DNA of 48,705 nucleotides from Chthoniobacterales bacterium. GTDB lineage: Bacteria; Verrucomicrobiota; Verrucomicrobiia; Chthoniobacterales; UBA10450. A program made the position numbers and the translations under genes. The notes beneath the pieces are model-generated. The model saw only the letters and a list, made by a program, of their open reading frames with translations, was not told where the DNA came from and did not search any database. The DNA lies in NCBI GenBank assembly GCA_025935755.1, contig JAICUQ010000007.1:1-48705 (forward strand), read 5' to 3'. Below, piece after piece: positions 1 to 48,705 of the stretch. The stretch's first letter is position 1; each line of letters opens with the position of its first letter.

Positions 1-552
1 AGAGCGCCGCTACAGTCATGCGGAATCGCGGTTTACACACCCGTCGGCGCGGAATCGGCTTACACTGATGTTCTCCCGGCTACTTTCATTTTGTTGCCAC
101 AACGCGGAGATACCTTCGGTGAGCGCCTTTATTTAGCAGTCCAGGATTTGTTCAGGTGCGGTTTTGATTCGGTGTGCCTGATCGATTCCGACAGTCCGAC
201 TGTGCCCGCCGAAAACTTCGCGCAAGCTGTGGAGCTGCTAAGCACGAGCGCCGATCGCGTCGTGCTCGGTCCGAGCGATGACGGAGGCTATTACCTCATT
301 GGAGTCAAGAAACCGCACCGGCATTTGTTCGAGGAAATTGATTGGAGCACCGAACGCGTGCGTGATCAGACAATCGAGCGTGCGAGCCAGATCGGATTAC
401 ACGTCACACTGCTGCCGGCAGGATATGATGTTGATGACGACATCAGCTTACGGCGGTTGTCTAAAGAATTACTGGACGACAAAGCGCCGGGGGATATTGC
501 GCCATACACTCGTGAATTTCTCGCCAGCTTTGTAACGCACAAAAATTTGTAG
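1..552 (+). CDS. TIGR04282/DUF2064-family glycosyltransferase-like protein (5' truncated)
   Basis: The reading frame is open from the first base of the window, so the N-terminus is missing; a TTG at 91 is only an internal codon. About 183 residues remain. The visible core is a nucleotide-diphospho-sugar-transferase-like fold: IDSDSPTVP is the metal and nucleotide-binding acidic segment, and LGPSDDGGYYLIG is the conserved substrate-side motif of the DUF2064/CofC-like family. The family is often found beside GT2 glycosyltransferases and SDR sugar enzymes, and both follow here, so a role in glycan or lipid-linked sugar metabolism is plausible but its substrate is unknown. Family call is firm; function is inference. 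Confidence 0.85.
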   Translation, partial: RAPLQSCGIAVYTPVGAESAYTDVLPATFILLPQRGDTFGERLYLAVQDLFRCGFDSVCLIDSDSPTVPAENFAQAVELLSTSADRVVLGPSDDGGYYLIGVKKPHRHLFEEIDWSTERVRDQTIERASQIGLHVTLLPAGYDVDDDISLRRLSKELLDDKAPGDIAPYTREFLASFVTHKNL

Positions 553-635
553 AGAAGACTTGCAAAGCAGAAGCGTCGCCTGTCGAACGCGCAACCAAAG
601 TCATCGCGAGGATCCACCCGCCGGCCCTGGCGTTT

Positions 636-656
636 GCGGCGGTCTCAGACCGCCGC
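636..656. repeat. Short palindromic repeat, perfect 10-bp stem
   Basis: GCGGCGGTCT and AGACCGCCGC form a perfect 10-bp hairpin with a one-base loop, followed by TACAG. It sits just upstream of the SDR gene start. It resembles the other intergenic palindromes at 3722-3741, 5811-5884, 36031-36048 and 45550-45614, several of which also end in GCTACA. It looks like a REP-type element; no poly-T tract follows, so it is not a typical terminator. Confidence 0.7.
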
Positions 657-669
657 TACAGAAAACAAG

Positions 670-1800
670 ATGGCGAAGCACGCACTTGTCACTGGCGCAG
701 CCGGTCTGATCGGATCGCATCTTGTCGATCTTCTTGTGCGCGAAGGCTGGCAGGTGCGCGCATTTGATAATCTCGAGCAGCAAACGCATCGCCGCGGCAA
801 ACCGGCATGGATAAATACAAGTGCCGAATTCATCGAGGGGGATATGAGGAATCGCGACGCGATGACGGCATCGCTCGATGGAATAGACGTCGTTTTTCAC
901 CAGGCCGCGTATGGCGGGTACATGCCGGAAATCGCAAAATATGTGCACGTGAATTCGTTCGGCACGGCACAGATGCTTGAAGTTATTCGCGAGAAAAAGC
1001 TGCCAATTAAAAAGGTCGTGGTGGCGAGTTCGCAAGCCGTTTACAGCGAAGGCGCGGCAGAATGTCCCGAGCATGGACTGGTATTTCCAAGCGTCCGCTC
1101 GATCGAGCAATTGCGTCGAGGCGATTGGGAGGTGCACTGCCCGATTTGCGGAGCGATCGCAAAAAGCGTTCCCACACCGGAGAACGCGCCGGTTGGTGGA
1201 GAAACAGTTTATGGCCTGACCAAGGTTGACCAGGAGCGGCTTGTGCTGCTCTGGGGAAAACAGATCGGTATTCCGACAGTGGCACTGCGTTATTCGTGCA
1301 CATACGGACCGCGCCAATCGATCTTCAATCCGTATACCGGCGTGATCGCGATTTTTTGCACACGTCTGCTCAATAATCTGCCGCCGGTGCTGTACGAAGA
1401 CGGCGAGCAAACGCGTGACTTCTCTTTTGTCGAAGATATCGCACATGCAAACTTGCTCGCTGCGGAAACCGACAAACTGGATGGACTACCGGTAAACATC
1501 GGTAGCGCGTGCGGCACACCGATTCGCGAAATCGCGGAACGACTTGCCGACATCCTAAAAATCAACATCGCGCCTGAAATGAATGGCGAGTTTCGCCCCG
1601 GCGAAATGCGCCATCTCACCAGCGGGACGACACTGGCCCGGTCCGCCGGTTACAAGCCCACTGTCGATCTCGGCGAAGGCATCTCGCGTTATATCCACTG
1701 GATCAAAAAGCAGTCGGATATTCGCGACTATTTTAGCGAGGCCGAAGAAGTTCTGCGCCAGAAAGGAATCGTGCACCGCGTGGAAACTTCGAACCGCTAA
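670..1800 (+). CDS. NAD-dependent epimerase/dehydratase (extended SDR) with cysteine-rich insertion
   Basis: A 376-residue extended short-chain dehydrogenase acting on nucleotide sugars. The Rossmann glycine motif TGAAGLIG is at residues 8-15, the acidic NAD-selecting residue follows the second strand (FDN), the catalytic Ser lies in VVASSQ near 120, and the catalytic pair is Tyr181 and Lys185 in YGLTK. I start at the ATG at 670; the in-frame TTG at 634 falls inside a palindromic repeat. Between the catalytic Ser and Tyr there is a 50-residue insertion with CPEHG (Cys132, His135) and CPICG (Cys157, Cys160), which looks like a zinc-ribbon. It is followed by a transporter and by glycosyltransferases, so a glycan-precursor role is likely, but the sugar is not evident. 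Confidence 0.88.
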   Translation: MAKHALVTGAAGLIGSHLVDLLVREGWQVRAFDNLEQQTHRRGKPAWINTSAEFIEGDMRNRDAMTASLDGIDVVFHQAAYGGYMPEIAKYVHVNSFGTAQMLEVIREKKLPIKKVVVASSQAVYSEGAAECPEHGLVFPSVRSIEQLRRGDWEVHCPICGAIAKSVPTPENAPVGGETVYGLTKVDQERLVLLWGKQIGIPTVALRYSCTYGPRQSIFNPYTGVIAIFCTRLLNNLPPVLYEDGEQTRDFSFVEDIAHANLLAAETDKLDGLPVNIGSACGTPIREIAERLADILKINIAPEMNGEFRPGEMRHLTSGTTLARSAGYKPTVDLGEGISRYIHWIKKQSDIRDYFSEAEEVLRQKGIVHRVETSNR

Positions 1801-1848
1801 GATTCATATCCTTTCAAAAGCGATGCGTCCTCGCGTCGCTGCCGCGAA

Positions 1849-1867
1849 GTTTTGGCGAAGCCAAAAC
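1849..1867. repeat. Hairpin GTTTTGGC-GAA-GCCAAAAC
   Basis: A perfect 8-bp inverted repeat with a 3-base loop lies between the SDR gene and the MgtE-like gene. No clean T-run follows, so it may be a weak terminator or an RNA-processing hairpin. A TTG at 1852 that would extend the next gene falls inside it, which argues for the later start. Confidence 0.5.
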
Positions 1868-1893
1868 GTTTCCAGTCGTGTAACAGTGATACA

Positions 1894-2910
1894 GTGAATG
1901 TCGCCAGGACCATTCCAGATTTTGATACACCAGTCGTCGAGCACGCACGGAAGGATTTTCCGCTGCTGAACGCGGCCATGACGGTTGGCGAAGCGTTGGA
2001 GCGGATCCGGCGAGAAGGCGTCGGCGAGCGCGTCATCTATTTTTATGCCGTCGACGAACAGAAACGACTGGTGGGGGTTGTGCCAACCCGGCGCCTGCTC
2101 ACCGCTCCACTGGAGACAGCGCTGCACGAAGTCATGGTGCGACGCGTGGTGGCGGTTCCGGCCAAGGCAACGCTGCTGGACGCTTGCGAGTTCTTTGTGC
2201 TTTACAAATTTCTCGCGTTTCCGGTGGTCGACGAACAACGCCGCGTGATTGGAATAATCGACGCGAATTTGTTCGCTGAAGAAATCCTCGAAGCTGGCGA
2301 TACTCAGGATCGGACTCGCGAGACAATGCCGGTCGATGCGGATTTTTTCGAGGCGCTCGGTTTTCGCCTGGAACAAATTCGCGGTGTATCGGCGTGGCGC
2401 GCTTTTCGATTCCGTTTCCCGTGGCTGCTGGTGACGGTCGCAGGCGGAACACTCTCAGCCATTCTCGCGGGCTTTTTCGAAGCAACCTTGGCAGGCAGTC
2501 TGATCATTGCGTTTTTTCTCACCATGGTGCTGGGGTTAAACGAAAGCGTCAGCATGCAGTCCATGAGCGTAACGATTCATGCGTTGCGTTCAGTTCGTGT
2601 GACCTGGGATTGGCTGGCGTCTTCGTTTCGGCGTGAGCTGTCAACCGCAGCGCTTCTCGGCATTTCCTGCGGGTTCGTTGTCTGCATCATTGCATGGCTT
2701 TGGCACGACAATGTACGTGAGGCAGCCGTTATCGGCGGGAGCATTGCGCTCTCACTGATCACCGCATGCGCGCTCGGTCTGGTGGTGCCTTCGCTTCTGC
2801 ATCGGCTGAAGCTCGATCCTAAAATTGCTGCGGGACCGGTCACACTGGCATCGGCCGACTTCATAGCGCTGGTGATTTATTTCACAAGCGCATGGCTCGT
2901 ATTGAAGTAG
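1894..2910 (+). CDS. MgtE-like magnesium channel with CBS pair, lacking the N domain
   Basis: Predicted inner-membrane divalent-cation (Mg2+) channel. The first ~150 residues hold two CBS modules (for example VYFYAVDEQKRLVGVV-like and FPVVDEQRRVIGIID strands), then about five transmembrane helices begin near residue 170. The helix end NESVSMQSMSVTIHALR corresponds to the MgtE pore segment usually ending in GTQSST, and the last helix has the pore aspartate in SADFIALVIYF. Classical MgtE is ~450 residues with an N-terminal superhelical gating domain; that domain is absent here. I use the GTG at 1894 because the upstream TTG at 1852 lies in a hairpin; the start is not certain. Regulation by cytosolic Mg2+ through the CBS pair is family knowledge. 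Confidence 0.82.
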   Translation: MNVARTIPDFDTPVVEHARKDFPLLNAAMTVGEALERIRREGVGERVIYFYAVDEQKRLVGVVPTRRLLTAPLETALHEVMVRRVVAVPAKATLLDACEFFVLYKFLAFPVVDEQRRVIGIIDANLFAEEILEAGDTQDRTRETMPVDADFFEALGFRLEQIRGVSAWRAFRFRFPWLLVTVAGGTLSAILAGFFEATLAGSLIIAFFLTMVLGLNESVSMQSMSVTIHALRSVRVTWDWLASSFRRELSTAALLGISCGFVVCIIAWLWHDNVREAAVIGGSIALSLITACALGLVVPSLLHRLKLDPKIAAGPVTLASADFIALVIYFTSAWLVLK

Positions 2911-3003
2911 CGCGAGTCTCTGGCTTGCGGCTCCTTTTGAATGTGCAAGCAAGGACGCTCGACCTACTTTAGAGCTTCGCTACTGGCAACTGCACACACA
3001 ACG

Positions 3004-3696
3004 ATGTTTGTCTCGGTCGTTATTCCAGCGTTGAACGAGGAGGAACCGATCGCTGGCGTCGTCCGCGAATGTCTCGCAACCGGCGTGCCCCGCGAAGTGA
3101 TCGTCGTCGATAACGGCAGCACGGATCGTACAGCTGAGCGGGCGCGGCAAGCTGGTGCGCGCGTGGTAACTGCGCCGCGGGGATACGGTCGCGCATGCGC
3201 CGCTGGCGTTCGCGCTGTCTCACCGGAGTGCGACATCATACTATTTCTCGATGGCGACGGCAGCGACATCCCAGCTTTCATCACTGATCTTGTCGACCCC
3301 ATCGCGCGCGGAACACACGATTTCGTAATCGGCTCGCGCACCCGGGGAAACCGCGAACACGGCAGCATGAATCTCCAGCAGATTTTATCCGGTCGAATCG
3401 CCGGATGGATCATGCGATTACTCTACGGAGTTGGTTACACAGACATGTGCCCGTTCCGCGCCATCCGGCGTGATACGCTTCCGAACCTTCATATGCGGGA
3501 GCAAACATACGGCTGGAACCTGGAGATGCAGATGAAAGCGGCTCGCGCCGGGCTGCGGGTTCTTGAAATTCCGGTCAATCATCGCAACCGCGCTGGGGGC
3601 GAATCGAAAGTCTCAGGCACGTTGAGCGGCACGTTCGTCGCTGGCGCTCGCATTATCGCAACGCTCGTGCGGATAGCGCTCGGCCAGAAGGAGTAA
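3004..3696 (+). CDS. Family 2 glycosyltransferase (DPM1/DPG-synthase-like)
   Basis: A 230-residue GT-A fold transferase. The start SVVIPALNEEEPIAGVV, the VVDNGSTDRT nucleotide-binding motif and the FLDGDGSD metal-binding acidic motif place it among polyprenyl-phosphate sugar transferases. The C-terminal RAGGESKVSGT is the usual signature of that subgroup. There is no C-terminal membrane pair, so it is the soluble short form. The start is the ATG at 3004; an upstream in-frame ATG at 2941 would add 21 unmatched residues. It probably loads a sugar on undecaprenyl phosphate for envelope glycan assembly, in line with its neighbours; the sugar is unknown. Confidence 0.9.
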   Translation: MFVSVVIPALNEEEPIAGVVRECLATGVPREVIVVDNGSTDRTAERARQAGARVVTAPRGYGRACAAGVRAVSPECDIILFLDGDGSDIPAFITDLVDPIARGTHDFVIGSRTRGNREHGSMNLQQILSGRIAGWIMRLLYGVGYTDMCPFRAIRRDTLPNLHMREQTYGWNLEMQMKAARAGLRVLEIPVNHRNRAGGESKVSGTLSGTFVAGARIIATLVRIALGQKE

Positions 3697-3721
3697 CGGT
3701 TCCCAGGCAATCACATTTATT

Positions 3722-3741
3722 CGACGGCTTGGAAGCCGTCG
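3722..3741. repeat. Palindromic repeat CGACGGCTT-GG-AAGCCGTCG
   Basis: A 9-bp perfect stem with a two-base loop between the GT2 and oxygenase genes, followed by CTCC. Nearly the same palindrome (GACGGCTT-CC-AAGCCGTC) occurs 32 kb away at 36031-36048, so it is a dispersed element and not a chance hairpin. Confidence 0.7.
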
Positions 3742-3762
3742 CTCCTTGGTGTAGCGTCGCCG

Positions 3763-4410
3763 ATGCTTTCAATGCTCGATTTGGAGAGATTCCGCGCGAC
3801 GTCGCTTACCCGCGAGCCGTTTGAGTTTTTAATCGTTCCTGAATTTGTGAAAGCCGAAGCGCGCTCGGCGATCCACAACGATTATCCGAAGGTAGACCGG
3901 CCCGGGAGCTTTCCTTTGGGTGAGGTCACCTACGGATCAGCTTTTGCAACGCTCATCGAACAAATGCGAAGCGAAGAATTTCGTAAGGCGTTTGAGGAGA
4001 AGTTCGGCATCGACCTGGCGAATCGACCCGACATGATCACCGTGCGCGGCCGGTGCAGCGAAAAGGACGGCAAGATCCATACTGACTCCGAAACGAAAAT
4101 CATCACGATCCTGATCTATATGAATGCCGGGTGGGAATCGTCCGGTGGACAGCTTCGGTTGCTACGGTCTGGAAACAATCTGGAGGATATGATCCTCGAG
4201 GTTCCGCCAACGGAAGGAACGCTGCTGGCATTTCGTCGCGGCAATAATTCGTGGCACGGCCATAAACCGTTTTCGGGTCCGCGTCGCGTGATTCAGTTCA
4301 ATTGGGTAACGAGCGAGGCGGTGGTGCGGCGTGAACAAAATCGCCATCGCTTTTCAGCATGGATGAAGAAGATCCGGGGCGCGTTGTCAGGTGAGAAGAA
4401 GGCAGCCTAG
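3763..4410 (+). CDS. 2-oxoglutarate/Fe(II)-dependent oxygenase (prolyl-hydroxylase-like)
   Basis: A 215-residue cupin-fold dioxygenase. The Fe(II) facial triad is visible: His106 and Asp108 in IHTDSE and the distal His165 in SWHGHKPF; the 2-oxoglutarate-binding Arg is in GPRRVIQFNW (174/175). GGQLRLL and VPPTEGTLLAF are the usual strand motifs of the 2OG-FeII_3 type. No signal peptide, so probably cytoplasmic. It lies between GT2 and GT9 genes, which suggests tailoring of a glycan or a small molecule for the envelope; no substrate can be read from the sequence. Two ATGs (3763 and 3772) are possible starts. Confidence 0.85.
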   Translation: MLSMLDLERFRATSLTREPFEFLIVPEFVKAEARSAIHNDYPKVDRPGSFPLGEVTYGSAFATLIEQMRSEEFRKAFEEKFGIDLANRPDMITVRGRCSEKDGKIHTDSETKIITILIYMNAGWESSGGQLRLLRSGNNLEDMILEVPPTEGTLLAFRRGNNSWHGHKPFSGPRRVIQFNWVTSEAVVRREQNRHRFSAWMKKIRGALSGEKKAA

Positions 4411-4494
4411 CGTTGGAGATGAACACCCAACGCCCAACTGTCTGCCTTTGAAGTTGAGCGTTGAGTATTGAGCGTTGGATGTCGAACGTTGGCT
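4410..4494. repeat. Solo hairpin of the CAACGCTCAACG-type repeat
   Basis: The left part reads CAACACCCAACGCCCAAC and the right part GTTGAGCGTTGAGTATTGAG, so two arms built of ~9-10 bp words in opposite orientation face each other across a short loop. The same words recur at 47534-47626 (also as a hairpin) and in short runs inside uvrA (40118-40140, 42156-42175). It starts at the stop codon of the oxygenase gene. Confidence 0.7.
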
Positions 4495-4514
4495 TCAACT
4501 GCCGATCAGGCATT

Positions 4515-4582
4515 GGTAGGGCAGGCACTCCTCGCCCGCAGTGAATCTCGAAACCGGCGCGCACGGAGTGACGCGTCCTACC
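4515..4582. repeat. GTAGGGCA...CCTACC inverted-end repeat
   Basis: The segment begins GGTAGGGCAGGC and ends GTCCTACC, giving inverted ends. A related element, in the opposite orientation, lies inside uvrA at 40700-40787, where the ends read GTAGCGC and GGGGCATGCCCTAC. The two were matched by eye only. Confidence 0.45.
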
Positions 4583-4630
4583 TGGCCGGCACCTTAGAAA
4601 TGCGCGACTCGTTGTGATACTTTTTGCACG

Positions 4631-5815
4631 TTGAGCACTCAGATCGAGAATACACAGGTTAACAATCGCACCGCATCGGACCTCCAATCCGCGGAGTTCT
4701 CGCGCATTTTGCTGATCAAACCATCGGCGCTCGGCGACGTCGTACATACGATTCCGGTATTGGTAAAGCTGCGTGCCCGCTATCCGCGTGCGCGGATTGA
4801 CTGGCTGATCACGCCGGAGAACGCCGAGGTCGTGCGTCATCATCCCGCGCTCTCGAATGTGGTTCTCTTTGCGCGTCGCGATTTCTTGAAGCCGGGCCAA
4901 AGATGGCACGCCACGCTGGGCTTTCTTGATCTGCTCAAACAAATCCGGCGCGCGAAATACGACCTGGTGGTCGACATGCATGGCCAGGTGCGTTCGGCTT
5001 TGTTCGCGCTCATCAGCGGCGCGCGAGTGCGCATCGGATTCGATCGACCGATTGAGTTCTCGCGGACGATTTCTGCCGAGCACAACCTCAAGAATGTGCC
5101 GAGCCACGGTTGGCGCGGCGCGCGCGAAGGTTCATGGATCGCGTATACCCATCGTATCCCCATTACCACGCTGGATGTTCACGCCATCGATCGTTACCTC
5201 TGGGTCGGATCGCTGCTTGGATTCGATGATGAACCGCCAGACCTCGCAATTCATCTGTCACCTGAAACAATCGATAACGTTGAGCGCCTCCTCGAAACCC
5301 ACGGCGTGCCTGCGGGTAAACCGCTCGTTGTTCTCGTGCCCGGCACAATTTGGGAAACCAAGCACTGGACCATCGAAGGATTTGCCGGTGTCGCGCGCGA
5401 GTACCTGCGCGAAGGAGTTGCCGTTGCTCTCGCGGGTACAAAACGCGATGCGGTACGATGCGAACAAATTGCAGCTGCCGCGCCGGGGACGGTTAATCTG
5501 TGCGGTAAAACTACTCCAGCCGACCTGGCGGGTCTGATCGAACGCGCCGAGGTCGCGGTGACGAATGACTCGGGATCGATGCATGTCGCCGCGTCACTTG
5601 GCAAACCGATGGTAAGCGTATTTGGTCCGACGAATCCCGTTCACATTGGACCGTACCAAAGGCCGGAATCGGTTGTGCGGGTAGATCTGCCCTGTTCACC
5701 TTGCAATTATCGCAGGCTGAGCCAATGCCCATTCAATCACGCCTGCATGAAGCAGGTCACGTCCGAGATGGTTCTGGAACGCGCACGGAAGATTCTCGGG
5801 GCGGCAAAACTGTAG
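4631..5815 (+). CDS. Family 9 glycosyltransferase (heptosyltransferase-like)
   Basis: A 394-residue GT-B enzyme of the ADP-heptose:LPS heptosyltransferase family. The N-terminal ILLIKPSALGDVVHTIPVL is the hallmark first strand and loop with the catalytic Asp; VVDMHGQVRSAL and the C-domain VTNDSGSMHVAASLGKPMVSVFGPTNP are the other family motifs. Near the C-terminus a four-cysteine motif (PCSPC, QCPF, ACM) is present, as in many GT9 proteins. The start is a TTG at 4631. It likely adds heptose to the LPS core, which fits gmhA at 35460-36032. Which heptosyltransferase (I, II or other) cannot be said. Confidence 0.9.
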   Translation: MSTQIENTQVNNRTASDLQSAEFSRILLIKPSALGDVVHTIPVLVKLRARYPRARIDWLITPENAEVVRHHPALSNVVLFARRDFLKPGQRWHATLGFLDLLKQIRRAKYDLVVDMHGQVRSALFALISGARVRIGFDRPIEFSRTISAEHNLKNVPSHGWRGAREGSWIAYTHRIPITTLDVHAIDRYLWVGSLLGFDDEPPDLAIHLSPETIDNVERLLETHGVPAGKPLVVLVPGTIWETKHWTIEGFAGVAREYLREGVAVALAGTKRDAVRCEQIAAAAPGTVNLCGKTTPADLAGLIERAEVAVTNDSGSMHVAASLGKPMVSVFGPTNPVHIGPYQRPESVVRVDLPCSPCNYRRLSQCPFNHACMKQVTSEMVLERARKILGAAKL

Positions 5816-5884
5816 CGTGCGCTGTCATCAGCGCAGATCGATTTGCGCCGCAATAAAAATCCGCTGAGGACAGCGGACGCTACA
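5811..5884. repeat. TGTAGCGT...ACGCTACA composite palindromic repeat
   Basis: Outer inverted ends TGTAGCGT and ACGCTACA enclose two inner hairpins, GCGCTGTCATCAGCGC and CCGCTGAGGACAGCGG. The element overlaps the GT9 stop codon and runs to just before the molybdopterin gene, so it sits in the short intergenic gap of what could be an operon. It has the look of a REP/BIME pair. Confidence 0.7.
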
Positions 5885-5926
5885 ATGCTTGTAGCTCAAA
5901 AGCGCCAGCGTAAGATCGGCAACGTC

Positions 5927-7504
5927 ATGAGCAAAACGAAAGCGATTCTCGCCGGATTGTTCGCTGGATTCGTGGCTGGGATTTTAATGACAACGGCGAT
6001 GTTGCTGCTCGCGATGCTGGGTGTAGCGACACCGCTCGTCATCATCGGCGACCGGCTTTCCGTGTTCATTCCGCCAGGGCCGTTTCTTTCGCTCATGGGC
6101 AAGGTCGGAGGTTACAATCATCTCAAGCAACTTGGCGTCGGATCCACAATCGCCGGCCAACTTGCAGTCGGTGCGATCGGTGGAGCAATTTTCGGATTGT
6201 TCGTGCGGCGTACTCGCAACGCTGTCCCGGCGATTTGGACGATATTTATTTTCGTCCTGTTGCCGTTCCTGGTATTTGCGATCGCACTGTGGCCCGTGCT
6301 GGGCACGAGCTACATCGGTTTACCCATTCAAGTCGCGCGGTTCGTCACGCTCATCGGCTTCGCATTATGCGTCTTTTTATTTGAACGAACGCTGGTAACG
6401 GCCTTCAGATTCCTGACCGTGCAGACGGCCGGCTCGGGTCGTGAAACAGTGCAACGCCATCTTCCCAACGAGGAATTTACCCCCAGCATTGGACGCCGTG
6501 CGTTTGTACTGAGCACTATTGGTCTCGCAGTCGCCGGTGGCGGAGCTGCGCTCGCGCGCAAACTCTATCGCGCCGCGACGTTCAGCTACGATGGCACGCA
6601 GTACAAAGGCAGCATTGTTAAACCGATCACACCTAACGACAGGTTCTACTGTGTGACCAAAAACGTCATCGATCCGAAGGTGGACAGCGATGTCTGGCAT
6701 CTCGAAATTGACGGGCTGGTGCAGAACCCCGCAACCTGGCGATTCCAGGATCTTATGGGATTCAAACCAACCGCACAGGAAACAACGCTGATGTGCATCA
6801 GCAACGGCCTGGACGCGGGCCTGATCAGCAACGCGGTGTGGAAAGGTCTTCCTTTGCGTGATCTACTCGATCAGGCGGGCGTGCTTTCCGGGGCCGCGCG
6901 CGTGCGTCTGCAGGGAGTTGACAATTACACAGACACCATCCCGCTGGAGAAAGCGATGGAACTAACAACATTGCTTGCTTACGAAATGAATGGCGAGCCT
7001 CTCCCGGACCGGCACGGTTATCCCTTGCGCGTCATCGTTCCGGGCTATTTCGGCGAGAAAAACGTGAAATGGCTCACGAGAGTTGAAGTGACCGATGCCA
7101 GCGCGAAAGGATTTTACGAGACCCAGGGGTGGGGACCCGATTTCATAGTGCCCACACGATCGAGAATCGACGTTCCCGAAGACTGGACATTTCTCTCGTT
7201 AGGCAAACTGACTGCTCCTGTTGAAGTAAAGGGCATGGCGTTTGGCGGGGACCGCGGGATTTCGCGCGTTGAGCTCAGCTTCGATGATGGCAAGACCTGG
7301 AATGAGGCGGAGATTTATTACTCCGGCGGCAATCTGGCGTGGTCACTCTGGAAAGCACATTGGACTCCTGCTGCGGCTGGTGACTACGCGCTCCTGGTCC
7401 GCGCCACAGATGCAGAAGGCGACGTCCAGGAGTGGGAAGAAGATCGCGGCCCGTTTTCCGGTGTGACCGGGCTGCACAGAATTAACGTTCGCGTGACGGC
7501 GTAA
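5927..7504 (+). CDS. Membrane-anchored molybdopterin oxidoreductase (sulfite oxidase/YedY superfamily)
   Basis: 525 residues in two parts. Residues 1-160 carry about four hydrophobic helices; then IGRRAFVLSTIGLAVAGGG (189-205) looks like an internal twin-arginine-type signal anchor; from ~220 follows the oxidoreductase molybdopterin-binding domain and a C-terminal Ig-like Mo-co dimerisation domain (VEVKGMAFGGDRGISRVE). Cys290 in TLMCISNGLDAG is the expected Mo ligand. The protein is likely held in the membrane with the Moco domain in the periplasm. Substrate is unknown. The ATG at 5927 is chosen because upstream in-frame codons overlap a repeat. Confidence 0.85.
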   Translation: MSKTKAILAGLFAGFVAGILMTTAMLLLAMLGVATPLVIIGDRLSVFIPPGPFLSLMGKVGGYNHLKQLGVGSTIAGQLAVGAIGGAIFGLFVRRTRNAVPAIWTIFIFVLLPFLVFAIALWPVLGTSYIGLPIQVARFVTLIGFALCVFLFERTLVTAFRFLTVQTAGSGRETVQRHLPNEEFTPSIGRRAFVLSTIGLAVAGGGAALARKLYRAATFSYDGTQYKGSIVKPITPNDRFYCVTKNVIDPKVDSDVWHLEIDGLVQNPATWRFQDLMGFKPTAQETTLMCISNGLDAGLISNAVWKGLPLRDLLDQAGVLSGAARVRLQGVDNYTDTIPLEKAMELTTLLAYEMNGEPLPDRHGYPLRVIVPGYFGEKNVKWLTRVEVTDASAKGFYETQGWGPDFIVPTRSRIDVPEDWTFLSLGKLTAPVEVKGMAFGGDRGISRVELSFDDGKTWNEAEIYYSGGNLAWSLWKAHWTPAAAGDYALLVRATDAEGDVQEWEEDRGPFSGVTGLHRINVRVTA

Positions 7505-7506
7505 AC

Positions 7507-7630
7507 GTCATGTCGAGCGGAGTCGAGACATCCCGTAGCATTACCGCTAACGGAGAACGCGGCATTTGAAAGCCTGGCCTCGCCCGAAACACTCGGGGCT
7601 GCGTTGCAGCTCAACTTTCGCTCGGAATGA
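7507..7630. repeat. GTCAT...ATGA inverted-end repeat (family D)
   Basis: Begins GTCATGTCGAGCGGAGTCGA (the same words as at 46600) and ends in CTCGGAATGA. Its right half, read in reverse complement, matches the element at 27761-27900 closely (GCTGCAACG, CCCGA, GGCGAGGCCAGGCTTTCAA). It lies between the molybdopterin gene and trxB. Confidence 0.7.
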
Positions 7631-7677
7631 GGAGCTGGCATGCCTTCAAAACTTGCGTCGTGTGCTAAATTCCACCG

Positions 7678-8601
7678 ATGGAGAAACTGATCATTGTTGG
7701 GAGCGGTTGCGCAGGACTCACTGCAGCTATTTATGCTGCGCGCGCGAACCTTAATCCGTTGGTGCTGGAGGGCCGGCAGCCTGGCGGACAACTCTCAACG
7801 ACAACGTTGGTGGAAAATTATCCCGGTTTTCCGGACGGAATCGATGGGCCGGAATTGATCCTGAATATGCACAGACAAGCCGAGAAATTCGGCACCCGGT
7901 TTTCTTACGCGCAAGTGACCGACTTCGAGCCGGGCGACAAGCATATCCGGATTAAAACCGATGATGAATGGCTGGAAACGCGGTCGCTTATCATCGCCAG
8001 CGGAGCTACAGCTCGATTTCTCGGACTCGATAACGAAGAAGAACTGGTCGGTCATGGCTTAACTTCATGTGCGACGTGCGACGGCGCATTTTACAAGAAC
8101 GTGCCGGTCTGCGTAGTGGGCGGCGGCGATTCGGCGGCGGAGGAAGCAACGTTCCTCACCCGGTTCGCTTCGAAGGTGTATCTCATTCATCGACGCGACC
8201 AGCTGCGGGCATCCAAAATCATGCAGGATCGCGTGTTCGCGAACAAGAAGGTCGAGCCGATCTGGGACACCATGGTGACAAAGTATATCGCTGATGAAAA
8301 GGGCGAGATGCGCGCTGTCCGCTTGCGCAATGTGAAGACAAATGAGGAACGCGAGTTGGAAGTGGCGTGCGTATTTGTGGCGATTGGGCATGATCCCAAC
8401 ACCAAAGCGTACCGGGGCAAACTCGACATGGATTCTGAGGGATATCTCATTCCGAAGAACTCGGTCGGAAGCAACGTTCGTGGCGTTTTCATTGCCGGCG
8501 ATGTAGCTGACCGTGTCTACAAGCAGGCGGTTACCGCTGCGGGAATGGGTTGTGCCGCGGCACTGCAGGCGGAGAAGTATCTTAGCGGGGCCGAGCGCTG
8601 A
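7678..8601 (+). CDS. trxB: Thioredoxin reductase
   Basis: 307 residues, the normal length for low-molecular-weight bacterial TrxB. FAD-binding GSGCAGLTAA is at 8-17, PGGQLSTTT at 36-43, the redox-active CATC at 131-134, the NADPH motif GGGDSAAEEA near 148 and the HRRDQLRAS phosphate site, and the C-terminal FAD motif GVFIAGDV. It reduces thioredoxin with NADPH in the cytoplasm. Start at ATG 7678 is well fixed by the family. The four-helix-bundle gene begins 7 bases after its stop. Confidence 0.96.
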   Translation: MEKLIIVGSGCAGLTAAIYAARANLNPLVLEGRQPGGQLSTTTLVENYPGFPDGIDGPELILNMHRQAEKFGTRFSYAQVTDFEPGDKHIRIKTDDEWLETRSLIIASGATARFLGLDNEEELVGHGLTSCATCDGAFYKNVPVCVVGGGDSAAEEATFLTRFASKVYLIHRRDQLRASKIMQDRVFANKKVEPIWDTMVTKYIADEKGEMRAVRLRNVKTNEERELEVACVFVAIGHDPNTKAYRGKLDMDSEGYLIPKNSVGSNVRGVFIAGDVADRVYKQAVTAAGMGCAAALQAEKYLSGAER

Positions 8602-8602
8602 A

Positions 8603-8626
8603 TTCCGAATGCCGATTGCCGAATCA
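8603..8626. repeat. Left arm of inverted repeat bracketing a four-helix-bundle gene
   Basis: The arm is built of the 7-bp word CCGATTG (CCGAATGCCGATTGCCGAA). Its reverse complement occurs at 8968-9000 (CGGCAATCGGCAATCGG), with about 16-17 of 19 bases matching by eye. The start codon of the enclosed gene (8609) lies inside the arm. Confidence 0.75.
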
Positions 8627-9004
8627 AAGAAGCTCGTCCGCACAGCAGATCTAAAGGCGCGAACAAAACAGTTCGCATTGCGCGTGATGAAAATGGTGGA
8701 CGCGCTTCCTCGTACGATTCAAGGACGCACCATAGCAAAACAGATTATCGGAAGTTCAACATCAGTCGCGGCTAATTATCGTGCGGCCTGCCGCGCTCGC
8801 TCGCGAGCTGAATTTATTGCGAAAATCGGAGTTGTAGAAGAAGAAGCAGACGAAAGTTGCTTTTGGTTAGAGCTGATTATCGATTCAGGCTTACTTACTG
8901 AAGATAGAATTCGTCCGCTGCTAAGCGAAGCTGGCGAACTGGTTGCGATCATGGCCGCTTCGCGCAAATCGGCAATCGGCAATCGGAAATCGACAATTCG
9001 ATGA
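8609..9004 (+). CDS. Four-helix-bundle protein (S23/IVP-like)
   Basis: 131 residues. The pattern (TADLKARTKQFALRVMKMV, then a QIIGSSTSVAANYRAACRA helix and a C-terminal LELIIDSGLL...LLSEAGELVAIMAASRK) is that of the small four-helix-bundle proteins related to those encoded by intervening sequences in 23S rRNA genes. Function of the free-standing members is unknown. Start codon and C-terminal tail (SAIGNRKSTIR) both lie in inverted-repeat arms, so the last ~11 residues are encoded by repeat sequence. The stop overlaps the next gene's ATG (ATGA), so it is translationally coupled to the GT4 gene. Confidence 0.85.
   Translation: MPIAESKKLVRTADLKARTKQFALRVMKMVDALPRTIQGRTIAKQIIGSSTSVAANYRAACRARSRAEFIAKIGVVEEEADESCFWLELIIDSGLLTEDRIRPLLSEAGELVAIMAASRKSAIGNRKSTIR
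8968..9000. repeat. Right arm of inverted repeat bracketing a four-helix-bundle gene
   Basis: Tandem copies of the word CAATCGG followed by AAATCGACAATTC. It is inverted relative to the arm at 8603-8626, encodes the C-terminus of the enclosed protein and ends at the base before the ATG of the next gene. A similar run occurs inside uvrA at 42184-42218. Confidence 0.75.
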
Positions 9005-10164
9005 AGATCTGCGACCTCACCCAGTTCTATTCGCCGGTAAGCGGAGGGGTGAAGCGGTACCTTCACGAGAAGATCGATTACATCCACGGACAGGCGTCGC
9101 GCCACGAACATGTCCTGATCGTTCCCGGAGCGAAGACGAACTTGAAAGCAAACGGGCGTTCGAGGGTTTACACGATTCGTTCCCCGGTTGTTTCCCGAAC
9201 GGCGCAATACCGCGCATTACTAAATCTTCGCGCGGTAGAAGAAATTTTGGACCGGGAACGGCCCGATATCATCGAGTCGGCTGACCCGTATCAGCTTGGA
9301 TGGAGAGCGTTGAAGGTGGGACGAGCGTTGCGCATACCGGTGGTCGGATTTTATCACTCCCATTTTCCAGAGGCCTATGTGCGAAAGAGTGCAACGCTTC
9401 TTGGGAGAACGGCGACGCATCGCGTGATGAAGCTTTCCCGCGCATACGTTCGCAAGCTTTACAATCAGCACGCTGCCACGATCGTCGCGTCGGATCTGCT
9501 GGGGCGGGTGCTGCGGGGCTGGGGCGTTCACAACGTGCGCGTGCTGAGCCTGGGTGTGAACACAGAAATCTTTCGCCCCGACGAATCTGGAACCGAAGCA
9601 GTACGGCGTCCTCTCGGTGTGCAGCCAGATCAAAACCTTCTGCTTTATGTCGGCCGCCTCGCGAAAGAAAAGAACACAACCACCCTGCTTCGCGCGTTCA
9701 ACACCTTGCAACGAAGGCGGCCTAACGAATTTCATCTGCTGGTAATCGGCGATGGGCCCGACCGCACGCAACTCCGGAAATTGCAGTTGCGAACTGACAA
9801 TGTCTCATGGATTCGCTACTGCGCGGATCCTGGCGAGCTGGCCGGTTACTATCGTGCGGCAGATCTTTTCGTTCATCCCAGTATTCAGGAAACATTTGGG
9901 CTGGCAGCGCTTGAATCGCAGGCGTGCGGCACGCCAGTGGTAGGAATCCGCGGGAGCTGCATGGACAACGTGATTTGTCATGATCAGGACTCGTGGGCGC
10001 TTGAAAACACCGCCGACGCGTTGGCGGACGCAATCGAAGAAAGCAGCGACAGGAAATTATCGGTAATGGGCAGGAACGCCGCACGCGTCGCGAGGCATCG
10101 TTACAGCTGGCCGTGTGTATTTGACGAACTGTTTTGCATTTATCGCGAGCTTCGCTCAGAATAA
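9001..10164 (+). CDS. Family 4 glycosyltransferase
   Basis: 387-residue GT-B retaining transferase. The N-terminal FYSPVSGGVKRYL is the acceptor-side glycine loop, FYHSHFPEAYV the following segment, LLYVGRLAKEKN the donor-domain entry, and HPSIQETFGLAALESQACGTPVV contains the E-x7-E nucleotide-sugar motif. Similar to bacterial alpha-mannosyl or alpha-glucosyl transferases acting on lipid acceptors (GT4), but the sugar is not fixed by sequence. Its ATG overlaps the stop of the four-helix-bundle gene, and a GNAT gene follows 12 bases downstream. Confidence 0.9.
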   Translation: MKICDLTQFYSPVSGGVKRYLHEKIDYIHGQASRHEHVLIVPGAKTNLKANGRSRVYTIRSPVVSRTAQYRALLNLRAVEEILDRERPDIIESADPYQLGWRALKVGRALRIPVVGFYHSHFPEAYVRKSATLLGRTATHRVMKLSRAYVRKLYNQHAATIVASDLLGRVLRGWGVHNVRVLSLGVNTEIFRPDESGTEAVRRPLGVQPDQNLLLYVGRLAKEKNTTTLLRAFNTLQRRRPNEFHLLVIGDGPDRTQLRKLQLRTDNVSWIRYCADPGELAGYYRAADLFVHPSIQETFGLAALESQACGTPVVGIRGSCMDNVICHDQDSWALENTADALADAIEESSDRKLSVMGRNAARVARHRYSWPCVFDELFCIYRELRSE

Positions 10165-10176
10165 CGCCCATTCTAA

Positions 10177-10872
10177 ATGCCGAACGATGACCCCCAACCA
10201 TACCTCATTCGGGCCTATCGCAGATCAGATCGCGAGCCGATAAGACGCCTTTGTTGCGATACCGGCTTTCTCGGCGAGCCGATCGATCCCGTGTATGAGG
10301 ATCGCGAGTTATTCGCGGATTTTCTTACCACGTACTACACCGATCACGAGCCGGAATCGTGTTTTCTCCTCGAGGTAGACGGCGAAATTGCGGGATACCT
10401 GCTCGGATCGCGGAAGCCGCTGCAAAATCAACTCTATGCACTTTATCAAAACGTCTGGCTGTTTTTCCGCGCGCTGACCCGTTATTTCCGTTACAACGAA
10501 CGCTCGCGTCGTTTCATCCGGTGGGTTCTGATGTACGGATGGCGCGAAGTTCCCGCTCAGCCGCGGCGCGTCCCGCATTTCCACATCAATTTGCTGCCGG
10601 AAGCGCGAAGGGTTTCGACCACCCGCGCGTTGATGAGCGCATATCTGAGCTATCTCTATCGCTCCGGCGAAAAGCGCGTTTGTGGTCAGATCGTCACGTT
10701 TGAAAGCCGGCGCGGCGAAAAGATGTTCGAACGTTACGGCTTCAAAGTTTTGAATCGCGCGGAGATCACGAAGTATAAAGCGTTTTATCCCGGATCGGTC
10801 TATCTCAGCACGGTTATCAAAAATCTGGAGACCGCCGACCCGCTTTCCGCTTACTCACGAGCGCGTGAGTAA
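10177..10872 (+). CDS. GNAT-family N-acetyltransferase
   Basis: 231 residues beginning at the ATG 10177. IRAYRRSDREPIRRLCCDTGF is a GNAT N-terminal strand and helix; SCFLLEVDGEIAGYLLG is strand beta-4; FHINLLPEARRVSTTRALMSAYLSYL holds the acetyl-CoA-binding region (R-x-x-G/S-x-x-A form, here ARRVSTTRAL), and FERYGFKVLNRAEITKY the C-terminal signature. A central insertion (QNVWLFFRALTRYFRY) is unusual for the family. Acceptor unknown; proximity to the GT4 gene suggests sugar or lipid acetylation. Confidence 0.78.
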   Translation: MPNDDPQPYLIRAYRRSDREPIRRLCCDTGFLGEPIDPVYEDRELFADFLTTYYTDHEPESCFLLEVDGEIAGYLLGSRKPLQNQLYALYQNVWLFFRALTRYFRYNERSRRFIRWVLMYGWREVPAQPRRVPHFHINLLPEARRVSTTRALMSAYLSYLYRSGEKRVCGQIVTFESRRGEKMFERYGFKVLNRAEITKYKAFYPGSVYLSTVIKNLETADPLSAYSRARE

Positions 10873-11014
10873 GCGAAGTTTTTGCGCAACGGGGCGATGC
10901 GCAGCTCCGATTGATAGAATAGAACAAAAATTCTTCCATTCCGGAGAAGCGCTCGCCACAATCAAAGGCTACGAAGTACACTGGCGTTCGCGAAACGCGG
11001 TGTGGGAGCAAACG

Positions 11015-11983
11015 ATGCACATGCAATTGTGGAGCGCGACGTTGTTGATTGCGGACGTCGTTAAGGTTTTCAACCCGCAATCGCCGCAGGCGCGCGCGAT
11101 TTTCGATCTCGCCATTGTGGCCATTGTGGTGATGGGGATCATCTTCGCGGTCGTCGTCGGGATCGTCGCCTATGCATTGTTGCGTTTCCCGCGATGGCGC
11201 GAAGGCGAACGCGACCCGGAGCAGGGCGCAGGCAATAAAAAAATCGAGATTGTGTGGACGGCGATCCCGCTTTTAATCGTGACGGTTTTGTTTGTGCTTT
11301 CTGCGCGCACAATGGGCATCTCGGATCCGCCGCCACCGCCGAACCCCGACATCGTGGTGACCGGTCATCAATGGTGGTGGGAAGCGCGCTACCTGAAATC
11401 GGGTGCGACCGTCGCGAATGAGATTCACATCCCCGTGGGCAAAGCGCTGGCGCTGAGATTGGATGCAGCGGATGTCCTGCACGAATTCTGGGTACCGGAA
11501 TTGGGTCGAAAAATGACAACCGTACCAGGTCATCCAAATCATATCTGGATCCAAGCCGATAAACCCGGGACATATCTCGGATTTTGCTCGGAATTTTGCG
11601 GGACACAGCACGCCTGGATGCACGTCCTCGTGGTGGCTGAACCGCAGGAAGAATTTCAGAAGTGGGAACAAGCACAGCTGGTCGCGGCTGCCTCGCCAAC
11701 AGGCGGTAACGCGCAAAAGGGCCTCGCGTTGTTTCAACAAATGAGCTGCGTGAACTGCCATGCCATCAAAGGCACCAGCGCGACGGCGCAGGTCGGACCG
11801 GACTTGACGCATTTTGCCAGTCGCAAAAAAATTGGCGCAGGCATCGTTGATAACACGCCCAGCAATTTGCGTCGCTGGTTGCGCGATCCGCAAGAGGTGA
11901 AGGTTGGCGTCAAGATGCCGAACTTCAAATTTACGGACGAACAAGTCAGCGATCTTGCTGATTACATGGAAACACTGAAATGA
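11015..11983 (+). CDS. ctaC: Cytochrome c oxidase subunit II with fused cytochrome c (caa3 type)
   Basis: 322 residues. Two N-terminal transmembrane helices are followed by the cupredoxin domain with QWWWEARY (near 119) and the CuA ligands His156, Cys191, Cys195, His199 and Met202 (CSEFCGTQHAWM). A C-terminal class I cytochrome c domain has the haem motif CVNCH at 245-249 and the axial Met in VKMPNF. This makes it a caa3-type subunit II that takes electrons directly from cytochrome c or a bc complex. The start is the ATG at 11015 with GGGAG about 6 bases upstream; the open frame reaches back to 10865 but those residues match nothing. First gene of the respiratory operon. Confidence 0.95.
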   Translation: MHMQLWSATLLIADVVKVFNPQSPQARAIFDLAIVAIVVMGIIFAVVVGIVAYALLRFPRWREGERDPEQGAGNKKIEIVWTAIPLLIVTVLFVLSARTMGISDPPPPPNPDIVVTGHQWWWEARYLKSGATVANEIHIPVGKALALRLDAADVLHEFWVPELGRKMTTVPGHPNHIWIQADKPGTYLGFCSEFCGTQHAWMHVLVVAEPQEEFQKWEQAQLVAAASPTGGNAQKGLALFQQMSCVNCHAIKGTSATAQVGPDLTHFASRKKIGAGIVDNTPSNLRRWLRDPQEVKVGVKMPNFKFTDEQVSDLADYMETLK

Positions 11984-12123
11984 GTGGGGACGTGAAGCAC
12001 ACAATCTTGCTCTGCCTCTTTCCAAGGCGGCAACATGTCGAGTCTGTGCCGGAACAAACCGGGGTTCGCTTCTCATTACCGCATGCGAATGCCGGCAGGA
12101 TTACCTGGGTCACGTTGAAATGA
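11980..12123 (+). CDS. Small ORF (47 aa) tiled between ctaC and ctaDE
   Basis: The ATG at 11980 overlaps the ctaC stop as ATGA, and its own stop overlaps the ctaDE ATG, again as ATGA. The 47-residue product starts MSGDVKHTILLCLFPRRQ and has no recognisable domain; it has one short hydrophobic stretch but no clear membrane helix. Exact tiling at both ends in a fully coupled operon is the main argument that it is translated, at least as a coupling leader for ctaDE. No homologue is recognised. Confidence 0.5.
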   Translation: MSGDVKHTILLCLFPRRQHVESVPEQTGVRFSLPHANAGRITWVTLK

Positions 12124-14354
12124 ACGGAGACACAACAATTACCGGCACAATCGCGCATCTTTTGACGCCGGCGGAGCGACGGCACTGGAGACTGGCATGG
12201 CTTTCCACCGTCGACCACAAGCGCATCGGCATCCTCTATATGGTGATCGGCCTGGCGTTCTTCGTCATCGCCGGAATCGAAGCGTTGTTAATCCGGTTAC
12301 AACTCATGGTGCCTAACAACACATTGTTAGGTCCTGACACTTACAATTGGATGTTCACCATGCATGGAACGACCATGATTTTTCTCGTCGCGATGCCAGT
12401 GCTCTTTGGCATTATGAACTACGTTTTGCCGCTGCAAATCGGCGCGCGAGACATGGCGTTCCCGCGCCTGAATGCGCTGGGTGTCTGGCTGGTTCCATTC
12501 GGAGGCATTCTGTTGCATTTCAGTTTTCTCGCCAGCGGCCCGCCGGCGGTCGGCTGGTTTGCGTACACTCCGCTGAGCGAGACTCCGTACTCGTCACAGT
12601 CCGGCGTAGATTACTGGGCCATATCGCTGTTGGTCCTCGGGATAGGCTCGGTGAGCGCGGGCATCAATTTCATCGTTACTGTGCTGACTCAGCGCGCACC
12701 CGGCATGACCCTGCGCCGGCTTCCCCTGTTCAGTTGGATGATTTTCATGAACGCATTCCTGGTGATTCTGGCGCTGCCGATTTTGAATGCGGCGCTGGTG
12801 ATGTTGCTGATTGATCGACTACTGGATGGCAGGTTCTTTCTGCCGTTCGGCGGCGGCTCACCCATCATGTGGCAGCACATTTTCTGGGCCTTCGGTCATC
12901 CGGAAGTTTATATCGTCGCAATCCCGGCGTTTGCGATTCTTTCGGAAATCATCCCGGTTTTTTCGCGCAAACCGATTTTTGGCCACGAGTTCGTTGCTGC
13001 TTCCACTGTGGTTATTGTCATCCTGAGCTTATTGGTGTGGGCGCACCACATGTTTACGGTGGGGCTCGGGCACACGGTCGATCTGTTCTTTGTCGCAGCC
13101 AGCGTGCTAATCGCTGTTCCAACCGGTGTAAAACTGTTCAACTGGAGCGCCACCATGGTTGGCGGCCGCGTGCGGTTCACGACGCCGATGCTTTTCTGCC
13201 TAGGAGCGCTGCTGCAATTCCTGCTGGGCGGCCTAACAGGTGTGAGTCATGCAATGGCGCCGCTCGATTGGCAGACGAAAAATAGTTATTACCTCGTCGC
13301 ACATTTTCATAACGTTTTCGTCGGACTGATCGTCTTCGCGATCCTGGGAGGAATTTATTATTGGTTCCCGAAAATGAGCGGCCGAATGATGTCCGAGCGC
13401 ATCGGCAAGTGGGTGTTTTGGCTGATGACGATCGGCTTCAATCTGACCTTCATGATTCAACACGTGCTTGGATTGGCCGGCATGCCGCGGCGAACCTATA
13501 CCTATCCGGATCTGCCTGGTTGGGGCTGGATGAACATGGTCTCTACCATCGGCGCATTTTTCATGACTGCTGCCTCCATTCTTTTTGTGTGGGATCTGGT
13601 AAGAAGCTTGATCCGCGGAAAACCTGCGGGCGACAACCCGTGGAATGCATGGACGCTCGAATGGGCAACGACTTCGCCGCCGCCGCACGAAAATTTTGAC
13701 GCGCTGCCGCCGATTCGCAGCCGCCGTCCGCTCTGGGATTACGCGAATCCTGACCGGCCCGATCCGGTCGTGCCTGTGGGTGGCGCGATCGATACGTTTC
13801 GGCCGGAGAAAAACGCTGCCGGCGTGATCACGTTCATCATTTCCGAAGCGGGCTTCTTCGGTGTGTTGATTCTTGCCTACCTCTTTTATAATGCGACGCC
13901 GCAAAGCGGACCGGGCGGACGCGAGCTGGACGTGTGGAAGACGGCGATCTTTAGCGTCTGCTTGTTTGCGAGCAGTTTTACAATCTGGAGATCCGAAATC
14001 GCGGAACGCACAGGCAACCATGGCAAAATGAAAGCATGGCTCGTCGCGACCATTTTGCTTGGCGGCATTTTCATCGCCGGACAGGGACTGGAATACTGGA
14101 CCCTTTTTCAGCACGGGGTGACCGTTGGTTTGAATCTTTTCGCCACGACCTTTTTCACGCTCACTGGTTTCCACGGGCTGCACGTTTGCGCGGGGTTAAT
14201 CGCGTTAATGATTGTCCTCGGAGTGGCTTTCTCTCGCGCTTTTAAAAGAGGTCCGTTGCCCGCGCTTGGTCCAGTCGCTTTGTATTGGCACTTCGTTGAC
14301 GTGGTGTGGGTCTTCGTCTTTTCGATTGTGTACCTCTGGCCGTTAATCCAATGA
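12120..14354 (+). CDS. ctaD: Cytochrome c oxidase subunit I/III fusion
   Basis: 744 residues: subunit I (to ~550) joined to subunit III (from ~575, RPEKNAAGVITFIISEAGFFG). Subunit I holds the haem a ligands His82 (MHGTTM) and His397, the haem a3 ligand His395 (VAHFHNVF), the CuB ligands His260, His309 and His310 (GHPEVY, WAHHMF) and the His260-Tyr264 cross-link pair. Glu262 in GHPEVY and Asp111 in IGARDMAFPR mark a type A1 haem-copper oxidase with a D channel. Subunit III lacks its first two helices, as usual in caa3 fusions. It reduces O2 to water and pumps protons in the inner membrane. Confidence 0.96.
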   Translation: MNGDTTITGTIAHLLTPAERRHWRLAWLSTVDHKRIGILYMVIGLAFFVIAGIEALLIRLQLMVPNNTLLGPDTYNWMFTMHGTTMIFLVAMPVLFGIMNYVLPLQIGARDMAFPRLNALGVWLVPFGGILLHFSFLASGPPAVGWFAYTPLSETPYSSQSGVDYWAISLLVLGIGSVSAGINFIVTVLTQRAPGMTLRRLPLFSWMIFMNAFLVILALPILNAALVMLLIDRLLDGRFFLPFGGGSPIMWQHIFWAFGHPEVYIVAIPAFAILSEIIPVFSRKPIFGHEFVAASTVVIVILSLLVWAHHMFTVGLGHTVDLFFVAASVLIAVPTGVKLFNWSATMVGGRVRFTTPMLFCLGALLQFLLGGLTGVSHAMAPLDWQTKNSYYLVAHFHNVFVGLIVFAILGGIYYWFPKMSGRMMSERIGKWVFWLMTIGFNLTFMIQHVLGLAGMPRRTYTYPDLPGWGWMNMVSTIGAFFMTAASILFVWDLVRSLIRGKPAGDNPWNAWTLEWATTSPPPHENFDALPPIRSRRPLWDYANPDRPDPVVPVGGAIDTFRPEKNAAGVITFIISEAGFFGVLILAYLFYNATPQSGPGGRELDVWKTAIFSVCLFASSFTIWRSEIAERTGNHGKMKAWLVATILLGGIFIAGQGLEYWTLFQHGVTVGLNLFATTFFTLTGFHGLHVCAGLIALMIVLGVAFSRAFKRGPLPALGPVALYWHFVDVVWVFVFSIVYLWPLIQ

Positions 14355-14497
14355 GCACGCGGCAATTTGAATCAGGGATGCGCGAATGCAGGAACAATCC
14401 GGGCACACCGCAGTCCACGCGATTTGTGGCAGATTGCCTCGCCCTTTTAAAAAGAGAGGCGGAAAAGATAGCAATCACTGAAAGCGCCAGCCGATGA
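14351..14497 (+). CDS. Small ORF (48 aa) tiled between ctaDE and ctaG
   Basis: Begins with an ATGA overlap on the ctaDE stop and ends with an ATGA overlap on the ctaG start, like the small ORF at 11980. The product (MSTRQFESGMRECRNNPG..., ending LALLKREAEKIAITESASR) is soluble and mildly charged, with a possible C-terminal helix and no membrane segment or known motif. As with the first small ORF, its case rests on the double overlap. It may be a small accessory subunit or a translational-coupling device. Confidence 0.5.
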   Translation: MSTRQFESGMRECRNNPGTPQSTRFVADCLALLKREAEKIAITESASR

Positions 14498-15315
14498 CTA
14501 CGCAGCAATTTCTTACTTCCGCGTGGACATGGAACTTCGCCGTGCTGGTCTCAACTGGTATCGCACTGGCCGCGTATATCCGGGCATTCGGAATGAACCG
14601 CCGAATCGGTTACTTGTTAGGTGCATTAATTGTATTTCTTTTTACTCTCAGCTCGCCGATTAACGCACTGGCAGCAGGCGGTTATCTTTTCAGCGCGCAT
14701 ATGCTGCAACACATCTTGCTGCTGCTCATTGTGCCGGCATTGCTGTTGATGAGTCTGTCGCGATCATTCTCATTTGGACCGCGGCGATGGTTGATTTCGA
14801 ATCCATTCGTTGGTTGGATCTGCGGTGTGGGCGCGATGTGGTTGTGGCACGCGCGACCGCTGTGCAATGCCGCCGTTTCTTCCAAGCTCGTTAACGCAGC
14901 TCAGATTTCGTCGCTTCTTTTGTTAGGCGCGATTTTCTGGCGGCAAATTCTTGCGCCCCGCGAAGAGGAGAGATTGTCGCCCCCAGGCGCGGTGCTTTAT
15001 CTTTTTAGCGCCTGCGTCGCCTGCAGCATTCTTGGGATCCTTATCACATTCTCGCCGGTGAGCGTATGTCCGATCTACGCGCAACCGGCTGCTGATCAGC
15101 AGGGCCTTTTCAATCTTATTCAATCAAGCTGGGGTATTACTCCCGAGAAAGACCAGCAGATCGGCGGACTGCTCATGTGGGTGCCCATGTGCCTGATATA
15201 CCTGGCAGCGATTATTGCTCAGCTCGCCCGCTGGTTCACTCATCCTGTTGGAGCTGCAGTCGCAGGTGTGCATTCACAGCACCTGGGCTCGCCCTCAGCA
15301 ACCGACCAGGTATGA
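14494..15315 (+). CDS. ctaG: Cytochrome c oxidase assembly protein, caa3_CtaG family
   Basis: 273 residues with about seven transmembrane helices. SAHMLQHILLLLIVPALLLM and WLWHARPL are the typical histidine-containing motifs of the caa3_CtaG (DUF1404-like) family, and the long periplasmic segment YAQPAADQQGLFNLIQSSWGITPEKDQQIGG precedes a conserved GLLMWVP helix. The family is needed for maturation of caa3-type oxidases, probably through copper delivery to CuB; it is distinct from the Cox11-type CtaG. It is coupled by ATGA at both ends. Confidence 0.9.
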   Translation: MTTQQFLTSAWTWNFAVLVSTGIALAAYIRAFGMNRRIGYLLGALIVFLFTLSSPINALAAGGYLFSAHMLQHILLLLIVPALLLMSLSRSFSFGPRRWLISNPFVGWICGVGAMWLWHARPLCNAAVSSKLVNAAQISSLLLLGAIFWRQILAPREEERLSPPGAVLYLFSACVACSILGILITFSPVSVCPIYAQPAADQQGLFNLIQSSWGITPEKDQQIGGLLMWVPMCLIYLAAIIAQLARWFTHPVGAAVAGVHSQHLGSPSATDQV

Positions 15316-15539
15316 CGAACGACGAAACACACACAAATGTGCCTCGAGGTTGGGAGCTGTTACCACCTGAACGATTGCCGCGTCCAAATTTTTTCCCGGC
15401 CGGCGTCGCGATGGGGACTACATTCATTTTTTGGGGATTGATTACTTCGTGGGTAATCCTCGTCGTAGGTATCGGTCTTTTCGCCGCGTCCTTTGCCGGT
15501 TGGATATACGAAATGCTCCGTGAACGACGTCACCGCTGA
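15312..15539 (+). CDS. Small membrane protein of the oxidase operon
   Basis: 75 residues starting at the ATG that overlaps the ctaG stop (ATGA). A soluble proline-rich lead (RGWELLPPERLPRPNFFPAG) is followed by one or two hydrophobic segments (TFIFWGLITSWVILVVGIGLF-like) and a basic end MLRERRHR. Size, position and topology resemble small subunit IV-type proteins of haem-copper oxidases, but there is no sequence motif to prove it. The 3' end overlaps the Rieske gene by 20 bases. Confidence 0.75.
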   Translation: MTNDETHTNVPRGWELLPPERLPRPNFFPAGVAMGTTFIFWGLITSWVILVVGIGLFAASFAGWIYEMLRERRHR

Positions 15540-16065
15540 TCATTCAACGCCGCAACAGCGGTTGACGCCTGAGGAAATCACTCGCAGGCGGTTTCTGGAG
15601 AAACTTTGCATCGGGCTCAGTGGCATATGCGCGGCGATTCTCGGAATTCCAATCGTCGGTTTTATCGTCGCGCCGATTTTCCGGAGGACGACAGGCAAAT
15701 GGATCTCGGTTGGCAACATCACCGACTATGAGGTCGGCAAAACGGTTAGCGTCACGATCACTGATCCCTCATCGCTTCCCTGGGCGGGTATTACTGCCAG
15801 GAACGCACTGTGGTTGCGTCGCGTTAACGAGAGTGACTTCATCGCGTTTTCCGTCAACTGCACGCATCTCGGCTGTCCGGTGCGGTGGCTGGCTGATGCC
15901 GGCTTATTCATGTGCCCGTGTCACGGCGGCGTTTATTATTCCGACGGCACGGTCGCAGCGGGGCCGCCGCCAAAGCCGTTGATCCGTTACGACGTGCGAA
16001 CCGCAAACGGCCAGGTCGAAATCAAAACCATGGCCATTCCCATCACGACCACTACCAGGTTATGA
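15520..16065 (+). CDS. Rieske iron-sulfur protein of a bc-type complex
   Basis: 181 residues from a GTG at 15520. RRRFLEKLCIG (22-32) plus a hydrophobic helix to ~54 form an uncleaved Tat-type signal anchor. The Rieske cluster motifs are CTHLGC (Cys114, His116, Cys119) and CPCHGG (Cys132, Cys134, His135): cluster ligands are expected to be Cys114, His116, Cys132 and His135, with a Cys119-Cys134 disulfide. It passes electrons from quinol to a c-type haem at the periplasmic side. The stop overlaps the cytochrome b ATG (ATGA). Confidence 0.94.
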   Translation: MNDVTADHSTPQQRLTPEEITRRRFLEKLCIGLSGICAAILGIPIVGFIVAPIFRRTTGKWISVGNITDYEVGKTVSVTITDPSSLPWAGITARNALWLRRVNESDFIAFSVNCTHLGCPVRWLADAGLFMCPCHGGVYYSDGTVAAGPPPKPLIRYDVRTANGQVEIKTMAIPITTTTRL

Positions 16066-17492
16066 AGCGGTTGCTGATCGATACGTGGCGCTGGCTGGAT
16101 GACCGGTTCGGGATTTCGGCGCTGATCGGGCCGAGCCTGAAACACCTTGTGCCACAGGATGCGCGGTGGTGGTACGTCTTCGGCAGCGCAACGATGCTGG
16201 CGTTCATCGTGCAGGTGGCCACCGGAGTGGCGCTGGCTTTTTCGTACGCTTCTTCGTCCTCTCAAGCTTACGAGACCCTGCAATTCATCACGAACGAGGC
16301 GCCCTTCGGCAGTTTCCTTCGAGGCATGCACTATTTCGGCGCCTCGGCCATGGTTCTGATGGTCGGCGCGCACATGGCACAAACTTTCCTGTTCGGTTCT
16401 TACAAGTTCCCGCGCGAGATGAACTGGACCACGGGCGTGTTGCTCCTCGGTTTCACGCTGGTGATGGGATTTACCGGACAACTGTTGCGCTGGGATCAAA
16501 CCGCTGCGTGGTCGGTTGTCGTCGCTGCTGAACAGGCCGGGCGCGTTCCATTGATCGGCAATTTTCTGGCGCAATTCATTCTCGGCGGGACAACGATCGG
16601 CGGCGCAACATTAAGCCGCTTTTTCGCCATCCATGTTTTCATCATGCCGGCGCTAATGTTCGTCTTCATCGGAATTCATCTGATGCTTGTGCTGCGCCAT
16701 GGCATTGCCGAGCCGCCGACTGCTGGCAAAGAAGTCGATCCAAAGACCTACCGGCATGAATACGAAGAACTGATGCAGAAAACCGGACATCCGTTCTGGC
16801 CTGACGGCGCCTGGCGCGATTTTGTGTTCGGCACGGGACTCATCATTGTCATCGCGTTGCTCGCGTATTTCGTAGGACCGCCTGTGCTCGATAAGCCGCC
16901 CGATCCGAGCATTCTTCACGCCGATCCGCGACCTGACTGGTATCTGCTTTGGTATTTTGCTTTGCTGGCCCTGATTCCACGTGAGCTCGAAGGCTATGTG
17001 ATGATTCTCGGGCCCGTGCTGATCGGTATCTTGTTACTGGCTGCGCCCATACTTAACAACCGCGGTGAACGCGCGCCATCACGCCGGCCATGGTCGATTG
17101 CAGTCGTCCTGTTGAGCGTGATCATGATTGGTTCGCTCTGGATCGTTGGCGCAAACTCTCCCTGGTCGCCAAATTTCGATCCGCCACCGCTGACGGAAAA
17201 AGTCATTGGCGCGTCGAGCGGACCTGTATTCGAGGGCGCCAGAGTTTTTCAGGCGAAAGGCTGTCTGAATTGCCATCTCATCAGTGGCGATGGGGGCCGT
17301 CGCGGCCCGGATCTCACCTACATAGGCGACACGCTTTCCCAGGGCGACATCATTATCCGCATCGTAAACGGCGGCGTAAACATGCCTGCTTATGGCAATT
17401 CAATAAAGCCGGACGAACTCGAGCAACTCACCGCTTTCCTTCAATCGCGCAAGCGTCCGATGCCCGCGGGACTGGAAACAACACACCGTTGA
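16062..17492 (+). CDS. Cytochrome b with fused C-terminal cytochrome c
   Basis: 476 residues. Four haem-b histidines lie in two helices: His90/His104 and His191/His206. The second pair is spaced by 14 residues, as in cytochrome b6. The C-terminal subunit-IV-like part has PDWYLLWYF, the PEWY-type Qo motif. After the last membrane helix comes a cytochrome c domain with CLNCH at 401-405 and a probable axial Met in VNMPAYGN. So one polypeptide holds the b6, subunit IV and cytochrome c functions of the quinol:cytochrome c reductase. It ends the operon that starts with the caa3 oxidase; a bc-caa3 supercomplex is a reasonable inference. Confidence 0.94.
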   Translation: MKRLLIDTWRWLDDRFGISALIGPSLKHLVPQDARWWYVFGSATMLAFIVQVATGVALAFSYASSSSQAYETLQFITNEAPFGSFLRGMHYFGASAMVLMVGAHMAQTFLFGSYKFPREMNWTTGVLLLGFTLVMGFTGQLLRWDQTAAWSVVVAAEQAGRVPLIGNFLAQFILGGTTIGGATLSRFFAIHVFIMPALMFVFIGIHLMLVLRHGIAEPPTAGKEVDPKTYRHEYEELMQKTGHPFWPDGAWRDFVFGTGLIIVIALLAYFVGPPVLDKPPDPSILHADPRPDWYLLWYFALLALIPRELEGYVMILGPVLIGILLLAAPILNNRGERAPSRRPWSIAVVLLSVIMIGSLWIVGANSPWSPNFDPPPLTEKVIGASSGPVFEGARVFQAKGCLNCHLISGDGGRRGPDLTYIGDTLSQGDIIIRIVNGGVNMPAYGNSIKPDELEQLTAFLQSRKRPMPAGLETTHR

Positions 17493-17569
17493 CGGTCGAG
17501 GGTGCAGCCTTTCGGCATTTCAAAAATACTGCCAGACAAAATTCTAAGTCGGTGGCGTCTGTAACATAG

Positions 17570-17770
17570 ATGAGCACGCCACCCAGGCCGCCGGAGCGGC
17601 TCGCGGAAATCCTGCTGGAGATTCTCGCATTGTCCAAGCCAACCGGGATGGACGAACCAGAATGTATCAGAGGCAGTGATCCCAATGAATGTAGGACGCA
17701 AAGCCAAGCGAACGATCTGACCAGCCAAACCGTCGAGCCGCACAAGGACGGCCGGACACTGCGAGATTAG
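17570..17770 (+). CDS. Doubtful small ORF downstream of the respiratory operon
   Basis: 66 codons from an ATG (MSTPPRPPERLAEILLEILALSKP...). No motif is recognised and no clear ribosome binding site precedes it. It begins 77 bases after the cytochrome b stop and ends tail to tail against the lipoprotein gene on the other strand. It could be a real small protein or part of an untranslated 3' region. Confidence 0.25.
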   Translation: MSTPPRPPERLAEILLEILALSKPTGMDEPECIRGSDPNECRTQSQANDLTSQTVEPHKDGRTLRD

Positions 17771-17934
17771 TACTGTGATGGAGATGGAGTCGTTGCCGTA
17801 ACGCCTTTCGGCGGACGAGGGCTCATTTCTGTCGTGGGAGTTGCACTTGGAAGCACCGTGTTTCGCTCGCACGCGACGAGAACCATAGCAGTGAGGAAAA
17901 TCCAAACATGTTTGTTCAGAATAAAACTAGTCAC
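17767..17934 (-). CDS. Small putative lipoprotein
   Basis: From a GTG at 17934 the product is about 55 residues: a short polar start with a lysine, a hydrophobic stretch HVWIFLTAMVLVAC with a lipobox LVAC, then a Thr/Pro/Ser-rich mature part (SATPTTEMSPRPPKG, TTPSPSQY). An upstream TTG at 17976 would add a charged extension that spoils the signal peptide. No known domain. It would be modified by Lgt (encoded at 45659-46594) and anchored in the envelope. Confidence 0.5.
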   Translation of the reverse strand: MTSFILNKHVWIFLTAMVLVACERNTVLPSATPTTEMSPRPPKGVTATTPSPSQY

Positions 17935-18387
17935 GGTGGTTTTTCGCTCTCGCCGCGTTGTCGCTGTTAAATACAAGCCCTGTGATACCCATTGTGTTTC
18001 GCTCGCGACAGCTATTGCGGTTTCACTTATTTTGGAGTTTCCACGTATTGCTGCTCATTGAAACATTTCTGGTGTGAAGCACCTGGGCCGCTTTTATTCT
18101 CCTGTCTCGCCCTCAGAGCCCTGGGCGTATCTGGTTGTTTAGTAACTCGCCAGGCCGCCACACGATTGCGATCGCCCTGATCGATACTGAGTCGCTCTAA
18201 TGAGCCGTCATTCCGTTGCGTGACGGCTTTTCTCCTTGGTATCCAATGGGTGCATGCCGTAGCCGCCAACGAGATCGCCTCCTCGTCAAAATAAATGCAC
18301 AGGCTTGGACTGCATTTCTCGTTAGGCCTTTGATAAGCGCGCTTACGTTGGCTGGCACGCCTAACAAAGATTTCCGAAGGAACGGGC
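17935..18387. other. Gene-poor interval upstream of the secreted glycosidase-like gene
   Basis: No convincing coding region is seen on either strand here. It holds one good Rho-independent terminator (18203-18231) and a widely spaced inverted pair GTTAGGC/GCCTAAC close to 18323 and 18360. The promoter of the glycosidase-like gene should lie in the last part; GAAGGA about 10 bases before its ATG at 18388 is a fair ribosome binding site. Confidence 0.5.
18203..18231 (+). terminator. Rho-independent terminator
   Basis: AGCCGTCA and TGACGGCT form a perfect 8-bp stem around a 10-base loop, followed by TTTTCTCCTT. Orientation is plus strand. The nearest plus-strand gene body upstream is the doubtful ORF at 17570-17770 or the respiratory operon, so the transcript it ends is either a long 3' UTR or an unrecognised RNA. 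Confidence 0.65.
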
Positions 18388-20175
18388 ATGAAGACGAAAT
18401 GCCTGGTTCCGAAGCAACACATTATCGCGGCGTCGCTGCTACTGATCAGTGTGTCAGGCGTTTCATCTTCACGAGCCCAAGCCATTTTACTTGGTAAGCT
18501 CGATGGCTGGTGGCGTTACACCACTCTCCAGGGCACTCTTTTGAAGAGCGCTGCACAGTTTCAAACGGTCCCCGCTTATCTTACAGATCCTGCTCTCTCC
18601 TTTCCCTACCAACGCCGGGTCAATCCTTCCACAGGTCAGCCGTATGCTAAAGAGATGCTTTTTGCAGATGGCCTCTATCTCGTGCGGCTTATTGGCGGTT
18701 GGGATCCGAATGGGGGAGGTGAAGCTTCGGAGTATCCGGGCGATGTCTCTTTCGCTGATGTGTGGTACCGGACTCCGCTAAATAGGTTGGGATACCGTTG
18801 GGAACGCCTTTTTGATCGGCTCGACCCAGTCGTGTCAACGTATGGTTACGCAAATCTCACGTTGGTGCTGGACAACATTCCGTGGAGCCTGCCTGCGCCC
18901 GGGACGGCTGCTCTGGGGCCTCTTGGTCAGAAAACTCCCGCCCAGTATCCTTCCTGGCTTTACTGGAGCTCCAAGCAGATGTGCATCGAATTGACGAACC
19001 GCTACGGAAGCAACGTCGTCAATAAATTCGGGTTTCGAATGGGTACCGAATACAATGACGAGGAACGTTTCAACGGCACATTAACGCAATATCTCCAGAT
19101 GCATGATTGGTGCGCGCGCGGTGTCAAAGAAAGCCTTCCCAATGCACCATTTGGTCCGTTCAATGGGTCAGGCGATTTTTTCGAGGAGGATAACCTGTTT
19201 CGAGTTGCCAGCCATTGCGCAAACGAAACGAACTATGCCATAGGTGGCACCCGCGCCCCGTTTGGCTTTGCATCCACTTCTCTCTATTTCATCCCTCATT
19301 TCAGTGGAACAAACCTGGTTGGCGCCAGCCCGCGCGACGTGGTCAATTCGCGAAAAGCTCTGTGGGATGCGATTACCCACGATTTCCCGGGTTTGTCGCC
19401 GTGGAAGAAAGAAATCCACGAGTTCGGCGTCCTCGGCTCCGAAGTGCTGAAGAGGGGTTCGAACACTGAAACCGTTTTCACCTGGGAACCCGGGGCGCGC
19501 GGGGCGGCACAACGATTTCATACGTTGGTGTACTTGTTGCAACACGGTTGCACACGAGTGCAGCACTGGGACGTGGACGTGTCGGAAAAAATTTCGAATG
19601 CAACCAGCTCAGTAGAAATGCTGACTGGCCTGGGCTGGCTTTACAGTATTTTCGACCATTTTCGCGGCTCCAGTGTGCGGATTTACCGACAAGCAGTTCT
19701 TAACTCATCTAGAAACGGTACAGAGTTCGTCTCAATGGTGGCGTTGCCATCGAACAAGGTAGTAATTCTGGTTTCGGCTTATAACCAGTGGCGTAATCGT
19801 CATCAAACCCATCGGGTGAGCATGCTGCTACCCAAAAAATGGTTTGCCGGAAGGCGCGGCCAGATCGCCAAACTGGATCGAAATACAGCCTTCCATGACG
19901 TCGTTCGCGCAGACCTCGCGGCTGCAAATTTGCTTTACACCGACTACCAAAATAATCCGGACATAACCGCACACGTCTTCTTTATGTCCGGGGCTCGTGG
20001 CGACATCTATGTAATGAGCAACTTGGGCCGTTATGAACGCTTAATCCAGGATTCTCTTACGTTGCGACCGTTGACGGTCGCAGACGCGTCGCTGACTGAT
20101 TATGACACGACGCGATACGTTCTTACGTTGCCGAATCTTCCCACACCATCCGTATGGGCGGTTGTTTTCCAATAA
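18388..20175 (+). CDS. Secreted glycoside-hydrolase-like protein (possible GH39-like fold)
   Basis: 595 residues with a signal peptide (AASLLLISVSGVSSSRAQA, cleavage near 31). The body looks like a TIM-barrel glycosidase: FGFRMGTEYNDEERFNGTLTQYL has the acid/base-type Glu after strand 4, followed by a helix typical of clan GH-A enzymes, and KEIHEFGVLGSEV could hold the nucleophile Glu. The C-terminal ~150 residues are beta-rich (VVILVSAYNQW, DIYVMSNLGRY), as in the accessory domain of GH39. The assignment is by pattern only; it may be an unclassified family. GAAGGA precedes the ATG. It stands alone between two gene-poor intervals. Confidence 0.6.
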   Translation: MKTKCLVPKQHIIAASLLLISVSGVSSSRAQAILLGKLDGWWRYTTLQGTLLKSAAQFQTVPAYLTDPALSFPYQRRVNPSTGQPYAKEMLFADGLYLVRLIGGWDPNGGGEASEYPGDVSFADVWYRTPLNRLGYRWERLFDRLDPVVSTYGYANLTLVLDNIPWSLPAPGTAALGPLGQKTPAQYPSWLYWSSKQMCIELTNRYGSNVVNKFGFRMGTEYNDEERFNGTLTQYLQMHDWCARGVKESLPNAPFGPFNGSGDFFEEDNLFRVASHCANETNYAIGGTRAPFGFASTSLYFIPHFSGTNLVGASPRDVVNSRKALWDAITHDFPGLSPWKKEIHEFGVLGSEVLKRGSNTETVFTWEPGARGAAQRFHTLVYLLQHGCTRVQHWDVDVSEKISNATSSVEMLTGLGWLYSIFDHFRGSSVRIYRQAVLNSSRNGTEFVSMVALPSNKVVILVSAYNQWRNRHQTHRVSMLLPKKWFAGRRGQIAKLDRNTAFHDVVRADLAAANLLYTDYQNNPDITAHVFFMSGARGDIYVMSNLGRYERLIQDSLTLRPLTVADASLTDYDTTRYVLTLPNLPTPSVWAVVFQ

Positions 20176-20367
20176 CATGAGCATCGCTGCTACGCTGATT
20201 ATGGATTGGAACATTCCTGGTTGTGAAATACCTGAGAGGTCCCGTTGGTTTGTCTGTTTCGTTATCGCGACGACATGTATGGTCACGAGCTCACTCCAGC
20301 CGTGCGTCGGCAGATGGAAGACTGCCATGGCTTTCTCTCGATTTCGTTTTAACTTCGCTCTTCTTTC

Positions 20368-20408
20368 GCCGGCATAGCTCAGTTGGTTAGAGCAGCTGAT
20401 TTGTAATC
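20368..20408 (+). pseudogene. 5' fragment of a tRNA-Thr(TGT) gene
   Basis: The sequence reproduces the acceptor 5' strand GCCGGCA, TA, the D stem and loop, the 5' anticodon stem GCTGA and the loop TTTGTAA with anticodon TGT, then breaks off after TC. The expected 3' anticodon strand, variable loop, T arm and 3' acceptor strand are missing; the following bases (CAAAGAGGCTTTG) do not fold back. This is a broken tRNA gene, such as is left by integration or deletion at a tRNA target. Confidence 0.8.
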
Positions 20409-20659
20409 CAAAGAGGCTTTGCTGCACCTGAGCGGGTGCACCGATTTCTGCTGAAACCGATGGCTAACGGCGATGGCGGCACCGGTGAGATCTTCGTGCC
20501 AATGCTGAAGGCACTTCAGCCCATAGGCGAACCCTTGGGAGTGCCTCACCGAGAAGTATGCACCGTGAGAATCGCCATGGATGGAGTTCGGATCAGCTGT
20601 TTGATTGAGTACCTGCAAGACAATGGCAGTGCCCCCGGAGCAGTCTCTTTAAGTAAGGG

Positions 20660-21078
20660 CAGCCAAAGCTCGCTTAATCCGATTCTGACAATGCTCGAAG
20701 CCGTATGCTAACGCCGTAAGGCACGATGAGTTGCCCATCGTGGAGGAGCGAACCGCAGGAATAAACGACATTGGGAATGTAGGCCTTCCCTTTCGTTCTC
20801 CCTTGGTCTTACGAGCGGCTCTTTCAGCTGGCCAATGATTTTGCAGGGTCGTGCAAAGCGAACAAGGTCGCCCCAAGACAGTAGTGTTGCATTGGATTGT
20901 TGGGCCGGTATCCGTCAGCTTCGACGTGGAAGGACAGCGCCACCAGCAAGCTTTTGATATTGGGTTCCGCCTTTCTCACGTCGCGGTGGAGCGTTTGCGC
21001 TATCTTTCCGGAAATGTCGGCGAGAACCAGATGATCGTTCGCGAGTGCGATGTGAAATACGGCCCCCGGCCGGACCAT
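20660..21078 (-). pseudogene. Decayed remnant of a GH130-family glycosidase/phosphorylase gene
   Basis: On the minus strand, three frames carry consecutive pieces of the C-terminal part of a GH130 (beta-mannoside phosphorylase/mannosidase) protein: HYCLGATLFALHDP, then CKIIGQLKEPLVRPRENERE after one shift, then YIPNVVYSCGSLLHDGQLI followed by VPYGVS after another. The order and spacing are those of the family. The N-terminal two thirds are absent and at least two frameshifts and a stop interrupt it, so it is a truncated pseudogene. The stretch between it and the tRNA fragment (20409-20659) holds no gene I can support, and the flank 21079-21209 is also empty. Confidence 0.65.
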
Positions 21079-21209
21079 TCTCGCAGTTCATGATTCTTGC
21101 TTGCTACTAGCTGACTGCTGATGGCGGCGGATCATCGTCGACTTTTAAGTCACAACATTTGATCTCGAACACTATCAGCTATCAACTTTTAGCTAAGAAC
21201 GGCTTATGG

Positions 21210-21524
21210 CTACCAGCGCTTGCCGTTAGAAGAATGCTTACCCGCAACGGAACGATTCCCGCCCTGAGCACCCGGACGTTCGTCACGCGGACGCGCTTCA
21301 TTAACAGTTACTGTGCGACCATTGAGTTCGCGGCCGTTGAGCGCGCTCATCGCGGCGTTGGCTTGTGCACCATCGTTCATCGTGACGAACGCGAAGCCGC
21401 GCGATTTGGCAGTGAACCGGTCCATCAACAGATGGACTTCGTTAACGGTGCCGTGTTGTTCGAACAGATCCTGAAGATCGTTCTCAGTGGTCTCAAATGA
21501 GAGGTTACCTACGTACATTTTCAT
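21210..21524 (-). CDS. RRM-domain RNA-binding protein
   Basis: 104 residues with one RNA recognition motif. RNP2 is MYVGNL (3-8) and RNP1 is RGFAFVTM (42-49 or so). The tail is short, basic and Gly/Arg/Asn-rich (RPRDERPGAQGGNRS). This is the common bacterial single-RRM form, thought to bind single-stranded RNA; in cyanobacteria such proteins respond to cold. It has a long upstream non-coding region (21525-21720) with small GC-rich hairpins that could be a regulated 5' leader. Confidence 0.93.
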   Translation of the reverse strand: MKMYVGNLSFETTENDLQDLFEQHGTVNEVHLLMDRFTAKSRGFAFVTMNDGAQANAAMSALNGRELNGRTVTVNEARPRDERPGAQGGNRSVAGKHSSNGKRW

Positions 21525-21916
21525 TGTGTTTTGAATTTGGAGAAACTACCGACCTACAGAGCCGTTCCCGGGAATCGAGTTTCAAACCACCAATGAGCGA
21601 CGCTCACCTGACGATCTACCGTGCAGTGAAGTTAAACAGAGTAATCCAACAGGCGTATAGTATCGCCCCGAATAGGGCGAAACACAAACGATCATTCCAC
21701 GGTGCCCCGAACAGGGTTTAGGGTTTGGACCTGGACTTGTCATGGGCGCTTCGTTTTCTCCTTTCGGGCTTCTAGTTCAGAACTTGTCACACGTGTCTAC
21801 AACGATCTTGCAGTTGATGTCGATCCGACCCTCTCAGTGCAGGAAGCGCACACGATTTCGAAAAAGATCGGAGTGTTGGATTCGCGAAGGTCAGCATTCA
21901 TTCCTCCAGCGCTCCG
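21525..21916. other. Non-coding interval upstream of the RRM gene
   Basis: About 390 bases between two minus-strand genes with no supportable ORF. Read on the minus strand it contains two similar GC-rich blocks, CCCTGTTCGGGGC and CCCTATTCGGGGCG, about 37 bases apart, then GATACTATACG, which could serve as a -10 region, and a leader of roughly 130 bases before the RRM ATG. The promoter suggestion is inference. Confidence 0.35.
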
Positions 21917-22759
21917 TCAGTCGATTGCTTCACGTTGCGGCATGAACATGGTGAGGCATTTGCATGCGCCACCGGCCTTGATGAATTCCGTCATCGACAA
22001 GGGATGACAGCGGTAGCCACGCTCCTGCAAGCTGCTCACCAACTGCGGCGCACCCTCTGGCAAAACGATGTCACGATCGATTACTACTGCGTTACATGAG
22101 AAGTGCATCGCCTCTTCCGGTGCGACATCGATTAAATCAGTCATGTGTTCGCGGATTGCTCGTTGCCCGTACTCATCGAATGCACTTGGAAACCAGAAGC
22201 CACCGCCGTCCGGCAAGGGGCAAAAACATGTATCAAGATGGTAGAACCGTGGATCAACCAGCTCCACGGAAATGACGAGACACCTCAGCATTTCTGCTAT
22301 GGCGCGGTGTGATTGTATATCGGAACGAAATTTGTAACCGCAGAAGAGCACGTCATTTCCGAACAGCGCATCGCCTTCGCCTTCGAAGTAGAGTTTCTCC
22401 GGCAGCCATTCGACTTCGTAATCGTGTTGCGCCATCCATTTGGCGAAAAACGGTTGTTCTCCGGCCCGTTCTTTGTGACGGAAATTGCTCGGAATAAATT
22501 TGCGGCCAACCGTCAACCCGGCGTTCGCGGTGAACACCATGTCCGGGAGTCCTGGCTGCGGCGCAATCAGGTTCACAGTGCACAATTTCGAAAGCGTTGC
22601 GTGCAATTGTTTCCATTGCTCTTGCGCGACCGACACTTCGGCTGCCTGGGCGATGCTCATCCAGGGATTAATTTCATATTCAATTCCGTAATAATCGGGC
22701 GGACAAAGAAGCATCTGGCGCATACGACGTTGAATTTTACTCTGCAGGACAGCATTCAT
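21917..22759 (-). CDS. Arginine dihydrolase/amidinotransferase-fold enzyme (ArgZ-like)
   Basis: 280 residues, a guanidine-modifying pentein-fold enzyme. Family motifs are GLPDMVFTANAGL (substrate-binding Asp and Asn), FEGEGDALF, the catalytic His in YHLDTCFCPL and the catalytic Cys268 near the C-terminus in GGACKCLT. The set matches the N-terminal ArgZ domain of cyanobacterial AgrE/ArgZ, where an Asn in the FTANAGL stretch is reported as important for dihydrolase activity; a dimethylarginine hydrolase role is the alternative. A start at Met13 (22723) is also possible. The gene follows the predicted ornithine cyclodeaminase gene on the same strand, and together they would convert arginine to proline. 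Confidence 0.8.
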   Translation of the reverse strand: MNAVLQSKIQRRMRQMLLCPPDYYGIEYEINPWMSIAQAAEVSVAQEQWKQLHATLSKLCTVNLIAPQPGLPDMVFTANAGLTVGRKFIPSNFRHKERAGEQPFFAKWMAQHDYEVEWLPEKLYFEGEGDALFGNDVLFCGYKFRSDIQSHRAIAEMLRCLVISVELVDPRFYHLDTCFCPLPDGGGFWFPSAFDEYGQRAIREHMTDLIDVAPEEAMHFSCNAVVIDRDIVLPEGAPQLVSSLQERGYRCHPLSMTEFIKAGGACKCLTMFMPQREAID

Positions 22760-22869
22760 TACAACCCGGCTCGTACATAGGTCTCATGTTGAGCGTGGTA
22801 AACATCTCTGGCCTGTTTTGATCGCACATCGATGGAATTGATCCGAGATTCGCTGCGCCGAGAATGACA

Positions 22870-24087
22870 CTAGCGCGTTGCAAGGTTATCGGCCAGTTCT
22901 CGCAAAAATGGCTCGACATCTGTGACGAGGCCGATGGATTGCAATGGCTGTCGCTCGACCGCTCGTTCCACCGCGGTCCGATCGATGTCGACGCAAACTG
23001 TTTTGACGTTGTTCGCCAGGAAGGCTCCTATCGCTAGTGAGTAACGAAGTGTGGCTAATAAGATCACATGAGTGACATCCCGCAGCTTTTCTCGCAAAAT
23101 TTTCTCACATTCGATTACGTCAGTAGTTACGCCGGGGATCGGCCCTTCGTCACCAATTGCCCCGATTAACACGATGTCGACATCGTGCTGTACGCTGGCG
23201 TGCATGATACCGCTCATGAGGATCTTCTCATGAACGGCACGAGCGATGCCGCCGGCTTCCCGAATTGTGTTGATCGCGCGAAGTTGATTTTCGTGTCCGC
23301 CGCGCACGATCGCAACGTCGGGATTTAATCCAAGTGAAGTTCCAAACAGCGCACGCTCAACGTCGTAAGCAGCAAACGCGTTACCGGTAAAGAGCCGATC
23401 GATGTACTTTCCTTCAATCAATCGAACCAAATAGCCGCCTGCGCCTGTGCGCACGATCGCTGGTCCGGCGACGACCGCGATTTTACCACCAGCACTACGA
23501 GCGCGTCGCAATTCTTCGGCGATCTCGCGGATGATGGCAGATTTGGGTTCCTCCGCATCCACAATGTTGTTGATGAACTGAAACGGATCTGTGCGCGTAG
23601 TGGTTCGCTGCACAGGCACAACACGTATTCCCTGATGTCCGACAACAATCGCATCACCTTTTTTGACGTCGAAAAACTTTACCGCCCGCGCCGTCTCCTT
23701 CTTCTGGTCAACGGCGATCGCGCTGTTGATGATCCCCGGTGTCACCTCGATCTCCTTGCCGTCGACGCGAACAAAAGTTTGCTGGTTAGTCGTGACGTAG
23801 AACTCGGACGGGAACACACCGTCCGCTGGAGCGGCGACAACCTGAGCGTTCGCCCGCTCTATCACTTCCGCGCCCTGCTGGCGAAGCCGCAGGATCAGCT
23901 CGTCCAATGCTTCGCCTGTTTCGGTTGATACTTCGATTCGGGCAAAACTTTGATCGGCGCGTTTCCGCCCGATTTGCACTTCAGTGATTTTGAAGTTTCC
24001 GCCATGCGTCAGGATCTGGTCGAGCACCTTTGGCAGGATGAGCGAATCGATGATGTGGCCGCGTAACTCGATCGTTTCCGAGAACAT
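22870..24087 (-). CDS. TIGR00300-family protein, predicted ornithine cyclodeaminase
   Basis: 405 residues from the ATG at 24087. The N-terminus SETIELRGHIIDSLILPKVLD and the segment GGNFKITEVQIGRKRADQSFA match the LOR/SDH bifunctional-enzyme conserved region (TIGR00300), the domain that forms the C-terminal half of cyanobacterial AgrE and the archaeal ornithine cyclodeaminases. The Rossmann-like part with GGHENQLRAIN and HEKILMSGIMHAS follows. It should convert ornithine to proline and ammonia with NAD+. It lies directly upstream of the ArgZ-like gene, so the two AgrE domains are encoded as separate neighbouring genes here. Functional call rests on family and context. Confidence 0.82.
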   Translation of the reverse strand: MFSETIELRGHIIDSLILPKVLDQILTHGGNFKITEVQIGRKRADQSFARIEVSTETGEALDELILRLRQQGAEVIERANAQVVAAPADGVFPSEFYVTTNQQTFVRVDGKEIEVTPGIINSAIAVDQKKETARAVKFFDVKKGDAIVVGHQGIRVVPVQRTTTRTDPFQFINNIVDAEEPKSAIIREIAEELRRARSAGGKIAVVAGPAIVRTGAGGYLVRLIEGKYIDRLFTGNAFAAYDVERALFGTSLGLNPDVAIVRGGHENQLRAINTIREAGGIARAVHEKILMSGIMHASVQHDVDIVLIGAIGDEGPIPGVTTDVIECEKILREKLRDVTHVILLATLRYSLAIGAFLANNVKTVCVDIDRTAVERAVERQPLQSIGLVTDVEPFLRELADNLATR

Positions 24088-24211
24088 CGACAAAGTCTAA
24101 CCAAGGAAGCGCGCCGCGCCAGTGAAGCGAAAAGGTGCTGGCGCTTGTGCCCGAGCACGAATTTGATACCTATGCTCTGACGCAAAAATCTGTAGGACGA
24201 GCAAAATCAAG

Positions 24212-24379
24212 ATGGAAAAACCAACCTCGCGTGGCCCGTCCCCGGGCCGCAAAGCTGCTCATTCACTCGGGGCCAAATTGAACCGTAAACCCAAGCGGCC
24301 GCCCCCGCTGCCATGGAAGAAAAAAACTTCGAACGCCGACCGCGTCATTAATCGCTATAGTGGAAAAGATGCACAATGA
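24212..24379 (+). CDS. Small basic proline-rich ORF (55 aa)
   Basis: Starts at ATG 24212 and gives a lysine/arginine/proline-rich peptide (SRGPSPGRKAAHSLGAKLN, then KPKRPPPLPWKKK). No domain is recognised; the composition suggests nucleic-acid binding, as in small ribosome-associated proteins, but this is speculative. It overlaps the next small ORF by about 11 bases. Confidence 0.4.
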   Translation: MEKPTSRGPSPGRKAAHSLGAKLNRKPKRPPPLPWKKKTSNADRVINRYSGKDAQ

Positions 24380-24587
24380 TTTGCCAGCTCTCGCTGCCAA
24401 GTTTGGAGAGAGACTCTCAATAAGCTCCGAATACCTTGTCACCCAACCTGCGGAGTTGCGGGTCCTCCGCGATATGTCAGAAGAGGAGCTCCGTGACTTT
24501 GCAACCAGCCATGGCTGGCGCATCATCCGCCGTCTCGGCGGACGACAGATCGAATTCTATAATGACGCGAGCGTGCGCGCGCTGTAG
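24369..24587 (+). CDS. Small hypothetical protein (72 aa)
   Basis: From ATG 24369 (or GTG 24360). The product has a plausible two-part fold: a helix LPALAAKFGERLSISSEYLV, a helix PAELRVLRDMSEEELRDFATSH and a beta hairpin WRIIRRLGGRQIEFYND. No family is recognised. It overlaps the upstream small basic ORF, so the two may be translationally coupled. Confidence 0.45.
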   Translation: MHNDLPALAAKFGERLSISSEYLVTQPAELRVLRDMSEEELRDFATSHGWRIIRRLGGRQIEFYNDASVRAL

Positions 24588-24717
24588 CCGCTGGACGCGC
24601 CGCGCTGTCCCGAAACCTTGCGGGATTTGGCGCATCGCCTGAGCGGTGGTACCGGGTACGCTACAGCAATACTGGACAGCGGCATTCAGTTGGCTTACCA
24701 ATGCTGCGCATTCGCAA

Positions 24718-25035
24718 ATGGAAGCGGCAAAGATTTATTTCATTATTTTTGGCCTGCTCACGATCGCCGGCGGAATCATGGGCTACGTAAAAGCTGGCAG
24801 CGTGGTTTCCATCATTGCAGGCGCAATCACCGGGGTTTTGCTGATCGTAGCGGCGTTTCTTTTGCCTGAGCATCGCGTCGCCGGGTTGGCGACTGCGCTG
24901 ATCGTTTCAGTTGTGCTGGCCGGGCAGTTCCTGCCCAAATTCTTTCGCACCGGCCGAGTGATGCCTGCCGGGGTGATGTCAGTGCTGAGCGTGATCGGGA
25001 TCATCGCCGCTATAGTCGCCTGGATGCGAAAGTAA
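24718..25035 (+). CDS. TMEM14-like small membrane protein
   Basis: 105 residues, four hydrophobic helices. IYFIIFGLLTIAGGIMGYVKAGSVVSIIAGAITG has the glycine-rich GG...G...SL..G pattern of the TMEM14/UPF0136 family, also present in cyanobacteria and Chlamydiae. The ATG at 24718 is taken because it gives the family length; the open frame extends to a GTG at 24646. Members are proposed to export fatty acids or haem precursors; the function here is unknown. The GH75 gene starts 4 bases after the stop. Confidence 0.75.
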   Translation: MEAAKIYFIIFGLLTIAGGIMGYVKAGSVVSIIAGAITGVLLIVAAFLLPEHRVAGLATALIVSVVLAGQFLPKFFRTGRVMPAGVMSVLSVIGIIAAIVAWMRK

Positions 25036-25039
25036 TCGC

Positions 25040-26452
25040 GTGGGAAAGATTCGCCTTCGTACGTGGCGGCGGTTGGTTCTGGTTCTATTCGCCGCGATTT
25101 TCGCCGTGATTGTCTATCGCTGGATCTCGCTTGAACGGCTGCAACGCTCCCTGCCCACCGAGATATCGGAAACGCCAACGCCCGCACCGACGGCAACCCG
25201 GCCTCCGGCGATCATGGGCAAGTTGGATACCGCAAAACTGTTCAACGGGATCACACTCCATTCGACGGTTGAGACAATCCCGGGCGGCGATGCAGCAACC
25301 GAACGGACGCAACCTGAGAGTTATATGTTAGACCTCAAGCTGCTGGCACGGGTTCCTACGCCTAACAGGACCATCGAGGAGCTGGCAAAAGTCAGTCCCC
25401 AATTACCAACGCTTCTGCCGGGCCTGAGGTCGATGGTGTCGGAGAATTCGGTTTCACCTCTGTTCACGCAGCTCTACGATACAAAAGTCAGAAATCTGCG
25501 CGAGAACCTCAGCCGTCTCGATCTGCTCTTATCCCGGCATAATTTCTTCGATTGCCAGACCGTTTTACAACTTCAGCATCCCGAAACTCACCGGAAAGCG
25601 CTGCTCCTCCAGGCGGAGATGGACGTAGACGCCGACGGCTCGGATTCCGATCGGCTGCCGGCTGGAACCGGTGCGCCGGCGAATTTCAAACCGGCCACCA
25701 GTTATCGTTGGGAAAAGAGAACGGATGCGCCAAATCCCTATCTCGCCAGTACTGAACAGCGGTTAAAACGCGCGGAAGACGAGTACGCGCTCGCCACTAC
25801 TTCACCCGTTCGCAAACGCGACCTGCGCAATGTTATCTCGGAACTGCGCGCGGAGATCGGTACGCTGAAAAAGTTTAGTTTTCTGATCGGAGCGACCGAT
25901 CCATTCATCGTAGTACCCGGTACGTTTACCCGTGGCCCAGATCCGGTCAAAGTGGGAGATTATGCGCTCGTGGTTTTCGGCGATGCGATTTACCCGGTCA
26001 TCGTCGGAGATGTTGGTCCAAACGATAAGGTTGGCGAGGCGTCGCTACGCATTGCAAAAGAACTCAATACGCTTGCAACAGCTTACAATCGACCGGTGAG
26101 CGATCTGAAGGTGACGTACCTCATTTTCCCGGGAACAGCTGAGAAGCCATTTGGTCCTCCTGACCTGGACAAGCTGCAAGCGCGTTGCGAAACGCTGGTA
26201 AAAGAGATCGGGGGCGCCAGTGTACCGTTGCATCATTGGGAAAACATTATTCCATCCCCCACTCCCAGTCCGAGCCCAACTCCTTCGATGTCTACTTGGC
26301 GCGCTGCATCGGGCACGCCATCTCCTTCACCAGCGCCGACATTCGCATTTCCCGTTTCGAGCCCCGCAGCGACGGCGGCGGCAGCTTCCACGTCCACGCC
26401 GGCGAGTTCACCCAAAGCATCTCGAAGTCCTCACAGCAAACGGAAGCCTTGA
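25040..26452 (+). CDS. Membrane-anchored GH75 chitosanase-like protein
   Basis: 470 residues from a GTG. Residues 10-27 form one N-terminal membrane anchor, followed by a Pro/Thr-rich linker. The catalytic-type region matches family GH75: FFDCQTVLQLQ, AEMDVDADG (Asp195/197/199), DPFIVVPG, GDYALVVFGDAIYPVIVGDVGP and VGEASLRIAKEL with Glu333. In GH75 one Asp and one Glu act as catalysts; those are the likely counterparts. Residues ~235-280 form a helical, heptad-like insertion. The C-terminal ~75 residues are a Ser/Pro/Thr/Ala-rich tail. It would hydrolyse chitosan or a related glucosamine polymer outside the membrane. GH75 is best known from fungi. Confidence 0.8.
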   Translation: MGKIRLRTWRRLVLVLFAAIFAVIVYRWISLERLQRSLPTEISETPTPAPTATRPPAIMGKLDTAKLFNGITLHSTVETIPGGDAATERTQPESYMLDLKLLARVPTPNRTIEELAKVSPQLPTLLPGLRSMVSENSVSPLFTQLYDTKVRNLRENLSRLDLLLSRHNFFDCQTVLQLQHPETHRKALLLQAEMDVDADGSDSDRLPAGTGAPANFKPATSYRWEKRTDAPNPYLASTEQRLKRAEDEYALATTSPVRKRDLRNVISELRAEIGTLKKFSFLIGATDPFIVVPGTFTRGPDPVKVGDYALVVFGDAIYPVIVGDVGPNDKVGEASLRIAKELNTLATAYNRPVSDLKVTYLIFPGTAEKPFGPPDLDKLQARCETLVKEIGGASVPLHHWENIIPSPTPSPSPTPSMSTWRAASGTPSPSPAPTFAFPVSSPAATAAAASTSTPASSPKASRSPHSKRKP

Positions 26453-26521
26453 ATCCCGAATCGCGATATTGTTGAGCCGTGTCTTAAGCAACACTTTGCT
26501 GCTCGCTCTGAGTTGTGATCA

Positions 26522-26545
26522 TTCTCGTCGTCGTCCTCCTCCTCG
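26522..26545. repeat. Left arm of inverted repeat bracketing the second four-helix-bundle gene
   Basis: A 24-base run of TCGTC/TCCTC words. Its reverse complement is found at 27027-27050 with 22 of 24 bases matching by eye (differences at positions 9 and 18). It lies 47 bases before the ATG of the enclosed gene. Confidence 0.75.
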
Positions 26546-26592
26546 AAGTTATTTGACCGCGAATATCAAAGACGAGAAGAACGACTATAGCC

Positions 26593-27057
26593 ATGGAAAT
26601 GAGGACGCATTTTGATCACGAAAACCTCGACGTTTATCAGCTGGAGCTTCGTTTCGTGGAATGGGTTGCGGCACGGCTGACGAACGTCAAGAAACGTCCG
26701 ACCGACGCTCGAATAGCGGAAGTTTCCGATCAGCTTGATCGCGCCAGTCTCTCCTCATTGCTCAATACAGCCGAGGGCAACGGACGGCGACCGCGGCAAA
26801 CGCGGGCCAAGTTTTTCGATGACGCACGCGGTTCGGTTACGGAATGTGCAGCTTGCCTGGATGCGCTGGTCGCAAAGGGCATCTGTCCGAAAGAGGAGAT
26901 CCAACAAGGCAAAAAAATACTGCTCCGCATTGCTTCGATGCTGACAAAGCTTATTTCACTTTTTGATTCGTCCGCAACGTCGTCCTCGCTCATTCGAGAA
27001 GAGCCGTCGGGCAAGGAATTCGAGCGCGAGGAAGAGGACGAGGACGAGAACGCCTGA
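26593..27057 (+). CDS. Four-helix-bundle protein (S23/IVP-like), second copy
   Basis: 154 residues. HENLDVYQLELRFVEWVAARL is the standard opening of the family, SDQLDRASLSSLLNTAEGNGR the second helix and invariant turn, ARGSVTECAACLDALVAKG the third, and ILLRIASMLTKLISLF the fourth. It differs clearly from the copy at 8609-9004. The acidic tail (KEFEREEEDEDENA) is encoded by the right arm of the inverted repeat. Function unknown; relatives are encoded inside 23S rRNA intervening sequences or serve as Avd-like accessory proteins in diversity-generating retroelements. No reverse transcriptase or template repeat is seen here. Confidence 0.85.
   Translation: MEMRTHFDHENLDVYQLELRFVEWVAARLTNVKKRPTDARIAEVSDQLDRASLSSLLNTAEGNGRRPRQTRAKFFDDARGSVTECAACLDALVAKGICPKEEIQQGKKILLRIASMLTKLISLFDSSATSSSLIREEPSGKEFEREEEDEDENA
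27027..27050. repeat. Right arm of inverted repeat bracketing the second four-helix-bundle gene
   Basis: A 24-base run of GAGGA/CGAGG words, inverted relative to 26522-26545 and coding for the acidic C-terminus of the enclosed protein. Confidence 0.75.
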
Positions 27058-27066
27058 TCCCGCCTT

Positions 27067-27753
27067 ATGGCTGCCAGTAACAACGAATGCCTGGATCTGA
27101 TGCACAGGCTTATGGCGTACCGTCACGAGCCCATCCATTCGGAGCTCATGAAGATTCGCGACAAATACTCCATGCTCCATTTGGACGTTTTGATTTTGAT
27201 TTATCATTTCGCCAAACTTTGCTCCGGCGCGATTCTCGAGATTGGTGCGTTTGTCGGTGGAGCTACAATCGCCGCCGCGCTCGGAATCCGGGATTCAGGT
27301 AAGCAGAAAAAACTGATCGCAGTCGAGCCCGGTGGCAGCGTGAAACATAAGCGGCTCGGAACTCGCAATATCTTGCGCGACTTGGAACGCAATCTCGCCA
27401 GGGAACGCGTTCTGAACATGGTAACGTTGGTCAAAGGCAAATCGTTCAAACCGGAAACCATGTCGGCCGTCCGCTACGCTCTCGGTTCCCAACCGGTGGG
27501 CTTGTTAGTCCTTGATGCTGATGGCGCCAAACGCAGAGACATCGACTCTTACCGCGACACATTTTCGGACGGATGCTGGATGGTGATCGACGATATCTAC
27601 GGCGTCGATGCCAATGAGAAAATCACACCGAGCCGCGCCGACGTGGATGCATTAGTGGCAGAAGGTCTGTTGGAGCCACTCGGATTTTACGGCTGGAGCA
27701 CGTGGGTCGGGCGCTGGCGCGGCAGCGCACGCGACGAAGCCACCACAGAATAG
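27067..27753 (+). CDS. Class I SAM-dependent methyltransferase (Methyltransf_24 type)
   Basis: 228 residues. ILEIGAFVGGATIAAALG is motif I for SAM binding, KKLIAVEPGG the acidic strand-2 end, and VGLLVLDADGAKRRDIDSYRD motif IV/post. GCWMVIDDIYG is the usual strand-5 signature of the Methyltransf_24/CmcI-like group, whose members often act on glycans or antibiotics. Substrate unknown. It starts 9 bases after the four-helix-bundle gene. Confidence 0.82.
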   Translation: MAASNNECLDLMHRLMAYRHEPIHSELMKIRDKYSMLHLDVLILIYHFAKLCSGAILEIGAFVGGATIAAALGIRDSGKQKKLIAVEPGGSVKHKRLGTRNILRDLERNLARERVLNMVTLVKGKSFKPETMSAVRYALGSQPVGLLVLDADGAKRRDIDSYRDTFSDGCWMVIDDIYGVDANEKITPSRADVDALVAEGLLEPLGFYGWSTWVGRWRGSARDEATTE

Positions 27754-27760
27754 AGGCCAC

Positions 27761-27900
27761 TGTCATTCTAAGCGAAGCGAAGCTGCAACGTAGTCCCGAA
27801 AATGTTCGGGGCGAGGCCAGGCTTTCAATCCTGATTATTTTGCTGACGGTAGTCGGCGATAACCTGGAAATCAGAGATTTTTCGCTTCACTCAACATGAC
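27761..27900. repeat. GTCATTCTAAGC...CAACATGAC inverted-end repeat (family D)
   Basis: Bounded by GTCAT and ATGAC, with an inner CCCGAAAATGTTCGGGG hairpin. Its left half matches the reverse complement of the element at 7507-7630. It fills the gap between the methyltransferase and VOC genes. Confidence 0.7.
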
Positions 27901-27947
27901 AACCTATGCTGCGGCAATGGCGAGCGCTGGTAACTCGTTCGGCGACT

Positions 27948-28325
27948 CTAGACTTCCTCCGGCCCCACAACCAGATGGATCACGCCGTTCGGCGCGGAGA
28001 CAAAGAAGCCATTGAAATCTTCGCGCAATTGCTCGACTTCATCGCGGCGCGGGACGCCGTGCACTTTTAAAAATGACGCAGCGGCTTCGGTGTCGTTCGT
28101 CTCCAATTCCAGCCAAACGTCGGGATGACTCAGATTCGGCACGCTATCAATCCAGAGCCGGTTCGGACCGAATTGGAAAATGCAGCCGTCTTTTTCCTCT
28201 TCGATTAACGGCAACCCCAGCGTGTCGCGATAGAACGCCACCGTTTGCTCGTAGGTGTGGCTCGGGCATTTGATGGCAATATTTGCGCCGCCGGAAAACT
28301 GCGGCCCTTCGAGTTTGGCAACCAT
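27948..28325 (-). CDS. VOC-family (glyoxalase/bleomycin-resistance-like) protein
   Basis: 125 residues with the two beta-alpha-beta-beta-beta repeats of the vicinal-oxygen-chelate fold: ANIAIKCPSHTYEQTVAFYRDTLGLPL then FGPNRLWIDSV, and DVWLELETNDTEAAASFL then GVIHLVVGP. The first metal-site position is not a clear His, so the enzyme or binding role cannot be named. Common fates are glyoxalase, dioxygenase or drug-binding. Confidence 0.82.
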   Translation of the reverse strand: MVAKLEGPQFSGGANIAIKCPSHTYEQTVAFYRDTLGLPLIEEEKDGCIFQFGPNRLWIDSVPNLSHPDVWLELETNDTEAAASFLKVHGVPRRDEVEQLREDFNGFFVSAPNGVIHLVVGPEEV

Positions 28326-28410
28326 GGCTTCGCCAGCGTTAAACAGTTAAAGCATTGAACCGTGTAAAGCGACTGAACCGAATACTGAAATCTAACACTC
28401 CGCTATTCGA

Positions 28411-29823
28411 TCAGTCCCCGCCGGTTCCACCCGGCTCGGTCATTTTGATTGGATCCAGCGCGTGCTCGAGCTCGTCTTCCGGCAAAATTTTCTTTTCTCG
28501 CGCAATGTCGCGAACTGTTCGTCCGGTCCTGGCGCTTTCCTTTGCGATTTCCGCGGCGCGATCGTAACCGATCTTTGGCGAAAGGCTGGTCACCATGGCC
28601 ATCGAAAGTTCCACCAGCTCGCGGCAACGCTCCTCATTAGCCGTGATGCCTCGTACGCATTTGTCGGTAAAAATGTCCACCACGTTTGCCAGCAATCGTA
28701 TGGACTCGAGGATATCGTGCGCCATTACGGGCATCATGACGTTTAGCTCGAAATTTCCGTTCGCACCTGCCCAGCTGATGGTCACGTCGTTTCCAATCAC
28801 CTGCGCGCACACCATCATCATTGATTCGGCCATCACCGGATTCACCTTGCCTGGCATGATCGAGCTGCCCGGCTGCGTGGCCGGCAACTGAATTTCGCCG
28901 ATGCCGCACCGCGGCCCGCTGCTAAGCCAGCGAATATCGTTGGCGATTTTGAACAAGGTTACGGCAATCGTTTTCAAGTGGCCGCTAGCCTCGACAACTG
29001 CGTCCTTGCCGCCCTGTGCTTCGAAATGATTTTTGGCCTCGTAAAACGCGATCCCGGTGCGCTCTTCGATGTGGCGCAGCACTTTCTTTGGAAAATCGAT
29101 ATGGCGATTCAGACCGGTGCCGACTGCCGTTCCGCCGAGCGCAACTTCGCGCAAAGCTTCGATCGCTTTCTCTGCGCGTGCTTTCGCATATGCAGCCTGC
29201 TGCGCGTAACCAGAGAATTCCTGTCCGAGTCGCACCGGTGTGGCGTCCATTAAGTGCGTCCGGCCGATCTTCATGACGTGCCAGAACTCCTTCGCCTTGG
29301 CCTCGAGCGCGCCGTGCAACTTTTCCAGGGCGGGAATCAACTCGTTTTTCAATTGCTCGGCGGCGCTGATGTGAATTGCCGAGGGAATCACGTCGTTACT
29401 CGACTGCCCCATGTTGACGTGATCGTTGGGATGAACAGGGTCGTGCGATCCGATCGATTTCCCTGACAGTTGCGCCGACCGGTTCGCGATTACTTCGTTC
29501 GCGTTGGTGTTCGTGCTTGTGCCGGAACCAGTCTGAAAAATGTCGAGAGGAAAATGGTCGTCGAGCTTTCCTTCCGCGACTTCTTCGGCCGCCTGTGTGA
29601 TCGCGCCTGCGCGTTTCGCGTCAAGCAAACCTAAATCCAGGTTTGCCTTCGCCGCGGCCCATTTAATCAGACCAAGAGCGCGAATGAATGGCCGCGGAAA
29701 CCGGTATCCGCTTACCGGAAAATTCAACACCGCGCGATGCGTCGATGCCCCATGGAGAGCATCCGCGGGCACGGTCATCTCGCCCATCGAATCTTTTTCG
29801 ATTCGCGTCGCTTTATCGGTCAT
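28411..29823 (-). CDS. fumC: Class II fumarate hydratase
   Basis: 470 residues from the ATG at 29823. The opening TRIEKDSMGEM, HPNDHVNMGQSSNDV, GRTHLMDATP and the fumarase/aspartase signature GSSIMPGKVNP are all present; the catalytic Ser is in that loop and the general-base His in the GRTHLMDATP region. It hydrates fumarate to malate in the TCA cycle; iron-free, oxygen-stable class II. A few upstream codons (to 29907) are open but lie in the 3' end of the methyltransferase gene, with which the chosen start still overlaps by 11 bases. Confidence 0.96.
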   Translation of the reverse strand: MTDKATRIEKDSMGEMTVPADALHGASTHRAVLNFPVSGYRFPRPFIRALGLIKWAAAKANLDLGLLDAKRAGAITQAAEEVAEGKLDDHFPLDIFQTGSGTSTNTNANEVIANRSAQLSGKSIGSHDPVHPNDHVNMGQSSNDVIPSAIHISAAEQLKNELIPALEKLHGALEAKAKEFWHVMKIGRTHLMDATPVRLGQEFSGYAQQAAYAKARAEKAIEALREVALGGTAVGTGLNRHIDFPKKVLRHIEERTGIAFYEAKNHFEAQGGKDAVVEASGHLKTIAVTLFKIANDIRWLSSGPRCGIGEIQLPATQPGSSIMPGKVNPVMAESMMMVCAQVIGNDVTISWAGANGNFELNVMMPVMAHDILESIRLLANVVDIFTDKCVRGITANEERCRELVELSMAMVTSLSPKIGYDRAAEIAKESARTGRTVRDIAREKKILPEDELEHALDPIKMTEPGGTGGD

Positions 29824-30475
29824 GTTGCCACGGCGAATCCGTGCTGTGGCGGACCGCAGGCTCTGCGCCGACGCCGGCGAGGCGTGAACGGCTTGATGTG
29901 TGTCCACTGCCTTGTGCCGAAGATATTTTGTGGAATACCGTGATAAACATTGGTGGAATATTTTGCAGAAAATATTCCGATTCGTCGCGCTGGAAAACGG
30001 TGGCGTGCTGCCTCAGCTCATTGGTGACTTGATAAATGATAAATTTCCCATCGGGCTTCAGGGCATCGTAAGTCTTGCGCAGCAGAGCGCGCTTCTTCTC
30101 AATCTTGAGAATGCTGAACGGAATGCCCGATAAAATGTAATCGCACGAGTCGAAGCCACGGCGTTTCAGTTCGAACGGCAAAGAGGCCGCGTCGCCATGA
30201 ATCACGTGCACGCGGCTATCACCTGCGAATTGCCGTTCCAACGCGCGCGCGAGGGCGGGATCAAGCTCAAACAGAAGCAAATGCGAATCCGAAGTCATCC
30301 GGCGCGCAATCTCGCGCGAATGCACACCTTCGCCGGGACCGTACTCGCCGATGACGCGCGGTTGCGTAAAATCCATCTTGCTGGCGACACGCTCCACCAT
30401 GGCTTTGGAGCTCGGCACGATCGATGCAATTTGAAATGGACGCTTGAGGAAACGCTTGAAAAAAAGTGTGCTCAC
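29813..30475 (-). CDS. SAM-dependent methyltransferase, phospholipid N-methyltransferase-like
   Basis: 220 residues from a GTG. FLKRPFQIASIVPSSKAMVERV is typical of the PmtA/rRNA-dimethylase-like group, followed by motif I VIGEYGPGEGVHSREIA, the acidic LLLFELDP, and the motif IV region YILSGIPFSIL. It could methylate phosphatidylethanolamine, or a different acceptor. The last ~35 residues are Ser/Arg-rich and look like an unrelated tail extending into the start of fumC. Cytoplasmic or peripheral membrane. Confidence 0.8.
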   Translation of the reverse strand: MSTLFFKRFLKRPFQIASIVPSSKAMVERVASKMDFTQPRVIGEYGPGEGVHSREIARRMTSDSHLLLFELDPALARALERQFAGDSRVHVIHGDAASLPFELKRRGFDSCDYILSGIPFSILKIEKKRALLRKTYDALKPDGKFIIYQVTNELRQHATVFQRDESEYFLQNIPPMFITVFHKISSAQGSGHTSSRSRLAGVGAEPAVRHSTDSPWQHDR

Positions 30476-30565
30476 GGGAAGCCGAACGTTCGTCGCACCC
30501 CCTCCGGTTGTCTAGTATTGATCTAACCCCGCTCCACTGAGCCGTCTTATCGCGCTGGTCTTGAC

Positions 30566-30604
30566 GGATCACCGATCACCGATCACTTATCACTCTCTCT
30601 TTTC
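30566..30604. repeat. GATCACCGATCACCGATCAC tandem run
   Basis: A tandem of the 7-base word ATCACCG followed by TTATCACTCTCTCTTTTC. Almost the same run, including the pyrimidine-rich tail, occurs inside uvrA at 40153-40192. It ends directly upstream of tRNA-Val. Confidence 0.7.
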
Positions 30605-30606
30605 AA

Positions 30607-30668
<62 letters not shown>

Positions 30669-30681
<13 letters not shown>

Positions 30682-32402
30682 TCATTGAGACGGCGTTTCC
30701 TTTCTGTAGCCAGCCGTCGTTCGGACCTGTACGGGAAAATGTCTGGCAGCTTGCCGGCTTGAAGTCTCTGCTGTGTGTCTATCCAAAAGTGGGGACGGAA
30801 CAGATCGCCATGGCGTTTCATCAGCTCATCCCGCGCAGCCGGGGGGAAGCCGAGGAATGGGGGGAACTCCTCAGGAAAAATATCGTTATCGCGGACTGAG
30901 AACCATGGCTCGGCAGATATTTCCTCTTCGTAGGTTCGCGATTGCGGCAGCTCACGGAAATGGCAGTCGGTCAGAAAACAAAGCTCGTCGTAATCGTAGA
31001 ACACAACGCGTCCTCGACGGGTCAGACCAAAGTTTTTTGTTAACAGGTCTCCGGGAAAAATGTTAGACGCTGCGAGGTCTTTGATCGCCTGTCCATAGTC
31101 ACATGCGGCTGCGATTGCGGCCGTCTCATCGGCTTCCGCAAACAACAAGTTCAGAGGCCGTACGCGCCGCTCCACGTAAGCATGGGCGATGGTGACGTGT
31201 TCGCCTTCCACTCGCACCGTGGCTGCGGCACTGCGCAGCAGCTTTTCGAGCAATGAAGTTTCGAAACGACCACGAGGAATCCGCAGGTGCTCAAATTCAT
31301 GCGCTTCGATCAATCTTCCGGCGCGATCGTGCTCAAACACCAGTTTATAACGTCTGACGACATCGCTGCGATCGCTTTCCTTCGGTTGATCGAACCGGTC
31401 GCGGATCAATTTGAAGACAACATCGTAGCTTGGCAGCGTGAATACGATCATGACCATTCCGCGTGCCCCTTCCGCTTCGATGAAACAATCCGCCGAGTTT
31501 TCCAGGTGATGCACGAAGTCGCGGTAGAACTCCGTTTTCGCGTGGCGATTGTAGCCGATCGCATTATAGAGATCAGCGAGGCGTTTCCCTTGCATTAAAC
31601 TGCGAAGCCAACGCACCAGAGCGAAGGGATGTTCCGCGTCGATTCGGAAGTAAGCGCGTGTGTACGAAAACAGGATGGCAAGATCAGCCTCACCGATAAG
31701 AACTGCGTCCAGGGTGATGCCGCTATCGTCAGGGTGGAGAAGACAGAACGCGATGGGCGTTGATGACCCGGCGGTGCTGGCTCGGCCTACGATGTACGCT
31801 CCACGTCCGCGATAAAAAACGGAACGAACGATCTCTATTCGGTCAGCATCTCCAAGCCGCTCAGCTGCCTCACGAGCAGCGCGGCGTACATCCTGCCAGA
31901 GAACCTCCTGAAACGAAGCGGTAAGCAGTCGCAATATCAGCTCTTGCGTTGTGGCTCCGGTATAGCAGCTCGCGAGTTTCACCCCCTTCACAGGCGTGTC
32001 GAAATCGGTATCGACGAATTCGATCGTCTGATTCACACCCTCCGTCGCGAAAACGCGCCGGGTAAGCGAATTAAAAAAGCTCTCCGCAATTTCCCAGCGC
32101 GGGAATTTCGCGATGAGAGCCGAATACGCCGCCTTCGCTGCAGGCCAGATCGATCGATCATTGCGCCGTTCGCCCATCAATTCGCCGATCCGGTTCGTTA
32201 GGCCGGAAACAATCAGTGAGTAAAGAGACAGACGTTCCCGCGCGTCATCGAAGCTTCCGCGCCACTCGCGTTTCAAAAAGCGATCGCGTGCGCGGCGCGT
32301 GATTTCATCGAAACGCCGTTGATAATCCAGGAATGCATCGCGTGCTGCTTCGGCGCAAAGCGCCGCAAGCCGGCTGTCAGTCCGCGGAGAACCTTGGCTC
32401 AA
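30669..32402 (-). CDS. aceK: Isocitrate dehydrogenase kinase/phosphatase
   Basis: 577 residues, the usual AceK length. The kinase-like C-lobe contains [14 protein letters not shown] (ATP-binding Lys), [18 protein letters not shown], and [40 protein letters not shown] with the catalytic DxxxxN and DYDE motifs. It phosphorylates and inactivates isocitrate dehydrogenase, sending carbon into the glyoxylate bypass. Its ATG overlaps the aceA stop (ATGA), completing an aceB-aceA-aceK order like that of enterobacteria. AceK is mostly proteobacterial, so transfer is possible. The stop codon lies in the antisense of tRNA-Val. Confidence 0.96.
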
Positions 32403-33697
32403 TGAAACTGCTCAGTTTCGGTTGATCCGACGAGAGCGGCAGTCGAGACTTCGCCGCCAGCGATCACTTTGGCGACTTCGTCGAAGTAACCTGTTCCAAC
32501 TTCGTGCTGATGTTTTGCCGCGGTGTAGCCGTGTGCTTCTGCGGCGAACTCAGCTTCCTGTAGCTCGGAATATGCTGCCATCCCGCGCATCCTGTACCCG
32601 TGCGCCAGATCGAACATGCTGTAGCTCAGCGCATGAAAGCCGGCCAGCGTGACGAACTGAAATTTATAGCCCATTGCGCCAAGCTCCCGCTGGAACCGCT
32701 CGATCGTTGCGCGCGCAAGCTTCGCCTTCCAATTAAATGACGGCGAGCAGTTATACGCCAGCAACTTGTCGGGGTATTCCGAAAGCACGCTTTCAGAGAA
32801 TTTCTTGGCCTCGTCGAGGTCCGGCTTTGCGGTCTCGAACCAAAGCATATCGGCATAGGGGGCGTAAGCGGTACTGCGCGCGATTGCCTGGTCGATGCCG
32901 GCGTTTACGCGGAAAAAGCCCTCCGCTGTTCGCTCGCCCGTTCGAAATTTGTCGTCGCGCTCATCGACATCGCTGGTGAGTAACTTCGCTCCACCGGCGT
33001 CTGTTCGCGCTATGAGGATTGTCGGTACGTCACAAACGTCAGCGGCGAACCGGGCAGCGATTAGATTGCGAACTGCTGCTGCTGTAGGCAGCAGCACTTT
33101 CCCGCCCATGTGACCACACTTCTTTTCGCTCGAGAGCTGGTCCTCGAGGTGAATTCCCGCTGCACCGGCTTCAATCATCATCTTGATCAGCTCGAAAACG
33201 TTCAGAGGCCCGCCGAACCCGGCTTCAGCATCGGCAACAACTGGCACAAACCAATCGGTGCCCGGGTTCGCTTCTGAATGATCGATTTGGTCGGCGCGTT
33301 GCAGGGCCTGGTTAATACGCTTCACGAGATGTGGAACGCTGTTTACGGGATACAAACTCTGGTCCGGGTAAATCTGGCCTGCCAGGTTTGCGTCGGCCGC
33401 AACCTGCCAGCCGCTGACGTAAATCGCTTTCAAACCGGCGCGGACTTGTTGGACGGCCTGATTTCCTGTAAGCGCGCCTAGCGCGGGGACGAATGGTTCG
33501 CTGTGCAGCAGTCCCCAGAGCTTCTCCGCTCCGCGCTTTGCAAACGTGTGTTCGGGTACCAAGGTGCCCTGGAGTCGCCGGACATCTTCGCGAGTGTATG
33601 GACGTTCAACCCCGGACCAGCGATTCGCGTGTGCTCCACTCCGCCGGGAACGATTCTCTGCTCTTGATGACCCGCCGTTTCGTCCTTGTTTTTTCAT
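32399..33697 (-). CDS. aceA: Isocitrate lyase
   Basis: 432 residues. The active-site loop KKCGHMGGK with the catalytic Cys is present, as are the Mg2+-binding region [25 protein letters not shown], the [12 protein letters not shown] segment and YNCSPSFNW. It cleaves isocitrate to succinate and glyoxylate. The N-terminal ~25 residues ([18 protein letters not shown]) are basic and not part of the family core. It starts 3 bases after the aceB stop and overlaps aceK at the other end. Confidence 0.97.
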
Positions 33698-33700
33698 TCC

Positions 33701-35287
33701 TTACTCGATGTACTCATAGGCGGGTAGCGTTAGGAATTCCGCGAAATGGTCGTCCGTCGTGATGCGATCGAAGAGTTCTCGCGCCGCAGCGAATTTGTTC
33801 CGGCTCGGCTGGTTCACCCTGGCGATTTCATCGTCCAAAATGTTGCGAAAAAATTCCGTCGTGACTTTTCGGCCATCATCCAGAACGCCCCGTTGACTGC
33901 GAATCCATTGCCACACTTGCGCCCGCGAAATCTCTGCAGTTGCTGCGTCTTCCATCAAATTGAACAACGGCACCGCGCCGCGGCCACGAAGCCAGGCTTC
34001 AAGATATTGGACGCCGACACTCACGTTCTGCCGCAGCCCCGCTTCAGTGATTGGTTCATGCGGCGCGAAATCGAGGAGATCGCGCGCGGTTACGTTCACG
34101 TTCTCGCGTTTGCGAGCGATCTGGTTCGGCTCCTTCATCACTGCGTCGAACGCTTCGTTAGCGAGTTGCACCATCCCAGGATGCGCGACCCATGTGCCGT
34201 CGTGCCCATTGTTTGCTTCGCGTTCCTTGTCGGCTCGTACTTGCGCGAATGCTGCTTCGTTTTTTGCAGGGTCGTCCTTCACGGGAATCCATGCCGCCAT
34301 GCCACCCATCGCGAACGTGTTGCGACGATGACATGTCTGAATGCATAGCAGCGAGTACGAATGCATGAAGTGCGTCGTCATCGTGACTAAAGCGCGATCG
34401 GCAAGCACGAAGTCAGGCCGGTTGCGGAATTTCTTGATGCAGGAAAAAATGTAATCCCAGCGACCGCAGTTCAGTCCGGCTGAATGATCGCGGAGTTCAT
34501 AGAGGATCTCGTCCATCTCGAATGCCGCCGGAATCGTTTCGATCAGTGCGGTTGCCCGAATTGTGCCGCGCGGGATTCCAAGTTCATCCTGCGCGACATT
34601 GAAGGCGTCATTCCAGATTCGCGCTTCGAGATGACTCTCCATTTTCGGCAGGTAGAAGTACGGCCCGCTGCCGCGCTCGATCAACTCTCTTGCGTTGTGG
34701 AAAAAGTAGAGTCCGAAATCGAACAGCCCGCCCGCCATAGGTTCCCCGTCGACGAGCATGTGCTTTTCAAGCAGGTGCCAGCCACGTGGTCTAACGATCA
34801 AGACCGCGGTGTTATCTTTCAGCCGGTATTCTTTTCCTTCGGGACTGCGGAAGCCAATCGTGCGGCGGACGGCGTCGCGCAAATTGACCTGGCCCTCAAT
34901 CATGTTGTGCCAGGTCGGAGAGTTGGCGTCTTCGAAATCCGCCATGAACATTTTCGCACCGGAGTTGAGTGCATTGATGACCATTTTGCGATCGGTTGGC
35001 CCGGTAATCTCAACCCGCCGATCGCGCAGATCTTCAGGAATAGACGCGCACGTCCAGTCGCCATCGCGGATCCGCTTCGTTTCGCTTAAGAAATCGAGTG
35101 ATTCGCCGGCATCAAGACGTGACTGCCGCTCATGTCTTCTCCGCAAACAATCCGCACGCCGCCGACGAAATTCACGCTCCAATTTCGCCACAAACGCGAC
35201 CGCACCGCTCGTCAGGATTTCTTCGAATCCCGGAGCGAGCTTGCCGTGTATCTCAACGTTGTGTGGCCAGTTATCGCGCAATTGCAT
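33701..35287 (-). CDS. aceB: Malate synthase A
   Basis: 528 residues. Signature elements are KMFMADFEDANSPTW, VRPRGWHLLEKHMLVDGE, ATALIETIPAAFEMDEILYELRDHSAGLNCGRWDYIFS, and the C-terminal VGVQYLEAWLRG with the catalytic Asp in MEDAATAEISRAQVWQW. It condenses glyoxylate with acetyl-CoA to malate. First gene of the glyoxylate operon; the divergent interval 35288-35459 should hold its promoter and that of gmhA. Confidence 0.97.
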   Translation of the reverse strand: MQLRDNWPHNVEIHGKLAPGFEEILTSGAVAFVAKLEREFRRRRADCLRRRHERQSRLDAGESLDFLSETKRIRDGDWTCASIPEDLRDRRVEITGPTDRKMVINALNSGAKMFMADFEDANSPTWHNMIEGQVNLRDAVRRTIGFRSPEGKEYRLKDNTAVLIVRPRGWHLLEKHMLVDGEPMAGGLFDFGLYFFHNARELIERGSGPYFYLPKMESHLEARIWNDAFNVAQDELGIPRGTIRATALIETIPAAFEMDEILYELRDHSAGLNCGRWDYIFSCIKKFRNRPDFVLADRALVTMTTHFMHSYSLLCIQTCHRRNTFAMGGMAAWIPVKDDPAKNEAAFAQVRADKEREANNGHDGTWVAHPGMVQLANEAFDAVMKEPNQIARKRENVNVTARDLLDFAPHEPITEAGLRQNVSVGVQYLEAWLRGRGAVPLFNLMEDAATAEISRAQVWQWIRSQRGVLDDGRKVTTEFFRNILDDEIARVNQPSRNKFAAARELFDRITTDDHFAEFLTLPAYEYIE

Positions 35288-35459
35288 CGCAAATAGAATC
35301 GCGCCTTGTCGTTTGCCCGCGTGCTTTGGATTGAACCGAAAAGTCGGGGGTTGCTCTGCGCCGGCACGGAAGTAGCGGTGTTATCAAAACGGACAAATCA
35401 TTATTTTGCTTCCGGTACGGAAACGCTGTATCAACCCCACTAATTTCAGACTGCGCCTT

Positions 35460-36032
35460 ATGCATCAGGTTCCTGAGCTCCATGAAGCGATTGCCGCCGC
35501 AACGAACACTTTTCACAGCCTTGCCGAGCTTGATGTGCAGGTTGGAAAGGCAGCGGATCTGATCTCACAGTGTCTTCGTGCCGGAAACAAATTACTGGTG
35601 TGTGGGAACGGCGGCAGCGCGGCCGATGCCTCGCATTTTGCGACAGAACTTGTGGTGCGGTTTGCCAAGGATCGCCGCGCACTTCCCTCGATTTGTCTTA
35701 CCGCCGATAGCGGAATGCTCACGGCGGCCGGGAACGATTACGGCTTCGACGAAGTCTTTGCGCGGCAGGTGGCGGCGTTCGGCGTCGCTGGCGATGTGCT
35801 CATCTGCCTTACCACCTCCGGGAAATCACAAAATTTGATCCGCGCATTGGAGGACGCGAAGGCGCGCAAACTGAAGACGATCGCGTTTCTCGGGCGCGAT
35901 GGCGGATCAACGTGTGGCATCGCTGATCTCGATCTTCTCGTCAAAAGCGATTCGACGGCGCGAGTCCAGGAAGCGCATCAGCTTTTGCTGCATGTATTGT
36001 GCGAGATAATCGAATCGCGTCTCGATGAGTGA
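35460..36032 (+). CDS. gmhA: Sedoheptulose-7-phosphate isomerase (phosphoheptose isomerase)
   Basis: 190 residues, a single SIS domain. LLVCGNGGSAADASHFATELVVRF, NDYGFDEVFARQV, DVLICLTTSGKSQNLIRAL and KTIAFLGRDGG are the GmhA motifs, with the sugar-phosphate-binding Ser residues in GGSAAD and TTSGKS. It makes D-glycero-D-manno-heptose-7-phosphate, the first step toward ADP-heptose for the LPS core, matching the GT9 gene at 4631-5815. The ATG at 35460 is used rather than the upstream codon at 35406. The last stop overlaps a palindromic repeat. Confidence 0.93.
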   Translation: MHQVPELHEAIAAATNTFHSLAELDVQVGKAADLISQCLRAGNKLLVCGNGGSAADASHFATELVVRFAKDRRALPSICLTADSGMLTAAGNDYGFDEVFARQVAAFGVAGDVLICLTTSGKSQNLIRALEDAKARKLKTIAFLGRDGGSTCGIADLDLLVKSDSTARVQEAHQLLLHVLCEIIESRLDE

Positions 36033-36048
36033 CGGCTTCCAAGCCGTC
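36031..36048. repeat. Palindrome GACGGCTT-CC-AAGCCGTC at a convergent gene end
   Basis: A perfect 8-bp stem with a two-base loop, starting inside the gmhA stop codon. A second imperfect palindrome (GACGG...CCGTC, about 36062-36081) follows. Both sit between convergent gmhA and the rhomboid gene and could act as a bidirectional terminator, though T-runs are weak. The stem matches 3722-3741. Confidence 0.65.
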
Positions 36049-36096
36049 ATATTTGGGTCGGACGGCTGCGCAAACCGTCGTTCTTTGCATGAGGAG

Positions 36097-36957
36097 TTAC
36101 TCCGATTTTTTGAGCAACCGTTCGCGTTCCCGGTCCAACAGCCGCCGCTCGGTTGCGGTGAGGCTGGCGATCCCGAACTTGGAAATTTTGTCGAGAATCG
36201 GATCAATTGAGGGATAGACGTCTTCCGATTCCGATCGGCTGCCGCTTGAACGCGCTCGCGGTTTTGGAAGCACGTGAAACTTGGGCCTTGGAGTGAATCG
36301 CTCTTTGACCGCGTTCCACCAGGCGAGCTCCGGACCCGCACCGTTCAGCTCAATAAAGAAAAAAGCGAGTGCAATGCTCACGCAAAATACGATCAGATCC
36401 TGCCAATCGTGGGCTGCCAGCGCGCTTAGAGTTCCGATCGCCGCCAAAATCAGGAAGACCCATTTGGCGGGGATTCGCAGAAAGAATTGAACGTTGGGAT
36501 AGAGCGTGACAAACGCGGCAAACACGGCGAAATGCAGAGCTCCCGAACCGGCCAATCCGGTGCGCGTGGTTAGGCCCCACAGAGTCAAAATCAACGTCGG
36601 CACCAGCAATAAGAGAGTGTAGAGCCAAATGTAAGCGCGTCGGCCGACGAAACGTTCCACTTCGCGGCCAAAGAAATACAGCATGTACATTTCGATTGCG
36701 AACCACAGCAACGCATAACCGGTAGGCGGATGAATAAAGGCGTAAGTAGCGAGTCGCCAGATTTGCGCGTGCATCCAAATCTGTGCGCTATCAAACATCG
36801 CATAGTTGAGCACGCCGGCTGAGCCGATCGCGAAAAGGAATGCGGTCAGGATTGCACAGGCAACATGGATCCCGACCAGAAGTGTGGTCACATCGACAGG
36901 ATATCGGCCCATCCACGCAACCGGCCGATAATCATCGGACGTGGTCACCCCGAACAT
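36097..36957 (-). CDS. Rhomboid-family intramembrane protein with C-terminal cytoplasmic tail
   Basis: 286 residues with about six transmembrane helices. AQIWRLATYAFIHPPTGYALLWFAIEMYMLYFFGREVE is the L1/TM2 region with WR and the His/Asn-type positions partly kept. GLAGSGALHFAVFAAF is the catalytic-Ser segment (usually GxSG; here AGSG), and AAHDWQDLIVF may hold the catalytic His at the start of the last helix. The motifs are degenerate enough that a pseudoprotease is possible. The last ~90 residues are soluble with a charged, helical end (ERRLLDRERERLLKK) resembling the tail domain common in rhomboid-like proteins of Verrucomicrobia. Confidence 0.78.
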   Translation of the reverse strand: MFGVTTSDDYRPVAWMGRYPVDVTTLLVGIHVACAILTAFLFAIGSAGVLNYAMFDSAQIWMHAQIWRLATYAFIHPPTGYALLWFAIEMYMLYFFGREVERFVGRRAYIWLYTLLLLVPTLILTLWGLTTRTGLAGSGALHFAVFAAFVTLYPNVQFFLRIPAKWVFLILAAIGTLSALAAHDWQDLIVFCVSIALAFFFIELNGAGPELAWWNAVKERFTPRPKFHVLPKPRARSSGSRSESEDVYPSIDPILDKISKFGIASLTATERRLLDRERERLLKKSE

Positions 36958-37136
36958 GGTTTCAATTAATGCCGCGCATTATCGTTTCGCAAGTGAAACG
37001 ACAGATGTTGCACTCCAAATTTCGTGAGCCGGACTCGGTTTGGCCCGTGGATTTGCCGTGGTCGTGATTCCAGATGGCTATCGCGCCGTAGCCTCGACGC
37101 GGAGCGATTCATGGTTAAAATGTGCAGTTTCTCTCA

Positions 37137-38942
37137 ATGAAGAATCTCGCGCCCGCCATATTTCCGCCCAAAGGGATCGGTGATTCAAAGCCCGCTAATA
37201 AAGCGGTGCTCGATTGGGTGCAAGACATCGCGAAGCTGACCCAGCCCGAGAACATTTTCTGGTGCGACGGCTCGGAGCGGGAAAAGGAGTTTCTAATCGC
37301 TGAGTCGCTCCACCAAAACGTGCTGATTGAGCTGAATGAGAAAAAGGTTCCGCACTCGTATCTTCACCGGTCTAGTCCGAACGATGTCGCGCGTGTTGAG
37401 CAGTTCACTTTTGTCTGCACACCAACCAAGCAGGAAGCCGGACCTACGAATAACTGGGCTGACCCCGCCGAGACTTACGCGAAACTTCGACGGCTGCTCG
37501 AGGGCGCAATGCGCGGCCGCACCATGTTCGTCATTCCGTACCTCATGGGTCCGGCGGATTCGCCGTTGGCCAAGATTGGCTTCGAGATCACCGATTCGAA
37601 ATATGTCGTGCTCAGCTTGAGAATCATGACGCGAATGGGCGAGATCGCGCTCAAACGGCTTGGGAAGGATCCGAGTGCGGAATGGAACCGCGGCGTGCAC
37701 TCATTACTGGATGTAAATCCTGAACGCCGGTTCATCTGTCACTTTCCGCAGGACAACGCCATCATCTCAGTCGGTTCAGGTTATGGCGGCAATGTTTTGT
37801 TGAGTAAGAAATGCCTGGCTTTGCGTATCGGCTCGTACCTTGCGCGCAAGCAAAACTGGATGGCGGAGCACATGCTGATCCTCGGCGTGGAATCGCCCGA
37901 AGGCCGTAAACATTACGTGGCCGCGGCATTCCCCAGCGCGTGCGGAAAGACGAATTTCGCAATGCTCATTCCGCCGGAGCATTTCAAAGGATGGAAAATC
38001 ACCACAATCGGCGACGACATCGCGTGGATGCAGATCCGCAATGGCCGGTTATATGCGGTGAATCCTGAGAACGGCTATTTCGGTGTCGTGCCCGGGACGA
38101 GTTATAAATCGAATTCAAACGCGATGCGATCGATCGCGCACGATACAATTTATACTAACGTGGCTCTCACCGACGACGGCGACGTATGGTGGGAGGGCAA
38201 AGATGGCCAACCGCCCGCACATGCGATTGATTGGCGCGGAGACGACTGGACACCGCAGTCAACTCAGAAAGCTGCCCACCCGAATAGCCGATTCACAACA
38301 CCGATGCGCAACAATCCAGCGCTGGACCCCGATGTGGAGAAAGGTGAAGGCCTGCCAATCAGCGCAATCATTTTCGGTGGACGCCGCAGCGATACGGTTC
38401 CGCTGGTTTATCAGGCATTCGATTGGGACCACGGCGTGTATCTGGGCGCGACCATGGCTTCGGAAACGACCGCGGCTGCCACAGGTGCCGTGGGGCGGGT
38501 GCGGCGCGATCCAATGGCGATGCTGCCTTTTTGCGGATACAACATCGGAGATTACTTCCAGCACTGGCTTGATGTCGGGAAGCAATTAAGCAATCCGCCG
38601 CTGATTTTTAATGTGAATTGGTTTCGCAAAGGCGCAGACGGAAAATTTCTCTGGCCGGGTTTCGGCGAAAACATGCGCGTGCTCAAGTGGATGATTGACC
38701 GGTGCGAGGGAAACGGCGGCGCGCTGAAATCGCCAGTCGGTTGGCTGCCCAGCCCGCACGATCTTGATCTGGCCGATCTCAACATCGATCACAATGCCGT
38801 TGACGAACTCCTTGGGCTCGACCACGAGGAATGGGAAAAAGAAATCGCCGCGCACAAAGAATATTTCGATTCGTTAGGCGGAGTGGTGCCGAAAGAATTG
38901 CAAGAACAGCGCGAGCAACTCGCTCAACGGTTTGAATTGTAG
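37137..38942 (+). CDS. pckG: GTP-dependent phosphoenolpyruvate carboxykinase
   Basis: 601 residues from the ATG at 37137; a GTG at 37122 would add five residues. The kinase-1 P-loop with the active-site Cys is FPSACGKTNFAML, the metal site is TTIGDDIAWM, and FGGRRSDTVPLVYQAFDW and NVNWFRKG are family signatures. It converts oxaloacetate to phosphoenolpyruvate and so links the glyoxylate genes upstream to gluconeogenesis. TTAAAAT just before the start could be part of a -10 box. It is followed by a ~150-bp repeat and then uvrA. Confidence 0.96.
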   Translation: MKNLAPAIFPPKGIGDSKPANKAVLDWVQDIAKLTQPENIFWCDGSEREKEFLIAESLHQNVLIELNEKKVPHSYLHRSSPNDVARVEQFTFVCTPTKQEAGPTNNWADPAETYAKLRRLLEGAMRGRTMFVIPYLMGPADSPLAKIGFEITDSKYVVLSLRIMTRMGEIALKRLGKDPSAEWNRGVHSLLDVNPERRFICHFPQDNAIISVGSGYGGNVLLSKKCLALRIGSYLARKQNWMAEHMLILGVESPEGRKHYVAAAFPSACGKTNFAMLIPPEHFKGWKITTIGDDIAWMQIRNGRLYAVNPENGYFGVVPGTSYKSNSNAMRSIAHDTIYTNVALTDDGDVWWEGKDGQPPAHAIDWRGDDWTPQSTQKAAHPNSRFTTPMRNNPALDPDVEKGEGLPISAIIFGGRRSDTVPLVYQAFDWDHGVYLGATMASETTAAATGAVGRVRRDPMAMLPFCGYNIGDYFQHWLDVGKQLSNPPLIFNVNWFRKGADGKFLWPGFGENMRVLKWMIDRCEGNGGALKSPVGWLPSPHDLDLADLNIDHNAVDELLGLDHEEWEKEIAAHKEYFDSLGGVVPKELQEQREQLAQRFEL

Positions 38943-38958
38943 GGACGCTGCATGATTC

Positions 38959-39111
38959 GGGGAGCGCACGCATTCTGCGTGCTGGTGAAGGCATTCTGCC
39001 TCGCGACCAAGGGCGATCTACGTAACAGGATGCAGCCGGGGGATTCTACAGATTTCAGGTTCGTCGCCGCAGAATGCGGCGACCAGCACGCTGCAAGCGC
39101 GCGCTCCCCGG
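38959..39111. repeat. GGGGAGCGC...GCGCTCCCC element (family G), intergenic copy
   Basis: About 150 bases with inverted ends GGGGAGCGCACGC and GCGCGCGCTCCCC; inside are GCGTGCTGGTGAAGGCATTC on the left and CCGCAGAATGCGG then CCAGCACGC on the right. The copy at 44427-44574 inside uvrA shares the same ends and these inner words. It lies between pckG and uvrA. Confidence 0.8.
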
Positions 39112-39150
39112 TGAATTTGCGAATCGATTGACTAACAGCGAAAATCTCCA

Positions 39151-42100
39151 GTGGGTTCGAAAATCGGGAATAAAGAGCGGGTCATCACTGCCGCACGGAA
39201 TGATCGCATCGAGATTTGCGGCGCACGCCAGAACAACCTCAAAGCGATCGACATCGATGTTCCGCTCGGAAAATTGACGGTTGTCACCGGCCCGAGCGGC
39301 AGCGGCAAGTCAAGCCTGGCGTTCCAAACGATTTACGCGGAAGGCCAGCGACGATACGTCGAAACGTTCAGTCCCTACATGCGGCAGTTCCTCGATCGAA
39401 TGGACAAGCCGCGCGTGGACGATATCCGGGGCATCCCCCCGGCAATCGCCATCGAGCAGTCAAATTCCGTCAAAACTTCGCGATCGACTGTCGGCACAAT
39501 GACGGAGATCAACGATTATTTGAAACTTCTCTGGCCGCGCATTGCGCATGCGTTCTGTCCGAGTTGCGGCCGTGAAATTCGCCCGGAAACCGCGCAGTCG
39601 ATCGCGGACCAGGTTCTACATCATTTTGGAACTGAATCAGCAGCAGTTGGGACACGCCAGGATACGGGGAGCGCGGGCGCCATGTCACCCGCTTCGCGTG
39701 ACACTTCCAATGACATAAGTGCATCGCTGCAGTACGAGTCGTCTCAGACGTTGACGCGGGGCGCATCAACGAGTGGGGGAGGCGCCCGCGCTCCCCAGAC
39801 CGTTCTCATCACGTTTTGGGTTGCAGTACCCGCGAAAACGGAGCCGCGGAAATTTTTCGATTTCCTCCAGCAGCAGGGATACATGCGCATCTGGATCGAC
39901 CACAAGATCATGCGCGTAGATGAACCGGATCCAAAAATCAAAAACCTCGGGGTGCGCGTGCAGGTCGTTCAGGACCGCATCGCGATCACAGGCGAAAACC
40001 GGACCCGATTAGTCGAAGCAATCGAGACCGCGCTGCGTTTTGGCAAAGGCCAGCTGAATGTAATTCGCATTGCGGAGAACGCCCAACCGGCTCGCAATGG
40101 TTCGCTTGCCGGTGCAGAGGGACGTCCAACGTCCAACGTTCAAGGTCGAACCGATCGCCGATCACCGATCACCGATCACTCTTTTCCTTTCTCGGCGGGT
40201 TGGCACTGTGCCTGGTGCGATTTGGATATTCGTCCGCCAACAGTAGGACTTTTCAGTTTCAATAATCCGCTCGGAGCGTGTCCTGATTGTCGCGGTTTCG
40301 GCCGAACGATCGCGATTGATCTTAATAAAGCCATTCCCGACCGCAGCCTCAGCATTAAACAAGGCGTTGTTCGCGTTTTCCGCGGCGCCGAGTTCGGCGA
40401 ATCGCAGAAAGATTTGCTCCGCGCATGCGCCCGGGAAGACATCGACATCAATCTGCCGTTCGACGAACTGCCCAAGGCCGATCAGGACTTTGTAATCGAA
40501 GGAGAGCGGCGATCAGGCGAATACACCGACGAAGACTACGAGGACCACCGCTGGTATGGAGTGCGCGGCTTTTTTCGGTGGCTGGAAAGCAAGACCTACA
40601 AAATGCATGTGCGCGTTTTGCTCAGCCGTTACCGCGCATACGTCACCTGCCCTAAATGCAATGGCGGCCGGTATCAGCCCGAAGCGCTCAATTACAGATG
40701 TAGCGCGACCGCCCCGGTTGCGAGTCTTACAAATCGCAAATCCGCCACGGCGAATTCGCCCTCCGGCGAACCAGGGGCATGCCCTACCTTCAGCCTTCCC
40801 GAGTTCCTGGCGCTCTCGATATCCCAGGCGCATGATTTTCTGCGCACGATGGAAGTTTCGCCTAACGACAAAACGGCGGAGATGCTGCGGGACGAAATTT
40901 GCGCACGACTCAATTATCTCTGCGAAGTTGGTGTCGGTTATCTCACGCTCGACCGATCCACGCGTACGTTAAGCGGCGGCGAAGTGCAGCGTGTAAATCT
41001 CACCACGTGTCTCGGCGCATCGCTGGCAAACACGCTTTTTGTCATGGATGAACCGAGTGTTGGGTTGCACCCGCGCGATGTCGGTCAACTGGTGCGCGTG
41101 ATGCATAATCTGCGCGATAAAGGCAACACGCTGCTGGTTGTCGAGCACGAGGAACAAATCATTCGTGCAGCGGATAGTTTGATCGATCTGGGCCCGGGTC
41201 GCGGTGAGCAAGGCGGCGAATTGGTTTGGAATGGTCCGTTGGATGAGTTCCTTCGGGCCGGCCAGCCCTCGGGCCATTCCGGCAAGGGGCGCAAGGGCGG
41301 GCCGATTCGGCGAGAAATTTTAGGCGGGCGACCGAAAATAGCGGGCGAGGGCGACCGCGCTCCCCAATCTTTAACGCATGATTATCTAACCGGACGTAAG
41401 TCCATTCCGGTGCCGACATCGCGGCGAAAGTGGAATTCATCGATCAAAATTCTCGGCGCGCACGAGCACAATCTGAAAAGCATCGATGTCGCGTTGCCGC
41501 TGGGCGTCTTCGCCTGCGTGACTGGAGTCTCCGGTTCCGGCAAATCCACTCTGATCCACGATGTGCTTTACCGGAATCTGCTGCGCGCCAAAGGGCAATC
41601 CTCAGATCAGGAACCGGGCGCATGCAAGTCGATCACGGGCACGGATCGAATCGGCGAGGTGGTGATGGTAGATCAATCACCGCTTGCTCGAACTCCGCGG
41701 TCAACTCCGATCCTTTATCTCGGTCTGTTTGATCAAGTTCGTGAATTATTTGCCGGGCAACCGGACGCGATCGCGCAGGGGCTGACCGCAGGGTCCTTTT
41801 CGTTTAACTCCGGTAATGGACGTTGCGAACGTTGCTCGGGCACGGGTCACGAGAAGATCGAGATGCAATTCTTGAGCGATCTTTATGTGCGTTGTGCAGA
41901 ATGCGAAGGTAAACGTTTCCAGCCGCACGTTCTGAAGGTGCGATTTCGTGGAAGATCGATCCAGGAGGTTCTCGAACTCACAATTCGTGAGGCGATTCAA
42001 TTCTTTGCGCAAACGGGTGAAGACTTCGGCGCGCGAATTTCAGACGGGCTTCGGGTGCTCGAGGAAGTAGGACTTGGATACCTGCGGCTGGGTCAACCGC

Positions 42101-45100
42101 TGAACACGCTCAGCGGTGGTGAATCCCAGCGGCTGAAATTAGTTGGGCATTTAGCTGAAAACGCCCAACGCCCAAATGGGAAAGCAATCGGCAACCAGCA
42201 ATCAGTAACTGGCAATCTATTCATCTTCGACGAGCCAACCACGGGCCTGCATTTCGATGATGTGGCGCTGCTACTGCAATTATTCCAGCGCCTGGTGGAC
42301 CGCGGGCATTCGCTTGTGGTGATCGAACACAATCTGGAGGTGATCAAGAGCGCCGATTGGATCATCGATCTCGGCCCGGAAGCTGGTGATGCGGGCGGTG
42401 AAGTTGTAGCGACTGGAACGCCGGAACAAATTGCGACAATTGATGGTTCCCACACTGGCAAGTTCCTGCGACGAATACTTTCCAAATCTCTCAAATCATT
42501 GCAGGTCATCCCGAGCCGCGAAGACGGCGAGGGATCTCAAAAACTCTCGCGCGAGTTGGAGAGATCCTTCGCGTACGTTCAGGATGACTGCGCTGAATTA
42601 GCGCGGGCCGCAGAAACTGCTCCACAGTTTCGCGCGGGTAATCGCAATGGCGCGATTCACGTTCGCGGTGCGCGCGAGCACAATCTCAAAAATATCGATC
42701 TGAAAATCCCGCGCGAACAATTGGTGGTCATCACGGGGTTGAGCGGTTCCGGCAAATCGACAGTCGCGTTCGACATCCTGTTTGCTGAGGGACAACGCCG
42801 GTTTCTCGACAGCATGTCGCCGTATGCGCGGCAATTCGTCGAGCAACTGGAAAAACCAGATGTCGACCTGGTCAGCGGATTACCACCCACCGTTGCCATC
42901 GAGCAACGTGTGACTCGTGGCGGAGGCAAGTCGACCGTTGCCACTGTGACGGAGGTTTACCATTTCCTACGGCTCTTGTTCGCAAAAACCGGAACCCAGT
43001 TTTGTCCCGACTGCGATTTGCCCGTACAAAAACAGAGCGCGGCTTCCATTGTGAAACAAATTGAGACCGCTGCGAAACGCGGTCCGTTAAAAGTGCTCGC
43101 GCCTTTGATCAAAGCGCGGAAAGGCTTTCACACTGACGTGGCGCGGTGGGCGGAGCGTCAGGGATTCGATACCCTGTACGTGGATGGAAAGCTCATTCCG
43201 ATCGGGCAATTCCGAAAACTCGAGCGTTTCAAAGAACACACCATTGATGTGGTGGTGGGCGTCATCAGTGTGGACGCGACGGCCTCGCCGCGATCTCACT
43301 CTGGTAACAAAGCGGCGGGGGCACCGCTTCCACATCGCTCAGCTCGGGACATCGCACATCGCGCGCTTGAAATTGGCCGGGGCACAGCGCGTCTGCTCGA
43401 TTCAAAAAATCGCGTCACGGTTGTGAGCACCGAGATGAGTTGCCCGAATTGCGGCCGTGCGTTCGAGGAACTGGATCCCCGGCTGTTCTCGTTTAATTCG
43501 CCGCATGGAATGTGTCAGGAATGCGGAGGGTTTGGCGAAATTTGGGACCGCGATTTACAAACGGGAGCGAACCGCGATGGCGAATCTGTGCTCGAAAGCG
43601 AGTTGGCTGCCGAACGGGAGTCCGAATGGATCGACCCAGGCGAAGCGCGTGAATGTCCAGGCTGTCACGGTTCACGTTTAAATGCGGAGGCTCGTCATGT
43701 GCGCGTGCAGGGCTACACGATCGATCAATTCACTGATCTGTCGGCGGGCGAAGCAGCGCGTGCAATCGCGAAGCTAAAATTTACAGGAAGAGATCAAACG
43801 ATAACCTCCGGTCTGATTCCCGAGATTCAACAGCGACTGCGGTTCATGGAGACCGTTGGTCTTGGTTATCTCGCGCTGGGGCGTTCCGCCAAGACTTTGA
43901 GTGGCGGTGAGTCGCAGCGAATCCGTCTGGCCGCGCAACTCGGTTCGAACTTGCGCGGCGTCCTTTACGTTTTAGATGAGCCAACCATCGGTTTGCATCC
44001 GCGGGATAATGAGCGCCTGCTCGAAACACTCACGACCCTGCGCAACAAGGGCAACTCCTTGCTTGTTGTGGAGCACGATGAAGAAACGATGCGCCACGCC
44101 GATCACATTGTCGATCTCGGGCCGCGCGCGGGCATTCATGGCGGCGAAGTAGTGACGAGTGGAACGCTGAGCGAGGTTCAGAAAAATTTAAAATCCGAGA
44201 CCGCGCGATGTTTGAAATCGCCACTTTGTCATCCCATTCGAGGATCACGCCGTTCGCTGCGAGATGTCGAAAAGTGGATCGAAATCCATGGCGCGCGCGC
44301 CAACAACTTGAAGAACATCGAAGTGCGTTTCCCGGTTGGGAGACTTTCGGTGATCACCGGAATTTCCGGCAGCGGCAAATCGACGCTAATGCACAGCGTG
44401 TTGTTGCCTCAGGTCAAAGCGGCTCTGGGGAGTGCGCGCGTTTCGCGTGCTGGTGAAGGCATTCTGCCTTCACGACCTTCCCAATTGTTTCTATGGGCTG
44501 ACAAGTTCCGAAAAAAGAAAAGTTCGTTGCCGCAGAATGCGGCACCCAGCACGCCACAGGCGCGCGCTCCCCGGAATGTCTTCATCGAAGCGGTGTACGA
44601 AGTGGATCAGTCTCCAATCGGCAAGACCTCGCGCTCGACCCCGGGAACGTACGTGAAAGTGTTCGATGAAATTAGAAATCTTTATGCGCAATTGCCGGTA
44701 TCACGGATGCGCGGCTATTCGGCGAGCCGGTTCTCGTTCAACGCCGAAGGCGGCCGCTGCGAAACGTGCAAGGGCCAGGGCGTGATCAAACTCGAGATGA
44801 ACTTTCTGCCCAGCAGCTACGTCTCTTGCGAAGATTGTCACGGCAGACGGTACAATCCGCAGACGCTGGAGGTTCTCTACAACGAGAAGTCCATCGGAGA
44901 CGTGATGGAAATGACCATCGAAGAGGCAGCGCAATTCTTTTCAGCGCATCCGAAGATTGCCCGTCCACTTTCGCTACTGGTGGATACCGGTCTTGGATAT
45001 CTGAAGCTGGGACAACCGAGTCCCACGCTAAGTGGTGGTGAAGCGCAGCGTCTCAAGCTGGTGACGCAATTGAAACGCGGCGTGAGCCGCGCTGCGAACG

Positions 45101-45435
45101 AGCGGATTCGAAAAATGCGCAAGCCCGGATCGACGTTGTATTTGCTGGAGGAACCCACGATCGGCCTGCACATGGCCGACATTGAATTGCTCCTCAACGT
45201 GATTCACCGGCTGGTTGATGAAGGGAATACGGTCATTATCATCGAACACAATCTCAGCGTCATTGCCGAAGCCGACTACATTGTTGACCTGGGTCCGGAA
45301 GCCGGTGCCAATGGAGGTCAAGTAGTCGCGTCTGGAACACCGGAGCAGGTGGCGACAAACCGTGTTAGTCGCACCGCGCCATTTTTGCGAAAGGCGCTGA
45401 AGACAGCAGGTCCGAAAGCTGCTCTGTCATCCTGA
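39151..45435 (+). CDS. uvrA: Double-length UvrA (four ABC modules in one chain)
   Basis: 2094 residues, about twice normal UvrA (~940). It reads as two UvrA copies in tandem, joined near residue 1120-1150. Four Walker A motifs are seen: GPSGSGKSS (near 47), GVSGSGKST (near 792), GLSGSGKST (near 1196) and GISGSGKST (near 1737); four LSGGE signatures near 608, 987, 1584 and 1961; four Walker B segments ([44 protein letters not shown]; the last has Glu for Asp). Zinc-module cysteines recur (CPSC, CAWC, CERC, CAEC, CPDC, CETC, CEDC). Normal UvrA works as a dimer, so this may be a covalent pseudo-dimer for damage recognition. It carries several repeat-derived in-frame insertions. GTG start. Confidence 0.95.
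39666..39796. repeat. Family G element inside uvrA (first half)
   Basis: Perfect 16-bp inverted ends GGGGAGCGCGGGCGCC and GGCGCCCGCGCTCCCC, 99 bases apart. The insertion is in frame and adds about 43 residues (near 172-216, low-complexity Ser/Thr/Gly/Ala) after the first CPSCGREI motif. Ends match the intergenic element at 38959-39111. Confidence 0.85.
40118..40192. repeat. CCAACGT run plus GATCACC run inside uvrA
   Basis: GGACGTCCAACGTCCAACGTTCAAGG is followed by GATCGCCGATCACCGATCAC and a CTCTTTTCC tail. The first part is the word of the hairpins at 4410 and 47534; the second repeats the run before tRNA-Val at 30566. It codes for about 25 residues ([21 protein letters not shown]) ahead of the CAWC zinc motif. 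Confidence 0.8.
40700..40787. repeat. GTAGCGC...GCCCTAC element inside uvrA
   Basis: An 88-base stretch with GTAG...CTAC ends that adds about 29 residues of Ala/Ser/Pro type between the [10 protein letters not shown] region and the LPEFLALS region. Resembles, in reverse orientation, the element at 4515-4582. Confidence 0.5.
42156..42220. repeat. CGCCCAACGCCCAA plus CAATCGGCAA run inside uvrA
   Basis: Words of the CCAACG family and of the CAATCGG family (compare 8968-9000) follow each other and encode about 20 residues ([19 protein letters not shown]). The insertion lies between the second LSGGE signature and its Walker B segment, a loop near the ATPase site. Confidence 0.75.
42505..42588. 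repeat. Family D element in the linker joining the two UvrA halves
   Basis: Bounded by GTCATCCCGAGC and GTTCAGGATGAC (inverted), with an inner GAGGGATCTC/GAGAGATCC pair. It encodes most of the linker between the two UvrA copies ([20 protein letters not shown]...). Confidence 0.8.
44427..44574. repeat. Family G element inside uvrA (second half)
   Basis: Ends GGGGAGTGCGCGC and GCGCGCGCTCCCC, inner words GCGTGCTGGTGAAGGCATTC and GCCGCAGAATGCGG followed by CCAGCACGC as in the intergenic copy at 38959. It adds about 49 residues between the fourth Walker A and the DQSPIGKT motif, where normal UvrA has a shorter loop. Confidence 0.85.
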
Positions 45436-45543
45436 GCGGAGCGAAGGACTCGCAATCAAAGTCGCCGCCTCACAGGGAACATAACGTTACCGTTGGGTTA
45501 TTGGGAGATCCCTCATCCCGCAGTCGCGGGATTGCGGATGACA
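45425..45543. repeat. Family D element containing the uvrA stop codon
   Basis: Bounded by TGTCATCCTGAGC and GCGGATGACA. The uvrA TGA is the TGA of CATCCTGAGC, so the gene's end is set by the repeat. Inner hairpin CCCGC-AGTC-GCGGG. Confidence 0.8.
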
Positions 45544-45549
45544 CGCCTT

Positions 45550-45614
45550 CTGTAGCCGTCGCCCTATGGGCGACGCACGTTTCGCGCACGTTTCGCGCAG
45601 CGAAACGGCTACAG
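45550..45614. repeat. CTGTAGCCG...CGGCTACAG composite palindrome
   Basis: Nine-base inverted ends enclose CGTCGCCC-TAT-GGGCGACG and a tandem GCACGTTTCGC. Belongs with the GCTACAG-ended palindromes near 636 and 5811. Lies 45 bases before the lgt start. Confidence 0.75.
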
Positions 45615-45658
45615 TTTGATTGCGCAAATTGATAACGTCGCTCAGAATCGCGGCCCAG

Positions 45659-46594
45659 ATGTTCGCGTACTATCTCCACAACCTCGATCCGATCATCTTC
45701 CGGATTTACGACAACGTGGGACCGCGATGGTATGGGCTGGCTTATGTGGCTGCGTTTGTATCGAGCTATCTGCTTTTCATGTGGCTGTCCAAACGGGGAT
45801 ACGCCGATCTCCCGCCGCAACGCGTAGGAGATTTCATCACCGGTTGCGCATTATTCGGCGTGATCGTTGGCGGGCGGCTCGGTTACGTTTTTTTCTACAA
45901 GCCGGAAATGTTGCGCGAGCCATTGTCGATCTTGCGGGTTTGGGAAGGGGGCATGTCCAGCCATGGCGGGATGCTGGGCCTGTTGGTGTTCACATTCTAC
46001 TACGCGTACCGTCACAAAATTTCCTGGCTTAACCTCGGCGATAACCTCGTCGTAACGGCTCCCGTGGGATTGTTCTTTGGACGATGCGCGAACTTCATCA
46101 ATGGCGAACTCTACGGGCGCATCGCGAGTGTTCCCTGGGCGATGCAATTTCCGAAGGAACTGTTCGATCATCCTCAGGAAACTGAACGCGCAATCGAAGC
46201 TTCCGCGCGAATTGATCCATCGCTGACGACACCAGATGCGATCATCGGGGCGGTGCGCAGCCGGCCAGAGGTCGCGAACGCGCTGCGCTCAATCCTGTCG
46301 CCGCGCCATCCCTCGCAAATTTATGAGGCCTTCTTCGAAGGTGTTGTGTTGTTCGCGATTTTGTGGTTTGTGCGCACACGTCTGCGACAACCGAATGGCG
46401 TTTTGACCGGATTGTTCTTCATTTGTTACGCCATTTTTCGAATCGTGGTGGAAAATTTCCGCGAGCCGGATGCCGCGTTGATCGGCCCGTTCACACGCGG
46501 CCAATTCTTTTCCTTTTTCCTGATTGTCATTGGCGCTGCGTTTATCGTGGCTGCGAAAAAGCATCCGACGTTTCCGAAGAGTACGCCCTCGTAA
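45659..46594 (+). CDS. lgt: Prolipoprotein diacylglyceryl transferase
   Basis: 311 residues from the ATG at 45659, about seven transmembrane helices. Motifs: IVGGRLGYVFFYKPE, EGGMSSHGGMLG (HGG), the Lgt signature GRCANFINGELYGR, and RHPSQIYEAFFEG near the C-terminus. It transfers diacylglycerol from phosphatidylglycerol to the lipobox Cys of prelipoproteins in the inner membrane. An insertion (PKELFDHPQETERAIEAS... to ILSP) between the signature and RHPSQ is a little longer than in E. coli. Flanked by repeats on both sides. Confidence 0.95.
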   Translation: MFAYYLHNLDPIIFRIYDNVGPRWYGLAYVAAFVSSYLLFMWLSKRGYADLPPQRVGDFITGCALFGVIVGGRLGYVFFYKPEMLREPLSILRVWEGGMSSHGGMLGLLVFTFYYAYRHKISWLNLGDNLVVTAPVGLFFGRCANFINGELYGRIASVPWAMQFPKELFDHPQETERAIEASARIDPSLTTPDAIIGAVRSRPEVANALRSILSPRHPSQIYEAFFEGVVLFAILWFVRTRLRQPNGVLTGLFFICYAIFRIVVENFREPDAALIGPFTRGQFFSFFLIVIGAAFIVAAKKHPTFPKSTPS

Positions 46595-46599
46595 ACGTT

Positions 46600-46700
46600 G
46601 TCATGTCGAGCGAAGTCGAGACATCCCGTGGCTGAACGTGATGGTAGTTTCGCGGGATCCTTCGACTTCTCCCGCGGATGCGGGATCCGCTCAGGATGAC
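46600..46700. repeat. GTCATGTCGAG...CTCAGGATGAC element (family D)
   Basis: Starts with the same words as 7507 (GTCATGTCGAGCGAAGTCGA) and ends with CTCAGGATGAC. Inner CCCGCGGATGCGGG hairpin. It fills the lgt-tolQ gap. Confidence 0.75.
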
Positions 46701-46760
46701 AACGCGTTTTAATTGGCGCTTTCAGCGCAGTAGGTTATTACTAATGCCGGTGACGCGGGA

Positions 46761-47519
46761 ATGCTCGTTCCGGAAATTGTAGCGGCCGGCGGCGGTTTAG
46801 TCTTTGCGTTCGATCATTCGACGATCGCAGGGAAAATTGTCCTCACACTACTTGCTGTCGTATCGATCTTCAGCTGGTCGATCATGATTACGAAGTTGCG
46901 CGTGATCCGGTTCGCTCGCAGACAGAACGCGCGGTTCATGGCTGCTTTTCACAAGGATCGACAGCCTCTTCGTTTGTTTGAGAAAAACGCGCGTTTCCCT
47001 GGTGCGCCTGTTTTCAATGTCTATCGCGCCGGATGTGAGGAAATGACATTTCATCTTCTGGGGTCGGCTGAAGTCGATGAGACTTTTCGCGCGCGGCTTG
47101 AAATTGCTGACAAAATTTCACCGGCCCAAATGGGCGCGGTCAATGCCGCAATGGAGCGTGCAGTGGGCGAGACAGCGCTCTCACTTGAATCGCAGATGAT
47201 TTTGCTCGCCACCGCGGTGAGCGGTTCGCCTTTCCTGGGATTGCTCGGCACGGTGTGGGGAGTAATGGACGCATTCACCGGAGTGGCGGAAGCAGGGTCG
47301 CCGAATCTTGTGGCGATGGCGCCCGGCGTTTCCGGCGCCCTGATCACCACAGTGGTCGCATTGTGCGTGGCGATTCCGGCGATGTTCGGTTACAACTTTC
47401 TCGTCACCAGTATTCGCGGCATCATCGTGGAAATGGATAACTTCGCCGCCGAGCTCGCATCCGAGTTTGAACACAAATACGTCGATCACGGGTCGAGAGA
47501 TTCCGCGTTTCGAAGATGA
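46761..47519 (+). CDS. tolQ: MotA/TolQ/ExbB proton-channel family protein
   Basis: 252 residues, three transmembrane helices: an N-terminal one (TIAGKIVLTLLAVVSIFSWSI), then a cytoplasmic loop, then GSPFLGLLGTVWGVMDAF and SGALITTVVALCVAIPAMFGYNFL, the paired helices with the conserved GTVWGVM and the Thr of the proton path. With the TolR-like protein it uses the proton-motive force to drive a TonB/TolA-type partner. Named tolQ for convenience; ExbB is equally possible. Confidence 0.88.
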   Translation: MLVPEIVAAGGGLVFAFDHSTIAGKIVLTLLAVVSIFSWSIMITKLRVIRFARRQNARFMAAFHKDRQPLRLFEKNARFPGAPVFNVYRAGCEEMTFHLLGSAEVDETFRARLEIADKISPAQMGAVNAAMERAVGETALSLESQMILLATAVSGSPFLGLLGTVWGVMDAFTGVAEAGSPNLVAMAPGVSGALITTVVALCVAIPAMFGYNFLVTSIRGIIVEMDNFAAELASEFEHKYVDHGSRDSAFRR

Positions 47520-47533
47520 GGGCATCTCTGTCA

Positions 47534-47626
47534 TTGGGCGTTGAGCCTTGGGGGTTGAGCGTTGGGCGTTTTCCGAAAATGTTTTTCAACGCTCAACGTC
47601 CAACGTCCAACGCCCAACACCCAATT
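47534..47626. repeat. Solo hairpin of the CAACGCTCAACG-type repeat between tolQ and tolR
   Basis: Left arm TTGGGCGTTGAGCCTTGG plus GGTTGAGCGTTGGGCG, right arm CAACGCTCAACGTCCAACG plus TCCAACGCCCAA, separated by a short AT-rich loop around 47570-47588. The same words make the hairpin at 4410-4494. Here the arms bracket no gene. Confidence 0.8.
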
Positions 47627-47637
47627 CAGAATTCGTG

Positions 47638-48060
47638 ATGCGCCGCTATTCGCAACGCCAGAGTCTCTCCACATTGAGCGAGATCAACATCACGCCGCTG
47701 CTCGATCTCGCCTTTGTGCTGCTGATTATTTTCATGATTACTACGCCGCTGCTGGAAAGCAGCATGAACCTGGTGATCCCATCCAGTGGCACGAAGAATC
47801 CGCCAATCAACACGTCGCATGTGCAAACGGTCTCAATCGATCGCAACGACGCGATCCGATTCAATGATCAATTGTTGGACTTGGAAACACTGACGACGCA
47901 GTTGCTGGCCGTGAAACAGACAAACCCGGATATCGCTATCGTGATTCGACCGGATCGCGATTTGCCGGTGCAAAAATTGATCGGAGTAATGGACGCATTG
48001 CAACGCGCGGGAATCACGAAGGTCGGCATCGCCACAAAGGCTGATTCAAATGAACGCTAA
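47638..48060 (+). CDS. tolR: ExbD/TolR biopolymer transport protein
   Basis: 140 residues from the ATG at 47638; an upstream TTG at 47548 would read through the repeat. One N-terminal transmembrane helix with the proton-relay Asp: EINITPLLDLAFVLLIIFMIT is characteristic (Asp in PLLDLAFVLL). The periplasmic domain ends KLIGVMDALQRAGITKVGIAT. Works with the TolQ-like protein upstream; the hairpin repeat separates them by 118 bases. Confidence 0.92.
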   Translation: MRRYSQRQSLSTLSEINITPLLDLAFVLLIIFMITTPLLESSMNLVIPSSGTKNPPINTSHVQTVSIDRNDAIRFNDQLLDLETLTTQLLAVKQTNPDIAIVIRPDRDLPVQKLIGVMDALQRAGITKVGIATKADSNER

Positions 48061-48141
48061 GGGGGCGGTGATTCGTTACATGGTTACATCGTTAAATCGG
48101 ATTCACGTTTCCACTGTTCAACGCTTCAACGGTTCAACGGC

Positions 48142-48705
48142 GTGAAGGGGTTTTGGCGAAACGTCGTCCTGATTGCGCTCGCGCACATTGCTCTGATCGC
48201 GGGTTTGATTCGCTGGAGCGTGGCGGCGAAGGCACCAGCGAATCCAGAGAGCATCATGTGGTTAGGCGCCGCAGGGGATCTCTCTGCAGACGAATCGGAA
48301 AAAGAGGAATCGCCATTACCAAAACAGGCACCTGCTAAAACCGAATCCAGTCGGCTGGAAAAGAATGATGCAGAAGAGAAGCCCGTCGTAACAACCGCGA
48401 ACAGCGAAATAGAATTGCCATCAGCTACTCCGAAACCAACGGCAACAGCCGCAAAGCCGAGTGCCACTCCTTCGCCGAAACCAAAGGTAACTCCAAAGCC
48501 AACACCGAAACCTGCCCGCAATGTCACGCATCGCGTTGCAGCCGGGTCGACTCCCAAGAAAACGCTGCCAGCAAAGCCCAAGCCGCGCCCAGCGAAATCG
48601 AGCGCCAAGTCGGAAAAGAAAGACAAAATCACTCTGGCGAAAAGCGACGCCACGCCTCATAACGCAAGCGGCTCGACAGGCAAAGACGGCACTGCCGGCG
48701 GCGGC
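48142..48705 (+). CDS. TonB/TolA-like energy transducer (3' truncated by window end)
   Basis: A GTG at 48142 opens 188 codons with no stop before the window ends. GFWRNVVLIALAHIALIAGLIRW is a single N-terminal membrane anchor; the rest is a long Pro/Lys/Ala/Thr-rich periplasmic rod (PSATPKPTATAAKP, PKPTPKPA). The C-terminal receptor-contact domain lies outside the window. Position after tolQ-tolR makes it the TonB or TolA partner. CAACGCTTCAACGGTTCAACG, a repeat-like run, precedes the start. Confidence 0.8.
   Translation, partial: MKGFWRNVVLIALAHIALIAGLIRWSVAAKAPANPESIMWLGAAGDLSADESEKEESPLPKQAPAKTESSRLEKNDAEEKPVVTTANSEIELPSATPKPTATAAKPSATPSPKPKVTPKPTPKPARNVTHRVAAGSTPKKTLPAKPKPRPAKSSAKSEKKDKITLAKSDATPHNASGSTGKDGTAGGG

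Follow-up and report, generated by a model that had tools for sequence, protein, structure and literature searches.

In-frame mobile repeats in uvrA of a Chthoniobacterales bacterium and a probable link to RAYT transposases within housekeeping genes

Repeat insertions in uvrA

Eight in-frame blocks (S1 to S8) were located in a uvrA gene within the 48,705-nucleotide stretch of Chthoniobacterales DNA analysed here (the window). Quite probably, they represent copies of mobile repeats with dispersed occurrence, which came to lie in frame within protein loops, with S1, S4 and S8 derived from elements of the REP-associated tyrosine transposases (RAYT), and autonomous RAYTs reside likewise within genes. 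The features are as follows.

38959..39109, + strand, intergenic, 5' of uvrA, a sister copy of S8 by sequence match
39151..45435, + strand, uvrA, double-length UvrA of 2094 aa, single open frame
39666..39796, + strand, S1, 131-bp TIR element GGGGAGCGC...GCGCTCCCC, in frame (GSAGAM...RAPQ)
40080..40182, + strand, S2, short-unit repeats TCCAACG / CGATCAC, left edge approximate
40699..40788, + strand, S3, TGTAG...CTACC block, GTAG-REP-like, with copies on other contigs
about 41260..41365, + strand, S4, right TIR end GACCGCGCTCCCC, left edge approximate
42156..42218, + strand, S5, length-variable loop, variable among relatives
42505..42588, + strand, S6, 84-bp palindromic block GTCATCC...GGATGAC where the two halves of UvrA meet
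43270..43333, + strand, S7, block GTGGACGCG...GCTTCCAC, in frame
44427..44572, + strand, S8, 146-bp TIR element GGGGAGTGC...GCGCTCCCC, matching the intergenic element 38959-39109
45425..45620, + strand, repeat cluster 3' of uvrA, a GTCATCCTGAGC repeat with the stop codon followed by GTAG-type repeats

Six of the blocks (S1, S2, S3, S4, S6 and S8) matched copies elsewhere in the same genome on the DNA level. Copies of the right part of S1 and of each of the two parts of S6 were present on other contigs, the right part of S4 matched 13 other places, and repeats of the S2 type recurred at 30564, 47589 and on other contigs. The tentative GTAG assignment of S3 was made by eye against PMC3733652. 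The genome search yielded no second copy for S5 (E<=0.05) and none for S7; a block similar to S7 was observed in L011 and L015, and it was rare in relatives (5 of 45 measured rows with at least 12 residues above the minimum). A sequence-only reading of this DNA had named six intragenic repeat sites: those at 39666, 40118 (in S2), 40700, 42505 and 44427 have copies elsewhere, while the site at 42156 is the one lacking a detectable second copy. Two blocks, S4 with copies and S7 without, were absent from that reading. Its placement of the stop codon within a repeat starting at 45425 held, the TGA being situated inside TGTCATCCTGAGCGGAG in a GTCATCCTGAGC repeat. The GTAG-type repeats further downstream also flank the RAYT of locus L149; at L161 they are separated from the RAYT by about 0.9 kb. 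For the k-mer family TTGTCATCCTGAGCGGAG, the seed 14-mer occurred six times in 295 kb of sequence from this genome (3 kb counted twice).

Among 247 mechanically called open reading frames in a 274-kb sample of the genome, uvrA ranked first in repeat cover, with 336 bp in 4 islands; 39 frames of this list, which includes over-extended and spurious ones, had any repeat cover. The second UvrA of the genome, a canonical protein in a 1004-aa frame (L315), had no such blocks by eye. The source MAG belongs to the same genus as a Ca. Udaeobacter MAG. In-gene TIR elements had lengths of 1 or 2 modulo 3 under the TIR definition used, and the reading phase was equal in 22 of 24; this length test covered 58 strand-wise candidates (about half as many elements, being palindromic) in sequence mostly around uvrA and RAYT genes.

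At the insert sites, most uvrA orthologues had either a short loop or a repeat of another kind, without relation to the insert; a few close species had some of the blocks in common. Among the rows shown, S1 was present only in the uvrA of the window, with other repeats or nothing at its site elsewhere, and at the site of S6 other species carry unrelated elements. The compared orthologues did not share these residues site by site, so that the view of the blocks as inserted repeats rather than ordinary protein sequence withstood the check meant to refute it and is supported. The first UvrA half aligned to the UvrA chains 2r6f and 9gxk of the PDB, with the alignment broken at insert sites. In a predicted structure of one half, good otherwise, all six insert sites of that half were stretches of low pLDDT, as is expected of disordered loops. 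The earlier statement of in-frame repeat inserts in loops largely held. The dN/dS ratio of comparable inserts was mostly 0.42-0.63, compared to 0.09 for the core; only inserts at least 55% identical were counted, which lowers the value, and the S8 value mixes insert and ancestral loop.

Ends shared by uvrA inserts and RAYT elements

Three of the eight insert segments matched RAYT termini at E<=0.01, as opposed to none of 41 control tiles from uvrA. S1 had 26 matches at 17 loci (best 3.6e-6), S4 had 8 matches (best 2.6e-6) and S8 had 113 matches at 48 loci (best 5e-10); the intergenic copy at 38959-39109 gave 85 matches at 42 loci, the best with 2.7e-14 and 94% identity over 51 bp. On the protein level, the translated ends of S8 resemble the ends of RAYT elements within recG of G018 and G034, and the end peptides GSARLQRAGDGILPSRTS ... 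SSPQNAATGTLQACAP of the recG RAYT of G018 resemble those of S8 and its counterpart in L011. Against 28 RAYT loci, S2, S3, S5, S6 and S7 gave weak or distant matches only, as did three control tiles (E 0.008-0.022). S1, S4 and S8 are probably non-autonomous derivatives of TIR-bearing RAYT (HUH/Y1) transposons.

RAYT elements within housekeeping genes

In genomes of the order, drafts and mostly MAGs, RAYTs were found in frame within recG, alaS, metH, thrS, leuS, carB and tsaC, with host and transposase in one open frame. Among the 150 RAYT matches listed for the order, at least 125 fell in open frames 400 aa or more in length. The NCBIfam matches to RecG, AlaRS, MetH, ThrRS, CarB and LeuRS were each split into separate parts by an intervening REP_Tyr_transpos, and the Pfam domains of the Sua5 N- and C-terminus were situated on either side of the TsaC insert. 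Eight host families were identified by profile or blastp, and two more by eye (PriA, MqnA). All nine fusion proteins matched REP_Tyr_transpos (NF047646) at E<=1e-5; single copies scored 56 to 80.6 bits, with L158 alone above the cut-off of 80 bits, and L208, matched in two stretches, reached 125.5. The HUH motif and the catalytic tyrosine were intact in 79 of 84 RAYTs in frames of at least 400 aa and in 16 of 17 in shorter frames; these 101 different sequences come from 118 loci selected largely because of their long frames, and the share of 84 in 101 should not be read as a frequency. The alaS copy of the source genome had lost one HUH histidine. By eye, its recG and alaS copies have inverted ends, its Sua5 copy lies between two occurrences of one repeat, and GGGGAGCG agrees in 7 of 8 positions with the TIR motif GGGGWSAS, which according to a passage of PMC3733652 holds for some TIRs only.

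The insertion sites were not uniformly occupied, and related species had empty sites where others hold a RAYT. At the recG site, 13 inserts were RAYT-sized, 5 loci were empty and one had 73 aa without a transposase (19 measured of 30 loci); at the alaS site, 3 loci carried a RAYT and 12 did not (15 measured of 30 loci). Presence at the recG site was patchy within one genus, and two RAYT subfamilies occupied the same site.

The frames of embedded RAYTs continue through the right end of the element into the host. An ATG just upstream of the transposase core was present in 5 of 67 recG-type embedded copies, compared to 855 of 2227 host windows, and near the core in none of 7 recG-type short-frame copies (4 copies lay outside the measurement); 7 of 13 sua-type RAYTs had an ATG there. 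With GTG and TTG included, 22 of 48 recG-type copies had a possible start at most 20 codons upstream, some of them perhaps by chance. A start and stop of its own is usual for a RAYT gene, and rayt stop codons are mentioned in a passage of PMC2817692 on ordinary RAYTs; recG-type copies appear to lack this feature, which the profile does not require.

The median dN/dS was 0.096 (about 0.10) for RAYT, 0.085 for RecG and 0.40 for the translated termini. These values rest on 14 selected RecG fusions, of whose 91 pairs 7 were usable, and they point to purifying selection on the embedded RAYT in the few pairs measured. Synonymous divergence was similar for RAYT and RecG. A tree of 94 RAYT sequences clustered by host gene and had 21 changes of the host label, for a possible minimum of 10 and with 'unassigned' treated as a label; by this tree, RAYTs moved several times between host genes. 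Many copies look old and vertically inherited, given synonymous rates like those of RecG and the clustering by host gene.

Origin of the insertions

Dispersed, mostly palindromic repeats would land in frame within UvrA loops and would be retained because they are stop-free in the used frame and the loops tolerate extra disordered residues. The autonomous RAYT would be an internal in-frame segment of RecG, AlaRS, MetH, ThrRS, LeuRS, CarB and TsaC, the main lineage appearing to borrow the start and stop of the host gene. As judged from the open frames, the fusions would be translated whole; the embedded transposase may be active, and this enzyme or a relative may mobilise the uvrA copies. We give even chances to the wider proposal that the Chthoniobacterales, including the genus of Ca. 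Udaeobacter, harbour RAYTs without own start and stop that persist through translation inside essential proteins, hop between such genes and shed non-autonomous copies into UvrA loops; the possibility of GTG or TTG starts in recG-type copies lowers this estimate slightly.

A domesticated domain would account for part of the data: the RAYT in RecG, AlaRS or MetH would be long fixed for a benefit to the host, and the uvrA inserts would be old debris with little mobility now. The dN/dS of about 0.10 and the RecG-like synonymous divergence in the 7 usable pairs as well as the clustering by host gene agree with this, and a passage of PMC8049555 portrays free RAYTs elsewhere as domesticated and passed on vertically. 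However, domestication is rather unlikely in view of the eight host families, with a further two by eye, among which RAYTs moved repeatedly, of the patchy recG site with its two subfamilies and of the uvrA site at which related species differ strongly in their inserts. Improbable is an origin as ordinary fast-evolving loops with a compositional or coincidental likeness to repeats. The relaxed constraint on the inserts and the single-copy blocks S5 and S7 would suit it, and for these two blocks an ordinary-loop origin is possible; against it stand the inverted terminal repeats, the unrelated families at one site, the copies of six of the eight blocks and the matches of three of them to transposon termini, with no such match in the 41 controls. 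For S1, S2, S3, S4, S6 and S8, ordinary hypervariable loops were rejected by the DNA repeat matches.

The conserved cores of the host proteins would also be compatible with a normal protein, formed by removal of the inserts on the RNA or protein level, as with introns or inteins, or by ribosomal skipping. Yet neither skipping nor RNA splicing would need the inserts to be in frame and free of stop codons, as they are, and no intein or Hint splicing domain was among the hits shown at E<=1e-5 for nine fusion proteins in NCBIfam and eight in Pfam (for L200, the best 25 of 37 NCBIfam families); we consider removal very improbable. Metagenome assembly artefacts that joined repeats into genes are scarcely credible. 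The genomes are drafts, and mixed bins are suggested by G022 and G023, each of which holds one occupied and one empty recG, but the same structure recurred across numerous separate assemblies, in part on contigs of more than 100 kb (G167:C9, G182:C2, G166:C41, G128:C32), with open frames, mostly intact catalytic residues and a low dN/dS in the tested pairs.

Comparison with known systems

The usual expectation of a transposon is that it disrupts the gene into which it inserts. Inteins with homing endonucleases carry a mobility enzyme in frame within essential proteins, with insertion sites that recur; the embedded RAYT shares these traits, but no splicing domain was among the hits shown and no removal is expected for it. 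If true, the reading of uvrA inserts and embedded RAYTs as mobile DNA describes an intein-like lifestyle without splicing, in which a transposase is synthesised as an interior segment of RecG, alanyl-tRNA synthetase and other enzymes, and a natural system for protein growth through mobile DNA. It would also bear on the movement of small in-frame repeats, named as a question for future work in a passage of PMC2229807. A literature search found no report of in-frame RAYT transposases in housekeeping genes.

The likeness to the palindromic elements of Rickettsia (Ogata 2000; PMC10969869, PMC2229807), drawn by the sequence-only reading, is apt as to the mode of action: in both, palindromic repeats lie in frame within genes for conserved proteins, where they are apparently tolerated. 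The passages of PMC10969869 and PMC2229807 link no transposase to them, whereas the TIRs of three inserts here belong to in-frame RAYTs. Intragenic GTAG/CGTC REPs were described in open reading frames, notably of DNA repair genes (Di Nocera 2013, PMC3733652), and intragenic REPs in uvrA are already published for the verrucomicrobium Opitutus terrae, with REPs at several places, in both uvrA genes (PMC3733652). Common to both are REPs in uvrA, including the GTAG-like S3; the gene studied here has more sites, more repeat families and inserts of the TIR type, and the passages of PMC3733652 drawn on here do not mention a transposase that is itself in frame within a gene. In the TIRYT/TIRtrons, RAYT genes flanked by TIRs (PMC3733652), the HUH/Y1 transposase between TIRs starting with GGGG and the dispersed TIR repeats are shared, but here a single frame starts in the host, crosses both TIRs with the transposase between them, and re-enters the host. 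If the reading of embedded RAYTs is true, annotators should reckon with possible transposase domains in long housekeeping proteins of this group of soil bacteria.

Occurrence beyond the order

A phylum-wide RAYT search revealed at least 13 matches in frames of at least 400 aa among the 150 matches listed; a comparison of rates with the 125 of 150 in the order would be unfair, because the two lists were ranked with different queries. Inspected by eye, these 13 loci contained two in-frame insertions, in leuS (L318) and alaS (L319), and four apparent end fusions (L320, L321, L323 and L327), the rest being apparently chance high-GC frames or repeats.

Variable insert sites in uvrA

The window, contig G000:C177 in full, comes from a draft genome of 3.67 Mb and contains a uvrA gene with relatives mainly in soil Verrucomicrobia MAGs. 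The UvrA of the genus mate G006 (L021) is identical as a protein to that of Candidatus Udaeobacter sp. AEW3 (L116). The gene and the starts of its in-frame blocks are:

39151-45435, open frame of the double-length UvrA, 2094 aa
39666, block S1
about 40080, block S2 (left edge unsure)
40699, block S3
about 41260, block S4 (left edge unsure)
42156, block S5
42505, block S6
43270, block S7
44427, block S8

The sequence-only reading had claimed copies of dispersed repeats within uvrA at no fewer than six sites (S1, S2, S3, S5, S6 and S8), to be checked by presence or absence in relatives. In an alignment of 71 non-redundant homologues, these sites of the window UvrA hold a block that many relatives lack, having short loops or unrelated repeats instead. 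At S1 (aa 172-217) the window carries a GGGGAGCGC...GCGCTCCCC element, while L011, L017, L012, L043 and many more homologues have a short loop, L039, L010, L021 and L041 another repeat with variable ends, read as HFERSREIP...RDSST...RND, and L020 and L079 a third, GGRGGSPNRPRAIGVNRPYL. S6 (aa 1119-1148) holds a GTCATCC element common to many species, and unrelated elements in others. The S7 block is present in the window, L011 and L015, with different residues in L013 and L022. Among rows more than 70 % identical, the length of S1 varied from 3 to 75 residues (34 measured rows) and that of S4 from 0 to 52 (41 measured rows). Dispersed copies were found elsewhere for S1, S2, S3, S4, S6 and S8; a search of the own genome found none for S5 and S7, thus five of the six proposed repeat copies stood and the one at 42156 (S5) did not.

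The own genome encodes a second, canonical UvrA of about 1000 aa on contig C131 (L315, G000:C131:18500-26500; 1004-aa frame, named by eye). In contrast to the double-length UvrA, inspection by eye revealed no repeat inserts in it. Two further UvrA loops, aa 955-965 and 817-823, carry inserts in the relatives L028, L041, L079, L072, L039, L010 and L012, not in the window. Most full uvrA frames among the homologues listed have about 1900-2100 aa, against 2599 aa for the open frame that holds another uvrA of the order (L251, G057:C55:27000-36000).

Structure model and constraint

AlphaFold2 was run on the first half of UvrA with 36 sequences (mean pLDDT 78.5, pTM 0.71; model residue r is gene aa r+11). 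Of the eight stretches predicted with pLDDT below 50, six coincide with the insert sites of this half, also six in number:

152-200, insert site
301-329, insert site
519-528, insert site
698-724, insert site
999-1006, insert site
1105-1149, insert site
1-4, remaining stretch
94-103, remaining stretch

The UvrA core had a dN/dS of 0.09. Among inserts, only those with 55 % identity or more between two species were included; their ratio was 0.42-0.63 in S1, S2, S3, S4 and S6, 0.25 in S5, and 0.15 in S8, the last figure coming chiefly from the ancestral loop.

In-frame RAYT transposases

A genome search yielded eight Y1 transposase matches in the own genome. Three were not separate genes: these REP-associated tyrosine transposases (RAYTs) lie in frame inside alaS (L144), recG (L142) and tsaC/sua5 (L143), bounded by inverted or repeated ends. 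The alaS element starts with GGGGAGCGCGGGCGCC and ends with GGCGCCCGCGCTCCCC, as in S1; S8 resembles the end of the recG element, GGGTAGCGCACGCG...CGTGCTGG. By blastn, S1, S4 and S8 matched RAYT flanks of several genomes. S8 gave the best match (E 5e-10; 53 bp at 83 %), with the elements in recG of G018 and G034. None of 41 uvrA control tiles matched RAYT flanks at E<=0.01.

A search with the recG transposase found a RAYT match at 1e-6 in 124 of the 213 genomes of the order. Among the matches listed, 125 of 150 were in open frames of 400 aa or more (counted by hand; the order has more matches). Analysis covered 118 loci, the eight own matches and sets of 20, 30 and 60 stretches; L251 in the last set is a uvrA and no RAYT locus, and RAYT domains came from the other 59. 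The 104 resulting rows gave 101 transposase sequences after removal of identical or short copies, 84 of them in long frames. Sorted by blastp against masked references, the hosts were RecG (38), MetH (14), AlaS (13), CarB (5), TsaC (4), LeuS (4), ThrS (3) and an MmeI-like protein (1); PriA and MqnA (one each) were recognized by eye. One host matched both flanks in 79 of the 104 rows before de-duplication, and NCBIfam and Pfam confirmed host identities on representatives, with REP_Tyr_transpos internal. In G007 a metH frame (L208), truncated at 1230 aa by the end of the contig, contains two RAYT transposases, each at its own site. In-frame RAYT insertions are not confined to Chthoniobacterales: they occur in alaS (L319) and leuS (L318) of other families of the phylum; here the hosts were named by eye because their flanks recur in L144 and L246. 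Also in other families, L323 and L327 have C-terminal RAYT domains on apparent kinase and nucleotide pyrophosphatase frames (by eye).

REPs within ORFs, including both doubly interrupted uvrA genes of Opitutus terrae, and TIRYTs, RAYT-like genes with terminal inverted repeats (TIRs), are described by Di Nocera and co-workers (PMC3733652); Rickettsia palindromic elements are summarized in PMC10969869 and PMC2229807. Since these reports cover such elements, the uvrA inserts, like those of O. terrae, are a further case of a known phenomenon, and the in-frame transposases in housekeeping genes are a new variation on one. A literature search, with subscription journals mostly outside its coverage, found no paper on the latter; PMC6006769 leaves aside a small number of Y1 proteins of unexpected length, taken there to be fusions or errors of annotation.

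Together the findings support a chain of events. A RAYT element with TIRs and one frame open from end to end would insert into a gene; after an in-phase insertion into a loop, the protein may survive with an additional domain. The transposase would be produced along with the host protein and, following RAYT biochemistry, act on the TIR DNA. Judging from the shared ends, copies with internal deletions may have reached intergenic DNA and loops that tolerate them, those of UvrA among others. The TIR reading phase was identical in 22 of 24 in-gene elements.

State of the transposases

The HUH motif and the tyrosine were intact in 79 of 84 long-frame copies. The own alaS copy (L144) is among the five exceptions and probably inactive, because a tyrosine replaces the first histidine of its HUH motif; those in recG and tsaC of the own genome appear intact. 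dN/dS was taken from the 7 of 91 pairs of 14 selected RecG fusions that had dS below 1.5; its median was 0.40 in the translated termini, as against 0.096 in the transposase and 0.085 in RecG.

In the recG-type lineage an ATG stood no more than about 20 codons before the core in 5 of 67 embedded copies and in none of 7 short-frame ones, with 4 copies unmeasured; in control windows of host sequence it occurred in 855 of 2227. The sua-type lineage had it in 7 of 13 embedded copies. Rarer starts may serve recG-type copies, as ATG, GTG or TTG combined occurred upstream in 22 of 48. In six short-frame copies inspected, the frame always reached back beyond the left end (five have a methionine in that part), and in five it continued through the right end to a stop. 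From the scarce upstream ATG and the frames crossing both ends, the main RAYT lineage thus seems to depend on start and stop codons outside the element. On a tree of 94 transposases, with unassigned hosts treated as a label, the host label changed 21 times (minimum possible 10, shuffled mean 52); by this measure RAYTs group by host gene, yet moved between hosts several times.

Occupied and empty sites

Anchor motifs allowed measurement of the recG site in 19 of 30 loci. Thirteen held a transposase (196-261 residues), five had 17-24 residues, and L277 had 73 residues with the element ends present and no transposase. The site is empty in G015, which has a RecG about 90 % identical to that of the own genome. 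Of 15 alaS sites measured in 30 loci, three were full and 12 had 15-55 residues. In one genus the recG site is held by two different RAYT subfamilies. Occupied and empty recG are both present in G022, likewise in G023, which suggests mixed bins or strain variation. The element in recG of G028 (L278) looks composite, as though one element had entered another: additional repeat-like residues separate its left end from the transposase.
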